Source: Amycolatopsis mongoliensis
GTDB taxonomy: Bacteria; Actinomycetota; Actinomycetes; Mycobacteriales; Pseudonocardiaceae
Length of the DNA: 64,000 nt
Direction: 5' to 3'
Assembly (NCBI RefSeq): GCF_030285665.1
Contig: NZ_CP127295.1
Coordinates: forward strand, 4,402,001-4,466,000
Position 1 is the first letter of the stretch. Each line of letters begins with the position of its first letter. The notes under the pieces are model-generated. The model made no database searches. It had not been told where the DNA came from and saw only the letters and a list, made by a program, of their open reading frames with translations. Below are positions 1-64,000 of this stretch, one piece after another. The position numbers and the translations under genes are program-made.

Positions 1-1
1 G

Positions 2-430
2 CGCAGCCTGCTGTCCAGTTTGGACGAATTCGTGAAGGGGCTCGACGAGCACCGCACCGAGATCACGCGGGCCATCGAGAGCGTCAACAAGCTGGCGCAG
101 ACGCTCAACGCGCACACCGACCAGATCACCACGACGCTCAACGGCCTGACCCCCGGTATCGGCGTCCTCAACCAGCAGCGGGAGGCGCTGGTCGGGATGC
201 TCAAGTCCCTGGACGGGCTGACCTCGGTCGCCGTCGACACGGTGAACAAGAGCAAGGACGACCTGGTCGCCGACCTGAAAGCCCTCGAACCGCTGCTGCG
301 GCGGCTGGCCGACTCCGGGGACAAGCTGCCGAAGGCGATGGAGATGATCTTCACCTTCCCGTTCCCGGACGCCGCGCTGGACGCCATCCGCGGCGACTAC
401 CTCAACGGGTTCCTCAAGGTGGGCCACTGA
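2..430 (+). CDS. MCE family protein, C-terminal part (MceE-like)
   Basis: This is the 3' end of a gene that begins before the window; 142 codons are visible and the reading frame is open to the first base. The segment is a long amphipathic helical region (heptad-like, rich in L, T, D and K), as in the C-terminal half of Mce proteins, which form the periplasm-spanning lipid conduit of Mce importers. It ends with the motif DAIRGDYLNGFLKV, typical of Mce C-termini. The stop overlaps the next mce start by one base (tgatg), so the two are translationally coupled. Assignment as the fifth gene (E) is inferred from position just before the F-like gene. The signal peptide and MlaD domain lie outside the window. 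Confidence 0.85.
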   Translation, partial: RSLLSSLDEFVKGLDEHRTEITRAIESVNKLAQTLNAHTDQITTTLNGLTPGIGVLNQQREALVGMLKSLDGLTSVAVDTVNKSKDDLVADLKALEPLLRRLADSGDKLPKAMEMIFTFPFPDAALDAIRGDYLNGFLKVGH

Positions 431-1536
431 TGCTGACCCGGTTCGTGCGCGTCCAGGTGACCGCCTTCGTCGTCATCGCCGTCCTCGGCGTCGCCTACGT
501 CGGGGCCACCTACGCGGGCCTCGACAAGGTGTTCTTCGACCGCGGCTACACCGTCCGGGCGCAGTTCCCGACCGGTGGCGGCATCTTCACCAACGCCGAG
601 GTGACCTACCGCGGGGTCCCGATCGGCCGCGTCGGCGAGCTGCGGCTGACCCCGGCCGGGATGGAAGCCGACCTCGAGATCGACGCCGGCACCGCGCCCG
701 TCCCGGCCGACACCGAGGCCGTCGTCGCCGACCGGTCGGCCGTCGGCGAGCAGTACGTCGACCTGCGGCCGCGCACCGACGGCGGCCCGAAGCTGCGGGA
801 CGGGTCCGTGCTCACGCAGGCCGACACGAGGATCCCGCTGCCGGTCGACGTGGTTTTGTCGACAGTGGACTCCTTCGCCAATTCGGTGCCCAAGCCCGCG
901 TTGCGCACGGTCGTCGACGAGCTGTACAACGCGACGTCCGACGCCGGCCCGGCGCTCGACCAGCTCGTCGGCCGCGGCATCGAGTTCGTGCAGGCGGCGA
1001 GCGCGCACGTGGCACCGCTGACCCGGTTCGTCACCGACGCGCACGTCGTGCTCGACACCCAGGTGCAGCAGGCCGGCGCGATCCGCGAGTTCGGCGCCAA
1101 CGCGAAGCTGCTCGCGTCGACGCTCAAGCAGTCCGACGGCGACCTGCGCACGCTCATCCCGGCGGTCCCGGCGGCGGCGAACGAGGTCGGCGCGCTGATC
1201 CGCGACTCCGGGCCCCAGCTGGGCGTGCTGCTGGCCAACCTGCTGACCACCGCGGACGTCCTCGAAGCGCGCCAGGGCGGGCTGCGGCAGCTGCTGATCA
1301 CCGCGCCGGAGGCGGTCGCCGCGGCCGCCGCGGTGGTGCGGCCGGACGGCGCGCACTTCGGGCTGTCGCTGACCTTCTTCGACCCGCCGCCGTGCACCAC
1401 CGGGTACACGACGCCGTACCGCAACGGCCTCGACACTTCGACCGGCCCGCTGAACACGGCCGCGCGCTGCGCGCTGCCGAAGGGCGACCCGACGAACGTG
1501 CGGGGTTCGCAGAACGCACCGGGAGGACGGCCGTGA
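430..1536 (+). CDS. MCE family protein, MceF-like
   Basis: A 368-aa Mce protein, one of the six related subunits that build the lipid or steroid channel of an Mce ABC-type importer. An uncleaved N-terminal membrane segment (about residues 8-30) is followed by the MlaD/MCE domain (about 38-120, with the GVPIGRVGEL core) and a long helical region ending near 300. The C-terminus contains paired Cys around CTTGY and RCALPKG. It starts at ATG 430, one base overlapping the upstream stop. It is the last mce gene before the Mce-associated genes, and the N-terminal motif LTRFVRVQVTAFVVI fits the F position. Its own stop overlaps the next start by 3 bases. Confidence 0.9.
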   Translation: MLTRFVRVQVTAFVVIAVLGVAYVGATYAGLDKVFFDRGYTVRAQFPTGGGIFTNAEVTYRGVPIGRVGELRLTPAGMEADLEIDAGTAPVPADTEAVVADRSAVGEQYVDLRPRTDGGPKLRDGSVLTQADTRIPLPVDVVLSTVDSFANSVPKPALRTVVDELYNATSDAGPALDQLVGRGIEFVQAASAHVAPLTRFVTDAHVVLDTQVQQAGAIREFGANAKLLASTLKQSDGDLRTLIPAVPAAANEVGALIRDSGPQLGVLLANLLTTADVLEARQGGLRQLLITAPEAVAAAAAVVRPDGAHFGLSLTFFDPPPCTTGYTTPYRNGLDTSTGPLNTAARCALPKGDPTNVRGSQNAPGGRP

Positions 1537-2030
1537 GGATCTTCGCGTGGGTGGCCGCGGTCTTGGCGACCGTGGCGGCCGGGTGGTCGGGGTTCACCTG
1601 GTGGCAGGCGGCGCACGACGACGGTGTCGCCCGGGCGGTCGTCCGGGAGGATGCCTTGCAGGCGGGCCGGACCGCCGTCGCCGGACTGACCACTTTGGAC
1701 TACCGGCAGGCGGCGCCGGGGTATCAGCACTGGCTCGAGCTCTCGGGCGGCGCGCTGCACGACGAGCTGGCGCAGGACCGGCAGGGCAGCCTCGACCGGA
1801 TCGCGCAGGCGAAGACCGTCACCACCGGCAAGGTGACCGACGCCGCGGTGACCGAAGTGGACACCGGAGCGGGCACGGCGAAGCTGATCGCCTCGGTCGA
1901 GCTGGTGGTGGCTCCTGAAGGCGGGGACGCCGTGACGAAACGCAACCGGTTCCAGGCCGACCTGACCCGCGGCCCCGACGGCTGGCGGGTTACGGGGCTG
2001 GGTCAGGTCCCGGCGGGGGAGACGCCATGA
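1533..2030 (+). CDS. Mce-associated membrane protein
   Basis: A 165-aa protein starting at GTG 1533, which overlaps the stop of the MceF-like gene (gtga). It has one N-terminal membrane segment (about residues 4-22) followed by an extracytoplasmic alpha+beta domain resembling the NTF2-like fold of Mas/VirB8-like proteins: 'DYRQAAPGYQHWLELSGG', then beta strands ending in DGWRVTGLGQVP. Mas proteins are encoded behind mce operons and stabilise the importer. A longer reading frame begins at 1392, inside the MceF-like coding sequence, and is not a credible start. The next gene overlaps by 4 nt. The family call is confident; the exact role is known only from mycobacterial relatives. Confidence 0.8.
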   Translation: MRIFAWVAAVLATVAAGWSGFTWWQAAHDDGVARAVVREDALQAGRTAVAGLTTLDYRQAAPGYQHWLELSGGALHDELAQDRQGSLDRIAQAKTVTTGKVTDAAVTEVDTGAGTAKLIASVELVVAPEGGDAVTKRNRFQADLTRGPDGWRVTGLGQVPAGETP

Positions 2031-2608
2031 CCGTGCCCACGAAGAAACGCTCGGTCAAGGTCGCCGGGCGTCACCACGACCCGAAGCCGGTCGATACGCC
2101 GGTCGTGCCACCTCGCCGCCGGGCGCCGTGGGTGCTCGCCGCGGTCGCCGTCGTGCTGGCGGGGCTTGCCGGGTGGTTCACGCTCGAAGCGCGGAGCACG
2201 AACTCCGTCGTGGCGCACAACACCGCGCTTTCCGATGTCGCGGGCACCGCGGACGCCGGGAAACAGATCAGTGCCGCGCTCGGCACGCTGTTCTCCTACC
2301 GCTACGACGATCCGGCGAAGAACGAACAGGCGGCGAAGGACCTCCTCACCGGTCCCGCGCTCGCGCAGTACGCGCAGCTCTTCGGAGAGGTCCGGAAGCT
2401 CGCCGCCGACCAGAAACTCGTGGTCACGTCGACCGCGGTGGCGTCCGGGGTGAAACTGCTGGACGGCGACCGCGCGGCGCTGCTGGTGTTCCTCGACCAG
2501 ACCGGAACCCGGGGCGACGGGCAGCGCAGCACCGGTGCCGCCCAACTGAGCGTCACGGCCGAACGCGTGGGCGGGAAGTGGCGGATCACGGGGATGTCCG
2601 CGGCGTGA
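2027..2608 (+). CDS. Mce-associated membrane protein (second)
   Basis: A 193-aa protein starting at ATG 2027 (atga overlap with the preceding gene). A basic cytoplasmic N-terminus (KKRSVKVAGRHHDPK) precedes one membrane helix (about residues 34-54, PWVLAAVAVVLAGLAGWFTL) and a C-terminal extracytoplasmic NTF2-like domain: TLFSYRYDDPAKNEQAAKDL, a central LLVFLDQT strand and the terminal GGKWRITGM. This is the usual pattern for Mas proteins, and a pair of them closing an mce operon is normal. It is the last gene of the visible operon. After it come 242 bp that hold a promoter and an upstream ORF for the polyketide synthase. Confidence 0.8.
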   Translation: MTVPTKKRSVKVAGRHHDPKPVDTPVVPPRRRAPWVLAAVAVVLAGLAGWFTLEARSTNSVVAHNTALSDVAGTADAGKQISAALGTLFSYRYDDPAKNEQAAKDLLTGPALAQYAQLFGEVRKLAADQKLVVTSTAVASGVKLLDGDRAALLVFLDQTGTRGDGQRSTGAAQLSVTAERVGGKWRITGMSAA

Positions 2609-2684
2609 TTGTCACGCCGACAACAGGCGTTGCCCGGTACGCAGTGAACGGAATGACAAAGTATTCCGGCGCATTCTCGATTCG

Positions 2685-2714
2685 TTGACAGGGATTCAAT
2701 GCGGGAAATACGGT
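2685..2714 (+). promoter_or_regulatory. Predicted promoter of the PKS transcript
   Basis: TTGACA at 2685-2690 and TACGGT at 2709-2714 with an 18-bp spacer form a good housekeeping-type promoter; transcription would begin near 2721. The -10 box overlaps GTG 2713, the most upstream in-frame start of the PKS, which argues against that start and in favour of ATG 2851. The promoter would separate the PKS from the mce operon. It is predicted from hexamer match and position only. Confidence 0.5.
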
Positions 2715-2752
2715 GAATCACCGATACGCCGCGAGAAATGCGCGAGGAATCC

Positions 2753-2854
2753 ATGCTCACGAGTTCTGCACTCCGGTCTGCTTCGGACGAACGCGGGTGC
2801 CCGGTGCCGACGGTCGATATCGTCGAATCGCGCACCCCGGACGGCCTGCGATGA
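2753..2854 (+). CDS. Small upstream ORF coupled to the PKS
   Basis: A 33-aa ORF, ATG 2753 to TGA 2854, preceded by GAGGA six bases upstream. It ends in ATGA, so its stop overlaps the PKS start at 2851. The PKS start itself has no convincing Shine-Dalgarno sequence, which would be explained if ribosomes terminate on this ORF and restart on the PKS. The peptide (MLTSSALRSASDERGC then PVPTVDIVESRTPDGLR) resembles nothing I recognise and is probably not functional as a protein. The predicted promoter lies upstream, so the ORF would be on the PKS mRNA. Conservation in relatives would decide. Confidence 0.5.
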   Translation: MLTSSALRSASDERGCPVPTVDIVESRTPDGLR

Positions 2855-5800
2855 CCGACCCCGGTGAGCTGCGCCGCTGGCTCACCGAGCGGATCGCCGG
2901 GCTCGCCGGGCTCGCGCCGGACCTGGTCGACGCCCGGGTCCCGCTGGCCGAGCTGGGCCTGTCGTCGCGGGACGCGGTGACCGTCGCCGCCGAACTGGGC
3001 GAGCTGCTCGGTCGGGAACCCGACCTCGGCCTGCTCGGCCGGTACCCCTCGATCGCCGCGCTGGCCGCGGCGCTGGCCGAGTCCCGGCCGCGACCCCGGG
3101 CGGGTGAACCGGTGGCCGTGCTCGGCGTCGGCTGCCGGTTTCCGGGGGGCATCGAGTCGCCGGACCAGCTCTGGCGCGCGCTGCTCACCGGCTCCGACGT
3201 CACCGGCACCGTGCCGCCGGACCGCCGTCCGTGGTTCGAGGCGGAATTCCGCGGCGCGTTCCTGACTGACGTCGCGGGGTTCGACGCCGCCTTCTTCGGG
3301 ATCGACCCGGCCGAAGCGGCGGCGATGGACCCGAGGCAGCGGATCCTCCTGGAGACGGCGTGGGCGGCGCTCGAACACGCGGGCATCGCACCCGGGAGGC
3401 TGCGCGGCAGCCGGACCGGCGTGTTCGCCGGTGTCTCGGCGGCGGACTCGGCGCGGTTCACCGACGCCGGGGCGGCCGCGTCGCTGATCGCGAACGGGGT
3501 GTCGGAGAGGTTCGACCTGCGCGGACCCAGCATGGTGGTGGACACGGCGGGCTCGGCGGCGCTGGTGGCGGTCCACCAGGCGGTTCGGGCGCTGGCCGCG
3601 GGGGAGGCCGACCTGGCGCTGGCGGCGGGGGTCCACGTGCTGTTCGCCCCGCCGGACGACGGCGTCGTGCCGGGCGAGGGGTGCGGAGTGGTGGTGCTGA
3701 AACGGCTGGCGGACGCCCGCCGCGACGGCGACCGCGTGCTGGCGGTGATCCGCGGCAGCGCGGCCGGGTGGTCCGCCGGTCCGAACATGCGCGAGGTGCT
3801 CGCCGACGCGCACGCCGTGGCCGGATCGGACCTGCCCACTGTGGACTACATCGAGACGCGGGGTGGTCCGGACGAGGCTTTCGAGGTGATGGCCGGCGGA
3901 GCCCGCGATCCGCGACGGCCACTGCTGGCGGGGTCGGCGAGCACGGTGTTCGGCCACCTCGCCGCGGCGTCGGGGATCCTCGGGCTGATCAAGGTGGTCC
4001 TGGCCCTGTGGCACGACCGGCTCCCGCCCTCACCTGGGGACGCCGCACTCCCTCTGTCCCGTGTGGACAAACCGGCGGACTGGCCGCGGTACGCCGGCAC
4101 CGCCCGCGCCGGCGTCTCGGCGTTCGGCTCCGGCGGCACGGGAGCGCACGTCGTGCTCGAGGAATGGCCGAAACCGCTCGAACCCGCCACGCCCGGCTCG
4201 CGGTGGAACGGCCGGCCACAGGTCTTCACGGTGTCGGGCCGGTCGGAGCCGGCCCTGCGCCGCCGGGCCGGCGAGCTGGCGGACTGGCTCACCGGGCCCG
4301 GCCGGGGGACCGCGCCGGGCGACCTGGCCGCGACACTCGCCCGGCGCCGGGAGCAGCTGCCGCTGCGGGCCGCCGTCGTCACGTCGTCCCGCGCCGCACT
4401 GGCCGCGGGCCTGCGGGCCGTCGCCGGCGGCGGGACCACGGCGGACGTCGTGCGGGGTACGGCCGGGCGCGAGCTGCCGCGCCCGGTCTTCGTGTTCTCG
4501 GGGGCCGGCTCGCAGTGGCCGGCGATGGGACGGCGGATGCTGGGCGCCGAGCCGGAGTTCCGGGCCGCGGTGGCCGCGCTCGAGCCGGTGTTCCTGGCCA
4601 AGGCGGGGTTCTCGCTGCGGGGCGCGTTGCGCCGGCCGCTCGGCGACCCGGCCGTCGTGCCGCCGCTGGTGTTCGGCCTGCAGGTCGCCCTGGCGGGGTG
4701 GTGGCGGGCACACGGCGTCGAGCCCGCCGCCGTGCTCGGGCAGTCGGCGGGCGAGATCGCGGCGGCCGTCGTCGCCGGCGTGCTGGACGCCGAGACCGGG
4801 CTCGACATCGTCGTCAGCCGGGCGAACCTGCTCTCGGAGCTGCCCGCCGGTGCGATGGCCGTCGTCGAGCTGTCCGCCGCCGAGGTGCTCGAACTGGGGT
4901 TCCCGGGCGTCACGGTCGTCGAACACGCGTCGCCGGCGCAGTGCACGGTCACCGGCGGCGCCGAGCACGTCGCCGCGCTGGTGTCCTATGTGGACGGACG
5001 TGGGCGGATGGCGCGCCTGCTGGCCGGAACCGGGCACTCGGCCGCCGTCGACCCGATCCTCGGCCGGTTCCGCGCCGGGCTCGGTCAGCTGCGGCCGGTG
5101 CCGCCGGCGACGGCGTACTACTCGAGCGTGCTCGACGACCCGCGCGCGGTGCCGACCTTCGACGCCGGCTACTGGACCGCCAACCTGCGGCGTCCGGTCC
5201 GGTTCACCCAGGCGGTCGCGGCCGCCGTCGCCGACGGGCACCGCTGGTTCGTCGAGGTCTCGCCGCACCCGATCGCACTGCCGGCCGTCGAGCAGACCGC
5301 GGCCGGCGTCCGGACGCTGCCCACCCTGAGCCGGCGCGACGGTGAAGAAAACGCTTTCGCGCGTTCGCTGGCCGAACTGCACGCGGCCGGGCACCCGGCG
5401 GTGCTCGGCCGGCGGTACCCGGAGGCGCCCGTGCTCGACCTGCCCCCGCCCCCGTGGGAACACCGGACGTTCCGGCCGCCCCGGCGCAGCGCCGGCCATC
5501 CGCTGCTCGGCACCCGTGTCGAGGTGCCGGACGAGGGCAGGCACCTGTGGCAGGCGACGATCGCGCCGGACGCGCCCGCGTGGCTGGGCGAGCACCGGGT
5601 GCACGACGTCCCGGTGTTCCCGGCGACCGGGTTCCTGGAGCTGTTCCTGGCCGGCGCCCGGGAGCTGTTCGGCACCGGTCGCGTCCGGGTCGACGTCCTC
5701 GAAGTGCACCGGACGCTCGCGGTGACCGGGGAAACGCTGCTCAGCACGGAGATCCGGGCCGACGGCACCGCCGTGGTGCGGGCGAAGACCGGCGCGGGCT

Positions 5801-7638
5801 GGGTGCGGCACGCGACGGCGTGGGTCTCGGCCGACACCGAACCCGCTCCTCTTGCACTGTCCGAAGTGGAGGATCCCGTTCGCGCGGCGGTGACCCCGTC
5901 ACCGCCGGGGTACGCGCTGCACCCGGTCCTGGCCGGCAGCTGCGTGCGCGCGCTGACCGGCAGCCGCCCGCCGGCCGGGTTCGGCCGGGTCCGCCTGCTC
6001 GGCGACCCGAGCCGGGGCGTGCGGTGCGAGGCGGCGCCGGCCGACGGGGTCGTCCAGCTCGTCACGGAGGACGCCGAAGTCGTCGTCGACTTCGGTGACG
6101 TCCGCGCCCAGGCCGGGGGCGGCGTGCCGCTCGCCGCCCGCGTGTTCGGGACGGCGTGGCCGCAAGTGCCGCTGCCCCCGGTCCCGCCGGCGGGACCGGG
6201 TTCGTGGCTGCTGCTCACCGACGAGCACCCGGCCGCGCTCGGCCGGGCCGTCGCGCTCGCCCTCGCACTGGCCGCCGCCGGGGACGAGGCGCTTTCCCTG
6301 CCGCAGGACGACCTCGGCGAGCTGCCGGGGTTCCTGGCCGAGCGGCCGGTGCGCGGCGTCGTCTTCCTCGCCGGAGCGCCCCACGCCTACCGCGATCCCG
6401 TGGACGCCCAGGACCTGCTGCGCACCGTCCGCTCGGTGCTCGCCCGCCTCGGGCCCGGCGTCCGGTTCCACCTGGTCACGCAGTCGGGCGGCGAGCCGGG
6501 GCTGGCGTTCCTGCGCGGCCTGGTGCGGGTGCTCGCCTTCGACCGGCCGGGGTTGCGGGCGACGCTCGTCGACTGCGACGCCCGGTCACCGGTGGACGTT
6601 CTCGCTCGCGAGCTGCGCTCGGACGCACCGGACGACGAGGTGTGCTGGCGCCACGGCGTCCGGTACGCGGCCCGGTTGACCCGCGTGCCGCTCGTCGACG
6701 GCGGGTCGACCGGCCCGGGCGCGTACGTGATCACCGGCGGCTTCGGTGCGCTGGGCTCGGCCACCGCGCGCTGGCTGGCGGGCAACGGCGCGACCCGGAT
6801 CGTCCTTTGCGGACGGTCGGGCGGGGAGGCTGGACTGTCCGGAGTGGACGTCGTGACCGTCACCGGTGACATCGCGGAACCCGGTGTCGCGGAACGGCTC
6901 GTCGCCGCGGCCACCGCGGACGGGCTGCCGCTGCGGGGAATCGTGCACGCGGCGGGCGTCCCCGGCGACGACGTCTCGGCCGTGTGGCGGCCCAAGGTGC
7001 TCGGTGCGCGGCGGCTGCACGAAGCGACCGCCGACACCCCACCGGACTGGTGGCTGACGTATTCGTCGTCGGCGGCGCTGGTCGGCGCGCCCGCCCGGAC
7101 GGCCCTCGCGACCGCGGACGCGTGGCTGGACGCGTTCGCCGCCTGGCGTCGCTCGCGCGGGCTGCCCGCGACGACGGTGAACTGGGGCGCGGACCCCGTG
7201 CTGGACCCGTTGCCGGTGGCCGAAGGACTCGACGCCCTGCCCGCGGTGCTCGGTGCGGACCGGCCGTCGGCCGGGATCGGCCGGCTCGACGCGGGCCGCG
7301 TCGCCGGGCTGTTCCCGGAACTCCTCCGACGGCCGTTCTTCTCCGAAGTGCTGACGGGCGTTCCCGCGACCGCGCCCGAGCGGCTCGCGGACCTCGTCGC
7401 CGGGCTGCTCGGCGGCCCGGTGCCCCGGGACGTGCCGCTGGTCGAGCTGGGCCTGGACTCCCTGACGGCGATGCGGGCGCGGGCGGCGGCCGAGCGCGAG
7501 TTCGGCGTCACGCTACCGGTGCCGCTGCTCCTGCGGGGCGCGAGCCTGGACGACCTCGCCGGGTACGTGACGGGTACACCGGTCCCCGCGCCCGAGCGGC
7601 CGGCGCGGGTGCTGCGGCCGGACGAGCCGACGCTCTAG
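2851..7638 (+). CDS. Type I polyketide synthase, ACP-KS-AT-DH-KR-ACP, with degenerate KS, DH and KR
   Basis: A 1595-aa single-module PKS. An N-terminal ACP has the starter-type motif GLSSRDAV (Ser39), as in Pks13 and PpsA. The KS (from about residue 86) has Gly234 where the catalytic Cys of DTACSS belongs, Arg337 for the first His with HGTGT collapsed to RGGP, and Ser364 for the Lys of KSNIGH; only His369 remains. The AT (about 545-800) keeps Ser632 in GQSAG (usually GHSxG) and His729. The DH keeps His915, but the partner Asp is Gly1029. The KR has the NADP motif TGGFGALG (1295-1302) and Lys1382, but Leu1419 replaces the catalytic Tyr and Asp1423 the Asn. The C-terminal ACP has Ser1537 in GLDSLTAM. 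No thioesterase is present. The start was chosen from the uORF overlap and the promoter position. The product is unknown; the protein may act as an acyl loader or carrier. Confidence 0.9.
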   Translation: MTDPGELRRWLTERIAGLAGLAPDLVDARVPLAELGLSSRDAVTVAAELGELLGREPDLGLLGRYPSIAALAAALAESRPRPRAGEPVAVLGVGCRFPGGIESPDQLWRALLTGSDVTGTVPPDRRPWFEAEFRGAFLTDVAGFDAAFFGIDPAEAAAMDPRQRILLETAWAALEHAGIAPGRLRGSRTGVFAGVSAADSARFTDAGAAASLIANGVSERFDLRGPSMVVDTAGSAALVAVHQAVRALAAGEADLALAAGVHVLFAPPDDGVVPGEGCGVVVLKRLADARRDGDRVLAVIRGSAAGWSAGPNMREVLADAHAVAGSDLPTVDYIETRGGPDEAFEVMAGGARDPRRPLLAGSASTVFGHLAAASGILGLIKVVLALWHDRLPPSPGDAALPLSRVDKPADWPRYAGTARAGVSAFGSGGTGAHVVLEEWPKPLEPATPGSRWNGRPQVFTVSGRSEPALRRRAGELADWLTGPGRGTAPGDLAATLARRREQLPLRAAVVTSSRAALAAGLRAVAGGGTTADVVRGTAGRELPRPVFVFSGAGSQWPAMGRRMLGAEPEFRAAVAALEPVFLAKAGFSLRGALRRPLGDPAVVPPLVFGLQVALAGWWRAHGVEPAAVLGQSAGEIAAAVVAGVLDAETGLDIVVSRANLLSELPAGAMAVVELSAAEVLELGFPGVTVVEHASPAQCTVTGGAEHVAALVSYVDGRGRMARLLAGTGHSAAVDPILGRFRAGLGQLRPVPPATAYYSSVLDDPRAVPTFDAGYWTANLRRPVRFTQAVAAAVADGHRWFVEVSPHPIALPAVEQTAAGVRTLPTLSRRDGEENAFARSLAELHAAGHPAVLGRRYPEAPVLDLPPPPWEHRTFRPPRRSAGHPLLGTRVEVPDEGRHLWQATIAPDAPAWLGEHRVHDVPVFPATGFLELFLAGARELFGTGRVRVDVLEVHRTLAVTGETLLSTEIRADGTAVVRAKTGAGWVRHATAWVSADTEPAPLALSEVEDPVRAAVTPSPPGYALHPVLAGSCVRALTGSRPPAGFGRVRLLGDPSRGVRCEAAPADGVVQLVTEDAEVVVDFGDVRAQAGGGVPLAARVFGTAWPQVPLPPVPPAGPGSWLLLTDEHPAALGRAVALALALAAAGDEALSLPQDDLGELPGFLAERPVRGVVFLAGAPHAYRDPVDAQDLLRTVRSVLARLGPGVRFHLVTQSGGEPGLAFLRGLVRVLAFDRPGLRATLVDCDARSPVDVLARELRSDAPDDEVCWRHGVRYAARLTRVPLVDGGSTGPGAYVITGGFGALGSATARWLAGNGATRIVLCGRSGGEAGLSGVDVVTVTGDIAEPGVAERLVAAATADGLPLRGIVHAAGVPGDDVSAVWRPKVLGARRLHEATADTPPDWWLTYSSSAALVGAPARTALATADAWLDAFAAWRRSRGLPATTVNWGADPVLDPLPVAEGLDALPAVLGADRPSAGIGRLDAGRVAGLFPELLRRPFFSEVLTGVPATAPERLADLVAGLLGGPVPRDVPLVELGLDSLTAMRARAAAEREFGVTLPVPLLLRGASLDDLAGYVTGTPVPAPERPARVLRPDEPTL

Positions 7639-7652
7639 CGTCACGCGTCGCC

Positions 7653-8849
7653 CTAGGTCAGGGTGGCGCGGAGGGCGAGGATCATCTCGAAGCGGTCGTC
7701 CGGATCCCGCAGGTGGTCCGCGAACAACGTCTCCAGCTCCTGGGCCCGGGCGCGGACCGTCTGGGGGTGGATCGCCAGGCGGTCGGCGACCTCGCGGACG
7801 TTGCCGCACGTCTCCAGCCAGGCCAGCAGCGTCCCCGCCAGGCGGTTGTACTGCTTGGGGTTCAACGCCGTCAGCGGGGCCAGCCGGCGCCGGGACACCT
7901 CGGTCGCGAGGAACGGCTCCTTGCACAGCCACAACGTCGCCAGGTGGTCTTCGCACCAGGTCAGGGGCTCGTCCGGGAGGACGTCGGCCGCCACCAGGCG
8001 CAACGCCTCCTGCGCCGTCGCCAGGGAACGGCCCGCCTGACGCGGGGGCACCGGAGGACCGACCGCGGCCCGGTGACCGGCCAGGGCCGCGATCAACGCG
8101 GAACGGTCCGAAGGCACCGGCAGCAGCAGCCGCGGCGTCCCGTCTTCCAAGTCCTCCAGCGCGTCCAGCCCGGTGACGTCCGCCGGGCCGGCCAAGGCCA
8201 CCGCGACCAGCCGGTGCGGCAACGGCCAGTCCGCCGCCGTCGCCGCTTCCTGGACCGTCCGCGACGGTGCCGGCGGGTCGGCCAGCAGCAGGTCGAGCAG
8301 CCGGCGGCGACGGCGTTCCAGCGCGCCCGCCGCGCGGGCCTGCGCCGCCGCGTGCCCTTCGATCGACAACGCCGACAGCTCGTCGATGTAGGCGAAGATC
8401 GCCTCGGCCAGCAGGCACAGCGTCGCCGACGGCACGCCCGCCCGCGTCCCCACCTCGGCCATCCGCCGCCAGGTCACGCGCGCGCCGACCCGGTACGCCG
8501 CCTGCAGGACGTCGAGGTTGCGGCCCTGCGCGAGCTCGTGCACGCCGAGCCCGACGAACAGCTTCCGCCGCGAGTCCGGCACCGGCCCGGACGCGGCGAT
8601 CCGGTCGATGAACTGCAGGATCGCCGCCTGCACGCCGGCCCGCAGCGCCTTGCCGAAGGCGCCGTCGAGCGGCCGCGCGTAGTCCGGGATGGTCCGCTGG
8701 ATCTCGCGCAGCACCTCGTCGGCGACGTCGAGCATCCGCGGCCGGAACACCGCGGCCAGCTCCCGGGGGAGCAGGGCCCACAGCTGTCCCGGCCGGCCGT
8801 CGCCGCTCAGCATCGGCCCGAAGGCCGATTCGCCGGACGGTCCCGTCAC
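7653..8849 (-). CDS. PucR-type transcriptional regulator (paralogue 1)
   Basis: A 398-aa regulator with the PucR/CdaR layout. The N-terminal helical sensor region contains LPRELAAVFRPRM, GRNLDVLQAAYRVGARVTW and AEAIFAYIDELSALSIEGH. A variable middle follows, then a C-terminal HTH (about residues 345-390) with NVREVADRLAIHPQTVRAR. GTG 8849 is taken as start because AAGGAG lies about 11 bases upstream; GTG 8858 is an alternative but sits only 2 bases from that site. It lies 32 bp downstream of paralogue 2 on the same strand and probably shares its transcript. Its 3' end faces the PKS stop across 14 bp. The effector is unknown. Confidence 0.85.
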   Translation of the reverse strand: MTGPSGESAFGPMLSGDGRPGQLWALLPRELAAVFRPRMLDVADEVLREIQRTIPDYARPLDGAFGKALRAGVQAAILQFIDRIAASGPVPDSRRKLFVGLGVHELAQGRNLDVLQAAYRVGARVTWRRMAEVGTRAGVPSATLCLLAEAIFAYIDELSALSIEGHAAAQARAAGALERRRRRLLDLLLADPPAPSRTVQEAATAADWPLPHRLVAVALAGPADVTGLDALEDLEDGTPRLLLPVPSDRSALIAALAGHRAAVGPPVPPRQAGRSLATAQEALRLVAADVLPDEPLTWCEDHLATLWLCKEPFLATEVSRRRLAPLTALNPKQYNRLAGTLLAWLETCGNVREVADRLAIHPQTVRARAQELETLFADHLRDPDDRFEMILALRATLT

Positions 8850-8881
8850 TAGTCTCACCACTCCTTCGGGATGAGCCGATC

Positions 8882-10237
8882 TCAGGAACCGAGCAGGGCC
8901 TCCGCCCGCAGCGCGATCTCCATGTCGAGCCGGTCGTCGGCGTTGTCGAGCCGGTCGCCGAACAGGTCGACGAGCTGGTGCATGCGGTACCGCACGGTCT
9001 GCGGGTGCACCTTGAGCTTCTTCGCGATCTCGGGTGCGCTGCCGCGGGACTGCAGCCAGATCAGCAGCGTCTCGCCGAGGCGCGCCCGTTGCTTCGGGGT
9101 GAGGTCCCGGAACGGCTCCAGGCTGCGCGAGCACAGTTCGCGGACCAGGAACTCGTCGGCGAGCAGCCACAGCGTGGAGAGGTGGTCGGTGCAGCGCGTG
9201 ACCGGCGCGTCCGGCAGCACGCCGCGCTGGACGAGCTTCAGCGTCCGGCGCGCCCACAGCAGCGACCGCGGCGCGTCGGTGAGCCGCACGGTCGGGCCGA
9301 TCACCGCGCGCCAGCCCTGCAGCCGCTCGGTGAGGTTCTTCAGGTGCTTCTCCGCGTCGCCGGTGACCAGGCACGGCTCGCCGCCCTCGAGGTCGACGAG
9401 GACGTCGGAGTGCAGGTCCGGCGCGGCGAGGCTGTGCTGGTCGGCGCGGGGTTCGAGGGCGACGACCGTGACCTCCGCCGGCAGCGCCCACTGCGCGGTC
9501 GCGGCCTGCGCGCTGATGGTCTGCGGCGCCGACGGCGGGTCGGCGAGCAGCAGTTCGAGCAGCCGTCTCCGGCGGCGCGCGCGGGTGCCGGCGGCGCGGG
9601 TCTGCGCCGCCGTGTAGCCCTCGATCGAGAGCGCGGAGATCTCGTCGACGTAGGCGAAGATGGCTTCCGCGCTGGTGCACAGCGTGTCCGCGGCGAGCCC
9701 GGCGGCCTGCCCGAACTCGGAGATGTGCCGCCACGCGACGCGCCCGCCGACCCGGTAGGCCGTCTGCAGGCAGTCGAGGCTGCGCCCCTCGTTGAACTCG
9801 ATCTTGCCCAGGTTGCGGAACACGGTCGTCCACGTTTCGAGCGGTACGGCACCCGGGGTGCCGACACTGTCGAGGCATTGGATGATCGCCTGCCGGACAC
9901 CCTGCGTGATGATGTGCCCGAACGCGCCTTCGAGCGGCTGGCGGTACTCGGGCACCGCCCGCTGGACCTCCTGCAAGATGGCGCGGGCCAGCGGGTCGAC
10001 CCGCGGCTTGAAGCGGATCGCCAGCTCGCGGGGCAGCGACGCCCACAGCCCGATGGCGCCGGAAGCGCGCACGGGCCGGGGTTCCGCCGGGGTCCGCGGG
10101 GCGGGTGGGTAGGCGGGCCGGGGCCGGTCGGCCGACACGGACTGCTGCCGGTACGCCGGTCCGGAAGAGCGCTCGCCGGGGTTGGGCCGGCCCGTCCGCA
10201 GTGCGGGGGTGGCGAACCCGGTGTCCATGTCGGTCAT
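8882..10237 (-). CDS. PucR-type transcriptional regulator (paralogue 2)
   Basis: A 451-aa regulator of the same layout as its neighbours, with an extra proline/arginine-rich N-terminal tail of about 60 residues before LWASLPRELAIRFKPRV. The helical sensor domain contains GRSLDCLQTAYRVGGRVAW and AEAIFAYVDEISALSIEGY; the C-terminal HTH contains APEIAKKLKVHPQTVRYRM. The start ATG 10237 has AGGA 8 bases upstream. A good promoter (10311-10339) precedes it. It is followed by paralogue 1 after 32 bp. Family membership is clear, but target and ligand cannot be read from sequence; the adjacent PKS and mce genes are candidate targets by position only. Confidence 0.85.
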   Translation of the reverse strand: MTDMDTGFATPALRTGRPNPGERSSGPAYRQQSVSADRPRPAYPPAPRTPAEPRPVRASGAIGLWASLPRELAIRFKPRVDPLARAILQEVQRAVPEYRQPLEGAFGHIITQGVRQAIIQCLDSVGTPGAVPLETWTTVFRNLGKIEFNEGRSLDCLQTAYRVGGRVAWRHISEFGQAAGLAADTLCTSAEAIFAYVDEISALSIEGYTAAQTRAAGTRARRRRRLLELLLADPPSAPQTISAQAATAQWALPAEVTVVALEPRADQHSLAAPDLHSDVLVDLEGGEPCLVTGDAEKHLKNLTERLQGWRAVIGPTVRLTDAPRSLLWARRTLKLVQRGVLPDAPVTRCTDHLSTLWLLADEFLVRELCSRSLEPFRDLTPKQRARLGETLLIWLQSRGSAPEIAKKLKVHPQTVRYRMHQLVDLFGDRLDNADDRLDMEIALRAEALLGS

Positions 10238-10310
10238 GTGTTTTATCCTTGCTGGCAACAAAACTGGCCTCTTCGTCGTCGAAGCCGGTCCGGATTTTGT
10301 GGCTCAGGCA

Positions 10311-10339
10311 ACATAATTTCGCGCGAACGGCACTGTCAA
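10311..10339 (-). promoter_or_regulatory. Predicted promoter of PucR paralogues 2 and 1
   Basis: On the minus strand, TTGACA (10339-10334) and TTATGT (10316-10311) are separated by 17 bp. Transcription would start near 10304, leaving a leader of about 67 nt before ATG 10237. Hexamers and spacing are close to the sigma-70-like consensus. Confidence 0.5.
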
Positions 10340-10453
10340 CGGGTTCTCCGCTGACTTTGCGGTAACCCGTCCGGACTACACCCGAACGGGTGGAACGGCG
10401 CGATGAGAGGTGACACTTCCGCTTCGGGCGGATGGTGCGCGGATGACAACTTT

Positions 10454-11386
10454 TCAGGAGGGTGTTTTCCGGCCCGCGGCGGCCGTGAGCCGCTCGACGA
10501 CGTCGTCCAGGGTCAGCCGCGCGGGCTCGGTCCCCGTGACGAACTCGTTCAGCAGCAGGCAGAACCCGTCCGGGTCGGACACATGTGGAAAGTGTTTCGC
10601 GTTTTGCCGCACGGTCAATCGTCCGTTCGGCAGCAGTTCGGCGGTCCGGTGGCCGTGTGCCACGGGGATGAGCGGGTCCCGCGCGCCCCAGACCAGCAGC
10701 GTCGGCACGGCCTCGGCCAGGTAGAGCTTCTCGACGGCGCTCGCGCGCTGCCCGCGCAGGTCGATCAGGCTGCGCGCGATGAACAGGAACGCCCGCCGCC
10801 GCGCGGGATCGGCCAGCGAGCCGAAATGCCGGGCCAGCTCCCGTGTTTCAGTTTTCAACGACCCGCCGAGCCGGCGTCCGAGCCGGGCCGCGGCCCGCGC
10901 GATCGCGAGCGTCACGCGGTTCACCGCGCACGCCAGCACGGCCGGCGCGCCCGGCAAGGCCGTGGCCCGCAGCACCGGGCTCACCTCCGGGCCCAGCCCG
11001 GCGCTGCCGACGAGCACCAGCCGGTCGCACATTTCCGGGAACTGGTAGGCGAACTGCATCGCGACGCCGCCGCCGAGCGAGTGGCCGACGACGGTCGCGT
11101 GCCGCACGCCCGACACCGCCAGCACGTCCCGCACGGTGCTCGCCAGCGCGCCGAGGCCGTAGTCGGCGCGCGGTGCCTCCGATGCGCCGTGGCCGGGCAG
11201 GTCGGGTGCCAGCACGCGCCGGCCCAGCGCGGCGCACCGCGCCAGGACCGGGGCCCAGGTCTCGGCGCTGCCCGCGATCCCGTGCAGCAGCACGATCGCT
11301 TCGTCGCCCGCGTCCGACGGCGGCGTGTGCTCGTGCAGCCGGATCCGGCGGCCGTGGAGGGTGAGCGTGTACGTCTCGAGTGTCAT
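10454..11386 (-). CDS. Alpha/beta-fold hydrolase
   Basis: A 310-aa cytoplasmic hydrolase with the complete alpha/beta triad: HG oxyanion motif at LLHGIAG (residues 33-39), nucleophile Ser103 in GHSLGG, acid Asp237 in WGARDPLIP and His265 or His268 in AKHFPHVSDP. No signal peptide is visible. ATG 11386 is preceded by AAAGG. It lies between the PucR paralogues and on the same strand as three of them. The family includes esterases, C-C hydrolases and haloperoxidase-like enzymes, so the substrate is open. Since the nearby PKS lacks a thioesterase, a role in releasing its acyl product is conceivable but is only inference. Confidence 0.85.
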   Translation of the reverse strand: MTLETYTLTLHGRRIRLHEHTPPSDAGDEAIVLLHGIAGSAETWAPVLARCAALGRRVLAPDLPGHGASEAPRADYGLGALASTVRDVLAVSGVRHATVVGHSLGGGVAMQFAYQFPEMCDRLVLVGSAGLGPEVSPVLRATALPGAPAVLACAVNRVTLAIARAAARLGRRLGGSLKTETRELARHFGSLADPARRRAFLFIARSLIDLRGQRASAVEKLYLAEAVPTLLVWGARDPLIPVAHGHRTAELLPNGRLTVRQNAKHFPHVSDPDGFCLLLNEFVTGTEPARLTLDDVVERLTAAAGRKTPS

Positions 11387-11723
11387 CGGCGGCCTTTCTC
11401 GCGAACCCGAAAATAGGGCATCCGACTACTTGCACCCGATGTGGCGAACACCACTTCGGCCGAATGCGGGTGTGCATGACAAGAACGGAACCGGAAAGGC
11501 GATCGGAAGTGCGGGTTCTGCCGGATTCACCGGTAATGCCTCTCGACATTCCGCCGGTATCCGCGTATTCCTCGAAGGCATGGTCGCAATGACGCACCGG
11601 ACGCGCTGATGTCCTGCCGCGCGAGTTTTCCCCTCCCGCACCAGCAGCTCCCGCCGCCGCGGCCGGGGCGCCGTGCGTGGTGGCGCGTGCTGCCGATGCC
11701 GGTGCGCGCGCTCGACCGCGCCC
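11387..11723. other. Intergenic region without recognised features
   Basis: These 337 bp lie between the hydrolase start and the stop of PucR paralogue 3. I see no convincing ORF, hairpin or repeat. The part next to 11386 must hold the hydrolase promoter, but no hexamer pair stands out. Confidence 0.5.
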
Positions 11724-12932
11724 TCAGCGCTCCCGCTCACCGTCCGGCCGGTGCGCGCGCATGAGCCGCTGAGCCCGCAGGGCGAGCTGCATGCCCAGGC
11801 GGTCGTCGGCGTCCTTGAGCCGGTCGCCGAACAGCTCCTCCAGCTGCCGCAGCCGGTTGCGCACGGTCTGCGGGTGGACGCCGAGGCGCTGCGCGATCTC
11901 GGGCGCCCCGCCGCGCGTCTCCAGCCAGGCCAGCAGCGTCTCGCTGAGCCGGTCACGCTGCTTCTCGCTGAGGGAGGCGAACGGGTCGAGGCTCTGCCGG
12001 GCCAGCTCGGCGGCCAGGAAGTCCTCCGCGAGCAGCCACAGGGTGGCGAGGTGGTCGCGGCACCAGATGATCGGTCCGGGGACGTCCGGGCCGGACAGCA
12101 GCAGGGCCCGGCGGGCGGTGCGCAGCGCGGCCGGGGCGTCGGCCAGCGGCACGGTGGGGGACACCGCGGCCCGCCACCCGTCGAGCTTGGCTTCCAGGGG
12201 CGCGAGGTCGGCGTCGGGATCGCGGGTGAGCAGGTGCGGCTCGGGACCGTCGAGGTCGGCCAGGACGCCGTCGCCGAGCAGGTCGGCGGGGAAGTCGGCG
12301 GCGTCGGGACCGCGTTCGAGGGCGACCATCGCGGCGGTCTCCGGCAGCGGCCAGCCCGCCCCGCCGGCGAGCCCGGCGATGCTGGTCGCGGCGCCTTCGG
12401 GGCCTTGGACGATGAGCTCGAGCAGCCGCCGGCGGCGGACCGGGACGGCGCCCTCGGCCTCGGCCTGCGCCTGCTGGTAGCCCTCGATCGCGGTGGCGCA
12501 CAGCTCGTCGACGTAGGCGAAGATGGCCTCCGCGGCGACCGAGATCACGGCCGGGTCGACGCCCGCGGCGACGACGCCGGGGTGCATCGCCCGCCAGGCC
12601 ACCCGGGCCCCGACGGTGGCGCTGTCCTGCAGCGCGTCGAGGTTGCGGCCCTCGGTGAACTCGATGCGGCCGCGGCCGCGGTAGAAGTCGGCCCAGTGCT
12701 CGTGGGACAGGTCCGGCTCGCCCATCGAGTCGACGCAGTGCTGCACGGCGTACTCGACGCTCTTGACCAGGACCTTGCCGAACACACCCTTGAGCGGCTG
12801 GCCGTAGGCGGGGACCGTGCGCTGGACCTCCTGGATCATCGAGGCCGCGGCGTGCCCGACGTGCGGGCGCAGGCCCGCGCCCAGTGCGCGCGGCAGCGAG
12901 GCCAGCAGGCGGAAGCTGCGGTACTCGACCAC
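11724..12932 (-). CDS. PucR-type transcriptional regulator (paralogue 3)
   Basis: A 402-aa PucR-type regulator related to paralogues 1, 2 and 4. The N-terminal helical region contains LLASLPRALGAGLRPHV, GRNLDALQDSATVGARVAW and AEAIFAYVDELCATAIEGY; the C-terminal HTH contains APEIAQRLGVHPQTVRNRL followed by EELFGDRLKDADDRL. GTG 12932 is preceded by AAGGGGG five bases upstream. It is divergent from paralogue 4, with 194 bp between the two starts, so the pair may share a control region. The ligand is unknown. Confidence 0.85.
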   Translation of the reverse strand: MVEYRSFRLLASLPRALGAGLRPHVGHAAASMIQEVQRTVPAYGQPLKGVFGKVLVKSVEYAVQHCVDSMGEPDLSHEHWADFYRGRGRIEFTEGRNLDALQDSATVGARVAWRAMHPGVVAAGVDPAVISVAAEAIFAYVDELCATAIEGYQQAQAEAEGAVPVRRRRLLELIVQGPEGAATSIAGLAGGAGWPLPETAAMVALERGPDAADFPADLLGDGVLADLDGPEPHLLTRDPDADLAPLEAKLDGWRAAVSPTVPLADAPAALRTARRALLLSGPDVPGPIIWCRDHLATLWLLAEDFLAAELARQSLDPFASLSEKQRDRLSETLLAWLETRGGAPEIAQRLGVHPQTVRNRLRQLEELFGDRLKDADDRLGMQLALRAQRLMRAHRPDGERER

Positions 12933-13037
12933 GAATCCCCCTTCGAGTTCGTCCGGGCGGAGCAGAGCGTATCCGACGGTTGTGTCACTGAAAAATCAAC
13001 GAGGTGTTCCCGGAAAGGGTGACGCGGTGACGTCCTT

Positions 13038-13073
13038 TTGACACGGACGGGTGGGCGTTCTACGCTCCGTGTC
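13038..13073 (+). promoter_or_regulatory. Promoter with embedded inverted repeat, PucR paralogue 4
   Basis: TTGACA at 13038-13043 and TACGCT at 13061-13066 are 17 bp apart, an excellent promoter. A perfect 8-bp inverted repeat, GACACGGA (13040-13047) and TCCGTGTC (13066-13073), brackets it from the -35 box to the predicted start site, with half-site starts 26 bp apart. This is what an operator for autorepression would look like. The predicted start of transcription (about 13073) lies almost on ATG 13076, so a leaderless mRNA from that ATG is also possible. Confidence 0.55.
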
Positions 13074-13126
13074 AGATGGCGGGATATTTCTGGGGCGCCA
13101 ATTCCCAAGTGGAGGACCGAATTTCC

Positions 13127-14323
13127 ATGCGCGGTTCCGCTGCTTCGAAGGGGTCCGTCTGGGCCCGCCTGCCCCACGAGCTCGGCGACGCGGTGCGCCC
13201 GCGGATCCCGGAGATCGCGCGGGCCTGCATCGAGGGCATCGCCGCCGAGATTCCGGAATATTCCGCGAGTTACGGCCACGGCCCGGCCCGGACCGCGGCG
13301 ATCGAGCAGGCGCGGCGCGGGATCGAGCGGGACATCGACCGCGTCGGCACGCCCGCGATGTGGCAGGCCGACCGGCTGGCCGAGTTCCGCGGCCACGGGC
13401 GCGAGGCGTTCCACGATGGTCTGAGCCGCGAGGCGGTGCAGGCGGCCGTGCGCGTGTCGAGCCGGGTGACGTGGCGCTGGATCGCCGACATCGCCCGGGA
13501 TGCCGGCCTGTCCGGCGACGTCCTGTACGGCGCGGCCGAGGGGATGTTCGCCGACGTCGAGACGTCGATGGCGGCGGTCGCCGAGGGCTACAGCGCGGCC
13601 GAAGCGGCGATGTCCGGCACCGGCGAGCGCCACCGGCGGCTGCTGCACGCCCTGATCGGCGGCCGCACACCGGCCGAAGTGGACGGTCTGCTCGCGGCGT
13701 CCGGGCTGCCGGTGCCGGCACAGGTGGCCGCGGTGGCGTTCCGGGCGCTGCCGGGCGCGCCGGAGTTCCCGCCGGGCCTGCTGCCCGCGCACGTCCCGGC
13801 CGACCCCGCCGGCGATCCACCGGCGGCGTTGACCCCGGCCCCGGACACGGACCTCGCGGGGCTGGCGGCGTTGCCGGCCGGCTGGACGGCGGCGGTCGGG
13901 CCCCTGGTGCCCCCGGCTTCGGCCCCGGAGTCGTTCAGGATCGCCCGGCGCGCGATCGACCTGGCGGCGCGGGGGCTGCTGGACGCGCCGGGCCCGGTGG
14001 TGTGGTGCCGCGACCACCTGACGACGCTGTTGCTGCTCGCGGACGAGTTCCTGGTGGCCCAGCTGGCTTCCACGACGTTGGCGCCGCTGGCCGGGGTGAC
14101 CGGGAAGCGCCGGGAGCAGCTGGCCGAGACGTTGCTGGCGCTGGTCCAGACCCGGGGGAGCGCACCCGAGCTGGGGCGGTTGCTCGACCTGCACCCGCAG
14201 ACGATCCGGGCGCGGCTGAAGAAGCTGGGCGAGCTGTTCGGGGCACGGCTGGACGATCCGGGTGAGCGGCTGCGGCTGGAGCTGGCGCTGCTGGCGGAGC
14301 GGGCCCTGCCGGACGGGGAGTGA
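13127..14323 (+). CDS. PucR-type transcriptional regulator (paralogue 4)
   Basis: A 398-aa PucR-type regulator, the only one of the four on the plus strand. Like the others it begins with a motif of the form WARLPHELGDAVRPRI and has a helical sensor domain (GREAFHDGLSREAVQAA, YGAAEGMFADVETSMAA). Its C-terminal HTH contains APELGRLLDLHPQTIRARL. It is the most divergent member. ATG 13127 was chosen because GGAGG lies 11 bases upstream and the protein then matches its paralogues; ATG 13076 would add 17 residues and would be nearly leaderless from the predicted promoter. A hairpin follows at 14428. Confidence 0.85.
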   Translation: MRGSAASKGSVWARLPHELGDAVRPRIPEIARACIEGIAAEIPEYSASYGHGPARTAAIEQARRGIERDIDRVGTPAMWQADRLAEFRGHGREAFHDGLSREAVQAAVRVSSRVTWRWIADIARDAGLSGDVLYGAAEGMFADVETSMAAVAEGYSAAEAAMSGTGERHRRLLHALIGGRTPAEVDGLLAASGLPVPAQVAAVAFRALPGAPEFPPGLLPAHVPADPAGDPPAALTPAPDTDLAGLAALPAGWTAAVGPLVPPASAPESFRIARRAIDLAARGLLDAPGPVVWCRDHLTTLLLLADEFLVAQLASTTLAPLAGVTGKRREQLAETLLALVQTRGSAPELGRLLDLHPQTIRARLKKLGELFGARLDDPGERLRLELALLAERALPDGE

Positions 14324-14427
14324 GCCGGGGCCGGACGGCGGCGCGCAGCGGCGCCGACACCGCAGCGGCTCGGGCGGCTGCGCGGGTGGGCCGGGCTTGA
14401 GTGGGTGCGCGGCGGCGCCGAAGGGTT

Positions 14428-14458
14428 GCTCGGCTGCCGGATCAGTCCGGCAGCGAGC
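14428..14458 (+). terminator. Hairpin downstream of PucR paralogue 4
   Basis: The arms GCTCGGCTGCCGGA (14428-14441) and TCCGGCAGCGAGC (14446-14458) pair over 13 bp with a one-base bulge and a TCAG loop. There is no T-tract, as is common for actinomycete terminators. It lies 105 bp after the stop of paralogue 4. Confidence 0.45.
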
Positions 14459-14497
14459 CGGCTCCCGTTCGCGCGGCCGGGTTCGAGCGGGCCGCCG

Positions 14498-14586
14498 GAC
14501 GCACCGAACGCCGCGTTGGGTGCGTGGGGCGCACGAACGCCGCGTTGGGTGCGTGGGACGCACCGAACGCCACATTGGGGCGCTCG
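14498..14586. repeat. Three short tandem repeats, period 29-31 bp
   Basis: Three imperfect copies of a unit containing gcaccgaacgccgcgttggg followed by tgcgtggg lie at about 14498-14528, 14529-14557 and 14558-14586. The third copy has diverged (cacattgggg). The surrounding interval 14324-14684 otherwise holds only the hairpin at 14428 and no credible gene. Function unknown; it is probably a dispersed intergenic repeat. Confidence 0.6.
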
Positions 14587-14684
14587 GCCCAAGGCGGAGT
14601 CGTCCGGTTGGCGGCGTGGCGATCGGCTCTGCGGAGCAGGCCATCCGCCCCCGACCGAGCGTCGGCTGCGCCTTCAGCGCCGTC

Positions 14685-15206
14685 CTACGGCACTTCGAGG
14701 ACCGCCCCGTCGCGCGGTCCGGCAAGCCGCTCTACGGCCACCTCGGCTTCACCACTCCGGGCGACGCCGAGTGGTGGGGCCGACCGCGGGAACACCCACC
14801 GCCGGTAGCCGTACCAGCGGAACGCCGTCCCGGACAGCGTGCCCAGCACCATCCCGGCCACGAAGTCCGCGACCTCCTGCGCCAGGTAGCTCACGTGCGG
14901 GACCGACAGGTGCAGCGCGTACCGCGAGATCAGCGGGGGCACCAGGTTCACCGCCACCGCACCCGCGTTGACCACGAAGAACAGTGCCGCCTCGCGGGCC
15001 CGCCGATGGCCGCCGCGGCCGGCGAACGACCAGCGCCGGGACAGCAGGTACGCGAACGCCGTCGAGGCCACCGTCGCGAAGAAAAGCGCCGTTACCGGTT
15101 TCTCACGGAACACGGTGAGCTTCAGGCTGTAGTCGCCCAGTAGGGTGACCCCGTACGCGGCCAGGCCGACGACGGCGAAGCGGAGCAGCTCTCGCGGCTC
15201 GGGCAT
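14685..15206 (-). CDS. GtrA family membrane protein
   Basis: A 173-aa protein with the GtrA/DPMS fold: four membrane helices (about residues 8-28, 36-56, 75-95 and 103-125) and the family features RFAVVGLAAYG at the N-terminus, a basic loop after helix 2 (LLSRRWSFAG) and the closing FRWYGYRRWVF. GtrA-like proteins are thought to flip or support polyprenyl-phosphate-linked sugars in cell-surface glycosylation. ATG 15206 has GGAGG six bases upstream. The last 30 residues form a soluble tail. It is divergent from the next gene, with 39 bp between the starts. No glycosyltransferase is adjacent, so the partner is unknown. Confidence 0.8.
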   Translation of the reverse strand: MPEPRELLRFAVVGLAAYGVTLLGDYSLKLTVFREKPVTALFFATVASTAFAYLLSRRWSFAGRGGHRRAREAALFFVVNAGAVAVNLVPPLISRYALHLSVPHVSYLAQEVADFVAGMVLGTLSGTAFRWYGYRRWVFPRSAPPLGVARSGEAEVAVERLAGPRDGAVLEVP

Positions 15207-15245
15207 GGTTCCTCCAGGTGACGCCGACAGGGTGGAGGTCTTTCG

Positions 15246-15845
15246 ATGGCACGCACGGGCGGTGAGGGCGAGCTCCCCTCGGTCGCCGAACTGGTGAGCC
15301 TCTCGCAGACGAAGCCGCTGATGATCCGCGGTGACCTCGACGCGATGCTCGCCGGCGAACCCGTGCCCGAACCGGAGCCCGAACCCCGGCCCGACCCGCT
15401 GGCCATCCTCGACGCCGAGCTCGCGGCGCCGGAGCCCGAGGACGAGCGTCCCCTGGAAGCTCCGCCCGCCGAGCCCCGCCGGACCAAGCCGTACGTCCTC
15501 GCCGCGGGTGCGGCCGTCGCGCTCGGGCTGGCCGCCGTCGTGCTGTTCCAGCCGCAGCAGGTCGGGGGGACCGCCACGCCGCCGCCGGGCGTCACCGCCC
15601 CCGCCGCGCCGCCGGCCTCGAGCGACGCGGTGGAGACGATGAGCGCCACGGCCGAGCCGGCCCCGCTCACCGCGAAGGTGCACGATTCGCCGGTCCGGAC
15701 CACGAACGCCCCGGCCGCCGCCGCGGGACGCAAGCCCGCGCGCCCCACGACGTCGCCGCCGCCCCAGGACACCTGGCAGCAGTACGTGAGCTCGGTGATC
15801 AGCTCGTGGCAGCAGCAGCACCCGCACGGCAGGCCGAACCGCTGA
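15246..15845 (+). CDS. Single-pass membrane protein of unknown function
   Basis: A 199-aa protein starting at ATG 15246 behind GGTGGAGG. Residues 1-80 are acidic and Pro/Glu rich with repeated PEPEPE, and look like a disordered cytoplasmic region. A single helix (about 84-101, VLAAGAAVALGLAAVVLF) is followed by an extracellular Ala/Pro/Thr-rich segment ending in a Gln-rich tail (WQQYVSSVISSWQQQH). No domain is recognised. The layout suggests an anti-sigma factor or wall-spanning protein, but no zinc-finger HxxxCxxC motif is present. Its stop abuts the stop of the convergent lipase with no gap. Confidence 0.75.
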   Translation: MARTGGEGELPSVAELVSLSQTKPLMIRGDLDAMLAGEPVPEPEPEPRPDPLAILDAELAAPEPEDERPLEAPPAEPRRTKPYVLAAGAAVALGLAAVVLFQPQQVGGTATPPPGVTAPAAPPASSDAVETMSATAEPAPLTAKVHDSPVRTTNAPAAAAGRKPARPTTSPPPQDTWQQYVSSVISSWQQQHPHGRPNR

Positions 15846-17030
15846 TCAGCAGCTCGACGTCGCCGGCTTCCCGGCGATCCGGTCCTTGACGAACGCCAGG
15901 ACGTCGGCGTTGCCGGTGTAGACCAGCGTGATGTGGTCGGTGTCGTAGGTCTTCCACGTCTCCTGGACGCCGGCCGCGCAGTACGCCTTGTGCAAGCTGT
16001 CGGCCTGCGCGAACTGCACCAGCTGGTCACCGGTCGCGTGGTACTGGAACACCGGCACCTTCGGCGGGCTGCCGCCGAGCTTGTTCTCGTTCAGCCGCGC
16101 CACCCACGCGGGCTTGATGTAGCCCGGGCCGGTCGTGTAGTCCGCGATCTTCTGGTTCGCGTACCTCGTGAGCAGCTCGAACGTGCACGCGCTCTGCTTC
16201 ATCTCGGCCAGCTTCGCGCGGCCGTTGTCGCTGAGGAACGAGTCGAGCTGCAGCTCCGGGTAGGCCTGGTCGAGGCCGAGCAGCGCGTAGGCGAACACGC
16301 CGAACCCGAACTTGCCGTCGAGTTGCAGCGTCACCTGGACGAGGTCCGCCGGCACCCCACCCGCCGCGATGCCGACGAGGTTCAGTTCCGGCGCGTAGGT
16401 GGGTTGCAGCTCCCCGGCCCACGCCGCGGCGCCGCCGCCCTGGGAGTAGCCGCGGAAGACGACCTTCGCCGTCGCGGACAGCCCGGCGGCGGTGAGCCGC
16501 TGGGCCGCGCGGACCCCGTCGAGCACCGCCGGGCCTTCGGACCGGCCCACGACGTACGTCGTCTTCGGCGTGCTCTGGTAGCCCTCGTAGTCCGGGACGG
16601 CGACGGCATAACCGGCGTCGAGCAGGTCGTCGAGGCCGGGCTGCTCGTAGAACGCGCCGATGTCGATCATCTTCGACGGCGTGCAGCCGAACGCCGGGCC
16701 GTGCGTGCCGGGGTCGAAGGAGACGATCGGCGCGGTCGCGCGGTCGACGTTCTTCGGGACGAGCACGGTCCCGGTGACGGCGTCGGGCTGCCCGAGTGCG
16801 TCGGTGGACAGGTACATCACCTGCCACGCGTCGACGGATGCCTTGCGCGGCCCGGCGTTCGACGTCCGCCAGCGGATCACGTCACCCGGCTTGCCCGCGG
16901 GCAGGGGCGAAGGCGGTGTGTAGAACGAGTCGTCGAAGGGCCCGGGTTCCGGTGCCGCCGACGCCGCGGGCGCGACCACGGCGGCGAGCACCAGCGCCGC
17001 CAGCGCGGCGAGCAGGCGGCGGGCGGTCAC
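15846..17030 (-). CDS. Secreted lipase (secretory lipase, LIP family)
   Basis: A 394-aa exported hydrolase. The signal peptide (about residues 1-25) has a hydrophobic core LLAALAALVLAAVVAP and an ASA-A cleavage site. The mature part shows the secretory lipase signature: DAVTGTVLVPK, SFDPGTHGP, VPDYEGYQ, nucleophile Ser in GYSQGGGAA, acid Asp near FQYHATGDQLV and His in DTDHITLVYTG. Conserved cysteines (FGCTPSK, KQSACTFE, KAYCAAG) suggest disulfides. The substrate is probably triacylglycerols or other esters. GTG 17030 overlaps the stop of the upstream lipoprotein gene (gtga), so the two form a coupled pair. Confidence 0.85.
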   Translation of the reverse strand: MTARRLLAALAALVLAAVVAPAASAAPEPGPFDDSFYTPPSPLPAGKPGDVIRWRTSNAGPRKASVDAWQVMYLSTDALGQPDAVTGTVLVPKNVDRATAPIVSFDPGTHGPAFGCTPSKMIDIGAFYEQPGLDDLLDAGYAVAVPDYEGYQSTPKTTYVVGRSEGPAVLDGVRAAQRLTAAGLSATAKVVFRGYSQGGGAAAWAGELQPTYAPELNLVGIAAGGVPADLVQVTLQLDGKFGFGVFAYALLGLDQAYPELQLDSFLSDNGRAKLAEMKQSACTFELLTRYANQKIADYTTGPGYIKPAWVARLNENKLGGSPPKVPVFQYHATGDQLVQFAQADSLHKAYCAAGVQETWKTYDTDHITLVYTGNADVLAFVKDRIAGKPATSSC

Positions 17031-17590
17031 GAGCCCGTCCCGTAGACGCGCTTGCAGGTCGCGGACTCGCTGAAGGCCAGGTTCAGCTCGGGGTTCGCCT
17101 TGAGGTCCTTGATCGGGCCCTCCGGGTCGGCGAGCTGCCCCATGGTCGCGTCCGCCTCGGAGATGACCTGGCGCAGGCTGCCCTGGTCGGTCACCTTCGC
17201 CTGCTCCATCTTGGACTTCGTCTCGGTCAGCTTGGACTTGGTCTCGGCGAGGGTGCCGGTCGCCTTGTCCACAGCGGACTGTCCATCCGGGACGGGCGGG
17301 ACACCGGCGGTGCGGATGCCGCCCGCCATGTCGTCGAGGGCCGAGCCGAGACGGCCCAGGAAGTCGACCATCGCGTCCCGGGTCTTCACCGGGTCGGCGT
17401 CGTCGACCGCCGGTGGCTGCGAGAGCTTCGCCGAGCCCGCGGCCACCCCGGTGCACACCTTGTCGACCCAGGCCAGCGCCGCGGGGTCGGCGTGCCGGCC
17501 GGGGTCGGCCGGGGCGCCGGACCCGCAGGCGGAGCACGACAGGAGCGCGGCCGCCGCCATTGCGAGCACCACGCTGTGCATTCTTTTCAT
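17027..17590 (-). CDS. Lipoprotein of unknown function
   Basis: A 187-aa predicted lipoprotein. The start MKRMHS at 17590 gives a classic lipoprotein signal with the lipobox LLSC, followed closely by SACGSG. The mature protein is helical, with a Lys/Thr-rich segment (AETKSKLTETKSKMEQAK) and two further cysteines (KVCTG and ATCKRVYG) that may form a disulfide. No domain is recognised. The upstream in-frame extension to 17803 lacks lipoprotein logic and was rejected. It is the first gene of a two-gene unit with the secreted lipase, overlapping by 4 nt; a role as a lipase partner or foldase is conceivable but unproven. Confidence 0.75.
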   Translation of the reverse strand: MKRMHSVVLAMAAAALLSCSACGSGAPADPGRHADPAALAWVDKVCTGVAAGSAKLSQPPAVDDADPVKTRDAMVDFLGRLGSALDDMAGGIRTAGVPPVPDGQSAVDKATGTLAETKSKLTETKSKMEQAKVTDQGSLRQVISEADATMGQLADPEGPIKDLKANPELNLAFSESATCKRVYGTGS

Positions 17591-17878
17591 GGGTTTCGAA
17601 GCTACGCGGCGCGGTTGCGTGCGGGCAAGAAGAGAATAGCCGGTTGGCACGTGCGTCAACATTCCGCGGCGGGGATTTGTCATGCACGTCAGCGGTTCGC
17701 CGACCGCGCTGTGCTGGGGAAACCTTCCCTTGCCTGCTAGGAACCCGGCCCGGCTGACGTGCCGGGGTGACAATTTACCGGTACCGCGTGACGTTTTCAC
17801 CAAAAGCTCTTGATCGGCGCCATCCGCGCTCGTTAGCTTACGGTCCGGTCGCGATTCTCGAATAGCGCGCGCCGTTTC

Positions 17879-17894
17879 GTATCACTGTTGATAC
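17879..17894. promoter_or_regulatory. Inverted repeat in the leader of the DUF6801-like gene
   Basis: GTATCA-ctgt-TGATAC is a perfect 6-4-6 inverted repeat ending 14 bp before GTG 17909. A possible promoter, TTGATC (17810-17815) with TAGCTT (17834-17839), lies upstream at 18-bp spacing. The repeat could be an operator or a small mRNA hairpin next to the ribosome binding site. The rest of the 17591-17908 interval shows nothing else. Confidence 0.35.
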
Positions 17895-17908
17895 ACGGAA
17901 GGACCATC

Positions 17909-19135
17909 GTGAATCACCCAAGAGGCAAGAAGACGGCCGCGGCCGCCGCGGTCGTGGGCGCGGTGGGGCTGGTCGCCACCGCACTGCTCGTCGGGGCGCA
18001 GACCAGTGCCGCCGACCCGGTTTCGCTGACGCTGAACTACCACTGCACGTTCCCGCTGGTGGGCTCGCAGTCGCTGAAGGTGGTGATCAACACCGATCTG
18101 CCGACCACGGTGAACACCGGGCAGCCGACCGGCGCGTTCGACATCAAGGCCGTGTCCACCATCAACGCGGACACCGTCGCGGGCCTGAGCCTGATCGGCG
18201 CCACGACGATCGAGGGCACCGCGACGGCCGCCGCGACCGTCGCCGCGCCGAGCCTCAACCTGCCGGTCAACGTCCCGATCACGCTGGACAAGACGAACAT
18301 CCCGGCTTCGGGTGAGCTGAACATCAACGCGGCGGGCAAGACCCCGTCGCTGACGTTCACCCAGGCCGGCCAGGCGAAGATCACCGTCGGCGACTTGAAC
18401 CTCAAGGTCACCCCGCGCAAGGCCGACGGCTCGGTCACCGGCATCACGCCGGACGGCACGATCGACGCGCCCTGCACGCAGGACGCCGGCCAGAACAACA
18501 CCCTGGCCACGATCACCATCGCCGGCGGTGGCGGGACGACGACCCCGCCCACCACCACCCCGCCGACGACCACGCCCCCGACCACCACGCCGCCGACGAC
18601 CACCCCGCCCACCACGACCCCGCCGGGCGGGGGCATCAAGTACTCCTTCGGCATCACCGGGTCGACGTCGCTGAAGTCGCTCGGCAGCACCGCGCCGATC
18701 ACCGGCTCGTTCGACGCCGACGTCAACCTGTCGGCCAAGACGTTCACCGGTGACCTGAAGCTGAACCCGACGCACACCGACTTCAAGCTCTTCGGGTTCC
18801 TGCAGGGCAGCTCGGACGTCAAGGTCGTGCAGAACGGCCCGCAGACCGGGGAGCTGGTGGGCACCGGCTTCAAGGCGCACATCAAGTTCGACACGTTCCT
18901 CACCACGGTCAACCTGTTCGGCATCCCGATCAGCACCGACCCGAAGTGCGGCACGGTCAGCTCGTCGACCAGCGAAATGACCACCGGTCCCGACTTCGAC
19001 CTGCTCAAGGGCGGCAAGCTGTCGGGCACCTACTCGCTGTCCGCGCTGCAGAACTGCGGCTCGTTCAACGACATCATCAGCGCGTTCGCGAAGAGCGACG
19101 GCAACACGCTGGACCTCGTGCTCGCCAAGAAGTGA
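17909..19135 (+). CDS. Secreted protein with two DUF6801-like domains and a TTTPP linker
   Basis: A 408-aa exported protein. GTG 17909 has GGAAGGA five bases upstream. A signal peptide (about 30 residues, AAAAVVGAVGLVATALLV, cut near TSAA-DP) precedes a beta-rich domain beginning NYHCTFPLVGSQ (about 40-205), a linker with repeated TTTPP units (about 209-240) and a second beta-rich domain (about 245-408) with paired cysteines (DPKCG, LQNCGSF). I recognise the family as DUF6801-like; its function is not established. The absence of an LPxTG motif suggests release from the cell. It is followed by a paralogue after a strong hairpin. Confidence 0.75.
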   Translation: MNHPRGKKTAAAAAVVGAVGLVATALLVGAQTSAADPVSLTLNYHCTFPLVGSQSLKVVINTDLPTTVNTGQPTGAFDIKAVSTINADTVAGLSLIGATTIEGTATAAATVAAPSLNLPVNVPITLDKTNIPASGELNINAAGKTPSLTFTQAGQAKITVGDLNLKVTPRKADGSVTGITPDGTIDAPCTQDAGQNNTLATITIAGGGGTTTPPTTTPPTTTPPTTTPPTTTPPTTTPPGGGIKYSFGITGSTSLKSLGSTAPITGSFDADVNLSAKTFTGDLKLNPTHTDFKLFGFLQGSSDVKVVQNGPQTGELVGTGFKAHIKFDTFLTTVNLFGIPISTDPKCGTVSSSTSEMTTGPDFDLLKGGKLSGTYSLSALQNCGSFNDIISAFAKSDGNTLDLVLAKK

Positions 19136-19144
19136 CCCGAACTG

Positions 19145-19175
19145 CCGGCCCCCGTCGCGCCGCGGCGGGGGCCGG
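19145..19175 (+). terminator. Hairpin after the first DUF6801-like gene
   Basis: The arms CCGGCCCCCGTCGC (19145-19158) and GCGGCGGGGGCCGG (19162-19175) form a 14-bp stem with one G-T pair and a 3-nt loop, starting 10 bp after the stop. There is no T-tract. Because the next gene follows only 27 bp later, it may attenuate rather than end transcription. Confidence 0.5.
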
Positions 19176-19201
19176 TGCCACGCCCCGGAAGGAGAGAGCC
19201 C

Positions 19202-20266
19202 GTGCGGAAAGCCCGGTCGTTGCTCGCGGCGGGCCTCGCCTGCCTGGTGCTGCCGCTGCCCGCCCCGCCCGCGGACGCGTCGACGCCGATCGACAGGAAG
19301 CTGAGCTTCACCTGCCCGTTTCCCTTGATCGGCAAGCAAAAGCTGGACGTCGAGGTCAAGGCGTCCTTCGAGGTGCCCGCCGCACCCGGCGGCACGTTCA
19401 CGACGACGGACCTCACGGTCGCGGTGACCGTGCCGGACAAGTCCACCCGCGGCCTGGCCTTGGTCGGCGCGGCGAGCATCGAAGGGACGGCGTCCGCAGG
19501 GGTGACGCTGGCCAACGGCTCGCTGACGCTGCCGCTCGCCCTGCCGCTGACCGTGGCCAAGACGGCGGTGCCGCCGTCGGGGGCGTTCACCACCCGGGCC
19601 AGCGGGTCGGTCCCGCCGGTGCAGCTGCCGAACGCGGGCCGGACGACGCTGACGATCGGGGACTTCAGCACCCGGTTGACGCCGAAGAAGGCGGACGGCT
19701 CGTTCACCGGGCTCGGCTCGTTCACCTCGGACTGCACGCTCGATCCCGGTCAGGACCCGGTTCTGCTGAGCTTCGACCTCGGCGGCACGCAGTCGTCGTA
19801 CGAGTACGGCGTCACCGGGACGACCACGCTGAAGGCGCTCGGGGCGAGCGCGCCGGTCACCGGTTCGCTGGCCGTCCCGGCGTTCGGTACGGCGTTCGAC
19901 CGGACGCGGGTGGAGTTCAAGGTCTTCGGGTTCGTGCCCGGGACGGCCGACCTGCGGTTCGCCCCGGACGGCCCGCAGACCGGCGAGCTGACCGGCGGCG
20001 GGTTCGTCGCGCACGCGAACCTCGCGCTGGCCCTGCCGCAGGTGACGCTCTTCGGGCTGCCCGTCGCCGACGCGGGCTGCCGGGCGAGCGCGCCGATCCC
20101 GGTCGACCTGAAGTCCGGGAATGGCTTCGTGCTCGCGTCGGGCGGGCCGGTGAGCGGGGAGTACCCGATCCCGCCGCTGACCGGCTGCGGCTCGTTCACG
20201 GCGTACCTGAGCTCGCTGGTCCAGGGGCCGGGCAACACGTTCGCGCTGACGGTGACCGCGCGCTGA
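19202..20266 (+). CDS. Secreted DUF6801-like protein (tandem paralogue)
   Basis: A 354-aa paralogue of the preceding gene. GTG 19202 follows GGAAGGAGAG. The signal peptide (ARSLLAAGLACLVLPLP) is cut near ADA-ST. The first domain begins LSFTCPFPLIGKQ, matching the paralogue's HCTFPLVGSQ. The second domain carries YEYGVTGTTTLKALG, parallel to YSFGITGSTSLKSLG upstream, and ends with LTGCGSFTAYLSSLV. Here the TTTPP linker is missing and the domains abut. The two genes have clearly arisen by duplication. Function is unknown; a cell-surface or secreted structural role is likely from the fold and export signal. Confidence 0.75.
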   Translation: MRKARSLLAAGLACLVLPLPAPPADASTPIDRKLSFTCPFPLIGKQKLDVEVKASFEVPAAPGGTFTTTDLTVAVTVPDKSTRGLALVGAASIEGTASAGVTLANGSLTLPLALPLTVAKTAVPPSGAFTTRASGSVPPVQLPNAGRTTLTIGDFSTRLTPKKADGSFTGLGSFTSDCTLDPGQDPVLLSFDLGGTQSSYEYGVTGTTTLKALGASAPVTGSLAVPAFGTAFDRTRVEFKVFGFVPGTADLRFAPDGPQTGELTGGGFVAHANLALALPQVTLFGLPVADAGCRASAPIPVDLKSGNGFVLASGGPVSGEYPIPPLTGCGSFTAYLSSLVQGPGNTFALTVTAR

Positions 20267-20345
20267 AGAAAGGTCCGCCGTCCTGTCGATTCCGCCTCCT
20301 CCCGCGTGACGGAGTAGGAAAGGACCACGACGAGAGGAAACGGAC

Positions 20346-20684
20346 ATGGCGCAGTACGCGGTGCTCATCTACGAGCGGGTGGCCCCCGAGGACCTGCCGA
20401 AGGAGATCATGGACCGGCACCTGGGACTGCCCGACCGGATCGGCGAGCTGGGCGGCAAGGTGACCGCGGGCCTGGCCCTGCAGCCGAACGAGACGGCCAC
20501 CGCGATCCGCGGCGACCTGGTGACCGACGGGCCGTTCGTGGAGACCAAGGAGGTGCTGGCCGGCGTGTACGTCCTGGAGGCCCGCGACCTCGACCACGCC
20601 CTCGCCTGCGCGAAGCTGACGCCGGTCGTCGAGGGCGGGGTCGAGGTCCGGCCGCTCGTCGGCTTCCAGGTGGTGCCGGACTGA
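20346..20684 (+). CDS. YCII-related protein
   Basis: A 112-aa YCII-fold protein (DGPF family). ATG 20346 follows GAGAGGAAAC. The family motif TDGPFVETKEVLAG is present at about residues 60-73 and the C-terminus VEVRPLVGF is typical. These small ferredoxin-like-fold proteins are nearly always encoded immediately upstream of an ECF42-type sigma factor, as here, where its stop overlaps the apparent start of the sigma gene. Their function is thought to be linked to that sigma factor, but the signal is unknown. Confidence 0.85.
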   Translation: MAQYAVLIYERVAPEDLPKEIMDRHLGLPDRIGELGGKVTAGLALQPNETATAIRGDLVTDGPFVETKEVLAGVYVLEARDLDHALACAKLTPVVEGGVEVRPLVGFQVVPD

Positions 20685-21904
20685 CCTCCGTCCCGGACGC
20701 CGTCGCCGAAGCGCACCGTCGCGAGTGGGCCTACGTGCTCGCCGCGACGGTGCGGGTCACGCGCGACCTCGACGAGGCCGAAGAGGCCGTCCAGGACGCC
20801 TACCTCCAGGCGCTGAAGCGCTGGGCGGCCGACGGCGTCCCGGAGCGGCCCGGCGCGTGGCTGACCACGGTCGCGCGCCGGACCGCGCTCAACGGCGTCC
20901 GGCACCGGGAGGTGCTGCGGCGCAAGCTGCCGCTGCTGGTCGAGCCGGCCGTCGCCGAGCCGCCGGAACCGGCCGGGCCGATCCCGGACGACCGGCTCCG
21001 GCTCGTCTTCACCTGCTGCCACCCGGCGCTGGCGCAGGAGGCCCAGATCGCGCTGACGCTGCGGCTGGTGTGCGGCGTCGCGACGGCCGACATCGCGCAC
21101 GCCTTCCTGGTGCCCGAGCCGACGATGGCCGCCCGGATCACCCGCGCCAAGAAGAAGATCGCCGCCGCGCGGATCCCGTACGCGGTGCCCTCGGCCGAGG
21201 AGCTGCCGGAGCGCGTGTCCGTCGTGCTGACCGTGCTGCACCTGCTCTACTCGGCCGGGCACACCGCTGCGTCGGGGAACGACCTCGTGCGGGACGAGCT
21301 GACCGGCCGCGCGCTGGACCTGGCGCGGATGCTGCGGACCCTGCTGCCCGCCGACACCGAGGTCGCCGGGCTGCTCGCGCTCCTGCTGGTCCACCAGGCC
21401 CGCCGGGCCACCCGGACCGACGACGCCGGGCGGCTGCTGCGGCTCGAAGAGCAGGACCGCACGCGCTGGGACACGGCGATGGTCGCCGAGGCCGACCGGC
21501 TCGTGGTCGAGGCGCTCACGGGCGGTCCGCCCGGGCGGTTCGGCGTCCAGGCCGCGATCGCCGCCCTGCACGCCCAGGCGCCCGGCTACGCCGAGACGGA
21601 CTGGCCGCAGATCCTGGCCCTCTACGACGTGCTGCTGCGCCTGTGGCCCTCGCCCGTGGTGGCGCTCAACCGCGCGGTCGCCCTGGCCATGGTCGAAGGC
21701 CCGGAAGCCGCCCTCGCCGAAATCGCCCGGCTGGAGGTCGGCGGCCGGCTCGCCGGCTACCGCTACCTGCCCGCCGCCAAAGCCGACCTGCTGCACCGCC
21801 TCGGCCGCGACGCCGAGGCGGCCGAGGCCTACCGGGCCGCGCTCGCGTTGAGCGACAACGCCGTCGAGCAGGAGTTCCTCGCCGCGCGGCTCAGCGGCGC
21901 CTGA
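20681..21904 (+). CDS. ECF42-type RNA polymerase sigma factor
   Basis: A sigma factor of the ECF group with a long C-terminal extension. Region 2 (DLDEAEEAVQDAYLQALKRW), region 4 (LRLVCGVATADIAHAFLVPE) and the extension (VASYRYLP-type TPR helices, VVALNRAVALAMVEGPEAAL) match the ECF42 group, about 400 aa. The coding frame continues upstream of GTG 20735 through EAHRREWAYVLAAT, which the family needs, up to CTG 20681. No ATG or GTG exists there, so the likely start is CTG, overlapping the YCII stop (ctga) and giving 407 aa. If CTG is not used, the protein would lack the start of region 2. No anti-sigma gene is adjacent. Confidence 0.85.
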   Translation: MTSVPDAVAEAHRREWAYVLAATVRVTRDLDEAEEAVQDAYLQALKRWAADGVPERPGAWLTTVARRTALNGVRHREVLRRKLPLLVEPAVAEPPEPAGPIPDDRLRLVFTCCHPALAQEAQIALTLRLVCGVATADIAHAFLVPEPTMAARITRAKKKIAAARIPYAVPSAEELPERVSVVLTVLHLLYSAGHTAASGNDLVRDELTGRALDLARMLRTLLPADTEVAGLLALLLVHQARRATRTDDAGRLLRLEEQDRTRWDTAMVAEADRLVVEALTGGPPGRFGVQAAIAALHAQAPGYAETDWPQILALYDVLLRLWPSPVVALNRAVALAMVEGPEAALAEIARLEVGGRLAGYRYLPAAKADLLHRLGRDAEAAEAYRAALALSDNAVEQEFLAARLSGA

Positions 21905-22250
21905 GCAGCAGGACGAACCCGGCGGCCGAAAGGACCAGCGCGGCCAGGAAGAACGCGCCGTGCACGACGGCGCCCGCGGTGACGTCCCCGGCCAGCTGCA
22001 GCACCAGGTCCGCGATGCCGACCACGCCGATGACCGCCAGCGCGACCCGGGTTCCGCCGACCCCGCGGTACACGCCCAGGACGAGCAACGCCCACAGCCC
22101 GGCGCAGACCACGTACGCGAGCAGCGCGACCGGGAGCGGGACGGCGGCTTCGACGGCCGTCCGGCGGCCGCCGAGCAGTGAGCCGAGGAACCAGCACGCC
22201 GTGGCGCCCCACCAGGCGAAGGCGGCGCGCGGCGCCCGGGTCGGGGACAT
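21891..22250 (-). CDS. Small four-helix membrane protein
   Basis: A 119-aa integral membrane protein with four predicted helices (about residues 10-28, 38-60, 68-86 and 92-114) and a terminal RRR. ATG 22250. It resembles the many small DUF-type membrane proteins of actinomycetes; I cannot name the family. Its 3' end overlaps that of the convergent sigma factor gene by 14 bp, so the two transcripts are antisense there. Confidence 0.7.
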   Translation of the reverse strand: MSPTRAPRAAFAWWGATACWFLGSLLGGRRTAVEAAVPLPVALLAYVVCAGLWALLVLGVYRGVGGTRVALAVIGVVGIADLVLQLAGDVTAGAVVHGAFFLAALVLSAAGFVLLLRRR

Positions 22251-22446
22251 GGCCGCAGCGTAGGTCCGGACCGTCCGGTTCCGGCACGGTCACGACCCGA
22301 ACCGTTACCCGTCCGGTGACACACCGGGGTGCTATAAAACGCTACCTCTGTGGGACCGCTTCCACGGCCGTAGGCGGCCGCCGCCGGTGCCGCTAGGGTG
22401 ATCGTCTGGATGTGCTGGCTCACGAGCAGCCGAACGGGAGAAGCCG

Positions 22447-23643
22447 GTGACCGCCGCGCACGACTCATCGTGGGACTCCGGCATCCGCTTGCGCGTGCTG
22501 CTCGTCGAGGACGACGACGGCGACGCGCTGCTGGTCGAGGAGATGCTCGCGGACACGTCCGTGCCGTTCTCGCTCGAACGCGTCGAAACGCTCGCCGCCG
22601 CGCTGGCCGGCCCGCTCACCGCCGACTGCGTCGTCCTCGACCTGCAGCTGCCCGACGCCATGGGCCTGAGCGGGCTGACGAAGCTCGGCCAGCACGCGCC
22701 CGGCGTCGCGGTCGTCGTGCTGACCGGGCAGCACGACCAGGCCACCGGCGTCGCCGCGGTCGCCGCCGGCGCCCAGGACTACCTCGTCAAGGACCAGGTG
22801 GACGGGCCGCTGCTGGTGAAGGCGCTGCGCTTCGCCCGCGAACGCAAGCGCGCCGAGCAGGTCGAGCAGCAGTTCCTGCAGCAGCAGCTGCTCGCCCGGG
22901 AGAACGCGCGGCTCGAACGCGGCCTGCTGCCCGTGCCGCTGCTGCGCGACCCGTACCTCGAGCTGGCCTCCCGCTACCGCCCGGGCCGCAACGGTTCCCT
23001 GCTGGGCGGCGACTTCTACGACGCGATCGAGCTCGCCGACGGCACCGTGCACATGATGATCGGCGACGTCTGCGGCCACGGCCCGGACGAGGCCGCGCTC
23101 GGCGTCGCGCTGCGGATCGCGTGGCGCTCGCTCGTGATGGCCGGCCTGCCGATGGCCGACGTGCTGAGCATGGTCGAGCGGGTGCTGGTGCACGAGCGGA
23201 TCGAGCCGCTGTTCGCCACGGTCTGCATGGTCGTCGTCGCGCCGGACCGAAGATCCCTGCGCCTGTCGCTGGCCGGGCACCTCCCGCCGCTGCTGCTCAC
23301 CCCTGGCGACGGGCACCTGCTCTCCGGGAAACACCTCGGCGTCCCGCTCGGCGTCGTCGAAGGCACGAAGTGGGAAGCGCTCGACGTGCCGCTGGAACCG
23401 GGCTGGTCGCTGCTGCTCTACACCGACGGCGTGTTCGAGGGCCGCGTCGGCGCCGGGTCGGAACGGCTCGGCCACGAGCGGATGGCCGCCATCGTCCTCG
23501 AGATCCAGCACCAGGCCGGGCTGGCCGGCACCGACCTGCTCGACGAGCTGATCGCCCGCGCCGAGCGGCTCAACTCCGGCCCCCTCGACGACGACGTCGC
23601 CCTCGCCCTGCTCAGCCACGACCCGGGGGAGCACGCCCGATGA
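22447..23643 (+). CDS. Response regulator receiver fused to PP2C-type (SpoIIE) phosphatase
   Basis: A 398-aa protein. The receiver domain (about 15-135) has the acidic pocket EDDDGD, phospho-acceptor Asp65 (VVLDLQLPD) and the YLVKD lysine. A coiled-coil linker (about 135-160, EQVEQQFLQQQLL) leads to a SpoIIE/PP2C phosphatase domain (about 165-390) with the metal-binding motifs LLGGDFYD, GDVCGHG and LDDDVAL. Such RsbP/RssB-type fusions dephosphorylate STAS proteins after activation by a kinase. GTG 22447 follows GGGAGAA. The stop overlaps the kinase gene by 4 nt. The STAS protein at 25645 is a natural substrate. Confidence 0.9.
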   Translation: MTAAHDSSWDSGIRLRVLLVEDDDGDALLVEEMLADTSVPFSLERVETLAAALAGPLTADCVVLDLQLPDAMGLSGLTKLGQHAPGVAVVVLTGQHDQATGVAAVAAGAQDYLVKDQVDGPLLVKALRFARERKRAEQVEQQFLQQQLLARENARLERGLLPVPLLRDPYLELASRYRPGRNGSLLGGDFYDAIELADGTVHMMIGDVCGHGPDEAALGVALRIAWRSLVMAGLPMADVLSMVERVLVHERIEPLFATVCMVVVAPDRRSLRLSLAGHLPPLLLTPGDGHLLSGKHLGVPLGVVEGTKWEALDVPLEPGWSLLLYTDGVFEGRVGAGSERLGHERMAAIVLEIQHQAGLAGTDLLDELIARAERLNSGPLDDDVALALLSHDPGEHAR

Positions 23644-25160
23644 GCGCTGAAGCGCGAGGCTGGTCGATCCGCCGCTGGCTGACCCTGTTCGCCGTCGCCG
23701 AAGCCGTGCTGCTGCTCGCCGCCCTGGTCGGCGGCGCGGTCGCGCTGGCCAGCCTGACCGCGGCCCGCAACAGCCTCCTCGACGTCATCGGGCCGCAGCG
23801 GCTGGCCGCCTACCAGCTGTCCACCTCGCTGCTGAACCAGGAGACCGGCGTCCGCGGCTACCAGCTCGGCCGGCAGCCGGAGTTCCTCACCCCGTACACC
23901 GACGGCGTCCGGTCGCAGGCCGACGCGGTCGCGCAGCTGCGGCAGCTCGGCGCGGTGCCCGGCACGCAGATCGGCGACGACCTCGAGACCGTCCTGCGGG
24001 CGGCCACCACCTGGCAGGCCGCGGCCGCGCCCACCATCGCGCCCGGGGCGGCCCCGGTGAGCCCGGCGCAGGTCCAGCGCGGCCGGACGCTGTTCGACAC
24101 GGTCCGCCGGGCCCTGGACGCCCAGCTCACCCACCTCGGCGCGGTCCGCGACGCCGGCCGCGCGGACCTGGACGCCGCGGCGGCGTTCCTGACCTCCATG
24201 CTCATCGCGGTCGCCGTGCTGGTCGTGCTGCTGTTCGTGGTGCTGTTCCTCGGCCTGCGGCAGGTCATCACCCGGCCGATCGTGCGGCTGGCGGACGAGG
24301 TCCGCCACGTCGCCGACCAGGACGTCCGACGGCCGGTGAACGGGAGCGGGCCACGCGAGATCGCCCAGCTCGGCGCCGACGTCGAGGCCATGCGGCTGCG
24401 CATCCTCGACGAGGTCGCCGAGCTCGAGCGGGCGCACGCGATGCTGGACCGGCGCACGCGCGAGCTGGAACGGTCGAACGCCGACCTGGAGCAGTTCGCC
24501 TACGTCGCTTCACACGACCTGCAGGAGCCGCTGCGGAAGGTGGCGAGCTTCTGCCAGCTACTGCAGAAGCGCTACCAGGGCCTGCTCGACGAGCGCGGCG
24601 AGCAGTACATCGAGTACGCCGTCGACGGCGCGAAGCGCATGCAGGGCCTGATCAACGACCTCCTGGCGTTCTCGCGGGTCGGGCGCAAGCCGGGCGAGCA
24701 CGTCGTGGTCGAGGCGAGCCGGCTGGTCGACGACGCGCTGGCGAACCTGGAGGTCGCGCTCTCGCTGAGCGGCGGCAAGGTCGACCGCGGTGAGCTGCCG
24801 GAGGTGCGCGTCGAGCCGGCGCTGATGACGGCGGTGTTCCAGAACCTGATCGGCAACGCCCTGAAGTTCAAGGGCGAGGCGCCGCCGGAGGTGCGCGTCA
24901 CCGCGGACGGCGACGGCGACGGCTGGGTTTTCACCGTGTCGGACAACGGGATCGGCATCGACGCGGAGTACGCCGAACGGGTCTTCGCGCTGTTCCAGCG
25001 CCTGCACACCCGCAGCGCGTACCCGGGCACCGGGATCGGGCTCGCCCTGTGCCGCCGGATCGTCGAGTACCACGGCGGCCGGATCTGGCTCGACACCGAG
25101 GCCGAGGGCACCACGTTCCGCTTCACCCTGCCCGCCACCGAGGACAATGGGGACGCATGA
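23640..25160 (+). CDS. Membrane sensor histidine kinase (CHASE3-HAMP)
   Basis: A 506-aa kinase. Two membrane helices (about 15-40 and 182-206) enclose an extracytoplasmic CHASE3-like helical domain with [17 protein letters not shown] (about 207-260), a coiled coil, the phospho-acceptor His292 in [12 protein letters not shown] and an HATPase domain with [16 protein letters not shown] and [11 protein letters not shown] follow. The HDLQEPLR box is typical of phytochrome-like and CHASE3 kinases. ATG 23640 overlaps the phosphatase stop (atga) and its own stop overlaps the receiver gene, so the three are one translational unit. The ligand is unknown. Confidence 0.9.
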
Positions 25161-25597
25161 CGCAGGCGCACGCACCGATCGACATCCTGCTCGTCGAGGA
25201 CGACCCCGGCGACGTGCTGATGACGCGCGAGGCCTTCGAGCACCACAAGATCCGCAACGCCCTGCACGTCGCGAGCGACGGCGTCGAGGCGCTCGAGTTC
25301 CTGAACCACCAGGGACGCTTCGCGGCGGCGCCGCGGCCGGGGCTGATCCTGCTCGACCTCAACCTGCCCCGCAAGGACGGCCGGGAGCTGCTCGGCGAGA
25401 TCAAGCAGGACCCGGAGCTGCGCACCATCCCGGTGGTCGTGCTGACGACGTCCGAAGCGGACGAGGACATCGTGCGCAGCTACGACCTGCACGCCAACGC
25501 CTACGTCACCAAGCCGGTCGACTTCGAGAAGTTCGTCGAAGTGGTCCGGAAGATCGACGACTTCTGGGTCACGGTCGTCAAGCTGCCGCACCGGTGA
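25157..25597 (+). CDS. Single-domain response regulator (Rcp1-like)
   Basis: A 146-aa stand-alone receiver with pocket residues VEDDPGD, phospho-acceptor Asp67 ([13 protein letters not shown]), Thr in VLTTSEA and Lys in YVTKPVDF. The NLPRKDG loop and the long insertion before it match Rcp1-type receivers that pair with phytochrome-like kinases, as does the upstream kinase. It has no output domain, so it probably acts as a phosphate shuttle or allosteric partner. It starts at ATG 25157 with 4-nt overlap. Confidence 0.9.
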
Positions 25598-25644
25598 GGA
25601 GCGTCGATGGCGGGGCGCCGGGGATTGGGGCACCATAGAGCGCC

Positions 25645-26004
25645 GTGACCTCTTCATCCCGGGATCTTCCCGCCGTCGAGCTGGCGGTCACGCTCGACTG
25701 GCGGGGCACGGCCGCGGTGCTGCGCGTGGCGGGGGAGATCGACCTGCTGAGCGCGCCGGAGTTCGAGGAAGTCGTCGACGTCGTGCTGGCCGACGAGCCG
25801 CGGACGCTGGTGGTCGACCTGCGCGCGGTGACGTTCTTCTGCTCGGCGGGCCTGCAGGTGCTCGCGGCGGCGCACCGCCGGCTCCCCGAGCACGCGCTGC
25901 GGGTGGTGAGCGACTCGCCGGTGACGTCGGGGCCGCTGAGGACCACCGGCCTCGACACGTGGATCGGTATCCACGCGACGGTCGACGAAGCGCTGGCCAA
26001 GTGA
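25645..26004 (+). CDS. STAS domain anti-sigma factor antagonist
   Basis: A 119-aa STAS protein. The strand-turn-helix with the phosphorylatable serine is TFFCSAGLQVL (Ser67), preceded by VVDLRAV, as in RsbV/SpoIIAA proteins. When unphosphorylated it would sequester a RsbW-like kinase; the PP2C protein upstream would dephosphorylate it. GTG 25645 lies 47 bp after the receiver gene. It is followed after 32 bp by an RsbW-like gene. No sigma factor of the sigma-B type is seen in this block. Confidence 0.85.
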   Translation: MTSSSRDLPAVELAVTLDWRGTAAVLRVAGEIDLLSAPEFEEVVDVVLADEPRTLVVDLRAVTFFCSAGLQVLAAAHRRLPEHALRVVSDSPVTSGPLRTTGLDTWIGIHATVDEALAK

Positions 26005-26036
26005 CGGCCCCCGGCTGGGGAGAAAGGCGACCCCCG

Positions 26037-26453
26037 ATGGACGAACCCCCGGGACCGTTCCGCTGCCACGGCGTGGAGGCGGTGCCCCAGGCCCTGCGGC
26101 GGCTCCGGCACGACCTGATGGCCTGGGTCCTCTCGGCGGGCGTCGAGGAGGGCCGGGCGCAGGACATCGTGCTGGCCAGCTACGAGGCGCTGGCCAACGT
26201 CGCCGACCACGCGTACGACGGCGCGGGTTCCGGAGTGGTCGACCTCGAGGCGACGGCGCACCCGGACCGGATCGAGGTGGTCGTCAGCGACCACGGGAAG
26301 TGGCGGACCCCGGTGGTGGACCCGCGCCCGGTTTCCGTGCGGGGGCGGGGATTGACGCTGCTGCGAGCCAGTGCCGACCGGGCGGACATCTCGTCCGGCG
26401 AAGCGGGGACCGTGGTGACGCTGGTGTGGGACCTGGCGCCGGTCCGGCCGTGA
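26037..26453 (+). CDS. RsbW-like ATP-binding anti-sigma regulatory protein
   Basis: A 138-aa GHKL-fold ATPase of the HATPase_c_2 type. The N box is SYEALANVADHAYD, the D box VVSDHGKWR, and the glycine box is the short GRGLTLLRASAD. These small kinases bind STAS proteins and sigma factors in partner-switching modules. ATG 26037 has AAAGG nine bases upstream. GTG 26001, overlapping the STAS stop, is an in-frame alternative that would add 12 residues. It ends the signalling block. Confidence 0.85.
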   Translation: MDEPPGPFRCHGVEAVPQALRRLRHDLMAWVLSAGVEEGRAQDIVLASYEALANVADHAYDGAGSGVVDLEATAHPDRIEVVVSDHGKWRTPVVDPRPVSVRGRGLTLLRASADRADISSGEAGTVVTLVWDLAPVRP

Positions 26454-26539
26454 GCGGCGGCGCCGAAATCCGGTTGGGCCGCCCGGTGCCCGGCTGGTAG
26501 CGTGCCGTCGACCGTGACCCACCCGAGGAGGTGAGACCC

Positions 26540-26593
26540 GTGAACGCTGTGCGCACGTGGGTGCTCCCCCTCGCCGTCATGGTCGGGCGATAG
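26540..26593 (+). CDS. 17-aa leader peptide
   Basis: GTG 26540 to TAG 26593 encodes MNAVRTWVLPLAVMVGR, preceded by a strong GAGGAGG site. It ends 45 bp before the hydrolase gene. The short length, strong ribosome binding site and the base-pairing options described for 26563-26638 suggest a regulatory leader rather than a functional protein. I do not recognise the peptide from a known attenuator class with certainty. Confidence 0.5.
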   Translation: MNAVRTWVLPLAVMVGR

Positions 26594-26638
26594 GCCTCCG
26601 GGAGCGCCTCGAATCAGGCACGCCCGAAAGGCACTCCC
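26563..26638 (+). promoter_or_regulatory. Possible translational attenuator
   Basis: Three segments can pair in alternative ways. GCTCCC (26563-26568, inside the leader peptide) is complementary to the GGGAGC part of GGGAGCGCC (26600-26608). The same GGGAGCGCC pairs at 8 of 9 positions with GGCACTCCC (26630-26638), which ends at the hydrolase ATG and covers part of its Shine-Dalgarno. A ribosome on the leader would decide which helix forms. The structure is read by eye, not folded computationally. Confidence 0.35.
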
Positions 26639-27391
26639 ATGAATTCTCTGTGTTTCACGTCCGAAACGGCGTCGGACGGGGTCGTCGAGCGCGACTTCAC
26701 CGTCGGCGACGTCCCCGGCGTCCTCTGGTCACCCGCGTCCGGCCCGGCGTCCGCGCCCCTGGTCCTGATGGGGCACGGAGGCGGCCTGCACAAGAAGACG
26801 CCGGCCCTCGCTGCCCGGGCCCGTGACGCCGTGACCCGGCAGGGCTTCTCCGTCGTGGCCATCGACGCTCCCGGACACGGCGACCGCCCACGCGCGGCCG
26901 AAGACGAGCAGGTCCGCGCTTCGTTCCGGGAAGCGCACGCGACGGGCGACCGGGAACGCTTCCGGTCGGTCAGCATCGGCTACGCCCTCTCCCTGGCGGA
27001 GCGGGCCGTCCCCGAATGGCGCGCCACGCTGGATGCACTCCAGGAGCTGCCCGAAATCGGCCGCGATGCGCGGATCGGCTACGGCGGCGGCATCTCGCTG
27101 GGCACCGCGATCGGGATCCCGCTGACGGCGGCCGAACCGCGGATCTCCGCGGCGATCTTCGGCGGCGGGTTCTTCGTCCACGACGAACTGCTCGACGCGG
27201 CGCGGCGGATCACCGTGCCGGTCCAGTTCCTGCTCCCGTGGGACGACGAGCACGTCGACCGGCAATCGTGCTTCGCGCTCTTCGACGCCTTCGCGACCAC
27301 CGAAAAGACGTTGCACGCCAACCCGGGTGACCACCGCACCATCCGCTGGATCGGCGTCGACGAGGGCTTCCTCGCCCGTCACCTGACCTGA
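26639..27391 (+). CDS. Alpha/beta hydrolase, dienelactone hydrolase-like
   Basis: A 250-aa cytoplasmic hydrolase. The N-terminal strand region has LVLMGHGGGLHKKTP, followed by VVAIDAPGHGDRP. The nucleophile is probably the Ser of GGISLGTAIG, with Asp in LLPWDDEHVD and His in NPGDHRT. This fits the dienelactone hydrolase/FrsA-like subgroup; the substrate is not evident. ATG 26639 is preceded by AAAGG. Translation may be controlled by the 17-aa leader upstream. A 23-bp perfect hairpin directly follows the stop. Confidence 0.8.
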   Translation: MNSLCFTSETASDGVVERDFTVGDVPGVLWSPASGPASAPLVLMGHGGGLHKKTPALAARARDAVTRQGFSVVAIDAPGHGDRPRAAEDEQVRASFREAHATGDRERFRSVSIGYALSLAERAVPEWRATLDALQELPEIGRDARIGYGGGISLGTAIGIPLTAAEPRISAAIFGGGFFVHDELLDAARRITVPVQFLLPWDDEHVDRQSCFALFDAFATTEKTLHANPGDHRTIRWIGVDEGFLARHLT

Positions 27392-27394
27392 CGG

Positions 27395-27442
27395 GGTCGT
27401 GAGTGTTTAGGCGGGTTAGAACCCGCCTAAACACTCACGACC
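27395..27442. terminator. Perfect 23-bp inverted repeat between convergent genes
   Basis: The arms 27395-27417 and 27420-27442 (beginning GGTCGTGAGTGTTTAGGCGG) are perfectly complementary with a 2-nt centre. It starts 4 bp after the hydrolase stop and ends 20 bp before the phosphoesterase stop, so it can act as a bidirectional I-shaped terminator. It belongs to the same sequence group as the hairpins at 47256 and 53211. Confidence 0.7.
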
Positions 27443-27461
27443 GGCCGCGGCAGACGGGGGA

Positions 27462-29084
27462 CTAGCTGTGCGCGACCGCCCCGGTCTTCGGGTCGAGCGT
27501 GACCTTCTTCGCCCGTGGCCACCAGAAGTCGAACATCCCGTTCAGCGACCCCGCGCGGGAGTCGAACGACGAGTCGCCGATCCGGCCGGCGAACCAGTTG
27601 TCCTCGATGAACTTCAGCACCGAGGTCTGGTCCGTCAGCGAGTGGTCGACGTGGTTCACCTTGCTGTACGGCGAAATCACCAGCAGCGGCAGCCGCGGGC
27701 CGTAGCCGCAGCGGTCGGCGTAGGTGCCCATCTTCGTCGGCTGGGCCGTGCACACCGCCTGGTCCTGCGCGGCGTCGTGCGAGCCGTTGACGATCGGCGA
27801 CCTGGCGTGGTCGTACCAGCCGTCCGAGTCGTCGTACGCCAGGACGATCGCCGTCGACTTCCACTCCGGCGACTGCTGGATCTTGTTGATCTCGCTGACG
27901 ACGAACTGCTGCTCGTCCAGCGGGTCCGAGTAACCCGCGTGGCCGTCCTGGTACTCCGGGGCCTTCAGGAAGCTCACCGCGGGCATCGAGCCGGCGCGCA
28001 GCGCGTCGTCGAAGTCCGAGGTGTCGTACTGGTGGTTGGCGCGGTCGGTCTGGCCGATCGCCTGCACCGACGTCGGCGGGAGGTGCTTCGGGTTCGCCGT
28101 CGACGGGTAGTACTGGAACGGCTCGTGGTGCGGGCTGTAGTCGACGACCGCGTTGCCGCCCACGTTCGTGTGCTTCTGGCCGCAGACCGCGTAGCCGTTC
28201 GCTTCGCCGGTGGGACGGAAGCCGCCCTGGAACCAGCCCCACGTCACGTGACGCTGGTTGAGCAGGTCACCGACGTTGCGGCCGTTCATGGTGGCCAGGT
28301 TGTCCTTGCTCGTGTGGTTCTTGTCCGAGCAGTCGTCCCAGGCCGGGTCCGGGTCGTTGATCACCGTGCCGACGCCGTTCGCGTCCGGCGACGACACGAC
28401 GTAGGAGTCGCTGACCGGCTCGTGCGTCACCGGGTCGACCGCCTGGCCGCCGTGCGTCTGGCCCGAGATCAGGTTCAGCGCGCCCGGCGTCGACGGGCCG
28501 AACGTCGTGTTGAACGAGTTGTCGCTCATCGCGTAGTGCTGGGCGTAGTTCCACATGCCCGTGACGGTGTTGCCGTCGTAGTAGTCCATCACCAGGCCGG
28601 GCTCGCCGAACAGCACCGGCTGGCCGGTGCACTTGTCCGTCTCGGTCTTCTCGACGAACTTGTCCATCTTGCCGCCGTTGAAGGCGGCCTGCTCCGCGCC
28701 GTAGTTGTGGTTCTGGTCGCAGGTCATCGCCTGCTCGTGCGTGAGCCGCTTCGGGTCGTACGCGTTGGGGTTGTCGGTCAGCAGCTTGTGGTCGAGGCCG
28801 TTGATCTTCGGGGTGTTGCGTGCGGCCTGGAACGGGGTGCCGTCCGTGTTCGCCGCGTTCGGGTAGGTCCCGAAGTAGTGGTCGAAGGAGATGTTCTCGC
28901 CGAAGATGACCACGACGTGCTTGATCGGCGTCGAGGTCGGGATCCAGTGGGCGGGGAAGACGTTCAGCGGCTGGGCGTCCGCGGTGGTCGCCGCGGAACC
29001 GGTGACGACGGCCAGCACGGCCACCGAGGCGAGCGCCCCGGCGCCGAGCAGGCCGCGCCGTCGCCGGCGAGGTCGGGTGTCCAC
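27462..29084 (-). CDS. Secreted phospholipase C-type phosphoesterase
   Basis: A 540-aa exported phosphoesterase of the phospholipase C/acid phosphatase (AcpA) superfamily. The signal peptide contains twin arginines (RRRRRGLLGAGALASVAVL) and may be Tat type. The hallmark HVVVIFGENISFDHYFGTYP (about residues 55-74) carries the metal ligand Glu and the nucleophile region. Later motifs include FGPSTPGALNLISG, AYDDSDGWYDH and PLLVISPYSKVNHVDH. Likely substrates are phospholipids or other phosphodiesters outside the cell. GTG 29084 has AAAGGA 7 bases upstream. It lies 33 bp after the stop of efeB on the same strand and may be cotranscribed. Confidence 0.85.
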   Translation of the reverse strand: MDTRPRRRRRGLLGAGALASVAVLAVVTGSAATTADAQPLNVFPAHWIPTSTPIKHVVVIFGENISFDHYFGTYPNAANTDGTPFQAARNTPKINGLDHKLLTDNPNAYDPKRLTHEQAMTCDQNHNYGAEQAAFNGGKMDKFVEKTETDKCTGQPVLFGEPGLVMDYYDGNTVTGMWNYAQHYAMSDNSFNTTFGPSTPGALNLISGQTHGGQAVDPVTHEPVSDSYVVSSPDANGVGTVINDPDPAWDDCSDKNHTSKDNLATMNGRNVGDLLNQRHVTWGWFQGGFRPTGEANGYAVCGQKHTNVGGNAVVDYSPHHEPFQYYPSTANPKHLPPTSVQAIGQTDRANHQYDTSDFDDALRAGSMPAVSFLKAPEYQDGHAGYSDPLDEQQFVVSEINKIQQSPEWKSTAIVLAYDDSDGWYDHARSPIVNGSHDAAQDQAVCTAQPTKMGTYADRCGYGPRLPLLVISPYSKVNHVDHSLTDQTSVLKFIEDNWFAGRIGDSSFDSRAGSLNGMFDFWWPRAKKVTLDPKTGAVAHS

Positions 29085-29117
29085 TGTGGATTCCTTTCGT
29101 GGTGGGGTGGTGTGCGG

Positions 29118-30317
29118 TCAGGTGAGCAGGGAGCGCCCGAAGTGGTCGTCCGGGCCGGTGACGCCCGGCAGCGCGAAGAAGTAGCCGCCGCCGAACGGGG
29201 AGATGTAGTCGGTCAGGGGTTCGCCGGCCAGCCGCGTCTGGATCGCCTCGAACTGGCGCTCCAGGTCCTGCTGGTAGCAGACGAAGACGAGGCCCATGTC
29301 GAGGTTGCCGTTGCTGTCGATGCCGCGGTCGTAGTTCACCGCGCGGCGCAGGATGCGGCCGGCGTCGGTTTCCGGCGTGCGGGGGTTGGCCTTGCGGATG
29401 TGGCTGGTCAGCGGGATCACGGTGCCGATCGGGTCGTCGGCGTAGCGGGGGACGTCGGTCTCCTCGGTGCCGTCGAGCGGGGCGCCGGTGTCGCGGCGGC
29501 GGCCGAACATGTTCTCCTGCTCCGCCAGCGAAACCCGGTCCCAGAACTCGACCAGCATCCGGATCAGCCGGATCACCTGGTAGCTGCCGCCCGCGGCCCA
29601 GGCGGGTTCGCCCGTTCCGGACGTCCACACGAGACGGTCGAAGTCGGCTTCTTCCGGGTTGGAGGTGCCGTCCTTGAAGCCCATCAGGTTCCGCGGTGTC
29701 CCGGCCGGGCGCGGCGGGGAGCTGAAGCCGTTGAGCTTCCACCGCAGCTGCATGCCGCCGCGGGTCGCGCGGGCGATGTCGCGCAGCGCGTGCAGCACGG
29801 TGTCGGTGGAGTTCGCGGACAGCGTGAGGCTCAGGTCGCCGTGGCACTGGGCGGGGTCGAGGGCGTCGTCCGGGAACGTCGTCATCGGCTTCAGCTTGGC
29901 GGGCTTGAGCTTCGCCAGGCCGTACCGGTCGTCGAACAGCGACGCGCCGACGCCGAGGACCACGCCCAGGTCGCCACCCGGGACGACGGGACCGAGCACC
30001 CCGGAGTCGGCGGGCGGCGCGGTGATGCCGAGGGCGGCGGGCGCACCACCGCCGGTGAGGAACCGCGCCCGGTCGGTGACGGCGCGGAAGAGGTCGGTGA
30101 GCTCGGCTTTCGACTCGGCGACGACGTCGAACGACGCGACGATGGTCTGGGTGGGCGGCTTCCGCAGGATGGCGGCCTGGTTCTTGCCGTGGAAGGCGAC
30201 GGGCGCCGTGCTGTCGGTGACGGCGGCGGAAGCACCGAGCCCGGCTCCGGCGGCCACGGTCAGGCCGGCCCCCATCGCGGCGCGGCGCAGGAAGGAGCGG
30301 CGCGGCAGATCACTCAC
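29118..30317 (-). CDS. efeB: Dyp-type peroxidase EfeB, Tat-exported
   Basis: A 399-aa dye-decolorising peroxidase of the EfeB type. The Tat signal [17 protein letters not shown] is at the N-terminus. The heme-side GxxDG motif is GFKDGTSNP, with the Asp as distal catalytic residue, and the later [13 protein letters not shown] probably supplies the proximal His. [13 protein letters not shown] near the C-terminus is typical. EfeB oxidises ferrous iron or deferrochelates heme at the cell surface. GTG 30317 overlaps the efeO stop (gtga), so the two are coupled. The permease gene efeU, usually in the same operon, is not here. Confidence 0.9.
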
Positions 30318-31483
30318 GAAACCCTCCTCGGCTCGGCGATCGCCGCGATCGGGGCCAGTAGTTCCGTCAGCTCGCTCACGTCCGCGTTCAGCTTCTGTCG
30401 CTCCTTCTGCGGCAACTGTGTCAGCGGCGTCCAGCTCCCGTCCGGCCGGTGCGCGAAGTCCAAAAGGGACTGTGTGCGCGTCAACCAGCTGTCCACCTCG
30501 GACAGATCCGGGTACCGGGGCGCGAGCAGCGGGCGGAGCACGTCGAGCACCGCGCGGGTGCCGTCGAGGTTGGCGCGGGCCGTGGCCAGGTTGGTGCCGC
30601 TGCCGTAGTCCGTGCGGCCCGTCAGTTCGAACTGCAGCGTGTTCTCCATGATCTCGTGCGCGCGCAGGCCGAGGTCGTTGCCGTCGATCTGGCTGTTGCC
30701 GAAGGACGCCTGCAGCGCGTGGGCGTCCGTGTCCAGCCGGTCGGCCACCGAGCCCAGCGCGGCCAGATCCTCGCCGTGCCAAAGCCCCTGCTCGAGGCGG
30801 TGGAACCCGGTGAAACCCGGGTCCGACGTGCCGTTCGGGAGGCCGTCGGCGGTGCCGTTGAGCGCGCCGTCGGAGTCGCCGAACGCGTCGTACGCCGCGC
30901 CGAGACGCTCGTACGTCAAGTGGGCCGTCAGCCACGCCGCCTCGCTCGCCGCGCGGTCGCCGCCGTGGACGGCGTTCTTCAGCGCGCCCGTGTTCGCGAC
31001 CAGCTCGCCGAGGCCCGTCGTGACGTGCTGCTGGTAGGCCTTGAGCGGCCCGAGCAGGTCGTTGTGCGTCACCGGCGCGACGCCCGGGCCGGTCCGCTCG
31101 GCACCGCCGCTGACCTGCACCGCCGGCCCGACGATCGCGCCCGCGTCCTCGGGCAGGCAGCGGAACGCGTAGCTGCCGTTGCCGAGGTTGACCTGCAGCG
31201 GCCGGGTGGTCGCCGCGCCGAGGCCCTCGACCTCGCCGTAGATCACGCCGGTCGCCGGGTCGATCAGGTCGACCTCGGCGGTCACCGAGCCGGTGTTGTG
31301 CAGGCGGAACGTCTGCGGCCCGGGCTTCGGGTCCGACCAGCCGGTGCCGCACGCCGAACGCGACACCGCGATCTCCGGGTCGCCGGCGGACGCGCTGTCC
31401 GGCCAGAACGCCACGACGGCTCCCGCCGCGGCGGCCACGACCACGGCCGCCACGATCCAGCGGGTACGCACTGACCCCGGCAC
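30314..31483 (-). CDS. efeO: EfeO/imelysin-type iron uptake lipo- or membrane protein
   Basis: A 389-aa extracytoplasmic protein. An N-terminal membrane anchor ([19 protein letters not shown]) is followed by a cupredoxin-like domain (about 45-135) and a peptidase M75/imelysin helical domain (about 140-385) with the metal-binding [10 protein letters not shown] motif (HxxE). EfeO is thought to bind iron and hand it to EfeU. GTG 31483 was chosen because GGGAGA lies 6 bases upstream; in-frame starts at GTG 31516 and ATG 31513 would add 10-11 residues. It heads an efeO-efeB unit. The absence of efeU means its transport partner must lie elsewhere. Confidence 0.85.
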
Positions 31484-31675
31484 GCACACTCTCCCGTCAC
31501 TCGATCGGACCATCACCGATCACGGATTATGCGAGCCTATCGTCCGAAAAACCGCATCGGATGCCGTCGAGAGGAGGGAATTCACCGGGACTTCAGCCCC
31601 GCGCCCACGAAAGGGGTAGAAATCAGACGATTCCGTGTGCCAGATCTGTCTGGTTGGGACGGTTCGTCCGGTTGG

Positions 31676-32458
31676 TTACGCTGCCGGCAGCGGCGAGCCG
31701 GTCTCCAGCAGCGTCTTCAGGCTCGACAGCAGGGCCGGCCAGCCCTGGCTGCACATCGCCATGACCGTGCTGCCCGGCTCGAAACCGTCGTGCAGCACCG
31801 TCAGCTTCACGCTTTCTCCCTGCGGTTCGAGCGTGAAGGTGACCTTCGAGCGGCCTTCCGCCTGCAGCTTCGAAAGCGTTTCCGCGTCGATGCCGTTTCC
31901 TTTCGCCCATTCCTCGGTGAACGTGTGCCAGGTGTAGGAAAGGCGGCGGTAGGGGTCGGATTCGAGCACGACCTGGTCGGGGTGGCTCGTTTTCGCGCCG
32001 TTTTCCGCCCAGACCACCGGTGACCCTTTCTTCCAGTCGGTTTCGAAGGAGACGCCCCAGTACTGCCGGGTGAACGCGGGGTCGGTAAGCGCTTGCCAGA
32101 GCTTTTTCGGGGTCGTGCTGATGTAGGTGGTGTACGCGAATTCGTTCATGGGTGTGGACTCCAGGGCTCGTTTCAGATCGGCCAGCGCGCCGGCCCGCCG
32201 CCGGTCGTAGCGGGTCATCCAGCGCTCGGTGATCGCGTTGATCGGCGCCGCGTCGAGGTAGTGCAGCTTTTCGCGGCCGCGCCAGGTCGTCGTGACCAGC
32301 CCGGCCGCCTCGAGCACGGCCAGGTGCTTGCTCACCGACTGGCGGGCCATGTCCAGCCCCGCGCACAGTTCGCGCAGGGTCTGGCCGTTGCGCTCGTTGA
32401 GCACGTCCAGCAGCCGGCGTCGGCTGGGGTCGGCCAGTGCTTTGAACACCTCGTCCAT
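31676..32458 (-). CDS. ArsR-type regulator fused to an SRPBCC (AHSA1) domain
   Basis: A 260-aa fusion. Residues 1-95 form an ArsR winged helix: DEVFKALADPSRRRLLDVL, recognition helix near LDMARQSVSKHLAVLEAAG and the wing GREKLHYL. No Cys metal site is present. Residues 105-255 are an AHSA1/SRPBCC domain (YISTTPKKLWQALTDPAFT, VLESDPYRRLSYTWH, GWPALLSSLKTLLETG), a ligand-binding hot-dog-like cavity. In most actinomycetes these are two separate adjacent genes. ATG 32458 has GAAGAAGG four bases upstream; ATG 32485 is in frame, but lies at the predicted transcription start. The promoter carries two matching operators, so autoregulation is likely. Confidence 0.9.
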   Translation of the reverse strand: MDEVFKALADPSRRRLLDVLNERNGQTLRELCAGLDMARQSVSKHLAVLEAAGLVTTTWRGREKLHYLDAAPINAITERWMTRYDRRRAGALADLKRALESTPMNEFAYTTYISTTPKKLWQALTDPAFTRQYWGVSFETDWKKGSPVVWAENGAKTSHPDQVVLESDPYRRLSYTWHTFTEEWAKGNGIDAETLSKLQAEGRSKVTFTLEPQGESVKLTVLHDGFEPGSTVMAMCSQGWPALLSSLKTLLETGSPLPAA

Positions 32459-32474
32459 CGCGCCTTCTTCCGAA

Positions 32475-32529
32475 CATGCAGCCATTCGGCTGCCTTTTCA
32501 CGATAGGCAGCTGAACGGCTGCATGTCAA
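32475..32529 (-). promoter_or_regulatory. ArsR promoter with two near-identical operators
   Basis: On the minus strand, TTGACA (32529-32524), an 18-bp spacer and TATCGT (32505-32500) form the promoter. A 20-bp element GGCAGCTGAACGGCTGCATG fills the spacer at 32506-32525. A second copy, matching at 18 of 20 bases, lies in opposite orientation at 32475-32494 over the expected start site. Centres are 31 bp apart, about three helical turns. Each copy holds a GCAGC/GGCTGC inverted repeat. Binding there would block transcription of the ArsR-type gene. Confidence 0.7.
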
Positions 32530-32536
32530 CCGGGGG

Positions 32537-33424
32537 TCAGCGGAAGCGGATCACCGTGCTGCCCGCGAGCACGAAGAACACGAGGATGACCAGCGTCCCG
32601 GTCTGCCCGCCGGACGACCGGGTCACGACCTGGTCGACCGCGCCGGTCAGCCGCACCCCGCACTCGGCGATGACGGTGTGCCGCCCCGCCTCGATCCGGG
32701 TGAACTGGACCGGCGCGGTGAAGGCCCCGGAGCTGTCGGTGTAGGCGGAGCCGACCTCGGCGCCGTCGGAGGTCAGCGTGACCATCCGCCCCGGCTGGCA
32801 GCCCTTGCCCGACGCCGACAGCTCGTCGCCGGGCTGGACGCTCGGCCGGTCGAGCACCAGCTCACCCGGCTTCGGCTCGGTGCTGGTGGTGGCCGGGGTG
32901 CCGGGTGTCGTCGGCGTGGTCGCGGGCGGCGGCGTGGACGTGGTCGTCGGCGGGGTGGTGCTCGTGGTCGGAGGCGGGGTCGTGGTGATGCTGGGCTTGC
33001 TCGGCCGCGTGGTCGCGGGCGGCGGCGTGGTGGTGGTCGGGGGCGGCGGGGTCGTGGTGGGTGTGGCGGTCACGGTGAACCGGCTGCTCGCGGTGAGCGG
33101 CTGCTTGGTCCGGGCGTTGGTGCAGGTGCCGGTGACCGGGTAGGTGCCGGGCTGGGCACCGGCCGGCACGGTGGCCGCGACCGTGCCGCTGGTCTCCTGG
33201 AGGGTCGCGTTCCCCGTCCACATCGGCGTGCCGTTCCAGGAAAAGGTGATCGCCGTGCCGCACGGGTAGAAATTCCAGGAAATGGTGAAGGAACTGCCTG
33301 CCTTGCCGCTCGACGGTTTCAAACCAACCGACGACGTGTATTGTGCGTTGGCGTTACCGGCGAACGCGAGCAGAAGTATCGTTCCGGCCACGGCGCCGAA
33401 AAACAGCCGAACCACGAATCGCAT
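32537..33424 (-). CDS. Cell-surface protein with Ig-like domains and Pro/Thr linker
   Basis: A 295-aa exported protein. ATG 33424 has GGAGGGA 7 bases upstream and gives a good signal peptide (FGAVAGTILLLAFAGNANA-Q). The first beta-rich domain (about 30-120, with paired Cys at FYPCG and TGTCTN) is followed by a long Pro/Thr linker rich in TTTPPP (about 120-185), a second Ig-like domain (about 187-265, KGCQPGRM, IAECGVRL) and a C-terminal hydrophobic anchor ending in RFR. No LPxTG is seen, so it is anchored by a membrane helix. It is divergent from the next gene by 74 bp. Function unknown. Confidence 0.75.
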   Translation of the reverse strand: MRFVVRLFFGAVAGTILLLAFAGNANAQYTSSVGLKPSSGKAGSSFTISWNFYPCGTAITFSWNGTPMWTGNATLQETSGTVAATVPAGAQPGTYPVTGTCTNARTKQPLTASSRFTVTATPTTTPPPPTTTTPPPATTRPSKPSITTTPPPTTSTTPPTTTSTPPPATTPTTPGTPATTSTEPKPGELVLDRPSVQPGDELSASGKGCQPGRMVTLTSDGAEVGSAYTDSSGAFTAPVQFTRIEAGRHTVIAECGVRLTGAVDQVVTRSSGGQTGTLVILVFFVLAGSTVIRFR

Positions 33425-33498
33425 TGGGACGTCCCTCCCCGGTGTGTGCTCGCTGTAGCATTCCGGACCAGTCGGATAACGCAAGTAGGGGATGCCCA

Positions 33499-34308
33499 AT
33501 GGGACGTGTCATCGCGGCGGGGGTTGCGTTGGGTTTGTGCGGGGTGCTGCTCGGCGCGCCACCCGCGTCGGCCCAGTCCGGTTCGGCACCGTCCGGCTCG
33601 CTCGGGGTGCAGGTGTCGATCGACCGGCGGCCGATCGCCGACGTGACGGTCCCGATCGACCCGGCCAAGCAGGTCGAGCTCCAGGTCGTGGCCACCAACC
33701 CGGGCACCGCGCCGGTGAAGGTCCGCAGCGTGCGGCTCTCCGGCGTCGCGCTCGCCCTCACCTTCTTCGCCTACGACACGACCGCGCCGTTCGAAGTGCC
33801 GGCGCGGGGCTCGACCACCCGGACGTTCGTGCTGGACCTCGGCGATCTCGCCGGACAGGCGACCGGGCTGCTGCCGTCGTCGGTCGAGCTGCTCGACGCC
33901 CAGCGCGCGACGCTCGGCGAGGCCACGACGGTCGCCGACGTCCAGGGCTCCTTCTGGTCGGTCTACGGCGTCTTCGGCCTGGCGATGCTCGTGCTCACCG
34001 TCCTCGCCTGGCTGACCGCGCTGCTCGCGCTGGCCCGGCACCGGCTGGCCCCCAACCGCTGGCGCCGCGGCCTGCGGTTCCTGCCCGCCGGGTTCGGCAC
34101 CGGCCTGGTCGCGGTGATCAGCCTGTCCGTGCTGCGGCTGGTCCCGCCGGAGCCGGCGATCGAGATCCCGGTGGTGCTCGGCGCCGCGGCGATCGCGTTC
34201 CTGCTCGGCTACCTGACGCCGCACCCGGCGGCGCCGGCCGCCGCGGCCGCCGGGGACGGCGCCACCGTCCGGCTGCCGGTCCCGTCGACCCAGGAATTCA
34301 CCCGATGA
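33499..34308 (+). CDS. Membrane protein, kinase operon partner
   Basis: A 269-aa protein with a signal peptide (VIAAGVALGLCGVLLGAPPASA), an extracellular beta domain (about 35-150, resembling an Ig-like adhesion fold: VVATNPGTAPVKVRSVRL) and three membrane helices (about 155-175, 192-210 and 215-238) before a cytoplasmic tail. Family not recognised. ATG 33499 has AGGGGA upstream. Its stop overlaps the start of the Ser/Thr kinase (atga), so it is likely to work with, or be a substrate of, that kinase. Confidence 0.7.
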   Translation: MGRVIAAGVALGLCGVLLGAPPASAQSGSAPSGSLGVQVSIDRRPIADVTVPIDPAKQVELQVVATNPGTAPVKVRSVRLSGVALALTFFAYDTTAPFEVPARGSTTRTFVLDLGDLAGQATGLLPSSVELLDAQRATLGEATTVADVQGSFWSVYGVFGLAMLVLTVLAWLTALLALARHRLAPNRWRRGLRFLPAGFGTGLVAVISLSVLRLVPPEPAIEIPVVLGAAAIAFLLGYLTPHPAAPAAAAAGDGATVRLPVPSTQEFTR

Positions 34309-36089
34309 GCGCACCGGCCGAACTGGTCGCCGCCCTGCCGCAGTACGACATCGGCGCCGAGATCGGCGAAGGCGGCATGGGTGTCGTGTTCGCCGGGACG
34401 CACCGGACGCTGGGGCGCAGCGTCGCGATCAAGCAGCTGCCCTGGGACGTGCTCAACCACGCGGCGAGCAGCGAGCTGTTCGACCGCGAGGCCCGCGTGC
34501 TGGCCAGCCTGGACCACCCGCACATCGTGCCGGTGTACGACTACGTCCGCACCGGCCGCGAGCACCTGCTGGTGATGGAACGGCTCGACGGCGGCACGGT
34601 GCACAGCCGGTTCCACGGCGGCGGCGTCACCGGCGAGCAGGCGTGCGCGATCGGCCTGGCGATGCTCGCCGGGCTGCACGCCGCACACCGGGCCGGCGTG
34701 CTGCACCTCGACGTCAAGCCGCGGAACCTGCTGTTCAACCTGCAGGGCGTGGTGAAGGTGGCGGACTTCGGCATCGCGCGGGTGATCAGCGAGGGCGCCA
34801 CGCTCGTCACGCACGGTGGCGAGATCCTCGGCACCCCGGCGTACATCGCGCCCGAGCAGGCGATGGGCAACGCGCTGAGCCCGGCGGCCGACGTCTACGC
34901 GGCCGGCACGGTGCTCTACGAGCTGCTGTCGCGGCAGCTGCCGTTCGACAACACGCGCGGCGCGATCAGCATGATGCGCCAGCACATGTTCACCGACCCG
35001 CGGCCGATCGCGGGCGTCCCGATGCCGATCGCCGGGGTGATCATGCGCAGCCTCGCGCGCGAGCTCGACGCGCGCTACCGCGAGGCCGAATCGTTCGCGG
35101 CCGATCTGGCCGGCGCCGCGACCGCCGTCTACGGGCCCGGCTGGCTCGAACGCTCCGGGGTGCCGGTCCTGCACCTGACGCCGCGGGTGATCGCCGGGCT
35201 CAACTCGGCCACCGCGCCGGCGCCGCCGGAGGAGTCCCGGACGCGGCCGGTCCGGCGGCCGTCGGGGCCGAACGCGACGCTGGTCGCGCCGAGCGGGCCG
35301 CCGGACACCGGTTCCGGGCCGGCCGGCGGCGGTCCGGGTGCCGGTCCGGACTCCGGCCGCGCGGGGGACGGTTCCGGCCCGTCGGCGTCCTCGAAGGCCG
35401 CCGTGCTGTGGTTGCGCTTGGGCGCGGCGGCGGCCGCGATCGTGCTGGTGGTCCTCGCGCTGCTGAACCCGGAGCGGCTGCCGCACCAGGCGTCCCCGAC
35501 GTTGCTCCTCGGCACCAAGCCCGTCACGACGCCGGTCGAGGTGGACCTCAGCAAGCCGCTGACGCTGGCCGGCACCGGCAACCCGGGTCCCGTCGCGCTC
35601 ACGCTGTCCGCGGCCGGGATCCCGCTGAGCTCGGCCGAAACCGACGCGAAAGCGGCCGGCAACGGCTTCACCGCGCAGCTCACCCTGCCGGCGATCGCGC
35701 GGTGGGTGGTCGGCGGCGCGGTCACGGCGACCGTGCGGACCGGGCCGGTCACGCAGACGTTCACGCTGCTCACCAGCCAGCACCCGCTGGCGAGCGCGAT
35801 GGGCGCGGGCAGCCTCATCCTGGCGCTGTTCGCGCTCGCCTACCTCGAATCCGGGCTGCGGACCATCCGCAACGGCCACCGCTGGCGTGGTGCGTCGGTC
35901 GGCGGGCCGGTGCTGGGCCTGCTGTTCGGCGCCGTGGCGTGGCTGTGCTTGTCGGTGCTGCGCGAGCACGAACCGGCGCCGGGGTTCGGCGCCGGCTGTG
36001 CGGTGGCGGGCGCGGTCGCGGCCGGGCTCGTGGTCGCGGCGGCGCGGCGCCGGGCGTCCACAGTGGTCAGTCGACCATCCGGACGGTGA
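34305..36089 (+). CDS. Membrane-bound Ser/Thr protein kinase, non-RD type
   Basis: A 594-aa PknB-like kinase. The kinase domain (about 12-275) has the glycine loop IGEGGMGVVF, VAIK lysine, the catalytic loop HLDVKPRNLLF, ADFGIAR and GTPAYIAPEQ. The usual HRD is HLD, so it lacks the arginine that couples activation-loop phosphorylation to activity. A Pro/Gly-rich juxtamembrane region (about 305-365) leads to one membrane helix (about 370-388), an extracellular Ig-like domain of about 110 residues (no PASTA repeats) and three further helices near the C-terminus. ATG 34305 overlaps the upstream stop. Its ligand is unknown. The 3' end overlaps the convergent gene at 36067 by 23 bp. Confidence 0.85.
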   Translation: MSAPAELVAALPQYDIGAEIGEGGMGVVFAGTHRTLGRSVAIKQLPWDVLNHAASSELFDREARVLASLDHPHIVPVYDYVRTGREHLLVMERLDGGTVHSRFHGGGVTGEQACAIGLAMLAGLHAAHRAGVLHLDVKPRNLLFNLQGVVKVADFGIARVISEGATLVTHGGEILGTPAYIAPEQAMGNALSPAADVYAAGTVLYELLSRQLPFDNTRGAISMMRQHMFTDPRPIAGVPMPIAGVIMRSLARELDARYREAESFAADLAGAATAVYGPGWLERSGVPVLHLTPRVIAGLNSATAPAPPEESRTRPVRRPSGPNATLVAPSGPPDTGSGPAGGGPGAGPDSGRAGDGSGPSASSKAAVLWLRLGAAAAAIVLVVLALLNPERLPHQASPTLLLGTKPVTTPVEVDLSKPLTLAGTGNPGPVALTLSAAGIPLSSAETDAKAAGNGFTAQLTLPAIARWVVGGAVTATVRTGPVTQTFTLLTSQHPLASAMGAGSLILALFALAYLESGLRTIRNGHRWRGASVGGPVLGLLFGAVAWLCLSVLREHEPAPGFGAGCAVAGAVAAGLVVAAARRRASTVVSRPSGR

Positions 36090-36489
36090 CGTGCGGGCTG
36101 TAGCTCTTGCGCCGGCTCCACCCGGTTTCGGCGCAGAGGCTCAGCTGGATGGCGCGGTCGGCCGGCGCCCAGTAGCCGGTGCGGACGAAGTAGCCCTCCA
36201 TCGTGGTCAGCGCGCCGAGGCGCTTGCGGGCCGAACACATCTCCCAGCCCCACTGGCGTCCGGTCTTCTCGACGCCGTTGCGCCGCACGGACAGGCACGG
36301 GTTGCCGACCGCGCGGATGTCGGCGTCGCCCTCGGTGACGTAGACGACGCCGTCGATCTTGTAGAACCGGTTGTTGTCGAGCAGCGAGACCTGCCCGGAG
36401 AGCGTGACCCCGACCCGGCCGCCTTCGTCGCCGGTGAGCGTCCAATCGAGACAGAATTCCTGGACCGGGAGTTCCAGCGACTGGGTCAT
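36067..36489 (-). CDS. Hypothetical protein
   Basis: A 140-aa protein without signal peptide or membrane helix. ATG 36489 has AGGGGAA six bases upstream. It is rich in beta strands, with conserved-looking motifs FCLDWTLTGDEGG, VSLLDNNRFYKIDGVVYV, three further cysteines (NPCLSV, EMCSARK, SLCAETG) and a closing YSPHVTVRMVD. No family is recognised. The last 23 bp overlap the kinase gene on the other strand. A lectin-like fold is possible from the strand pattern, but this is a guess. Confidence 0.65.
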   Translation of the reverse strand: MTQSLELPVQEFCLDWTLTGDEGGRVGVTLSGQVSLLDNNRFYKIDGVVYVTEGDADIRAVGNPCLSVRRNGVEKTGRQWGWEMCSARKRLGALTTMEGYFVRTGYWAPADRAIQLSLCAETGWSRRKSYSPHVTVRMVD

Positions 36490-36728
36490 GGCGAGTTCCC
36501 CTGTTCTAGCAGTGCGTCCTTCCAGAAGATAGGGAAAATCCGGACGCCGGGAAGGGGTGCGGACGATCTTCACCCGAAGCGGTTCCGGAGCCATGAATGC
36601 CTTGCCGTGCATGGGTTTTCAGGCGAGTGGGTGACTTCGGGCACGAGAGGTGACATCGGGGCGTCTCTCCGGGTGGCGTCGGCCGCACGGTCGGGTCTGC
36701 GTCGGTCTCGATCACTCTCCGTGAGGTA

Positions 36729-36750
36729 AAGGTAAAGGAACCATTACCTT
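36729..36750. promoter_or_regulatory. Inverted repeat upstream of the P-loop kinase gene
   Basis: AAGGTAA (36729-36735) and TTACCTT (36744-36750) form a 7-8-7 inverted repeat ending 20 bp before ATG 36771. It may be an operator or a small hairpin near the ribosome binding site. The rest of 36490-36770 shows no other feature. Confidence 0.35.
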
Positions 36751-36770
36751 CGGCGGGGCGTTGACGGGGC

Positions 36771-37316
36771 ATGAGCGAGACCACGGTGATCGAGCTCGGG
36801 CCCCGCGACCTGCTCGTGGTGGCGGGCCTGCCCGGCGCGGGCAAGACGACGATGCTCCGCCACGCCGCGCCCGGCCTGGTGGTGCTGGACTCCGACCAGG
36901 TCCGCGCCCGGCTGGCGGCGGTGCCCTTGCCGTACCGGTGCTACCGGCCGGTGGTCCACGCGTGGCACCGCGCGCGAGTGGTCCGGCGGGCGATGGCGGC
37001 GGGGCCGATCGTGGTCCACGAGCCGTCGACGCGGGCTTCCACCCGGGCGTTGCTGGCGCTGGTGGGAGCGGTCAGCGGGCGGCCGGTGCGGTTGCTGTTC
37101 CTGGACGTGACGGCTGCGCAGGCGCTGGCCGGCCAGCGCAGCCGCGGGCGGGTCGTGCGGCCGCGGTCGTTCGCCCGGCACGTCCGGCGGGCGGGGAAGT
37201 GGCGGGAGGCGCTGCTGGCCTCGCGGGTTCCGGTGGGGTGGAGCAGCGTCCAGGTGATCGACCGGGCTCGGGCGGGGCGGACGCGGGTGGTGGTGAAGCA
37301 GCTGGTGGAGTGCTGA
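36771..37316 (+). CDS. P-loop kinase-like ATPase (AAA_33 type)
   Basis: A 181-aa P-loop NTPase. The Walker A motif is AGLPGAGKTTML (about residues 18-29), followed by LDSDQVRARL, as in polynucleotide kinase, zeta-toxin and AAA_33 proteins. Arginine-rich helices (RSRGRVVRPRSFARHVRRAG) would form the lid. These enzymes phosphorylate small molecules or nucleic acid ends; the substrate is not readable here. No antitoxin gene is adjacent, which speaks against a zeta-toxin pair. ATG 36771 is a reasonable start before the first beta strand. A 24-bp hairpin lies 64 bp downstream. Confidence 0.75.
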   Translation: MSETTVIELGPRDLLVVAGLPGAGKTTMLRHAAPGLVVLDSDQVRARLAAVPLPYRCYRPVVHAWHRARVVRRAMAAGPIVVHEPSTRASTRALLALVGAVSGRPVRLLFLDVTAAQALAGQRSRGRVVRPRSFARHVRRAGKWREALLASRVPVGWSSVQVIDRARAGRTRVVVKQLVEC

Positions 37317-37379
37317 CGGGGGCGCGTACCTGGGCGGTCGGCTCGCGTGCCTGGAGGGTCGGTTCGCGCGGTGGTGGAT

Positions 37380-37432
37380 GTAGTGAATGACTCATTCCTG
37401 TCGTCTGGCGACAGGAATGAGTCATTCACTAC
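37380..37432 (+). terminator. Perfect 24-bp hairpin, GAATGACTCATTC group
   Basis: The arms 37380-37403 and 37409-37432 (left arm starts GTAGTGAATGACTCATTCCT) are perfectly complementary with a 5-nt loop. The arm itself contains the palindrome GAATGAcTCATTC, so other pairings exist. It lies between the P-loop kinase gene and the chitinase. The same element recurs at 41338. It probably ends transcription without a T-tract. Confidence 0.65.
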
Positions 37433-37491
37433 GTTGCGGGCCGGGCAGGCGTCCGGGAGGTAGGCGGCGCGGGGCCGGTCGTCACCCTCGG

Positions 37492-37524
37492 TTGGTCTGG
37501 ACATTTTACATATTGGTCTAGACA
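37492..37524 (+). promoter_or_regulatory. Pair of DasR-like dre sites in the chitinase promoter
   Basis: TTGGTCTGGACA (37492-37503) and TTGGTCTAGACA (37513-37524) are direct repeats 21 bp apart, two helical turns. They closely match the known chitinase promoter repeat and DasR site of Streptomyces (TGGTCTAGACCA). A DasR-type GntR repressor sensing glucosamine phosphates is the expected regulator. The second site is the better palindrome. Confidence 0.65.
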
Positions 37525-37554
37525 ATATCGGTATCTCCCCGACTGGAGGACCCG

Positions 37555-39330
37555 ATGAGGCGTTCCAGACTGTCCGCAACCCTCGCCGCCTTCGTCCTGG
37601 CGCTCTCCGGTCTCGCGGCCGGTCCCGCCGGTTCCGCCGAGGCGGCCAACCTCCTCGCCAACCCCGGTTTCGAGGCCGGCTCGCTCTCCGGCTGGACCTG
37701 CGCCAACGCCACCACCGTCAGCACTCCCGTGCACGGCGGGAGCCACGCCCTCGCCGGCACCCCCGTCGGTGCCGACTACGCCCAGTGCTCGCAGACCGTG
37801 TCCGTTCAGCCGAACACCACCTACACCGTCTCCGCCTGGGTGCGCGGGAACCCCGTCTACCTCGGCATCACCGGCGGCGCCTCGACCTGGTCGGGCAACG
37901 CGAGCGCCTACAACCAGCTGTCCCTCACCTTCACCACCGGCAACCAGACCTCCGCCCAGCTCTACCTCCACGGCTGGTACGGCGCCGGCACCTACTACGC
38001 CGACGACGTCGTCCTCGACGGCCCCGGCGGCAGCACCCCCGGGACTCCCGGTGCGCCAGGCACCCCGGCCACCGGCGCCGTCACGAACTCCTCCATCGCC
38101 CTGAGCTGGGGTGCCGCCGCCGGGGCCGTCACCGGGTACCGCGTCTACGAAGGCAGCAGCGTCGTCGCCACCGTCACCGGGACCAGCGCCACGATCTCCG
38201 GCCTGAAAGCCTGCGAAACCCACAGCTACGCCGTCGCCGCCTACAACAGCGCCGGTGAGTCCCCGAAGAGCGCGACCACCAGCGTGACCACCACCGGCTG
38301 CGTCGACACCGGCCTGCCGAAGCACTCGCTCATCGGCTACCTGCACTCCAGCTTCGCGAACGGCTCCGGCTACGTCCGGATGGCCGACGTCCCCGCGGCC
38401 TGGGACATCATCGACCTCGCGTTCGGCGAACCGACGTCCGTCACCTCCGGGGACATCCGCTTCACCCGCTGCGCCGCCACCGAGTGCCCGAACGTCGAGA
38501 GCGACGCGGACTTCACCGCCGCGATCAAAGCCAAGCAGGCGCAGGGCAAGAAGGTCCTGATCTCCATCGGCGGGCAGAACGGCCAGGTCCAGCTGACGAC
38601 GACCGCCGCGCGCGACAAGTTCGTCAGCTCCGTCTCGGCGATCATCGACAAGTACGGCCTCAACGGCCTCGACGTCGACTTCGAGGGCCACTCGCTCTCG
38701 CTCAACGCCGGCGACACCGACTTCCGCAACCCGACCACGCCGGTGATCGTCAACCTGATCTCCGCGCTGAAGTCGCTCAAGGCCAAGTACGGCTCGGGCT
38801 TCGTGCTCACCATGGCGCCGGAGACGTTCTTCGTGCAGGTCGGCTACCAGTTCTACGGCGGCTCGGGTACCGGCGACGCGCGGACCGGCGCCTACCTGCC
38901 GGTGATCCACGCGCTGCGGGACTCCCTGACCGTGCTGCACGTCCAGGACTACAACTCCGGCCCGGTCATGGGCCTGGACAACCAGTACCACAACATGGGT
39001 GGCGCGGAGTTCCACATCGCGATGACCGACATGCTCAAGGCCGGCTTCACCGTGGCGAACACCGGGCAGTTCTTCCCCGGGCTGCGGCCCGACCAGATCG
39101 CGGTCGGGCTGCCGGCGGCGGTCAGCGCGGGCAACGGCTACACGTCGCCCACGGACGTCCAGACGGCGGTGAACTGCCTGGTCGAGGGCAGCGGCTGCGG
39201 CTCGTACACGCTGCGCGGCGGGACGTCGCCGGCGCTGCGCGGGCTGATGACCTGGTCGATCAACTGGGACAAGTACTACAACTGGGAGTTCCAGAACAGC
39301 CACGAGCCGTTCCTGAACTCGCTGCCGTGA
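37555..39330 (+). CDS. Secreted GH18 chitinase with CBM and fibronectin III domains
   Basis: A 591-aa exported chitinase. The signal peptide (LSATLAAFVLALSGLAAG) is cut near AEA-AN. Residues 32-155 form a carbohydrate-binding jelly roll (NLLANPGFEAGSLSGW to YYADDVVLDG). A FnIII domain (about 170-245) follows, then a GH18 domain (about 260-590) with LISIGGQNG and the catalytic DGxDxDxE-type motif ending Asp373-Asp375-Glu377 in GLNGLDVDFEG. ATG 37555 has TGGAGGA upstream. The enzyme cleaves chitin outside the cell. Control by DasR-like sites is predicted upstream, and a hairpin ends the gene at 39340. Confidence 0.9.
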   Translation: MRRSRLSATLAAFVLALSGLAAGPAGSAEAANLLANPGFEAGSLSGWTCANATTVSTPVHGGSHALAGTPVGADYAQCSQTVSVQPNTTYTVSAWVRGNPVYLGITGGASTWSGNASAYNQLSLTFTTGNQTSAQLYLHGWYGAGTYYADDVVLDGPGGSTPGTPGAPGTPATGAVTNSSIALSWGAAAGAVTGYRVYEGSSVVATVTGTSATISGLKACETHSYAVAAYNSAGESPKSATTSVTTTGCVDTGLPKHSLIGYLHSSFANGSGYVRMADVPAAWDIIDLAFGEPTSVTSGDIRFTRCAATECPNVESDADFTAAIKAKQAQGKKVLISIGGQNGQVQLTTTAARDKFVSSVSAIIDKYGLNGLDVDFEGHSLSLNAGDTDFRNPTTPVIVNLISALKSLKAKYGSGFVLTMAPETFFVQVGYQFYGGSGTGDARTGAYLPVIHALRDSLTVLHVQDYNSGPVMGLDNQYHNMGGAEFHIAMTDMLKAGFTVANTGQFFPGLRPDQIAVGLPAAVSAGNGYTSPTDVQTAVNCLVEGSGCGSYTLRGGTSPALRGLMTWSINWDKYYNWEFQNSHEPFLNSLP

Positions 39331-39339
39331 CGCCGGGCG

Positions 39340-39365
39340 GTGTGCCCCGCTCCGGTGGGGCACAC
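39340..39365 (+). terminator. Hairpin after the chitinase gene
   Basis: GTGTGCCCC (39340-39348) and GGGGCACAC (39357-39365) form a perfect 9-bp stem with an 8-nt loop, 10 bp after the chitinase stop and 9 bp before the IclR start. No T-tract follows. Confidence 0.6.
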
Positions 39366-39373
39366 TGCCTGAC

Positions 39374-40111
39374 GTGGTGAAACGCGACTCCGTGCTGACG
39401 CGCGTCGTCCGGATCTTCGAGACGTTCGAACCGGACGCGCCCGCGTTGCGCGTCACCGACATCGCGCGGCGGGCCGGGCTGCACGTCGCGACGGCGTCCC
39501 GGCTGATCGACGAGCTGGTCGGGCACGGCTGGCTGCGCCGCGACCCCGATCGGAGGATCCGCGTGGGCGTGCGGTTGTGGGAGCTGGCGTCGCGCGCGTC
39601 GCCGACGCTCGGGCTGCGCGAAGCCGCGATGCCGTTCATGGAGGACCTGCACGCCGTCGTCGGGCACCACACCCAGCTCGCGGTGCTCGAGGACCGCGAG
39701 GTGCTGTTCGTCGAGCGGCTTTCCGCGCCCGGCGCGGTCGTCAACGTGACGCGGGTGGCCGGGCGGCTGCCGCTGCACGCGTCGTCGTCCGGGCTCGTGC
39801 TGCTCGCCCATGCGCCCGCCGACCTGCAGGAACAGGTGCTGGCCGGCCCCCTCGGCCCGTTCCGCCGGACCACGCTGACCGACCCGGCGCGGCTGCGGCG
39901 CTTCCTCGCCGACGTGCGGCGGGACGGCTACGCGTACTGCGCGGGCTTCATCGACGAAGAGACCACCGGGATCGCCGTCCCGCTGCGGGGCCGCGGTGGC
40001 GACGTGGTCGCGGCGCTGTCGGTGATCGTGCCCAACGACGACTCCGCGCGGATGCAGATCCCGGCGTTGCGCGCGGCGGCGCGTGGAATCTCGCGGACGC
40101 TCTCTCAGTGA
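39374..40111 (+). CDS. IclR family regulator (PobR-like candidate)
   Basis: A 245-aa IclR protein. The N-terminal winged helix (about 1-68) has VTDIARRAGLHVATASRLIDELVGHGWL; the effector domain (about 80-240) has the family motifs LPLHASSSGLVLLAH and GIAVPLRGRGGDVVAALSV. GTG 39374 (or the next GTG, 39377) begins only 9 bp after the hairpin of the chitinase gene, and no good Shine-Dalgarno is visible, so a leaderless mRNA is possible. It lies 70 bp upstream of pobA on the same strand. IclR-type PobR proteins activate pobA in response to 4-hydroxybenzoate, so that role is likely. Confidence 0.85.
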   Translation: MVKRDSVLTRVVRIFETFEPDAPALRVTDIARRAGLHVATASRLIDELVGHGWLRRDPDRRIRVGVRLWELASRASPTLGLREAAMPFMEDLHAVVGHHTQLAVLEDREVLFVERLSAPGAVVNVTRVAGRLPLHASSSGLVLLAHAPADLQEQVLAGPLGPFRRTTLTDPARLRRFLADVRRDGYAYCAGFIDEETTGIAVPLRGRGGDVVAALSVIVPNDDSARMQIPALRAAARGISRTLSQ

Positions 40112-40181
40112 ATGAGAATGTCGTAGTGGCCGCCACGGTCGGTGGCCCATGCTCGGACTCTCCGCGTGAAAGGACGTTGCC

Positions 40182-41333
40182 GTGCGCACCCAGGTCGTCA
40201 TCGTCGGCGCCGGCCCGGCCGGGCTGCTGCTGTCCCACCTGCTCGGCCTCGAGGGAATCGACTCGGTGCTGGTCGAACGGCAGACCGCCGAGCACGTCCA
40301 GGCACGCATCCGCGCGGGCATGCTCGAGGCGGGCACGGTCGAGCTGCTGCGCTCGGTGGGGCTCGGCGACCGGCTCGACGCGGAAGGCATGGAACACCGC
40401 GGGATCCACCTGCAGTGGCCGGGGGAGCGCCACCACCTGGACTTCGTCGACCTCGTCGGCCGGTCGGTCACCATCTACGGGCAGACCGAGATCACCAAGG
40501 ACCTCATGGTGGCGCGGGAAAAGGCGGGCCGCCCGGCGTACTACTCGGCTTCGGACGTCTCCCTGCACGACGTGACGGACTCGCCGTACGTGACTTTCGT
40601 GGACGCCGACGGTGCGGCGCAGCGGGTCGACGCGGACGTGGTCGTCGGCTGCGACGGGTTCCACGGGCCGAGCCGGCTGTCCATTCCGGACGCTCAGGTG
40701 CGGGAGCGGGCGTACCCGTTCGCGTGGCTGGGGGTGCTGGCCGACGTCGCGCCGTCGGCGGACGAGCTGATCTACGCCTGGCACCCGGACGGCTTCGCGA
40801 TGCACAGCATGCGCTCGCCGCGGGTGAGCCGGTTCTACCTGCAGGTGGCGCCGGACGAGGACATCGCCGAGTGGAGCGACGACCGGATCTGGACGGCGCT
40901 GTCCACGCGGCTCGCGTTTTCCGGCTGGACGCTGGAGACGGGCACGATCACGGAGAAGAGCGTGCTGCCGATGCGCAGTTTCGTGTCGACGCCGATGCGG
41001 CACGGGAACCTCTACCTGGCCGGGGACGCCGCGCACATCGTGCCGCCGACGGGGGCGAAGGGGCTGAACCTGGCGGTCGCGGACGTCTCGCTGCTGGCAC
41101 GCGCGTTGACGGCGTCGTTCCGCGGCGACGACTCGCTCGCTTCGGCGTACTCGGAGACGGCGTTGCGGCGGGTCTGGCGCTGCACGCACTTCTCGTGGTG
41201 GATGACGTCGATGCTGCACCGCCACGGTGACGACTTCGACGCCCAGCTCCAGCTGTCCCAGCTCCGCCGCACGGTGAGTTCGGTGTCCGCGGCCACGGAG
41301 CTGGCCGACAACTACTCGGGCATCCCGCTCTGA
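40182..41333 (+). CDS. pobA: 4-hydroxybenzoate 3-monooxygenase
   Basis: A 383-aa group A flavin monooxygenase converting 4-hydroxybenzoate to protocatechuate with NAD(P)H and O2. It has the FAD dinucleotide motif VVIVGAGPAGLLLSHLLG, the CDG motif GCDGFHGPSR, the substrate-binding strand VSRFYLQVAPDEDIAEWSDD (equivalent to Ser212/Arg214/Tyr222 of the Pseudomonas enzyme), GDAAHIVPPTGAKGLNLA, and the C-terminal NYSGIPL with the Tyr385 equivalent. GTG 40182 has AAAGGA upstream. Length matches the family. Protocatechuate genes are not in this window. An IclR gene precedes it and a 21-bp hairpin follows. Confidence 0.9.
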   Translation: MRTQVVIVGAGPAGLLLSHLLGLEGIDSVLVERQTAEHVQARIRAGMLEAGTVELLRSVGLGDRLDAEGMEHRGIHLQWPGERHHLDFVDLVGRSVTIYGQTEITKDLMVAREKAGRPAYYSASDVSLHDVTDSPYVTFVDADGAAQRVDADVVVGCDGFHGPSRLSIPDAQVRERAYPFAWLGVLADVAPSADELIYAWHPDGFAMHSMRSPRVSRFYLQVAPDEDIAEWSDDRIWTALSTRLAFSGWTLETGTITEKSVLPMRSFVSTPMRHGNLYLAGDAAHIVPPTGAKGLNLAVADVSLLARALTASFRGDDSLASAYSETALRRVWRCTHFSWWMTSMLHRHGDDFDAQLQLSQLRRTVSSVSAATELADNYSGIPL

Positions 41334-41337
41334 CGAC

Positions 41338-41384
41338 GTGAATGACTCATTCCTGTCGTCAGGCGACAGGAATGAGTCATTCAC
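41338..41384 (+). terminator. Perfect 21-bp hairpin, GAATGACTCATTC group
   Basis: The arms 41338-41358 and 41364-41384 are perfectly complementary with a 5-nt loop. The sequence is the same as the hairpin at 37380 except for the loop centre and outermost bases, so both are copies of one element. It starts 4 bp after the pobA stop. Confidence 0.65.
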
Positions 41385-41435
41385 TACATCCACTCTTGAC
41401 GTCCGGACCCTGCCCAGCGCACCCTACCCGCGTAG

Positions 41436-41447
41436 TAATTCGAATTA
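41436..41447. promoter_or_regulatory. LacI-type operator upstream of the FAD oxidoreductase
   Basis: TAATTCGAATTA is a perfect 12-bp palindrome with a central CG, the form bound by LacI-family repressors. It lies 19 bp before ATG 41467. A near copy occurs before the sugar-binding protein gene at 44239, and the LacI gene lies between the two targets. A weak -35 (TTGACG, 41396) is upstream. Confidence 0.6.
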
Positions 41448-41466
41448 TCAGCGCCGGGAAGGCTTC

Positions 41467-43086
41467 ATGAGGGAACTGGACACGGAGATTCTGGTGGTCG
41501 GCGGGGGACTCGGCGGGGTCGCCGCCGCGCTGGCCGCGGCGTCCCACGGCCGGCGGGTCGTGCTCACCGAGGAGACCGGCTGGCTCGGTGGGCAGCTCAC
41601 CGCCCAGGCCGTGCCGCCGGACGAGAACCCGTGGATCGAGCGGTTCGGCTCCACCCGCACCTACCGCGACCTGCGCACGGGTATCCGCGACCACTACCGC
41701 CGCCACTACCCGCTTCGCGCCGAAGCCGCGAAGCGCCCGGAACTGAACCCCGGCGCGGGGCGAGTCAGCAAGCTCTGCGGTGAACCCCGGGTGGCCCTGG
41801 CCGTCATCGAGGCCATGCTCGCGCCGCACGTCAGCGCCGGGCGGATCCACGTCCTGCGCCACCACCGCCCGGTCGAGGCGCACACCACCGGTGACCGCGT
41901 CGACGCCGTGGTCCTCGAAAGCGGCCAAGACAAAGTCACCGTCCAAGCCCGGTACGTCCTCGACGCCACCGAGAACGGCGACCTCCTGCCGCTCACCGGC
42001 ACCGAGCACGTGACCGGCGCCGAAGCCCGAAGCGAACACGACGAACCGCACGCGCCCGAAGAAGCCGCCCCGGCGAACCTCCAAGGCATCACCTACTGCT
42101 TCGCGGTTTCCCACCACGAAGGGGAAAACCACGTCATCGACAAGCCGGAGACGTACGGCTTCTGGCGCGACTACCAGCCGGACTTCTGGCCCGGCCCGCT
42201 GCTCGGTTTCGCCGCGCCCGACCCCCGGACGCTCGAGCCCGTCAAGCGCACCTTCGTCCCGAACCCGCCCGGCGACCCCCTGGCCGTTTCCGCCGACCAG
42301 AGCGCCGACGCCGGCGACAAGGAACTGTGGGCCTTCCGCCGCATCCTCGCCCGGAACCTCCACGCCGACGGCGCCTTCGACTCCGACATCACGCTCGTCA
42401 ACTGGCCGCTCAACGACTACTGGCTCAAGCCCGCCCTCGCGATCCCCGGCCACACCACCGAAGCGGACGTGGCGACCGCCCACCACGAAGCCAAGCAGCT
42501 GAGCCTGTCCGTCCTGTACTGGCTGCAGACCGAAGCGCCCCGCGCGGACGGCGGCACCGGCTTCCCCGGCCTCAAGCTCCGCCCCGACGTCACCGACACG
42601 AAGGACGGCCTCGCGAAGTCGGCGTACGTGCGGGAAGCCCGGCGCATCAAGGCCGTCACGACCGTCACCGAGCACGACGTCTCGGCCGAGATCCTCGGCG
42701 TCGACGGCCGCGTCCGCCGCGAGGACGCCGCCGGGGTCGGGAGCTACCGGATCGACCTGCACCCCTCGACCGGCGGGGACAACTACATCGACGTCGCCAG
42801 TGTCCCGTACGAGATCCCGCTCGGCGCGCTGCTGCCTGTCCGCACGGCGAACCTGCTGCCCGCCGGCAAGAACATCGGCACCACGCACATCACCAACGGC
42901 TGCTTCCGGCTGCACCCGGTGGAGTGGAACATCGGCGAGGTCGCCGGGCTGCTCGCCGCGTTCGCCATCGGCGAGGACGTGGAACCGCGGGACGTCAAGA
43001 CCGACAGCCGGCTCTTCGAGGACTTCGCGCGCGTGCTGGACGCCGCCGGGGTGGAACGCCGGTGGCCGGAAGTGCGGGGGTACTGA
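41467..43086 (+). CDS. FAD-dependent oxidoreductase (FAD_oxidored family)
   Basis: A 539-aa flavoprotein. The N-terminal FAD motif is ILVVGGGLGGVAAALAAASHG, followed by EETGWLGGQLT, typical of the FAD_oxidored (PF12831-type) family. Further motifs are LDATENGDLLPLTG and, near the C-terminus, NLLPAGKNIGTTHITNGCFRLHPVEWNIGEVAGLLA. There is no signal peptide. Relatives often stand next to sugar importers and polysaccharide enzymes; the substrate is not known. ATG 41467 follows GGGAAGG. The operator at 41436 matches that of the sugar ABC operon, so the LacI protein at 43134 probably controls both. Confidence 0.85.
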   Translation: MRELDTEILVVGGGLGGVAAALAAASHGRRVVLTEETGWLGGQLTAQAVPPDENPWIERFGSTRTYRDLRTGIRDHYRRHYPLRAEAAKRPELNPGAGRVSKLCGEPRVALAVIEAMLAPHVSAGRIHVLRHHRPVEAHTTGDRVDAVVLESGQDKVTVQARYVLDATENGDLLPLTGTEHVTGAEARSEHDEPHAPEEAAPANLQGITYCFAVSHHEGENHVIDKPETYGFWRDYQPDFWPGPLLGFAAPDPRTLEPVKRTFVPNPPGDPLAVSADQSADAGDKELWAFRRILARNLHADGAFDSDITLVNWPLNDYWLKPALAIPGHTTEADVATAHHEAKQLSLSVLYWLQTEAPRADGGTGFPGLKLRPDVTDTKDGLAKSAYVREARRIKAVTTVTEHDVSAEILGVDGRVRREDAAGVGSYRIDLHPSTGGDNYIDVASVPYEIPLGALLPVRTANLLPAGKNIGTTHITNGCFRLHPVEWNIGEVAGLLAAFAIGEDVEPRDVKTDSRLFEDFARVLDAAGVERRWPEVRGY

Positions 43087-43133
43087 CGTGCCGCCGGTAA
43101 GGTCTCACGGAGACGAGCGGGAGGGAGCCAGGG

Positions 43134-44189
43134 ATGACGGCGGGTTCGGGCCGGGTCACGCAGGCCCAGGTGGCGCGCCTGGCCGGCGTCTCGCAGGCCG
43201 TCGTGTCGATGGTGCTGAACGGCTCCGACAGCCTGCGCATCACCCCGGAGACCCGCGACCGCGTGCAGCAGGTGCTCCGCGAAACCGGGTACACCGTGGA
43301 CATCATGGGCCGCCGGCTGCGCGGCGGGACCAACCAGATCCTCGGCGTCTTCACCTACGAGTCGGTGTTCCCGTCCGGCGTGGCCGACTTCTACCGGCCG
43401 TTCCTGCTCGGCATCGAGGAGGAGGCCGAGGCGCAGGGCTTCGACCTGCTGCTGTTCACCAGCGGTGGCCGCCGCGACGGGCGCCGCCGCATCTACGAGG
43501 CGGGCACGAACCGGCTGCGCATCGCCGACGGCTCGATCCTGCTCGGCCGGCACAACGACCCGCAGGAGCTCGCGCAGCTCGTCGAGGAGCAGTTCCCGTT
43601 CGTGTTCGTCGGCCGCCGCGAGTCGCCGACCGGGCCGATCAGCTACGTCGGCGCGGACTACGTCGCGGCCACCCGTGAGGTCCACGACCGGCTGTGGGGC
43701 CTCGGGCACCGCCGGATCGGCCTGCTCAGCGTGACCGAAGAGAACGAGCCGACCCTCGACCGCCGCGCCGGCTACGAAGCCGCGGTGCGCAAGTACCGCC
43801 GTCCGCCGTTGGTCTTCCTCGAGGAGGACCCGGCGCTCGCGCTGCGGCAGGCGCTCGACGAGGGCGTCACGGCGTTGCTCGTCGAGAGCTCGGCGATGGC
43901 CGACGGCATCCTGGCCCGCGCGCACGAGCTCGGCCTGGGCGTGCCCGGCGACCTGTCGATCGTGGTGCTCGGGGACGCCGACCCGTCGCAGCAGCCGCAC
44001 GCGCACGCCGTGCCGAGCACCGGCACGGACTGGTCGATGTTCCGCATCCCGCGCCACGAAATGGGCGCGCACGCCGTGCGCGTGCTCGTCGGGCTGCTGA
44101 AGGACCCCCAGCCCCGCCAGCTGCTCCTGCCGTGCACGATCCACGAGGGCGCCACCACGGCCGGACCCTCCACACCAGACTCCCGCTGA
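43134..44189 (+). CDS. LacI family transcriptional regulator
   Basis: A 351-aa LacI-type repressor. The N-terminal HTH (TQAQVARLAGVSQAVVSMVLNG) and hinge (YTVDIMGRRLRGG) are followed by a periplasmic-binding-protein-like sensor domain (ILGVFTYESVFPSGV, ADGSILLGRHNDP, GLGHRRIGLLSV). ATG 43134 has GGGAGGGAGC upstream. It lies between the FAD oxidoreductase and the sugar ABC genes; palindromes TAATTCGAATTA and TAATTCGAATAA sit in front of those two units and are the probable operators. The inducer is probably the imported sugar or a derivative. Confidence 0.9.
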   Translation: MTAGSGRVTQAQVARLAGVSQAVVSMVLNGSDSLRITPETRDRVQQVLRETGYTVDIMGRRLRGGTNQILGVFTYESVFPSGVADFYRPFLLGIEEEAEAQGFDLLLFTSGGRRDGRRRIYEAGTNRLRIADGSILLGRHNDPQELAQLVEEQFPFVFVGRRESPTGPISYVGADYVAATREVHDRLWGLGHRRIGLLSVTEENEPTLDRRAGYEAAVRKYRRPPLVFLEEDPALALRQALDEGVTALLVESSAMADGILARAHELGLGVPGDLSIVVLGDADPSQQPHAHAVPSTGTDWSMFRIPRHEMGAHAVRVLVGLLKDPQPRQLLLPCTIHEGATTAGPSTPDSR

Positions 44190-44203
44190 GGCCGAACGGC
44201 CTG

Positions 44204-44250
44204 TTGACAGCGCTGGCGGCGGAACCTACCGTCGCTGCTAATTCGAATAA
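44204..44250 (+). promoter_or_regulatory. Promoter and LacI-type operator of the sugar ABC operon
   Basis: TTGACA (44204-44209) and TACCGT (44227-44232) at 17-bp spacing form a good promoter. The operator TAATTCGAATAA (44239-44250) sits exactly at the expected start of transcription, ideal for repression. It differs by one base from the perfect palindrome at 41436. Confidence 0.65.
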
Positions 44251-44262
44251 CCAGGAGGCATC

Positions 44263-45555
44263 GTGGCCTACCGTAGAACCCGGCTGCTCGCCGCCGCGGC
44301 CCTGTCCGCCGTCGCACTGGCTTCGACCGCCTGCTCCGGCGGCGCCGGCGACGACAAGAACATCGCGCTGCGCATGACGGTCTGGACGACCGACAAGAAC
44401 CAGCTGGCCCTCTTCGACTCCATCGCCGCCGAGTACCGCACGGCCCACCCGGAGGTCGCGTCGGTCAAGTTCGACGTCGTCCCGGGGGACACCAGCGCCT
44501 ACTCGGCCGCGCTCACCACCCAGCTCTCCGGCGGCAACCCGCCCGACCTGGCGTGGATCCTCGAACGCGACGCCCCCGACTTCGTCCAGTCCGGTGCGCT
44601 CACCGACCTGAAGCCCACTTTGGACGCGGCGGCCGGCTACAACGCCGGTGAGCTGGTTCCGTCGGCGACGAAGCTGTGGACCAAGGACAGCGGCCTCTAC
44701 GCCTACCCGTTCTCGACGTCGCCGTTCGGCATGTTCTACAACAAGAACCTGCTCACCCAGGCCGGCATCACCGAGACACCGGACCAGCTCCTCGCGAGTG
44801 GACGGTGGACCTGGGACGCGGCCAGGCAGATCGCCACCCAGGTCGCCGCGAAGGACACCGGCAAGGCCGGCCTGGTCATCCGCGAGTTCGAGTACAAGCA
44901 GTGGGTGCTGCTCGCCTCGGTCTGGCGCGGCTTCGGCGCCGACGCGTGGGGCCCGGACGGCAAGACCTGCGGGTTCTCCACGCCGGAGATGACGTCCGCG
45001 ATGACGTTCCTGCACCAGGCGATCTTCACCGACAAGGCGCTCCCGGGCCCGGGCACGACGGCGGACTTCTTCGCCGGCGAATCCGGCCTCACCATCGCGC
45101 AGATCAGCCGCGCCGGCCTGCTCAAGGCCAAGCCGTTCGAGTGGGGCATCGTCCCGCTGCCCGCCGGGCCGAAGGCGAACGCGCAAGTCATCGGGCAGGC
45201 CGGGATCGGCGTCCCGGTGAAGGGCAAGCACGCCAAGGCCGCCGCGGACTTCCTGGCGTTCTTCACCGACCCGGCCAACTCGGCGAAGCTCGGGCAGTAC
45301 TTCCCGCCGGCCCGCGACAGCCTGCTCAACGCGGCCACCCTCGCCAAGGCGAACCCGCTGTTCAGCCAGGAGCAGCTGCAGAACGTCGTGGTGAACGGGA
45401 TCAAGACGGGTGCCGTCCTGCCGTCGCACACCGGGAGCGCGCGGATCGCGTCGCTCGTCCAGTCCGCTTTGGACCCGATGTGGAAGCCGGACGCGGACGT
45501 GCCCGCCGCGCTGGCCGGCGTCTGCCAGGCCATCGACCCCGCGCTGAGCCAGTGA
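44263..45555 (+). CDS. Sugar ABC transporter substrate-binding lipoprotein
   Basis: A 430-aa solute-binding protein of the extracellular family 1 (maltose/oligosaccharide type). It has a lipoprotein signal with lipobox ASTAC (Cys at about residue 24), then MTVWTTDKNQLALFDSIAAEY, GNPPDLAWILERDAPDF, YPFSTSPFGMFYNKNLL and near the C-terminus ADFLAFFTDPANSAKLGQYFPPARDS. GTG 44263 follows AGGAGG. The permease genes follow with 4- and 11-nt overlaps. The sugar cannot be deduced; neighbouring GH92 mannosidase hints at mannose-containing glycans. Confidence 0.9.
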   Translation: MAYRRTRLLAAAALSAVALASTACSGGAGDDKNIALRMTVWTTDKNQLALFDSIAAEYRTAHPEVASVKFDVVPGDTSAYSAALTTQLSGGNPPDLAWILERDAPDFVQSGALTDLKPTLDAAAGYNAGELVPSATKLWTKDSGLYAYPFSTSPFGMFYNKNLLTQAGITETPDQLLASGRWTWDAARQIATQVAAKDTGKAGLVIREFEYKQWVLLASVWRGFGADAWGPDGKTCGFSTPEMTSAMTFLHQAIFTDKALPGPGTTADFFAGESGLTIAQISRAGLLKAKPFEWGIVPLPAGPKANAQVIGQAGIGVPVKGKHAKAAADFLAFFTDPANSAKLGQYFPPARDSLLNAATLAKANPLFSQEQLQNVVVNGIKTGAVLPSHTGSARIASLVQSALDPMWKPDADVPAALAGVCQAIDPALSQ

Positions 45556-46436
45556 CGCTGACTTCGAAGAAGCGCGACGAGCTCGCGGGGTGGCTCTTCA
45601 TCGCCCCGCAGGCTCTCGGCTTCCTCGCCTTCGTGGTGGCGCCGCTGGCCGCGGTCGTCTGGTACAGCGTCCAGGACGTCAACCTGCTGGCCGGCACGTC
45701 GACGTTCGCCGGTGCGGACAACTACGCGAAGCTCTTCGACGACCCGACCGCGCCGAAGGTCGCCCGCGCCACGGCGATCTTCTGCGTCGGCCTGGTCGTG
45801 CTGAACCTGGCGCTCGCGCTTTCCCTCGCGTTGCTGCTGAACCTGAAGCTGCGCGGCACCACGGTGTTCCGGACGATCTTCTTCTCGCCGGTGGTCGTCA
45901 CGCTCGTCGCGTGGACGATCGTGTGGAACTTCCTGCTGCAGGACAACGGCGGGATCAACGCACTGCTGCAGGCGATCGGCGTCGACGGCCCGAACTGGCT
46001 GCGCGGCAACGGCACCGCGATGCTGTCGGTGATCGTGGTGCAGGTGCTGAAGAACGTCGGGCTCAACATGGTGCTGTTCTTGGCCGCGCTGCAAGGCATT
46101 CCGACGTCCATCATGGAGGCGTCCCAATTGGACGGTGCCGGCCCGTGGCGGCGGTTCCGCTCGGTGATCCTGCCGATGATCAGCCCGACCACGCTGCTGA
46201 CGGCGATCATCACGGTGGCCGGCGCGCTGCAGGTGTTCGCGCAGATCCAGGTGCTGACCCTCGGCGGGCCCGCCGACAGCACCAACGTGCTGGTGTTCTA
46301 CTTCTACCAGCAGGCCTTCGCCAACCACGACCTCGGCTACGGCTCCGCGCTGGCCGCCGTGCTGTTCCTCGTCATCCTCGTGCTCACGCTGCTGCAGTGG
46401 CGGATGCGGAGGCGGTGGGTGTTCCATGAGGCGTAG
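45552..46436 (+). CDS. Sugar ABC transporter permease (MalF/UgpA-like)
   Basis: A 294-aa permease with six membrane helices. The EAA loop is EASQLDGAGPWRRFRSVILPMISP (about residues 192-215 region), the site that docks the ATPase. GTG 45552 overlaps the stop of the binding protein (gtga). It forms the channel with the next permease. No ATPase gene follows; in actinomycetes a shared MsiK-type ATPase usually serves such importers. Confidence 0.9.
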   Translation: MTLTSKKRDELAGWLFIAPQALGFLAFVVAPLAAVVWYSVQDVNLLAGTSTFAGADNYAKLFDDPTAPKVARATAIFCVGLVVLNLALALSLALLLNLKLRGTTVFRTIFFSPVVVTLVAWTIVWNFLLQDNGGINALLQAIGVDGPNWLRGNGTAMLSVIVVQVLKNVGLNMVLFLAALQGIPTSIMEASQLDGAGPWRRFRSVILPMISPTTLLTAIITVAGALQVFAQIQVLTLGGPADSTNVLVFYFYQQAFANHDLGYGSALAAVLFLVILVLTLLQWRMRRRWVFHEA

Positions 46437-47253
46437 GGCCAAGATCGCCTGCTACGTCGTGATGGGCGTGCTGGCCGTGCCGTTCGTGTTCCCCACGTGG
46501 TGGATGATCACGGCGTCGCTGCTGCCGGCCAACGAGGTGCTCGCGTACCCGCCGAAGCTGTTCCCGGCGTCGCCGCAGTGGGAGAACTACAAGACGGCGT
46601 TCACGGACTTCCCGTTGGCGCAGCAGTACTTCAACAGCCTGTACATCGCCGTGCTCGTCACGCTCGGCACGATGTTCTTCTCTTCGCTCGCCGGGTACGC
46701 GTTCGCCCGCATCCGGTTCCGCGGCGAGAAGGTGTTCGGATTGATCCTGATCGGGCTGATGGTGCCGAGCGAGGTCACGATCATCCCGCTGTTCCGGCTG
46801 GTCGACGACCTCGGGCTGACCAACACGCACTGGCCGTTGATCGTCGTCCCGATCTTCGGCGCGCCGAGCGTGCTGGCGACGTTCGTGATGCGGCAGTTCT
46901 TCATCACCATCCCCGGCGAACTGGAGGAGGCCGGCCGGCTCGACGGGCTTTCGCGGTTCGGGCTCTACCGGCGCGTCGCCCTGCCGATCGCCAAGCCCGC
47001 GCTGGCCGCGGTCGCCATCTTCACGTTCCTGAACACGTGGAACTTCTTCCTGGAACCGCTGGTCTACCTGACCGACAAGAGCATGTTCACGCTGCCGGTG
47101 GCGCTGACGCAGTACGTCGACGTCTACGGCGGCCACCTCTGGAACGTCCAGCTCGCCGCCGCGACCACGACGGTCGTGCCGGTTCTGGTCGTGTTCATCA
47201 TCGCGCAGCGCCAGTTCGTCGAAGGGCTCGCCCAGAGCGGCCTCAAAGGCTAG
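46426..47253 (+). CDS. Sugar ABC transporter permease (MalG/UgpE-like)
   Basis: A 275-aa permease with six membrane helices and the EAA loop LEEAGRLDGLSRFGLYRRVALP. FPTWWMITASLLP at the N-terminus and NTWNFFLEPLVYL near helix 5 are typical of the family. ATG 46426 overlaps the preceding permease gene by 11 nt. It is the last gene of the importer operon. A 25-bp hairpin begins 3 bp after its stop. Confidence 0.9.
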   Translation: MRRRAKIACYVVMGVLAVPFVFPTWWMITASLLPANEVLAYPPKLFPASPQWENYKTAFTDFPLAQQYFNSLYIAVLVTLGTMFFSSLAGYAFARIRFRGEKVFGLILIGLMVPSEVTIIPLFRLVDDLGLTNTHWPLIVVPIFGAPSVLATFVMRQFFITIPGELEEAGRLDGLSRFGLYRRVALPIAKPALAAVAIFTFLNTWNFFLEPLVYLTDKSMFTLPVALTQYVDVYGGHLWNVQLAAATTTVVPVLVVFIIAQRQFVEGLAQSGLKG

Positions 47254-47255
47254 GA

Positions 47256-47307
47256 GAGGTCGTGAGTGAGAAACAGGGTTAGAACACTGTTTCTCACTCA
47301 CGACCTC
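47256..47307. terminator. 25-bp hairpin with one mismatch, GTCGTGAGTG group
   Basis: The arms 47256-47280 and 47283-47307 pair over 25 positions with a single mismatch and a 2-nt centre. The outer part GGTCGTGAGTG is shared with hairpins 27395 and 53211, while the inner part differs. It lies between the permease stop and the convergent kinase stop, suiting a bidirectional terminator. Confidence 0.65.
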
Positions 47308-47320
47308 CCACCGGCAACCC

Positions 47321-49210
47321 TTAGGAGGCCGCACGGTGATCACGCTCGGCTGGGGCACGTCCCTGAGCGCGACCGCCACCGCCACCGCCGTCACCTTCCT
47401 CCGCGACGGCGCCCGGCGGCTGCACGTCCTGCGCGTCCCGCACCCCGGCATCCTCACCACGGAGATCCGGCTTCGGTAGCCGGACGGTGAACGTCGACCC
47501 GGTGTCCACTTCGGACTCCGCGGCGACGGTGCCGCCGTGCGCCTCGACCAGGTGCCGCACGATGGCGAGGCCGAGCCCGCTGCCGCCGGTCTGGCGGTTG
47601 CGGGACTTCTCGGCCCGCCAGAACCGGTCGAACACGTGCGGCAGGTCCTCGGCGGCGATGCCGGTGCCGGTGTCCGCGACGGCGATCACCACCTCGTCCA
47701 CAGTGGACGAGACGTGGATCGTCACGCGGCCACCGGGCGGCGTGTGCCGGACCGCGTTGGTCACCAGGTTGGAGACGACCTGGCGCACCCGCACCGGGTC
47801 GGCCTCGAAGCCCGTCTCGCCGCGCGCGGAGACGGTGAGCGTGACGCCGGCCGCGGCCGCCCGGTCGGCGTGCGCGGCGGCGACGTGGCCGGCCAGCTCG
47901 GCCGCGTCCACCGGCTCCGGGTGCAGCCGCAGCCAGCCGGCGTCGGCGGCGGCGAGGTCCTGCAGGTCCTCGACGATGTGCTGCAGCAGCACGGTCTCCT
48001 CGAGCAGCGACGCCGTCAGCGCGTGGTCGAACGGCAGGTGGCCGTCCTCGGCGGCCTCCAGGCGGCCGCGGATGACGTTGAGCGGGTTGCGCAGCTCGTG
48101 GGCGATGTCGCCGACCATCGCCTTGCGCTGCTCCTCGATGCGTTCGCGGCGGGCGGTGAGGTCGTTGAAGGCGGCGGCGAGGTAGCCGACCTCGTCGCGG
48201 GACTTCACCGGCGCCGGCCGGTCCTGCTTCGCCGCTTCGGTCAGTGCGCGCAGCGGCCGGGACAGCCGGCGCGCGACGAGCACCGTGATCGCGGCCGCCA
48301 AGACCAGCACGCCGCCGGTCACCGCGAGGATCCGGGTGAGGTTCTCCCGCGACAGCGTGAACGTCGGCAGCGGCGACCCGCCCGGGCCGAGCGTGAAGAG
48401 CAACGCGGGTGGCGCGACGAACGGCGTGAGCTGTTCGCGGCGGGCCGAGTCGAGGCAGCCCTGGGTCGGCCGCTGGTCGGTGGTGCCGAGGACCTCCAGG
48501 TCGAGGTCCAGCTTCACCGGCTCCGCGCCCTGGCCTTGCAGGCAGCGGTTGACGGCTTCGTTGAGGCTGTCGAGCGCCGCCTGCTCGGTCGGCGTCGGCT
48601 CGGCCAGCTCGTAGAGCCCGCACTTGCTCGCGAAGTAGCGGGCGGACAGCGGATCGAGGCCGGTGAGCTGTGCCCGCCCGCTCGGCGAATCGCGCACCTG
48701 GCTGGGGAGACCGACCGTGGCCAGGCAGCCGGCGACCTTCGTGGCCAGCGTCGTGAGGTCCTCGCGTTCGGGCGGCGGCAGCCGGAACGGGCCCACCGCC
48801 CGCGGGTCGATGCCGCTGGTCCCCGCCTGGGGCAGCAGGACCGGGTCGACGTGCAGCGGGTCGACCGACGCGGTCGCCTTCACCGGCAGCGTGACCGGCG
48901 CGCCGCCGGAGTCGCCGAGGACGTGGCGGTCGAGGGTGGTCAGCACGATCCGCCGGCCGGTCTGGTCCGACAGAGTCTTGAGCTTCGGCCCGACCTGGCT
49001 CCAGGTGTGGTTGGCCGCCGCGAAGCCGAGCACTTCGGTGTAGATGGTCGCGTCGCCGGAGAGCGCCTGGCCCTGCTCCTGCTGGATGGCGCGGGTGGTG
49101 GTCTGCACGGCGAGCCACGCGGTCGCGGCGATCGAGCCCAGCGCGATCAGCAGGGAGACGGCGGTCAGCCGGACGACGAGACTGCGCCTGAGCGGGAAGC
49201 TACGTGTCAT
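47321..49210 (-). CDS. Sensor histidine kinase with unusual C-terminal tail
   Basis: A 629-aa two-component kinase. Two membrane helices (about 13-35 and 293-313) flank an extracytoplasmic sensor of about 255 residues with four cysteines. HAMP, the H box IAHELRNPL (His371), the N box NLVTNAVRHT, DTGTGIA and GGSGLGLAIVRH follow. A normal kinase would end near STFTVRLPKP (about residue 581); here the frame runs on for 48 residues of Gly/Arg/Glu-rich sequence that is antisense to the remnant at 47336. ATG 49210 overlaps the response regulator gene by 11 nt. The signal is unknown; GH92 lies beyond the regulator. Confidence 0.85.
   Translation of the reverse strand: MTRSFPLRRSLVVRLTAVSLLIALGSIAATAWLAVQTTTRAIQQEQGQALSGDATIYTEVLGFAAANHTWSQVGPKLKTLSDQTGRRIVLTTLDRHVLGDSGGAPVTLPVKATASVDPLHVDPVLLPQAGTSGIDPRAVGPFRLPPPEREDLTTLATKVAGCLATVGLPSQVRDSPSGRAQLTGLDPLSARYFASKCGLYELAEPTPTEQAALDSLNEAVNRCLQGQGAEPVKLDLDLEVLGTTDQRPTQGCLDSARREQLTPFVAPPALLFTLGPGGSPLPTFTLSRENLTRILAVTGGVLVLAAAITVLVARRLSRPLRALTEAAKQDRPAPVKSRDEVGYLAAAFNDLTARRERIEEQRKAMVGDIAHELRNPLNVIRGRLEAAEDGHLPFDHALTASLLEETVLLQHIVEDLQDLAAADAGWLRLHPEPVDAAELAGHVAAAHADRAAAAGVTLTVSARGETGFEADPVRVRQVVSNLVTNAVRHTPPGGRVTIHVSSTVDEVVIAVADTGTGIAAEDLPHVFDRFWRAEKSRNRQTGGSGLGLAIVRHLVEAHGGTVAAESEVDTGSTFTVRLPKPDLRGEDAGVRDAQDVQPPGAVAEEGDGGGGGGRAQGRAPAERDHRAAS
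47336..47479 (+). pseudogene. 47-codon remnant of a gene start, antisense to the kinase 3' end
   Basis: GTG 47336, preceded by AGGAGG 8 bases upstream, opens a 47-aa frame beginning VITLGWGTSLSATATATAV and ending at TAG 47479. It lies wholly within the 3' end of the histidine kinase gene on the other strand. The strong ribosome binding site and position behind the ABC operon suggest it is the 5' end of a former gene cut off by a deletion that joined it to the kinase gene. I do not recognise the family. Confidence 0.4.
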
Positions 49211-49895
49211 CGTCCGCCGTCAGCTTGTACCCGACCCCGAACACGGTCCGCAGGTAGACCGGGCTCTGCGGGTCGGGCTCGAGCTTCTTGCGCAGGTTGA
49301 GCACGTGGACGTCGATGATCCGGGTGCTGACGAACCGGTCGTCGCCGCGGGTGAGCTCCAGCAGCTGCCGGCGGGTGAACACCCGGCCCGGCTGCCGGAT
49401 CAGCGTTTCCAGGAGCTGGAACTCGCCCGGCGTCGTCTCGACCGGCCGGCCGCCGACGGACACCTCGTGCCGCACCGGGTCGAGCCGCAGCGCGCCTGCA
49501 CGCAACGCCGTGTCCGGCGGTTCGCTGCGCGTGGCCGTCCGGCGCAGCAGTGTCCGGACGCGGGCCATCAGCTCGCGCGGGCTGTACGGCTTGGTCAGGT
49601 AGTCGTCGGCGCCGAGGTCGAGGCCGAGCAGCAGGTCGTCCTCGGTCGCGCGGGCGGTGAGCATCAGCACCGCGACGTCGGACTCGCCGCGCAGGATCCG
49701 GCAGACGTCGAGGCCGTCGACCTTGGGCATCATCACGTCGAGGACCAGCAGGTCGGGGCGCTCGCGGCGGGCCTCGTCGAGTGCTGCCCGGCCGTCCGGG
49801 GCCAGCACGACGGTGTGGCCCTCGCTTTCGAGGTAGAGCCGGAGGACCTCGGCCTGCTTCTCGTCGTCCTCGGCGACCAGTACACGTGCGCACAC
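49200..49895 (-). CDS. OmpR-type response regulator
   Basis: A 231-aa regulator. The receiver (1-120) has VAEDD, phospho-acceptor Asp53 in LLVLDVMMPKVDG and YLTKPYSPREL. The C-terminal winged helix (about 130-228) has TPGEFQLLETLIRQPGRVFTR and VDVHVLNLRKKLEPD-type motifs. GTG 49895 gives the normal receiver start; a longer frame upstream lacks sense. The kinase gene follows with 11-nt overlap, so the pair is one unit. It is divergent from the GH92 gene, 124 bp apart. Confidence 0.9.
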   Translation of the reverse strand: MCARVLVAEDDEKQAEVLRLYLESEGHTVVLAPDGRAALDEARRERPDLLVLDVMMPKVDGLDVCRILRGESDVAVLMLTARATEDDLLLGLDLGADDYLTKPYSPRELMARVRTLLRRTATRSEPPDTALRAGALRLDPVRHEVSVGGRPVETTPGEFQLLETLIRQPGRVFTRRQLLELTRGDDRFVSTRIIDVHVLNLRKKLEPDPQSPVYLRTVFGVGYKLTADDDT

Positions 49896-49977
49896 GGCGT
49901 CGAGGTTAGGCGCCCTGACACCGTTGCCACCCGATCCTGACCGGATCTTCATACCTCCGGGCACGAGCCAGGTCTTT

Positions 49978-49991
49978 GTCAAAGTGTTGAC
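49978..49991. promoter_or_regulatory. Inverted repeat upstream of the GH92 gene
   Basis: GTCAA-agtg-TTGAC is a perfect 5-4-5 inverted repeat 28 bp before ATG 50020, between the divergent response regulator and mannosidase genes. It could be an operator for either. Evidence is the symmetry and position only. Confidence 0.3.
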
Positions 49992-50019
49992 CCCGAGCCC
50001 GTCCGCAGGCAAAGGTCGG

Positions 50020-53000
50020 ATGAAATGGTCGGCGTCGATCGGGAGGCACCCGGTGCGGTTCAGGTTCATGGCGGCCCTCGTGACGACGGCGGTGATCGGG
50101 GCACCCGCCGTCGCTTCGGCGGCTCCGACAACGATGTCACCCGGGTCTCCGCTGGTCAGTGATCCCTCGGCGTACGTCGATCCGCTGATCGGGACCGGCC
50201 GGGGCGGCAGCTCGGTCGGCGAGATCAACAACTTCCCCGGGCCGGCGGCGCCGTTCGGGATGATGCAGTTCTCGCCGGACACGCAGGGCGCGTACGCCGG
50301 CTACCAGTACCACTCCGACCAGATCCGAGGTTTCAGCCTCGACCACGCCTCGGTCGGCTGCAACGCGTTCGGCGACGTGCCGATCCTGCCGGTCACCGGC
50401 GACGTCGGCAGCGCGCCCTGGAACCGCGTCGAGCACTTCGCCCACGACGACGAGAAGGCCGAGCCGGGCTACTACGCCGTGACGCTCGCCGACTCGAAGG
50501 TCCGGGCCGAGCTGACCGCGACCACCCGGACCGGGCTGGCGACGTTCACCTACCCCGCCGGGTCGACGCCGCAGGTGCTGGTCAAGGGCGGCGCGAGCCT
50601 CGCCGGGAACTCCGCCGCCACGGTGAAGATCACCGGTGACCGCGAGGTCAGCGGGTCGGCCACCACCGGCAACTTCTGCGGCAAGCCGAACAAGTACACG
50701 GTGTACTACGACATCACCTTCGACCAGCCGTTCACCGCGCACGGTACGTGGGACGGCTCTTCGGTGAAGCCGGACACCGACAGCGTCGACTCGCCCAAGG
50801 CGGGCGCCTACCTGACCTTCGGGTCGCAGAGCGTCGTGCACGCCAAGGTGTCGATGTCCTACGTGGGTGTGGACGGTGCGAAGGCCAACATGGCCGCGGA
50901 GGTCCCGGGCTTCGACTTCGCCGCCGTCCGGAAGTCCACCCGGGACAAGTGGACGCAGGCGCTGGGCAAGATCCGGGTCGCGGGCAAGGACACCGCGCAG
51001 CTCAAGACGTTCTACACCTCGCTTTACCACTCGCTGATGCACCCCAACACGTTCGACGACGCGGACGGGCGGTACATCGGCTTCGACGACCGGATCCGGA
51101 CCCTGCCGAAGGGGCGGCACCAGTACGCGAACTTCTCCGACTGGGACACCTACCGCTCGCTCGCGCCGCTGCACGCCATGCTCTTCCCGAAGGAAGCCAG
51201 CGACATGGCGCAGTCGCTGACGAACGACGCCGTGCAGGGCGGCTGGTGGCCGCGCTGGCCGATGGCGAACGACTACACCGGCCAGATGACCGGCGACAGC
51301 TCGGTCGCGCTGATCTCCAACCTGTACGCGTTCGGCGCCCGCGACTTCGACGTCAAGACCGCGCTGAAGTACCTGGTCAAGGGCGCGACCTCGGTCGACG
51401 ACACGCCCGGCGCATACCAGGAGCGCCGGGGTATCGCGGACTACGTCGCGCGCGGGTACCTGCCGAACAACGACGCCTCCCGCGGCGACCACGCCCGTGT
51501 CGGCGCGTCGATCACGCTGGAATGGGCCATCGACGACTTCGCCATCGCGCAGTTCGCGCAGGGCATCGGCGACCGCGACGTCGCCCGCGAGTTCACCAAG
51601 CGCGGCCAGAACTGGCAGAACATCTTCAACCCCTTGACGGGGTACCTCCAGCCGCGGGCGCAGGACGGCCGCTTCCCGGACGGCCCGGCGTACGTCCCGC
51701 CGCCGCCCGGCAAGTTCGGCCAGGACGGCTTCGACGAGGGCAACGCCGCGCAGTACACCTGGCTGGTGCCGCAGGACCCGGCCGGGCTGGTGACGGCGAT
51801 GGGCGGGCCCGCGGCGGTGTCACAACGGCTGGACACCTTCTTCGAGAAGCTGAACGTCGGCCCGAACGAGCCGAACATGTGGGCCGGCAACGAGCCCGAC
51901 TTCGGCGTCCCGTTCCTGTACAACCACGTCGGGCAGCCGTGGAAGACCCAGCAGGTGGTCCGCGAGATCGCCACGACGCTGTTCAGCGCGACCCCGGACG
52001 GCGAGCCGGGCAACGACGACCTCGGCGCGCAGTCGTCGTGGTACGTCTGGGCGGCGCTCGGCATCTACCCGGCGACCCCGGGGACGCCGGACCTGGTCGT
52101 GGCCAGTCCGCTGTTCGAGCGCGCGGTGCTCTCCCTGCCCACCGGCCGGACGATCGACCTCCGCGCGCCCCAGGCGTCGGCGACCACGCCGTACGTCCAC
52201 GACCTGGCGCTGAACGGGCGGGACTGGGACCGCACGTACCTGCCCGCGAACACCGTGCGCGACGGCGGGCGGCTGGACTTCTCGCTGGCGTCCACTCCGG
52301 ACCGGCGGTGGGCGGCGAACGCGGCCCCACCGTCCTACCGGGACAGTGAGAAGCCGTTCTTGGCCTCGGTGACCAACCAGGTCGTCGTCGAGCCGGGCAC
52401 CAGCGGCGAGTTCACGGTGAGCGGGCAGCGGCTCGGCGGGCACGACCGGGTGCTGGACGTGTCCACGCAGGCCCCGGCCGGACTGACGGTCAGCGGGCCG
52501 CGGCAGCTGCGGCTCGACGACCGGACCGGCAGCGGCACCGCGAAGCTGACGGTCGCGGTGGCCGCCGGGACGCCCGAGGGCTACTACCAGGTGCCGGTGA
52601 CGGTCCGCGGCGGCGGGACGTCCGTTCCCGGCTCGGTGATCGTGCTGGTCGCGCCGAAGAACGGCCTCGCGGCGGCGTACTCGAACGTCGGCATCTCCGA
52701 CGACGGCGACGCCGGCTCGGCCGACATCGACGGCGCCGGGAACAGCCTGTCGCGGCAGGCCCTGGCCGCGGCCGGACTGGTCGGCGGTCAGCGGGCTTCG
52801 GCCGTCGGAACGTCGTTCGTCTGGCCCGCCGCGCCGGCCGGACGTCCGGACAACGTCGTCCCGGCCGGGCAGACGATCCGGCTGTCCGGCACGCGGCTGT
52901 CGTTCGTCGGCACGGCGTCGAACGGCGACCACCGGGCTTCGGCGACGGTGACGTTCACCGACGGCACCACCGGCCAGGCGGACCTGTCGTTCGGCGACTG

Positions 53001-53205
53001 GGTGTTCCCGGGCGGCGGCACGGACCCGGTGTTCGGCAACACCCTGGTGGCCCGCACGGACCACCGCAACCAGCCGGGCGGCCAGGGCGGCGGGGCGTCG
53101 GTCTACGCGACGACGCCGTTCGACGCGCCCGCCGGCAAGCAGATCGCCTCGGTGACCCTGCCCTCCGACGCCAACCTGCACGTGTTCGCCATCGGCCTCG
53201 CTTAA
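50020..53205 (+). CDS. Secreted GH92 alpha-mannosidase
   Basis: A 1061-aa exported enzyme of glycoside hydrolase family 92 (calcium-dependent exo-alpha-mannosidases). Signal peptide at about 15-38 (VRFRFMAALVTTAVIGAPAVASA). The N-terminal beta domain begins YVDPLIGTGRGGSSVGEINNFPG. The catalytic domain has YHSLMHPNTFDD, FSDWDTYRSLAPL, GGWWPRWPMANDYTGQMTGDSS, FDEGNAAQYTWLVPQD, GNEPDFGVPFLYN and GNDDLGAQSSWYVWAALGIYP, all family hallmarks. An extra C-terminal beta region of about 300 residues may bind carbohydrate. ATG 50020 has AAAGG upstream; an in-frame start at 49924 adds residues before the signal peptide and was rejected. Substrate is probably mannan or N-glycan-type mannosides. Confidence 0.9.
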   Translation: MKWSASIGRHPVRFRFMAALVTTAVIGAPAVASAAPTTMSPGSPLVSDPSAYVDPLIGTGRGGSSVGEINNFPGPAAPFGMMQFSPDTQGAYAGYQYHSDQIRGFSLDHASVGCNAFGDVPILPVTGDVGSAPWNRVEHFAHDDEKAEPGYYAVTLADSKVRAELTATTRTGLATFTYPAGSTPQVLVKGGASLAGNSAATVKITGDREVSGSATTGNFCGKPNKYTVYYDITFDQPFTAHGTWDGSSVKPDTDSVDSPKAGAYLTFGSQSVVHAKVSMSYVGVDGAKANMAAEVPGFDFAAVRKSTRDKWTQALGKIRVAGKDTAQLKTFYTSLYHSLMHPNTFDDADGRYIGFDDRIRTLPKGRHQYANFSDWDTYRSLAPLHAMLFPKEASDMAQSLTNDAVQGGWWPRWPMANDYTGQMTGDSSVALISNLYAFGARDFDVKTALKYLVKGATSVDDTPGAYQERRGIADYVARGYLPNNDASRGDHARVGASITLEWAIDDFAIAQFAQGIGDRDVAREFTKRGQNWQNIFNPLTGYLQPRAQDGRFPDGPAYVPPPPGKFGQDGFDEGNAAQYTWLVPQDPAGLVTAMGGPAAVSQRLDTFFEKLNVGPNEPNMWAGNEPDFGVPFLYNHVGQPWKTQQVVREIATTLFSATPDGEPGNDDLGAQSSWYVWAALGIYPATPGTPDLVVASPLFERAVLSLPTGRTIDLRAPQASATTPYVHDLALNGRDWDRTYLPANTVRDGGRLDFSLASTPDRRWAANAAPPSYRDSEKPFLASVTNQVVVEPGTSGEFTVSGQRLGGHDRVLDVSTQAPAGLTVSGPRQLRLDDRTGSGTAKLTVAVAAGTPEGYYQVPVTVRGGGTSVPGSVIVLVAPKNGLAAAYSNVGISDDGDAGSADIDGAGNSLSRQALAAAGLVGGQRASAVGTSFVWPAAPAGRPDNVVPAGQTIRLSGTRLSFVGTASNGDHRASATVTFTDGTTGQADLSFGDWVFPGGGTDPVFGNTLVARTDHRNQPGGQGGGASVYATTPFDAPAGKQIASVTLPSDANLHVFAIGLA

Positions 53206-53210
53206 CCCCG

Positions 53211-53254
53211 TCGTGAGTGTTTAGGGCGGTTCTAACCGCCCTAAACACTCACGA
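53211..53254. terminator. Perfect 21-bp inverted repeat, GTCGTGAGTG group
   Basis: The arms 53211-53231 and 53234-53254 are perfectly complementary with a 2-nt centre. It begins 5 bp after the GH92 stop and ends 40 bp before the ligase stop. The left arm starts TCGTGAGTGTTTAGGGCGG, close to the element at 27395. It probably ends transcription from both sides. Confidence 0.7.
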
Positions 53255-53294
53255 GGTCAGGCAGGAGGAACGAGTGCGGTGGAAGGGGAACGGG

Positions 53295-55058
53295 CTACGC
53301 ATCGCGTGGCCGCCCGGTGTGGCGCCAGCGGAACGCGTAGCTGTCCAAAGTGGACGACAGGTCGGCCGGCGGCGTCGCGTGCACGACGACCACGGGTTCG
53401 CCGCCGTCCAGCTCGACGGTGATCCGCACGTCGCCGAGTCCCAGCGCGGCGGCTTCGTCCTCGGCCACCCGGCGCAGCGCGTCTTGGCGCAGCGCCGGTT
53501 TGTACTGCTTGCCGACCACCGTCAGCGGGATCTCCGGGACCACGTGGACCGCCTTCGGCACGGCCGCACGCTCGGGAACCCGCGACGCGGCCCACTCCAG
53601 CAGCTCCGGTTCGGGGGTGGGGGCGTGCAGTGTCACGTACACCACCGGGACCTCCCCGGCGTGCCGGTCCGGGCGGCCCACCGCCGCCGCACCGGACACC
53701 GCCGGGTGCGCCAGCATCGCCTCCTCGATCACCGCCGGGTCGATGTTGTGGCCGCCGCGGATGATCAGGTCCTTGGCCCGGCCGGTCAGCCGGACGAACC
53801 CCTCGGCGTCGACGCTGCCCAGGTCACCCGTGTCGAGCCAGCCGTCGACGACCTTGCCGGCCGGGTCCGGGACCGCCCCCTCGGCGGTCCGGCGCAGGTA
53901 GCCGGGGAAGACGTTCGGGCCGCGGATCACCAGCACGCCGGGCTCGCCGGGCGGCAGGTCGGTCCAGCCGTCGCCGTCGATCCGCACCGCCTTGATCTTC
54001 TGGTAGGGCATCCGCTGCCCGACCGTGCCGGGCCGCGGCGCGCCCGGGAAGCCGCGGGCGGACGCGCACGTGCCCTCGGTCAGGCCGTAGCCCTCGACCA
54101 GGTCGACGCCGGTGTGCTCGCGCCACTGCCGCCGCACCGCCGCGGGCAGCGGGGCCGCGCCGACGATCGGGAACGTGAGGCTGCTGATGTCCGCGTCGAC
54201 CGGCACGTGCGCGAGCACGGCGTAGACCGTCGGCACGGCGGACATCCCACCGATCCGGTACCGCTCGACGATCCGCCAGAACGCCGGGTACAGCGCCGGG
54301 TCGCGGTAGCCGAGCGGGCCCGCCCAGACGACGTGCCGGCCCCTGAACAGCGGGGCGAGCCCGGTCACCAGCAGCGCGTTGACGTGGAACAGCGGCAGCG
54401 CGGCGAGCAGCACGAGGTCGTCGGCGCCGGTGGACGCGGCGAGCGTCCAGGCCATGCCGACCTCGCCCGCGTGGGTGTGCACGGCGATCTTCGGGGTTCC
54501 GGTCGAGCCGCCGGTGTGGAAGTAGCCCGCGAAGTCGGTGCTCCGGGGTGGCTCGGCGGCCAGCCGCACCGGATCGGCCCGGTCGGCCCGGGCGGCCAGC
54601 TCCGCGAGCGAAAGCACCGGGCGGCCGACGTCGAGGTCCGGGTCCGCCGCGAGCACCACGCGGGCGTCCGACGTCTCCAGCAGCTCCCGCACCTGGTGCG
54701 GGGCGAGGCCGGGGTTGACCGGCGCGGCGATGCCGACGGCCTGCGCCGCCAGCGTCGCCGCGAAGACGTCACCGCTGTTCGGGGCGAGGAGCGCGACCGC
54801 GTCCCGCCGGGTGACCCCGAGTTCGGTGAGGACGTTCGCGATCCGGTGGACGCGGGCGAGCAGCTCGCCGAACGTCCAGGTCACGGGGTGCTCCCAGGCC
54901 TCCCCGGAGGGCAGCAGCGTGACGGCGGGACGGTCGGCGAACCGCGTCCCGGCCTGCCGGAGCAGCTCGTAGGTGCTTTCCGGCAGGCCGCGGTCTTCGA
55001 GCGGGACGGCCTCGATCGCCGCGAGGTCCTCGGGGCCGTCGTAGCGGGGCCAGGTCAT
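53295..55058 (-). CDS. AMP-dependent acyl-CoA synthetase/ligase
   Basis: A 587-aa ANL-superfamily ligase. The P-loop is HTGGSTGTPKIAVHTH, followed by GAAPLPAAVRRQW, the A5 motif VEGYGLTEGTC, WLDTGDLG, LTGRAKDLIIRGGHNIDP and the C-terminal catalytic lysine in PLTVVGKQYKPALRQ. It activates a carboxylic acid, probably a fatty or aromatic acid, to its CoA ester. ATG 55058 overlaps the stop of the upstream lipase gene (atga), so the lipase may release the acid this ligase activates. The final 60 residues are longer than usual. Confidence 0.85.
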   Translation of the reverse strand: MTWPRYDGPEDLAAIEAVPLEDRGLPESTYELLRQAGTRFADRPAVTLLPSGEAWEHPVTWTFGELLARVHRIANVLTELGVTRRDAVALLAPNSGDVFAATLAAQAVGIAAPVNPGLAPHQVRELLETSDARVVLAADPDLDVGRPVLSLAELAARADRADPVRLAAEPPRSTDFAGYFHTGGSTGTPKIAVHTHAGEVGMAWTLAASTGADDLVLLAALPLFHVNALLVTGLAPLFRGRHVVWAGPLGYRDPALYPAFWRIVERYRIGGMSAVPTVYAVLAHVPVDADISSLTFPIVGAAPLPAAVRRQWREHTGVDLVEGYGLTEGTCASARGFPGAPRPGTVGQRMPYQKIKAVRIDGDGWTDLPPGEPGVLVIRGPNVFPGYLRRTAEGAVPDPAGKVVDGWLDTGDLGSVDAEGFVRLTGRAKDLIIRGGHNIDPAVIEEAMLAHPAVSGAAAVGRPDRHAGEVPVVYVTLHAPTPEPELLEWAASRVPERAAVPKAVHVVPEIPLTVVGKQYKPALRQDALRRVAEDEAAALGLGDVRITVELDGGEPVVVVHATPPADLSSTLDSYAFRWRHTGRPRDA

Positions 55059-55921
55059 CCGGGCGAGCCCACGGCGCAGACCTTGATCGGCGCGGCGTGC
55101 GCCGGGTCGAGCGCGTTGCGGACCAGGTGCCAGACGTTGAGGTCGTAGGCCTCGCCGATGTGGCCGACCGGGTCGAACGGGCACGAGTCCTGGACGTAGG
55201 TGTTGTGCACGCCCGGTTCGCGGATGAACGACGTCTCGGTCGGGGTCACCAGCTCGTCGTAGCGCGAGGTGATGATCGTGTAGTCGATGCCGGGCTGGGC
55301 GACCGGGCCGGTGTTGAGCGCGACGATCGCCGCGCCGCCGTCCAGCTCGTCGGCGAAGATCGGCAGGCCGATCGTCTTGACGATGGTGTCCCAGGTGGAC
55401 TTGCCGAGCAGCGTGTAGGCCAGCGTCAGCAGCCCCGACGCGTTCGCGCCGTGCGTCGGCGGGGCGATCGCGACGACCTTGCCGATCTCGCTCTGGATGC
55501 CCTGCATCTTGGCCAGGTAGATCGACTGGAGACCGCCTTCGGAGTGGCCGACGACGTCGACCTTCGCCGCGCCGGTGGCCGCGCGGACCTTCTCGACGAA
55601 GTTCTTGATCTCCAGCGACGACTCCGCGACCGGCTTGAGGCCGCCGACGAACGGGAACTGCGGGTAGGCGCCGTAGGTCAGGGAGAACGTGCAGTAGCCG
55701 CGGGCGGCCAGGTCGGCCTGGAGGAAGTTGAGGTCCTCGTAGTAGGTGGCGAAGGTGCCGTGGAGCAGCACGACCGGGTTCGGGTGGGCCGCGCTCGGCC
55801 GGCAGCCGAAGTCGTTGTTGCCCCCGGCCGTCGTGGCCGCCTGGACCGGTGCCGCCGCGCCCAGCGCGAGCACGCCCGCCAGGCCGATCGCGGCCAGCCA
55901 TCGTTTGGTTCCCCGCGCCAT
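55055..55921 (-). CDS. Secreted lipase/esterase (triacylglycerol lipase type)
   Basis: A 288-aa exported alpha/beta hydrolase. The signal peptide (WLAAIGLAGVLALGAAAPVQA) is followed by NPVVLLHGTFATYYEDLNFL (oxyanion region), nucleophile Ser127 in VVGHSEGG, Asp in SRYDELVTP and His in FDPVGHIGEAYD. Cysteines at DFGCRPS, YCTFSL, DSCPFD and KVCAVG suggest disulfides. This matches the actinomycete extracellular class 2-type lipases. ATG 55921 has AAAGGA 7 bases upstream. It is the first gene of a coupled unit with the acyl-CoA ligase, and is divergent from a broken PucR gene. Confidence 0.85.
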   Translation of the reverse strand: MARGTKRWLAAIGLAGVLALGAAAPVQAATTAGGNNDFGCRPSAAHPNPVVLLHGTFATYYEDLNFLQADLAARGYCTFSLTYGAYPQFPFVGGLKPVAESSLEIKNFVEKVRAATGAAKVDVVGHSEGGLQSIYLAKMQGIQSEIGKVVAIAPPTHGANASGLLTLAYTLLGKSTWDTIVKTIGLPIFADELDGGAAIVALNTGPVAQPGIDYTIITSRYDELVTPTETSFIREPGVHNTYVQDSCPFDPVGHIGEAYDLNVWHLVRNALDPAHAAPIKVCAVGSPG

Positions 55922-56036
55922 TGCGAAGTCCTTTCGTCTGGTTGCTATGCACAGCATGCGGCACCCGATCAAGGCTGTCTGCTGGCAAAACGCGCAGAAA
56001 GTTGCCGTGGCCGTTTGTGCATGGTGACAATGTGGC

Positions 56037-57159
56037 ATGGATCCCGTGGCCGAGCTGTTCCCTCGATCGAGTGAGATCGCGGCCGCGATGATCACCCGCT
56101 GCGCCGCCGAGATCCCCGAATACCGGCTGCTGCCCGAGCGTCCTGGAGGGCGACCTCGTCGCCAACGCGACCGCCGTGTTCGAGCTGTTCCTGACCACGG
56201 TCGCCGAGGACCGGCGACCGACCGAGGACGAGCTGGCGCTCCCGATCGCATGGGGTGCCGAGCGCGCGCGGGACGGCCTGCCGCTCGAAGCGGTGCTGAA
56301 GATCTACCCCCTCGCGGCCGGTGTCGCGTGGGAGCTGGTCGCCCGCACCGGTGACCCGGCCGTGCTCGGCACGCGGATGCTGGACTTCCTCGGCGAGGTG
56401 ATGCCGCGCGTCGCGTCGGCGTACCTGCGCGAGCGCGACGACCTCGACTGGGAGCAGCGGGAGGACCGCCAGAACCTCGCGGCCAGCCTGCTCGCCGGCC
56501 GTCCGGTGCGGCACCGCGAGCCGGCGCCGGCCTACGACGTCGTGGTGTTCCACCTGCCCCTGCTGCCCACGTCGTCGGGATCCCGTGAGGCGACGGACCT
56601 CTTCCGCGCCGTCCGGTCCGATTTGGACGGTCAGGACGGCGTCCTGGTGACGTTCAAGGGCGACGGCGGTGTGCTGCTGGTACCTTCTTCGTCCTCAGTG
56701 GACACGGTGGCGGCGCGGGTGGATCGCATCTGCGGCCGTCCCTGCGCCGCCGCGGCGGCGCACGCGCGAACGCCGGCGGACATTCCCGCCGCGCACTCCG
56801 AAGCCGTGGAAATCCTTGCGCTGGCGGAGAGCCTGCGCCGTCCGCCGCGGTTGTACCGGCTGGCCGACCTGGCGATCGAATACCAGCTCGCCCAGCCGAG
56901 CCCGGCCAGGGAAGCGCTCGCCGCGGTTCTGTCGCCGCTGGAAGACCACCCGCATCTGATCGACGCCTTGCGCGCGTTCGTCACGTCGGGCTACAACCGC
57001 GGCGAAGCGGCGACGGCGTTGAACATCCACCGCAACACCCTGACGTACCGCCTGGGCCGGATCCAGCTGATCACGGGTTACGACGCGACGCGGCCCGCGG
57101 ACGCCCGGCACCTGGCCGCGGCGATGACGGCTTACGACATCAGCCGCCGGAACGGGTGA
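56037..57159 (+). pseudogene. PucR-type regulator with a frameshift
   Basis: ATG 56037 opens MDPVAELFPRSSEIAAAMIT and AEIPEYRLLPE, a normal N-terminus for this family. After Glu (56136-56138) the frame breaks. The continuation VLEGDLVANATAVFELFL to the HTH is read one base later, from 56140. Reading 'gagcgtcctg' as a 2-bp loss from 'gagcgcgtcctg' restores it, consistent with slippage in a CG run or a sequence error. The C-terminal HTH is complete (NRGEAATALNIHRNTLTYRL). A truncated 327-aa protein could start at GTG 56176 but lacks a ribosome binding site. It is divergent from the lipase gene and may once have controlled it. Confidence 0.75.
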
Positions 57160-57257
57160 ATTCCACGGGATAACGCTTGCGTCGCGTTCTCGGGAATCCG
57201 TTGCGGATCCGGCCGGGCGGCCGATTCCAGGGGGCGGAGACGGAAGAAGGTGATCCC

Positions 57258-57740
57258 GTGAAAGCCGCCGGAATTCTCGTCGCCGCCCTGATCTCGGCGA
57301 GCGTCGCCGCTTGTGGCACGCCGGTCGTCGGCGTGCCGGTGCCGGTCGCCGCGCCGCCGGCCACCAGCACGACCGTGGTCGCCGTACCCGCGGCGCCGCA
57401 AACCGTTTACGTGCAGCAGCCACCCGCGTACGTCGCGCCGGGGGACACCGCCGAGGCGCGCACGGTCGTCGCGTACTACGACGCCATCAACCGCCGCGAC
57501 TTCGCCACGGCGTGGTCGCTCGGCGGCAGCCGCATCGCCGGCGGCGGCGGGTACACCCGGTACGTCGACGGTTTCGCGACGACGTCCTGGGACACGGTGA
57601 CCGTCACGGACGTCCGGGGCAGCACGGTCTCGGTCGTGCTGTCCGCCGTCCAGACCGACGGCAGCACGCGGACTTTTTCCGGCACCTACACCGTTTCCGG
57701 CGGTGTCATCACCGGCAGCCACATGACCCGGACGAAATGA
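57258..57740 (+). CDS. Lipoprotein with NTF2-like domain
   Basis: A 160-aa lipoprotein. GTG 57258 follows AAGGTGAT. The signal has lipobox SVAAC (Cys at about residue 19). A Pro/Val-rich linker (about 20-60) leads to a small domain with TVVAYYDAINRRDFATAWSLGG, the usual start of a NTF2-like fold, then TVTVTDVRGSTVSVVL. It ends in MTRTK. Function is unknown. Its stop overlaps the next gene by 4 nt. Confidence 0.75.
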   Translation: MKAAGILVAALISASVAACGTPVVGVPVPVAAPPATSTTVVAVPAAPQTVYVQQPPAYVAPGDTAEARTVVAYYDAINRRDFATAWSLGGSRIAGGGGYTRYVDGFATTSWDTVTVTDVRGSTVSVVLSAVQTDGSTRTFSGTYTVSGGVITGSHMTRTK

Positions 57741-58177
57741 GCCAGCCCATGCGTCCTTTCCGCGCCACCGCCGCGGTTTCCGCCGTGCTCGCCCTCGCCG
57801 CGTGCGGGACGCCCGTCGCCGGCCACGCCGTCCCCGCGGGGATCCAGACGGTGGTCACCACGGCACCGGCCACGCCGACCGTCACGGTGCCACCCCCGCC
57901 GACGCGGACGGTGGTCGTGCCGACGACCGCCGTGGCTCCACCGCGGGCGGACGTTCCCGCGAGCAGCCAGTGGTACGCCCAGCCGAGCTGGATCCACGCC
58001 CAGCCCTGGATCACCATCACCCCCGCGGCCGGGCAGACGCCGTGCCAGTGGCTCTACTCCAGCGGTTACACCTACGCGCAGGCCTTCGCGGCCTGGGCGC
58101 AGAACGGCTACCCGGCGAGCTGGTCGGCCACCGGCGACGGCTACCCGTGCCAGAAGTCCTACGGCATGCAGCACTAG
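57737..58177 (+). CDS. Lipoprotein of unknown function
   Basis: A 146-aa lipoprotein. ATG 57737 overlaps the upstream stop (atga). Lipobox LALAAC (Cys at about residue 23), then a Thr/Val/Pro-rich linker with repeated TVVTT and TVTVPPPPT. The C-terminal 60 residues (TPCQWLYSSGYTYAQAFAAW to GYPCQKSYG) hold two cysteines and aromatic residues. It is organised like its neighbour, with an identical ACGTPV motif behind the lipobox, suggesting a duplicated leader. No domain recognised. Confidence 0.75.
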   Translation: MSQPMRPFRATAAVSAVLALAACGTPVAGHAVPAGIQTVVTTAPATPTVTVPPPPTRTVVVPTTAVAPPRADVPASSQWYAQPSWIHAQPWITITPAAGQTPCQWLYSSGYTYAQAFAAWAQNGYPASWSATGDGYPCQKSYGMQH

Positions 58178-58212
58178 CCGCTGTCCCGTCGCTTCGGAGG
58201 TCATCGCGGCGA

Positions 58213-58750
58213 TCACCCCCGATCCAGGGGATTGCGCACCGGGGCCAGCGCGAGCGCCGCGGTCCGCACCGCCGGGGCCGGCCGGTCGAGGTCCAGCTTC
58301 GCCGCGTTGCCCGTGATGGACAGGGCCGCCGGCACCCGGCGCCGGGCGTCGAACACCGGCGCGGCGACCGCCGACACCCCGACCTCGTACTCCTCGTGGT
58401 TGACGCCGTAGCCGCTCACCGCCGCGCGCCAGCCCGGCGACGGCGACCCGGCGGAAGTAGTCGGGGGAGCCGAGCGCCAGGAAGACCTTCCCGGTGGCGG
58501 TGCAGTGCAGCGGCAGCTTCCCGCCGACCTCCGACTCGATCGGCATCGACCGGCGCCCGCTGACCTTCTCCAGGAACAGCGTGTGCGGGCCGTCCTGCAC
58601 CGCGAGGTGGATGTTCTCGTGGGTCGCCTCGTACAGGTCCTCCAGGTACGGCAGCGCGGCCTCGCGCAGGTCACGCCGCCGCGGCACGCGCTGGCCGAGC
58701 TCGAACAGCTTCATGCCGAGCCGGTACCGGCCGTCGGTGCGGGGCCGCCC
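58213..58750 (-). pseudogene. IclR family regulator remnant
   Basis: Only the effector domain of an IclR regulator remains. From about 58750 downwards the frame reads DGRYRLGMKLFELGQRV, YLEDLYEATHENIHLAVQDG and LPLHCTATGKVFLALGSPDYF, then near 58430 it shifts to a second frame reading GYGVNHEEYEVGVSAVAAPV and ALSITGNAAKLDLDR to the stop at 58213. About 25 residues between are lost. The DNA-binding HTH is absent; at 58750 the sequence runs directly into a sugar ABC ATPase remnant on the other strand. Confidence 0.75.
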
Positions 58751-58754
58751 ACCC

Positions 58755-59391
58755 GCCGTCGTGGTCGAGAGCCCGGGTGTCTCCTTCAGCGTGGCGGAGG
58801 GCGAGATCGTCGGGCTGGCCGGGCTGCCGGGCGCCGGGCACCTCGACGTCCTGGCCACGCTGTCCGGCCGGGCACCCGCGCCCGGGCGGGTCCGCATCGC
58901 CGGGCGCGGCGCGCCGCGGTCGCCCCGCGCCGCCGTCCGCGCCCGGATCGCGTTCGTCCCCAGCGACCGCAAGCGCTACGGGCTGGTGCTCGACAAGCCG
59001 GTCTGGGAGAACACGAGCGCCGTCGCCTGGCTCGGCATCGGCCGCGGCGGGTGGTGGCTGCGCTGCCGATCGCACGTCGCGGTCGCCCGGCGGCACATCG
59101 AGCGGCTGCGGATCCGCGGCGGCCCGGCCGACCTGGTGTCCGGGCTGAGACGACCCCACCCGCGGCGTCGACGTCGGCGCCCGGGCCGAGATGCACGCGG
59201 TGATCGCGGAGCTGGCGGCGGCGGGCAAGCCGGTGCTGCTGGCTTCGACGGACCTGGCGGAGCTGTGCGAACTCTGCGACCGGGTCCTGGTCTTCCGCCG
59301 CGGCCGCGTGGTGGCGCGGCTGACCCGCACGGAACTGTCGGAGCAGGCGCTGAGCGTGGCGATGAACGCGGGCTTCACGGACGGCGCCTGA
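58755..59391 (+). pseudogene. Sugar ABC ATPase remnant (RbsA/XylG-like, second half)
   Basis: Homology to the second ABC domain of a ribose/xylose-type ATPase begins abruptly: GVSFSVAEGEIVGLAGLPGAG, FVPSDRKRYGLVLDKPVWEN. After DLVSGL (about 59146) the segment with the signature SGGNQQK and the Walker B strand is missing and the frame shifts, resuming at DDPTRGVDVGARAEMHAVI and ending with LSEQALSVAMNAGF. The whole first ABC domain is also absent. Not functional. Transport partner genes are not present nearby. Confidence 0.75.
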
Positions 59392-59395
59392 ACCG

Positions 59396-59433
59396 GGCCG
59401 GGCCGGGAGCGGAAGTCCGCTCCCGGCCCGGCC
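59396..59433. terminator. 18-bp hairpin between the ABC remnant and GH3
   Basis: GGCCGGGCCGGGAGCGGA (59396-59413) and its complement (59416-59433) form a perfect 18-bp stem with a 2-nt centre. It sits between the convergent ABC ATPase remnant and the GH3 stop at 59439, so it can end GH3 transcription. Confidence 0.65.
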
Positions 59434-59438
59434 GGTGT

Positions 59439-62099
59439 TCAGGTCAAACTCGAACAGGGTCTCGCGTCCGGATCCTTCGCCCCTTGGGGCACCCACCGCA
59501 CGTTCGCGAACGAAGCCTGGAACGGGCCGTCGGTGTACACCAGGAACGGGGTGTTGATGTGCTCGAAGTCCAGCCCGTTGTTGAAGCAGGACAACGGGAT
59601 CTTCACCGTCGTCTTCGCGCCGCCCGCGAGGTCCGTGAACAGCTTCGTCGCGTTCACCTCGGAGAAGCACGGGTAGACGCAGTGCATGCTGATCACCGTC
59701 CGGTTGGCCGGTGCCTGCTGCACGGTCGTGTCGAACTCCAGCGCCCCGTCGGCGTTCAGGTAGCTGCGCAGGTCGTTCGTGCCCGCCGGGTTCTGCAGGT
59801 ACAGCTGGGCCGGGCCGGTGCCCGTCCAGGTCGTCTTCAGGCCGTCGCCCTGCACGTTGACGTCCGTCGGGACGACGGTGATCTCGGGGTGCGCCGCCGT
59901 GCCGTCCGGGCCGATCTCCGTGCCGCCCCAGTTCGAAGCCGAGCCGATGAAGCTCTTGTACGGCGCGACGTCCGTGCGGTCGAAGATCGACAGGTCCTCG
60001 GTCGCCGTCCCGCCGCCACCGGTGGACCCGCAGGTCGCGGGGCCGGGGGTCTCGTCCAGCTGCCCGATGGTGGTGCGCTGGCCCGACTTCAGGCCGTAGC
60101 CCAGCTTGAACAGCGGGTCGTAGTCCGGCGACCACGGGTTGAGCGGCGACTGGCACGCGCTCTTCGGCCACGAGTACGACAGCGTGCCCTGGTAGCCCGT
60201 GCCGTCCTTGCCCTTGACCAGCATGTCGGCGACGCCGCCGCCCTCGGTGCCGGGCAGCCAGGCCGCCACGAACGCGTCGGACCGGTTGATCTCCTTGTTC
60301 ATGTACAGCGGGCGGCCGCCGACGTAGACGGTGACGACCGGGGTGCCCTTGCCGCTGACCTTGTCCAGCACGGCCAGGTCCTCGGGGTAGAGCTTCGACG
60401 CCTCGAGGGTCTTGCGGGTCAGGTCGCCGACGCCCTCGGCGTACGGCGTCTCACCGATGACCGCGATGACGGCGTCGTAGCCCGTGGGGTCGACGTCGCC
60501 CTTCTCGTCGAAGGTGACGTTCGCGTCGCCCAGGTCCTGCTTGATGCCGGCCAGGATCGAGGTGGCGTTCGGGAAGTCGGCGTTGGTGTTGCCGGTGCCC
60601 TGCCAGCTCAGCGTCCAGCCGCCGGTCTGGTTCTGGATGTTGTCGGCGCTCTTGCCGACCACCAGCACCTTGGACTTCGGCTTGAGCGGCAGCACGTTGC
60701 CGTTGTTCTTCAGCAGCGTCTGCGACTCGCGGGCGGCGTCGCGGGCCAGCCAGTTGTCCTTCAGCGCCTCGTCGGAGTTCGCGTAGGACCGGTCGGACGG
60801 CTTCTGCGACTCGAACAGCCCGTCACGCAGCTTGACGCGCAGGATGCGCGTGACCGCGTCGTCGATGCGCGCCATCGGGATCTGGCCGCTCTGCACCTGG
60901 GCGATCGTGTTGGTGATGAACGCCTTCCAGTCGGCGGGCACCATCACGATGTCGATGCCGGCGTTGATCGCCTGCGGGCACGAGGAGTTGGTGCAGCCGG
61001 TGACCTGGCCGATGCCGTTCCAGTCGGACACGACGAGGCCGTCGAAGCCCATCTTGCCCTTGAGGATCTGGTTGAGCGCCTTGTCGCTGCCGTGCAGCTT
61101 GCCCTCGTTGATGCCGAGGTCGGTGTTCGTCCAGCTGTTGAACGACACCATCACGGTCTGGGTGCCGGCGGCGAGCGCGCCGTAGTAGCCCTGGCCGTGG
61201 ATGTTGATCATGTCGGCCTCGGACGAGGGGTTGACGCCCTGGTCCTGGCCCTTGATCGTGCCGCCGTCACCGATGAAGTGCTTGGCGGTGGCGATGACGC
61301 CGTTGTAGCCGATGCGCTTGGTGGCGCCGTCCTGGAGGCCGTTGATGGCCTCGAAGCCGTAGGAACGCGTGATGCGCGGGTCCTCGGAGAAGCCTTCGTA
61401 GGTGCGGCCCCAGCGGTCGTCCTGGACGACGGCGAGGGTGGGCGAGAAGGCCCAGTCCTGGCCGGTGGCGCGGATCTGCCGGGCGGTGGCGCCGGCGACG
61501 TCACGGACCAGGCACGGGTCGTGCGCCGCGCCGAGGCCGATGTTGTGCGGGAAGACGGTGGCGCCGTAGACGTTGTTGTTGCCGTGCACGGCGTCGATGC
61601 CCCAGATGACGGGGATCTTGGTGCGGCTGGTCTTGGAGGCGTTCCAGTAGGCGTCGGCGAGGTTCAGCCAGTCCTGCTGGGTGGCGTGCTTGTTGCCGCC
61701 GGGCCACGCGCCGCCGCCGTTGAGGACGGAGCCGATGGCGTACTGCTTGACCTCGTCGGGGGTGATCGAGGTGATCTCGGGCTGCGTCATCTGCCCGACC
61801 TTCTCCTCGAGGGTCATGCCCTTGAGGATCTGGGCGATGCGCGCCTCGTCGTCGGCCTTGCCCTTGAACCGGCTGTCGACCTTGGGCCAGTCCGCGAGCG
61901 TGGGCAGGCTGCTCTCGATCTTGGCGCAGCCGTTCTTGTCCTTGGCAGGCTGGCTGATGACGGGCTGAGCCGGTGCGTCTGCTGAGGCCGGCGTCGCTTG
62001 GGCGACCCCACCCAGCAGGCTCAGGCTCATCAAGGTGACGAGCGAACTTCGGCGCGCACGGGACCACGCGCGTGATCTTCTGGCCATGGTCTGGTCCAT
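59439..62099 (-). CDS. Secreted GH3 beta-glucosidase
   Basis: An 886-aa exported glycoside hydrolase family 3 enzyme. The signal peptide (SSLVTLMSLSLLGGVAQATPASA) is followed by the GH3 N-domain (about 60-400: MTQPEITSITPDEVKQY, PVIWGIDAVHGNNNV, ATAKHFIGDGGT, and the nucleophile Asp in GLVVSDWNG), the GH3 C-domain (about 430-660: AARESQTLLKNNGNVLPL, VIGETPYAEGVGD) and a C-terminal galactose-binding-like domain of about 170 residues, as in ExoP-type exo-glucanases. It probably releases glucose from beta-glucans. ATG 62099 and ATG 62087 are both possible starts; neither has a strong ribosome binding site. No CebR box is visible upstream. Confidence 0.9.
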   Translation of the reverse strand: MDQTMARRSRAWSRARRSSLVTLMSLSLLGGVAQATPASADAPAQPVISQPAKDKNGCAKIESSLPTLADWPKVDSRFKGKADDEARIAQILKGMTLEEKVGQMTQPEITSITPDEVKQYAIGSVLNGGGAWPGGNKHATQQDWLNLADAYWNASKTSRTKIPVIWGIDAVHGNNNVYGATVFPHNIGLGAAHDPCLVRDVAGATARQIRATGQDWAFSPTLAVVQDDRWGRTYEGFSEDPRITRSYGFEAINGLQDGATKRIGYNGVIATAKHFIGDGGTIKGQDQGVNPSSEADMINIHGQGYYGALAAGTQTVMVSFNSWTNTDLGINEGKLHGSDKALNQILKGKMGFDGLVVSDWNGIGQVTGCTNSSCPQAINAGIDIVMVPADWKAFITNTIAQVQSGQIPMARIDDAVTRILRVKLRDGLFESQKPSDRSYANSDEALKDNWLARDAARESQTLLKNNGNVLPLKPKSKVLVVGKSADNIQNQTGGWTLSWQGTGNTNADFPNATSILAGIKQDLGDANVTFDEKGDVDPTGYDAVIAVIGETPYAEGVGDLTRKTLEASKLYPEDLAVLDKVSGKGTPVVTVYVGGRPLYMNKEINRSDAFVAAWLPGTEGGGVADMLVKGKDGTGYQGTLSYSWPKSACQSPLNPWSPDYDPLFKLGYGLKSGQRTTIGQLDETPGPATCGSTGGGGTATEDLSIFDRTDVAPYKSFIGSASNWGGTEIGPDGTAAHPEITVVPTDVNVQGDGLKTTWTGTGPAQLYLQNPAGTNDLRSYLNADGALEFDTTVQQAPANRTVISMHCVYPCFSEVNATKLFTDLAGGAKTTVKIPLSCFNNGLDFEHINTPFLVYTDGPFQASFANVRWVPQGAKDPDARPCSSLT

Positions 62100-62280
62100 T
62101 CTGCGGTGAACGGCGGCGGACCGGCCGATCCTCACCGGGCGAAGGGGACGGCGTCAATAGTTTCGGTCGGTTGGGGCGCAAGTTAATTCTCGACATAAAA
62201 TAAGAGTCGCCCGGCGAGCGGCACCGGTAGCGCGTGGCGTCCTTGCGGTCAAGGGTGCTGCCGGGCAAAGGTGGTGCCCC

Positions 62281-62434
62281 ATGGACATCCGCCGGGTGGC
62301 CGCACTCGAACCGCTCCTGGCGGCCGGGCACCTCTTCGACGACCTCGGCGACCTACCGCGGAGCCGGCGGGCTCGCCGAGGAAGGGCAGACGGTCCTGGC
62401 GTGGACCTTCGACCAGACCGAGCCGACCCCCTGA
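62281..62434 (+). pseudogene. GNAT acetyltransferase remnant
   Basis: ATG 62281, behind AAAGGTGG, reads MDIRRVAALEPLLAAGHLFDD, the usual N-terminus of a GNAT family related to aminoglycoside acetyltransferases. Near 62345 another frame takes over with TYRGAGGLAEEGQTVLAWTF, the typical C-terminus of the same family. About 100 central residues with the acetyl-CoA site are missing, so the gene is dead by internal deletion. Confidence 0.6.
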
Positions 62435-62436
62435 TC

Positions 62437-62703
62437 ACGTGTCGACCCTCCAGTCACGCGTGTCGACCCCCTGATCACGCGAGTCGTCCCCCTGATCACG
62501 CGAGTCGACCCCTGATCACGCGAGCCGACCCTTGGGGTACACGAGCCGACTCCGCGAGTCGTGATCGGAGCCGGAACTCGCGTGACCGCGCACGGAACTC
62601 GCGTGATCAGACGCGCATCTCGCGTGATTGGAGAGTCGACTCGCGTGATTGGAGAGTCGACTCGCGTGATTGGAGAGTCGACTCGCGTGATTGGAGAGTC
62701 GAC
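62437..62703. repeat. Array of 21-bp repeats in inverted halves
   Basis: The left half (about 62437-62550) holds six diverged units of the form GTCGACCCCCTGATCACGCGA. The right half holds units in the opposite orientation, ending in four perfect 21-bp copies of CTCGCGTGATTGGAGAGTCGA at 62619-62702. The array lies between the GNAT remnant and the stop of the Lrp gene. There are no unique spacers, so it is not a CRISPR. Period 21 bp is two helical turns. Confidence 0.75.
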
Positions 62704-62709
62704 ACGGGG

Positions 62710-63243
62710 TCAGTGCAGGACCGAGCCTGGTAGCTCCTCGAAGATCAGCCACGTGCGCGTCGACCGGACCCCCTCCAGGGCTTGCAGGCGCTCCAGGACC
62801 ACGTCCCGCAGTGTCGTGTTGTCCGGTGTCCGGACCAGCAGCAGGATGTCGAAGTCGCCGCCCACCAGGGCCACGTGGTCGACGTACGGGATCTCGTGCA
62901 GGTCCGTCGCCATCGTGCGCCACGACGTCTGCTCCACCGTCACCATGATGTACGCCGACGTGCCCAGGCCCGCCCGCCGCGGGTCGACGCGCGCGCCGAA
63001 GCCCGTGATCACGCCCTCCGCCATCAGGCGCTCCAACCGCGCGTACGCGTTCGTGCGCGAGATGTGCAGCCTCTCGGCCAGTGCCCGGACCGCCAGCCGG
63101 CCGTCCGAAGTCAGCTCCGCCAGCATCGCCCGGTCGACCTCGTCGAGGGCCGGGACCGTTCGTCCCGTGAGCCCGTCGAGAGTCACGGAGTCGGAGGACG
63201 TTTGGTCCGCAGGTGACGCCGAAGAAGACCGTTTGTCGCTCAT
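62710..63243 (-). CDS. Lrp/AsnC family regulator (BkdR-like candidate)
   Basis: A 177-aa Lrp/AsnC protein. After a 30-residue polar tail comes the HTH (LDEVDRAMLAELTSDGRLAVRALAERLHISRTNAY region, about 33-80) and the ligand-binding RAM domain (TSAYIMVTVEQ, VDHVALVGGDFDILLLVRTPD). ATG 63243 is preceded by GGAAAA. It is divergent from an E1 alpha gene of a 2-oxoacid dehydrogenase. Lrp-type BkdR proteins control branched-chain keto-acid dehydrogenase operons in this arrangement, so that role is likely. Confidence 0.85.
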   Translation of the reverse strand: MSDKRSSSASPADQTSSDSVTLDGLTGRTVPALDEVDRAMLAELTSDGRLAVRALAERLHISRTNAYARLERLMAEGVITGFGARVDPRRAGLGTSAYIMVTVEQTSWRTMATDLHEIPYVDHVALVGGDFDILLLVRTPDNTTLRDVVLERLQALEGVRSTRTWLIFEELPGSVLH

Positions 63244-63320
63244 TTTTCCGAGACCTTGAACAGACAGCCAGCAAGAACCACCATTCGAGCATCATATGTC
63301 TGCGAGAGGTGGTGTGCGCC

Positions 63321-64000
63321 ATGGCCGTGGAGACCCTGCTGCCGTCCGCGTCGCCGGTGCGGTTCGTCGCCGAGGACGGGACGCGCGCCGACCGGCACGG
63401 CGGGTACGCCGAGCCCACGGAAACCCGGCTCAAGGAGACCTACCGGCTGATGGTCCTGGGCCGCCGGTTCGACGTCCAGGCGACCGCCCTCACCAAGCAG
63501 GGCCGCCTCGCCGTCTACCCCTCCAGCGCCGGCCAGGAGGCCTGCCAGGTCGCGGCCGCGCTCGCGCTCCAGGACAACGACTGGCTCTTCCCCACCTACC
63601 GCGACTCGGTCGCCCTCGTCGCGCGCGGCCTGAAGCCCGGCGAAGTCCTGACGCTGCTTCGCGGCGACGCGCACTGCGGCTACAACCCCACCGAGACGCG
63701 CGTAGCGCCCCAGTGCACTCCGCTCGCGACGCAGACCCTGCACGCCGCCGGTCTCGCGCACGCCATGCAGCGACGCGGCGAAGATGCCGTCGCGCTCGCC
63801 CTCATCGGGGACGGCGCCACCAGCGAAGGCGACTTCCACGAGGCGCTCAACTTCGCCGCCGTCTTCAAGGCGCCCGTGGTGTTCTTCGTGCAGAACAACC
63901 GCTACGCCATCTCGGTGCCGTTCGAAAAGCAGAGCGCCGCGCCCGCGTTGGCGTACAAGGGAATCGGCTACGGCATGCGTTCGGAGCAGGTCGACGGCAA
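63321..64000 (+). CDS. 2-oxoacid dehydrogenase E1 alpha subunit, partial
   Basis: The first 226 codons of a thiamine diphosphate-dependent E1 alpha subunit; the gene runs past the window. ATG 63321 follows GAGAGGTGG. Visible motifs are YRLMVLGRRFDVQATALTKQ, YPSSAGQEACQVAAALAL, FPTYRDSVALVARG and the TPP-binding stretch starting GDGATSEGDFHEALNF and ending VQNNRYAIS. It decarboxylates a 2-oxoacid for transfer to E2. The divergent Lrp-type gene favours the branched-chain (bkdA) over the pyruvate (pdhA) enzyme, but the sequence seen does not settle this. Confidence 0.9.
   Translation, partial: MAVETLLPSASPVRFVAEDGTRADRHGGYAEPTETRLKETYRLMVLGRRFDVQATALTKQGRLAVYPSSAGQEACQVAAALALQDNDWLFPTYRDSVALVARGLKPGEVLTLLRGDAHCGYNPTETRVAPQCTPLATQTLHAAGLAHAMQRRGEDAVALALIGDGATSEGDFHEALNFAAVFKAPVVFFVQNNRYAISVPFEKQSAAPALAYKGIGYGMRSEQVDG

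Follow-up and report, generated by a model that had tools for sequence, protein, structure and literature searches.

Individual dead domains are familiar in polyketide synthases (PKSs): in KSQ loading domains the KS active-site Cys is replaced, and the inactive single domains of working PKSs (KS0, KR0, psiKR) provide structure without catalysis. The closest relatives of the gene considered here are the FAAL-coupled reducing type I PKSs of Pseudonocardiaceae, which have the same domain order; some of these are named 'phthiocerol/phenolphthiocerol synthesis type-I PKS D'. A second comparison is with the accessory proteins of Mce transporters. According to three papers, most mce gene sets are followed by Mas genes, LucA and LucB are small transmembrane proteins, and LucA, which is non-catalytic, stabilises Mce complexes in mycobacteria (PMC1810536, PMC5487216, PMC9882608). 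None of the papers listed reports on the present locus, most subscription journals lying outside the search, and two were set aside, one in which Mce stands for methylmalonyl-CoA epimerase (PMC4453227) and one on an active symbiont pathway (PMC5698493).

Here we describe a PKS gene in the window, a stretch of 64,000 nucleotides from Amycolatopsis mongoliensis (Table 1). Translation of 2851–7638 yielded the 1595 open codons that an earlier note on this DNA had reported, with zero stops, and Pfam matched ketoacyl-synt N and C, KAsynt_C_assoc, Acyl_transf_1, PKS_DH_N, KR and two PP-binding stretches. Residues of the window copy were called by alignment with 93 intact relatives, a set that omits P0099 and P0108 (named as partial). 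The alignment bore out the lost residues listed in the note (Gly234, Arg337, Ser364, Gly1029, Leu1419) and those it had listed as kept (ACP Ser39 and Ser1537, AT Ser632 and His729, the GQSAG motif of the AT), and the HGTGT loop that it called collapsed is indeed shortened. Judged against a working PKS, the KS has lost Cys, the first His and Lys from its Cys-His-His triad and Lys, and the KR has lost both Tyr and Asn (now Asp1423); the AT retains Ser, His and Arg657, and each ACP its phosphopantetheine Ser. Also present are the second KS His (His369), DH His915 and KR Ser1405, and no thioesterase follows the C-terminal ACP in the window copy. Absence of the AT oxyanion Gln was considered as a further loss but not counted, since it is missing from intact relatives too (88 of the 93 have Tyr there).

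Table 1. Features of the mce–PKS site in the window, with the basis for each call where given.
Feature	Position	Strand	Basis
Last Mce-family gene of the mce operon (MlaD, Mce4_CUP1)	430..1536	+	
mce-associated gene, Mas-like by position only, without Pfam match	1533..2030	+	position as in PMC1810536
Second mce-associated gene, Mas-like by position only, without Pfam match	2027..2608	+	
Conserved leader ahead of ligase stub	2609..2737	+	
In-frame stub of fatty-acyl-AMP-ligase-like gene, 38 codons	2738..2854	+	homologues elsewhere
Type I PKS, predicted catalytically dead, ACP-KS-AT-DH-psiKR-KR-ACP, 1595 aa	2851..7638	+	translation, Pfam, alignment, dN/dS
ACP, N-terminal, with Ser39	2851..3090	+	Pfam, alignment
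KS: Gly234 for Cys, Arg337 for His1, Ser364 for Lys; HGTGT loop shortened	3106..4170	+	Pfam, alignment
AT with Ser632, Arg657, His729 in window copy	4471..5400	+	Pfam, alignment
DH, shortened; His915 present, Gly1029 for Asp	5488..6120	+	Pfam, alignment
psiKR (structural half of KR)	6121..6705	+	named by alignment
KR without Tyr (Leu1419) and Asn (Asp1423); glycine-rich loop intact in window copy	6706..7350	+	Pfam, alignment
ACP, C-terminal, with Ser1537	7363..7575	+	Pfam, alignment
PucR-type regulator, marks far side of site	7653..8849	-	

Like FAAL-coupled PKSs, the paralogue in the same genome (P0100, intact) and the same-site relatives have a ligase-like gene directly upstream; unlike the FAAL-coupled PKSs, the window clade is without the KS, DH, KR and ligase active sites, and its thioesterase is lost or, in 14 of the 16 rows having one, lacks the Ser. 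Intact relatives are 44–56% identical among the matches listed, with P0022 the nearest. The likeness to KSQ domains ends with the replaced Cys: these have Gln there and keep their His residues, whereas the window copy has Gly234 and Arg337 and the clade Gly, Asp or Asn (Gln in none of 21 dead rows). KSQ-type decarboxylation would not be expected, since the first His, the Lys and the HGTGT loop are also lost in the window copy. With the KS0, KR0 and psiKR cases the locus shares domains retained as structure without catalysis; it differs in that KS, DH, KR and the partner ligase are all dead, and a dead KR didomain has become a separate gene.

The losses of KS Cys and KR Tyr extend to about 20 orthologues, 72–86% identical and assigned to Amycolatopsis wherever named, which fall in one clade (17 dead rows in the tree, SH-aLRT 100, with intact P0022 as sister, 99). 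In an alignment of 23 dead-clade rows, the window copy counted, KS Cys and KR Tyr are missing in all 21 rows with a letter there. The note had held that intact orthologues combined with dN/dS near 1 would speak against its reading, and this is not what we observed. Because the losses are common to the whole clade they are not recent, and catalysis was most likely lost in the common ancestor of this one Amycolatopsis clade. The frame is intact in four of five full-length genomes; the copy in G030 is frameshifted, and P0009, a 96–99% identical protein, is open. In P0024 the protein apparently leaves the frame and stops ahead of psiKR. Another, P0012, was set aside as a form ending at psiKR, as a contig end may have cut it.

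Across these genomes the dN/dS of the whole dead gene is 0.09–0.13 and at most 0.21 in every domain, and a likelihood test against omega = 1 gave 2dlnL of 476–653; for the intact paralogue (trimmed gene) of the same genomes the ratio is 0.076–0.090. Neutral simulation of the window sequence, with substitutions only, gave omega of 0.45–0.70 and left none of 20 lineages open at each distance of at least 0.15, with a mean of four stops each at a total distance of 0.15, a divergence comparable to that observed; an open frame of this length is thus beyond chance. Of 393 non-catalytic positions fixed in the 93 intact PKSs, 267 are retained by 18 or more of the 20 dead copies (counts that omit rows P0021, P0023 and P0024), and 12 catalytic positions are retained less than the non-catalytic ones (Mann–Whitney p = 3e-5; all 14, p = 6e-5). 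These ratios and the mostly open frames differ from the dN/dS near 1 and frame-breaking changes of a pseudogene; the pattern is that of a pseudoenzyme, with catalytic residues lost and fold and sequence under purifying selection, the fold being judged from prediction and intact relatives being present in the alignments. Together with the clade-wide losses, they support the note in seeing three inactive domains in a protein kept by selection.

The upstream ligase is evidently dead as well, yet constrained: all 13 of its long open copies have the ATP loop deleted, and its dN/dS is 0.10–0.20. One copy, in G054, is cut short, and in the window the TGA of the remaining stub overlaps the PKS start codon (ATGA). 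We examined 39 sites behind the mce operon, of which 17 hold a psiKR-KR didomain alone and 13 lack the gene, which is thus dispensable in those species. At all 17 sites the short gene (357–433 aa) has an open frame and neither AT nor ACP; A. rifamycinica and A. tolypomycina are among the species with this form. Its dN/dS is 0.05–0.17 at dS up to about 0.9, its gaps are all multiples of three (eight of eight, in nine pairs), and its structure model has a pLDDT of 85. Of the 17 short genes, 11 begin with an overlap onto the stop of a ligase-like frame that is itself open; two overlap instead the stop of the last mce-associated gene, and one starts two bases past that same stop. Three distinct in-frame junctions yield reduced forms, and by this evidence trimming to a dead psiKR-KR didomain occurred more than once. 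psiKR was found in all gene forms read from DNA at the site; in G058, at this same site, it occurs without KR.

We consider it on balance probable that the product of this gene is a pseudoenzyme, one that descends from a working PKS and has been preserved in folded form for a job other than catalysis. Such a job is probable because selection preserves the stripped enzyme and some relatives keep one dead part; scaffold work, among the functions the note had suggested, or other non-catalytic work is our preferred reading. At the level of sequence, its basis is the shared loss of active sites, the purifying selection since, the conserved scaffold positions, the fixed place behind an mce operon and the repeated trimming to a constrained didomain, and it is from these that we infer the biochemical role. 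The ancestor would have been a FAAL-loaded, reducing type I PKS whose catalysis was lost at the base of the clade; psiKR-KR would be the working part, the remaining domains being required to fold properly for as long as they stay attached. A psiKR-KR core would not, however, predict that psiKR is retained and constrained no better than other domains: in full-length copies psiKR and KR are no more constrained by dN/dS, and position retention is best in the AT (mean 18.2 of 20), with a psiKR mean of 15.7 of 20.

It is unlikely, though deserving of weight, that there is no positive function at all, and that dead genes, transcribed because a good promoter precedes them or because they end an mce operon, decay slowly and mostly in frame while selection purges only misfolding or aggregating variants. 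Trimming in frame, the sites without the gene and the preferential loss of catalytic positions would all fit, as would the slower evolution of neighbouring genes (omega 0.03–0.11). Moreover, dN of the dead gene (0.083, 0.122 and 0.120) exceeds that of the intact paralogue (0.057, 0.084 and 0.077) about 1.5-fold in the same genome pairs, so constraint is somewhat relaxed. Yet an omega this near the paralogue's is strong for mere anti-toxicity, and the frame of the short didomain is unbroken at all 17 of its sites despite considerable synonymous divergence.

The note had also proposed acyl loading or carrier work; on such a reading the AT would still charge one of the two ACPs with an acyl group to be used by a different enzyme. 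In favour are the AT Ser, Arg and His and both ACP serines of the window copy, the retention of AT Ser in 22 of 22 dead rows with a letter there, and the standing of AT positions as the best retained of all. However, 12 of the 21 rows with a letter at AT Arg have another residue there (23 rows, two gaps), as do five of 20 at AT His (three gaps), and the partner ligase is dead. Because AT Arg or His is so often lost and the short forms have neither AT nor ACP, acyl loading fits poorly as a general function. Carrier work is weakened by the ACP-less forms and gains from the ACP serines, retained in every dead row with a letter there; overall we judge loading or carriage improbable. An ordinary pseudogene in recent decay, kept open by the rarity of stops in GC-rich DNA, could explain the missing catalytic residues, the frameshifted copy and the empty sites, but is very improbable, and we reject it on the dN/dS, the neutral simulation and the shared losses. 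Most doubtful is that a product is still made with another KS, KR or ligase acting in trans on the ACPs, for although the ACP serines are retained and P0100, with its own ligase-like gene, could supply such help, the short forms, having no ACPs, would have no place in that pathway.

What the non-catalytic job might be is suggested by the neighbourhood. The ligase and PKS pair sits at a conserved site behind the mce lipid-transport operon and is encoded with the mce genes, adjacency and gene overlap being the basis of the link. A 150-base stretch ending in the first 15 bases of the stub is 87–94% identical in five genomes, and the leader holds TTGACA-N18-TACGGT and the near-palindrome TTGTCA-N3-CGACAA; it may thus act as promoter or operator. 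A scan for the sigma-70 consensus ahead of the stub reported no promoter, after which a sigma-70 promoter was dropped and TTGACA/TACGGT taken as conserved sequence merely. The PKS relic is possibly an accessory of the neighbouring Mce transporter, as a stabiliser, an assembly or regulatory partner, or a lipid- or acyl-binding partner, a role with less support than the psiKR-KR core. Mas, LucA and LucB are non-catalytic, as proposed for the relic; unlike the relic, LucA and LucB are described as small transmembrane proteins. We offer only tentatively the fuller proposal that the pair was co-opted as a non-catalytic Mce component and pared in frame, repeatedly, to psiKR-KR, giving a new Mce-associated family.

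Pseudoenzymes are known singly; here a whole dead assembly-line module appears to be kept by selection, and one genus offers a series from near-intact synthase through dead synthase to minimal dead domain. With such a series one can test directly what portion of a megasynthase is useful without catalysis. The case also carries a warning for genome mining, where the names given to such genes are polyketide synthase or KR domain-containing protein. Should the tie to Mce be real, the relic would be an unexpected kind of accessory factor for bacterial lipid transport.

By translation the type I PKS gene of the window is open for 1595 codons, and alignment with relatives bore out every state that the earlier note had given for its catalytic residues: lost in KS, DH and KR, kept in AT and both ACPs. 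The alignment adds the KR Asn to the losses (Asp1423); KS His2, DH His, KR Ser and AT Arg are retained, and no thioesterase follows the C-terminal ACP. PKSs with a single inactive domain, and KSQ, are familiar cases. Among the matches listed in a literature search that mostly left out subscription journals, no paper dealt with this locus or with a PKS that is inactive throughout yet preserved by selection, a negative that, given this coverage, is no proof.

Features of the dead PKS and its leader (window coordinates)
Feature	Position	Basis or content
Dead PKS, domains ACP-KS-AT-DH-psiKR-KR-ACP	2851-7638 (+)	Pfam; psiKR by alignment with relatives
Ligase stub, 38 codons	2738-2854	ligase start fused in frame to ligase end
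Conserved element behind mce operon	2609-2737	TTGTCA-N3-TGACAA and TTGACA-N18-TACGGT

A search of 5.8 billion proteins gave 4160 matches, and the best 120 of these, which were used here, include 22 close relatives of the window protein at 72-86% identity (P0002-P0021, P0023 and P0024, of which at least P0012, P0023 and P0024 are incomplete). Among the matches listed, the closest named relatives come from Amycolatopsis, and the next after the dead relatives are intact PKSs at 44-56%. Aligning the orthologues' active sites, as the earlier note had proposed, showed the KS Cys and KR Tyr to be absent wherever the 23 dead rows, one of which is the window copy, have a letter: the KS Cys position reads G in 16, D in four, N in one and a gap in two, the KR Tyr position H in seven, V in five, Q in four, L in three, N and D in one each and a gap in two. 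At the KR Asn position 20 rows have D, one has N and two have a gap, and the shortening of the KS loop differs in length from copy to copy. Among dead rows ungapped at the position in question, the Ser is retained in ACP1 (19/19), ACP2 (21/21) and AT (22/22), AT His in 15/20, AT Arg in 9/21, DH His in 21/23, DH Asp in 9/18 and the thioesterase Ser in 2/16; in the 93 intact rows each catalytic residue is present in all, except the KR Tyr (92/93). In a tree built from 17 dead rows (of 23) and 20 intact ones (of 93), the dead copies form one clade (SH-aLRT 100) whose sister (SH-aLRT 99) is P0022, a protein with KS, KR, DH, AT and thioesterase residues all intact by alignment; thus catalysis was most likely lost once, before the dead copies split. 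Because P0024 keeps an HGAGT loop and the KS Lys with the KS Cys already Gly, this Cys is suggested to have been the first residue to go.

The earlier note had also proposed a dN/dS test, and the outcome is purifying selection, well under 1: pairwise codon models (GY94, F3x4), run on the window copy and its counterparts in three syntenic genomes, gave over six pairs a whole-gene omega of 0.09-0.13, with at most 0.21 in any domain and 0.05-0.12 in KS. In the three pairs that include the window copy, 2dlnL was 476, 653 and 583 against omega = 1 and 215, 306 and 266 against omega = 0.5. The intact paralogue P0100 gave 0.076-0.090 (window genome versus four others) and five neighbouring genes 0.033-0.113 (three pairs); in the three genome pairs common to both, the dead PKS has a dN some 1.5 times as high as P0100, so it is under somewhat weaker constraint. 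As a control, the remaining plus-strand frames gave 1.4-5.4; one antisense frame gave 0.17-0.18, since it shares its third codon positions with the real frame, and domain matches single out the sense frame. Neutral simulation of the window sequence (substitutions only, 71% GC equilibrium assumed) gave omega of 0.45-0.70, with 0/20 lineages open at a total distance of 0.15, 0.2 or 0.3. Gaps between the PKS genes of G000 and G039 were multiples of three in 14 of 16 cases in a nucleotide alignment, the rest being 8 and 1.

Positions the same in at least 98% of the 93 intact PKSs number 407, 393 of them non-catalytic. Of the latter, 267 survive in 18 or more of 20 dead copies and 42 in at most five, whereas the 12 catalytic positions are kept 0, 4, 1, 4, 20, 8, 14, 18, 8, 9, 0 and 0 times (Mann-Whitney p = 3e-5; 6e-5 with the two ACP serines added), so that catalysis was surrendered preferentially and the scaffold held. 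The best-kept domain is AT (mean 18.2/20), which supports the acyl-loading idea of the earlier note; psiKR (15.7/20) and KR (16.2/20) are not above average.

Upstream of the dead PKS lies an mce operon with two MlaE permeases and, by position, six Mce-like genes (four were scanned by Pfam, and all four matched), followed by two small genes at the position typical of mce-associated (Mas) genes; according to PMC1810536, those of Actinomycetales lie mostly downstream of mce genes. PucR-type regulators follow on the other strand: window 7653-14323 holds four related genes of this type (three by Pfam, the fourth by similarity) around an alpha/beta hydrolase, and at least the first two adjoin the site in most genomes examined. 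A DUF6801 protein is encoded ahead of the operon (fetched locus L010:1244-2788), and two further KS genes, of 1916 and 1278 aa, lie 13-23 kb ahead of the window (L009, L010; KS matches at chromosome 4380879 and 4385093), beside genes that resemble, by appearance alone, those for an ACP, a hydrolase and a glycosyltransferase.

The site was searched for in 80 genomes of the genus, the window's included. The 39 sites comprise the window's and 38 fetched from genomes that matched the operon tail comparatively well; the 41 other genomes include nine with 75-79% matches, equal to some of those fetched. Full-length dead PKS stands at five of the 39 (one, in G030, frameshifted), the psiKR-KR frame alone at 17 and a more distant PKS relative at three (G031, G004, G058); a PKS match is missing at 13, and the G023 contig stops too early for its site to be read. 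In the four named full-length holders flanking proteins are mostly 87-100% identical to the window's and the PKS 74-78% (63-82% by piece). At this site, G004 and G058 differ in their in-frame deletions and lost residues, the AT Ser being Ala in G004 and Gly in G058 and the KS Cys retained in G004 and lost in G058. Every form read from DNA at the mce site has psiKR; protein P0024 seems to stop out of frame before it. The G030 frameshift (L131), a single one at about residue 930 of the PKS in a complete assembly, is real or a sequencing error; P0009, 96-99% identical to this PKS, is open.

All 17 short genes are open and, after the start, pick up at residues that correspond to aa ~1091-1095. Fourteen begin with GTGACCGGGCCG, where the old PKS start stood; those of G056 and G075 begin where the last mce-associated gene stops, then have the same TGP motif; in G006 a ligase-like start is joined to psiKR-KR. 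Protein P0145 has a third junction, ligase start to psiKR-KR-ACP. The start overlaps the stop of the ligase-like frame in 11/17 and that of the last mce-associated gene in 2/17, and lies two bases after the latter in 1/17. Omega is 0.05-0.17 (14 pairs, three with the window copy), and 8/8 gaps are multiples of three (nine pairs, the aligned frames being open by choice). Protein search found the short form in further Amycolatopsis, mostly labelled KR domain-containing protein; the KR Tyr is missing in 27/27 such proteins, some partial, and the NADPH loop lacks its middle glycine in 23/27. The short form is predicted as a well-formed structure (pLDDT 85.4, pTM 0.85) and the window KS-AT piece is predicted folded (pLDDT 87.1), predictions that intact relatives in the alignment can help; the structures nearest the short-form model are PKS ketoreductases. 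At five loci (L126, L127, L130, L136, L143) more genes separate the short gene from the PucR gene; their frames read as a MerR-like regulator and, at two of these loci, as an aldo/keto-reductase-like gene.

In other genomes a fatty-acyl-AMP-ligase-like gene sits between the mce operon and the PKS. Its TSGST loop, which we take to be the ATP-binding loop, is present in 4/4 intact relatives (three from the same site and one next to the paralogue) and deleted in 13/13 long open copies of the dead clade (13 read, nine aligned); judged from sequence, the partner is dead too. Its omega is 0.10-0.20 (12 pairs), and 17/19 gaps are multiples of three (five pairs). The G054 copy is cut short at 158 aa and that of G064 is down to 212 aa. 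The stop of the window's stub overlaps the PKS start as ATGA, and a 150-base stretch ending in the stub's first codons is 87-94% identical across five genomes. TTGTCA-N3-TGACAA is perfect in two relatives, with one mismatch in the window; TTGACA-N18-TACGGT occurs in the five full-length holders and at 0/34 other sites searched. Upstream of the G017 short form (L130), an otherwise dead ligase has a ~30-aa segment (FAAGHHLRDLEAAAGGAD...) that is expanded in tandem and in frame.

Dead synthase and dead ligase persist as open, constrained frames, and the synthase is reducible to psiKR-KR; the dead PKS probably has a non-catalytic role, seated mainly in psiKR-KR. That this role is alongside the Mce transporter might be proposed from the fixed neighbourhood, the start-stop overlaps and the precedent of small non-catalytic proteins that, according to PMC5487216 and PMC9882608, join or stabilise Mce complexes. 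Against these readings stand the 13 sites missing the gene, the broken or cut frames (G030 PKS, G054 ligase, P0024), the well-conserved AT and the lack of extra constraint on psiKR-KR in full-length copies.
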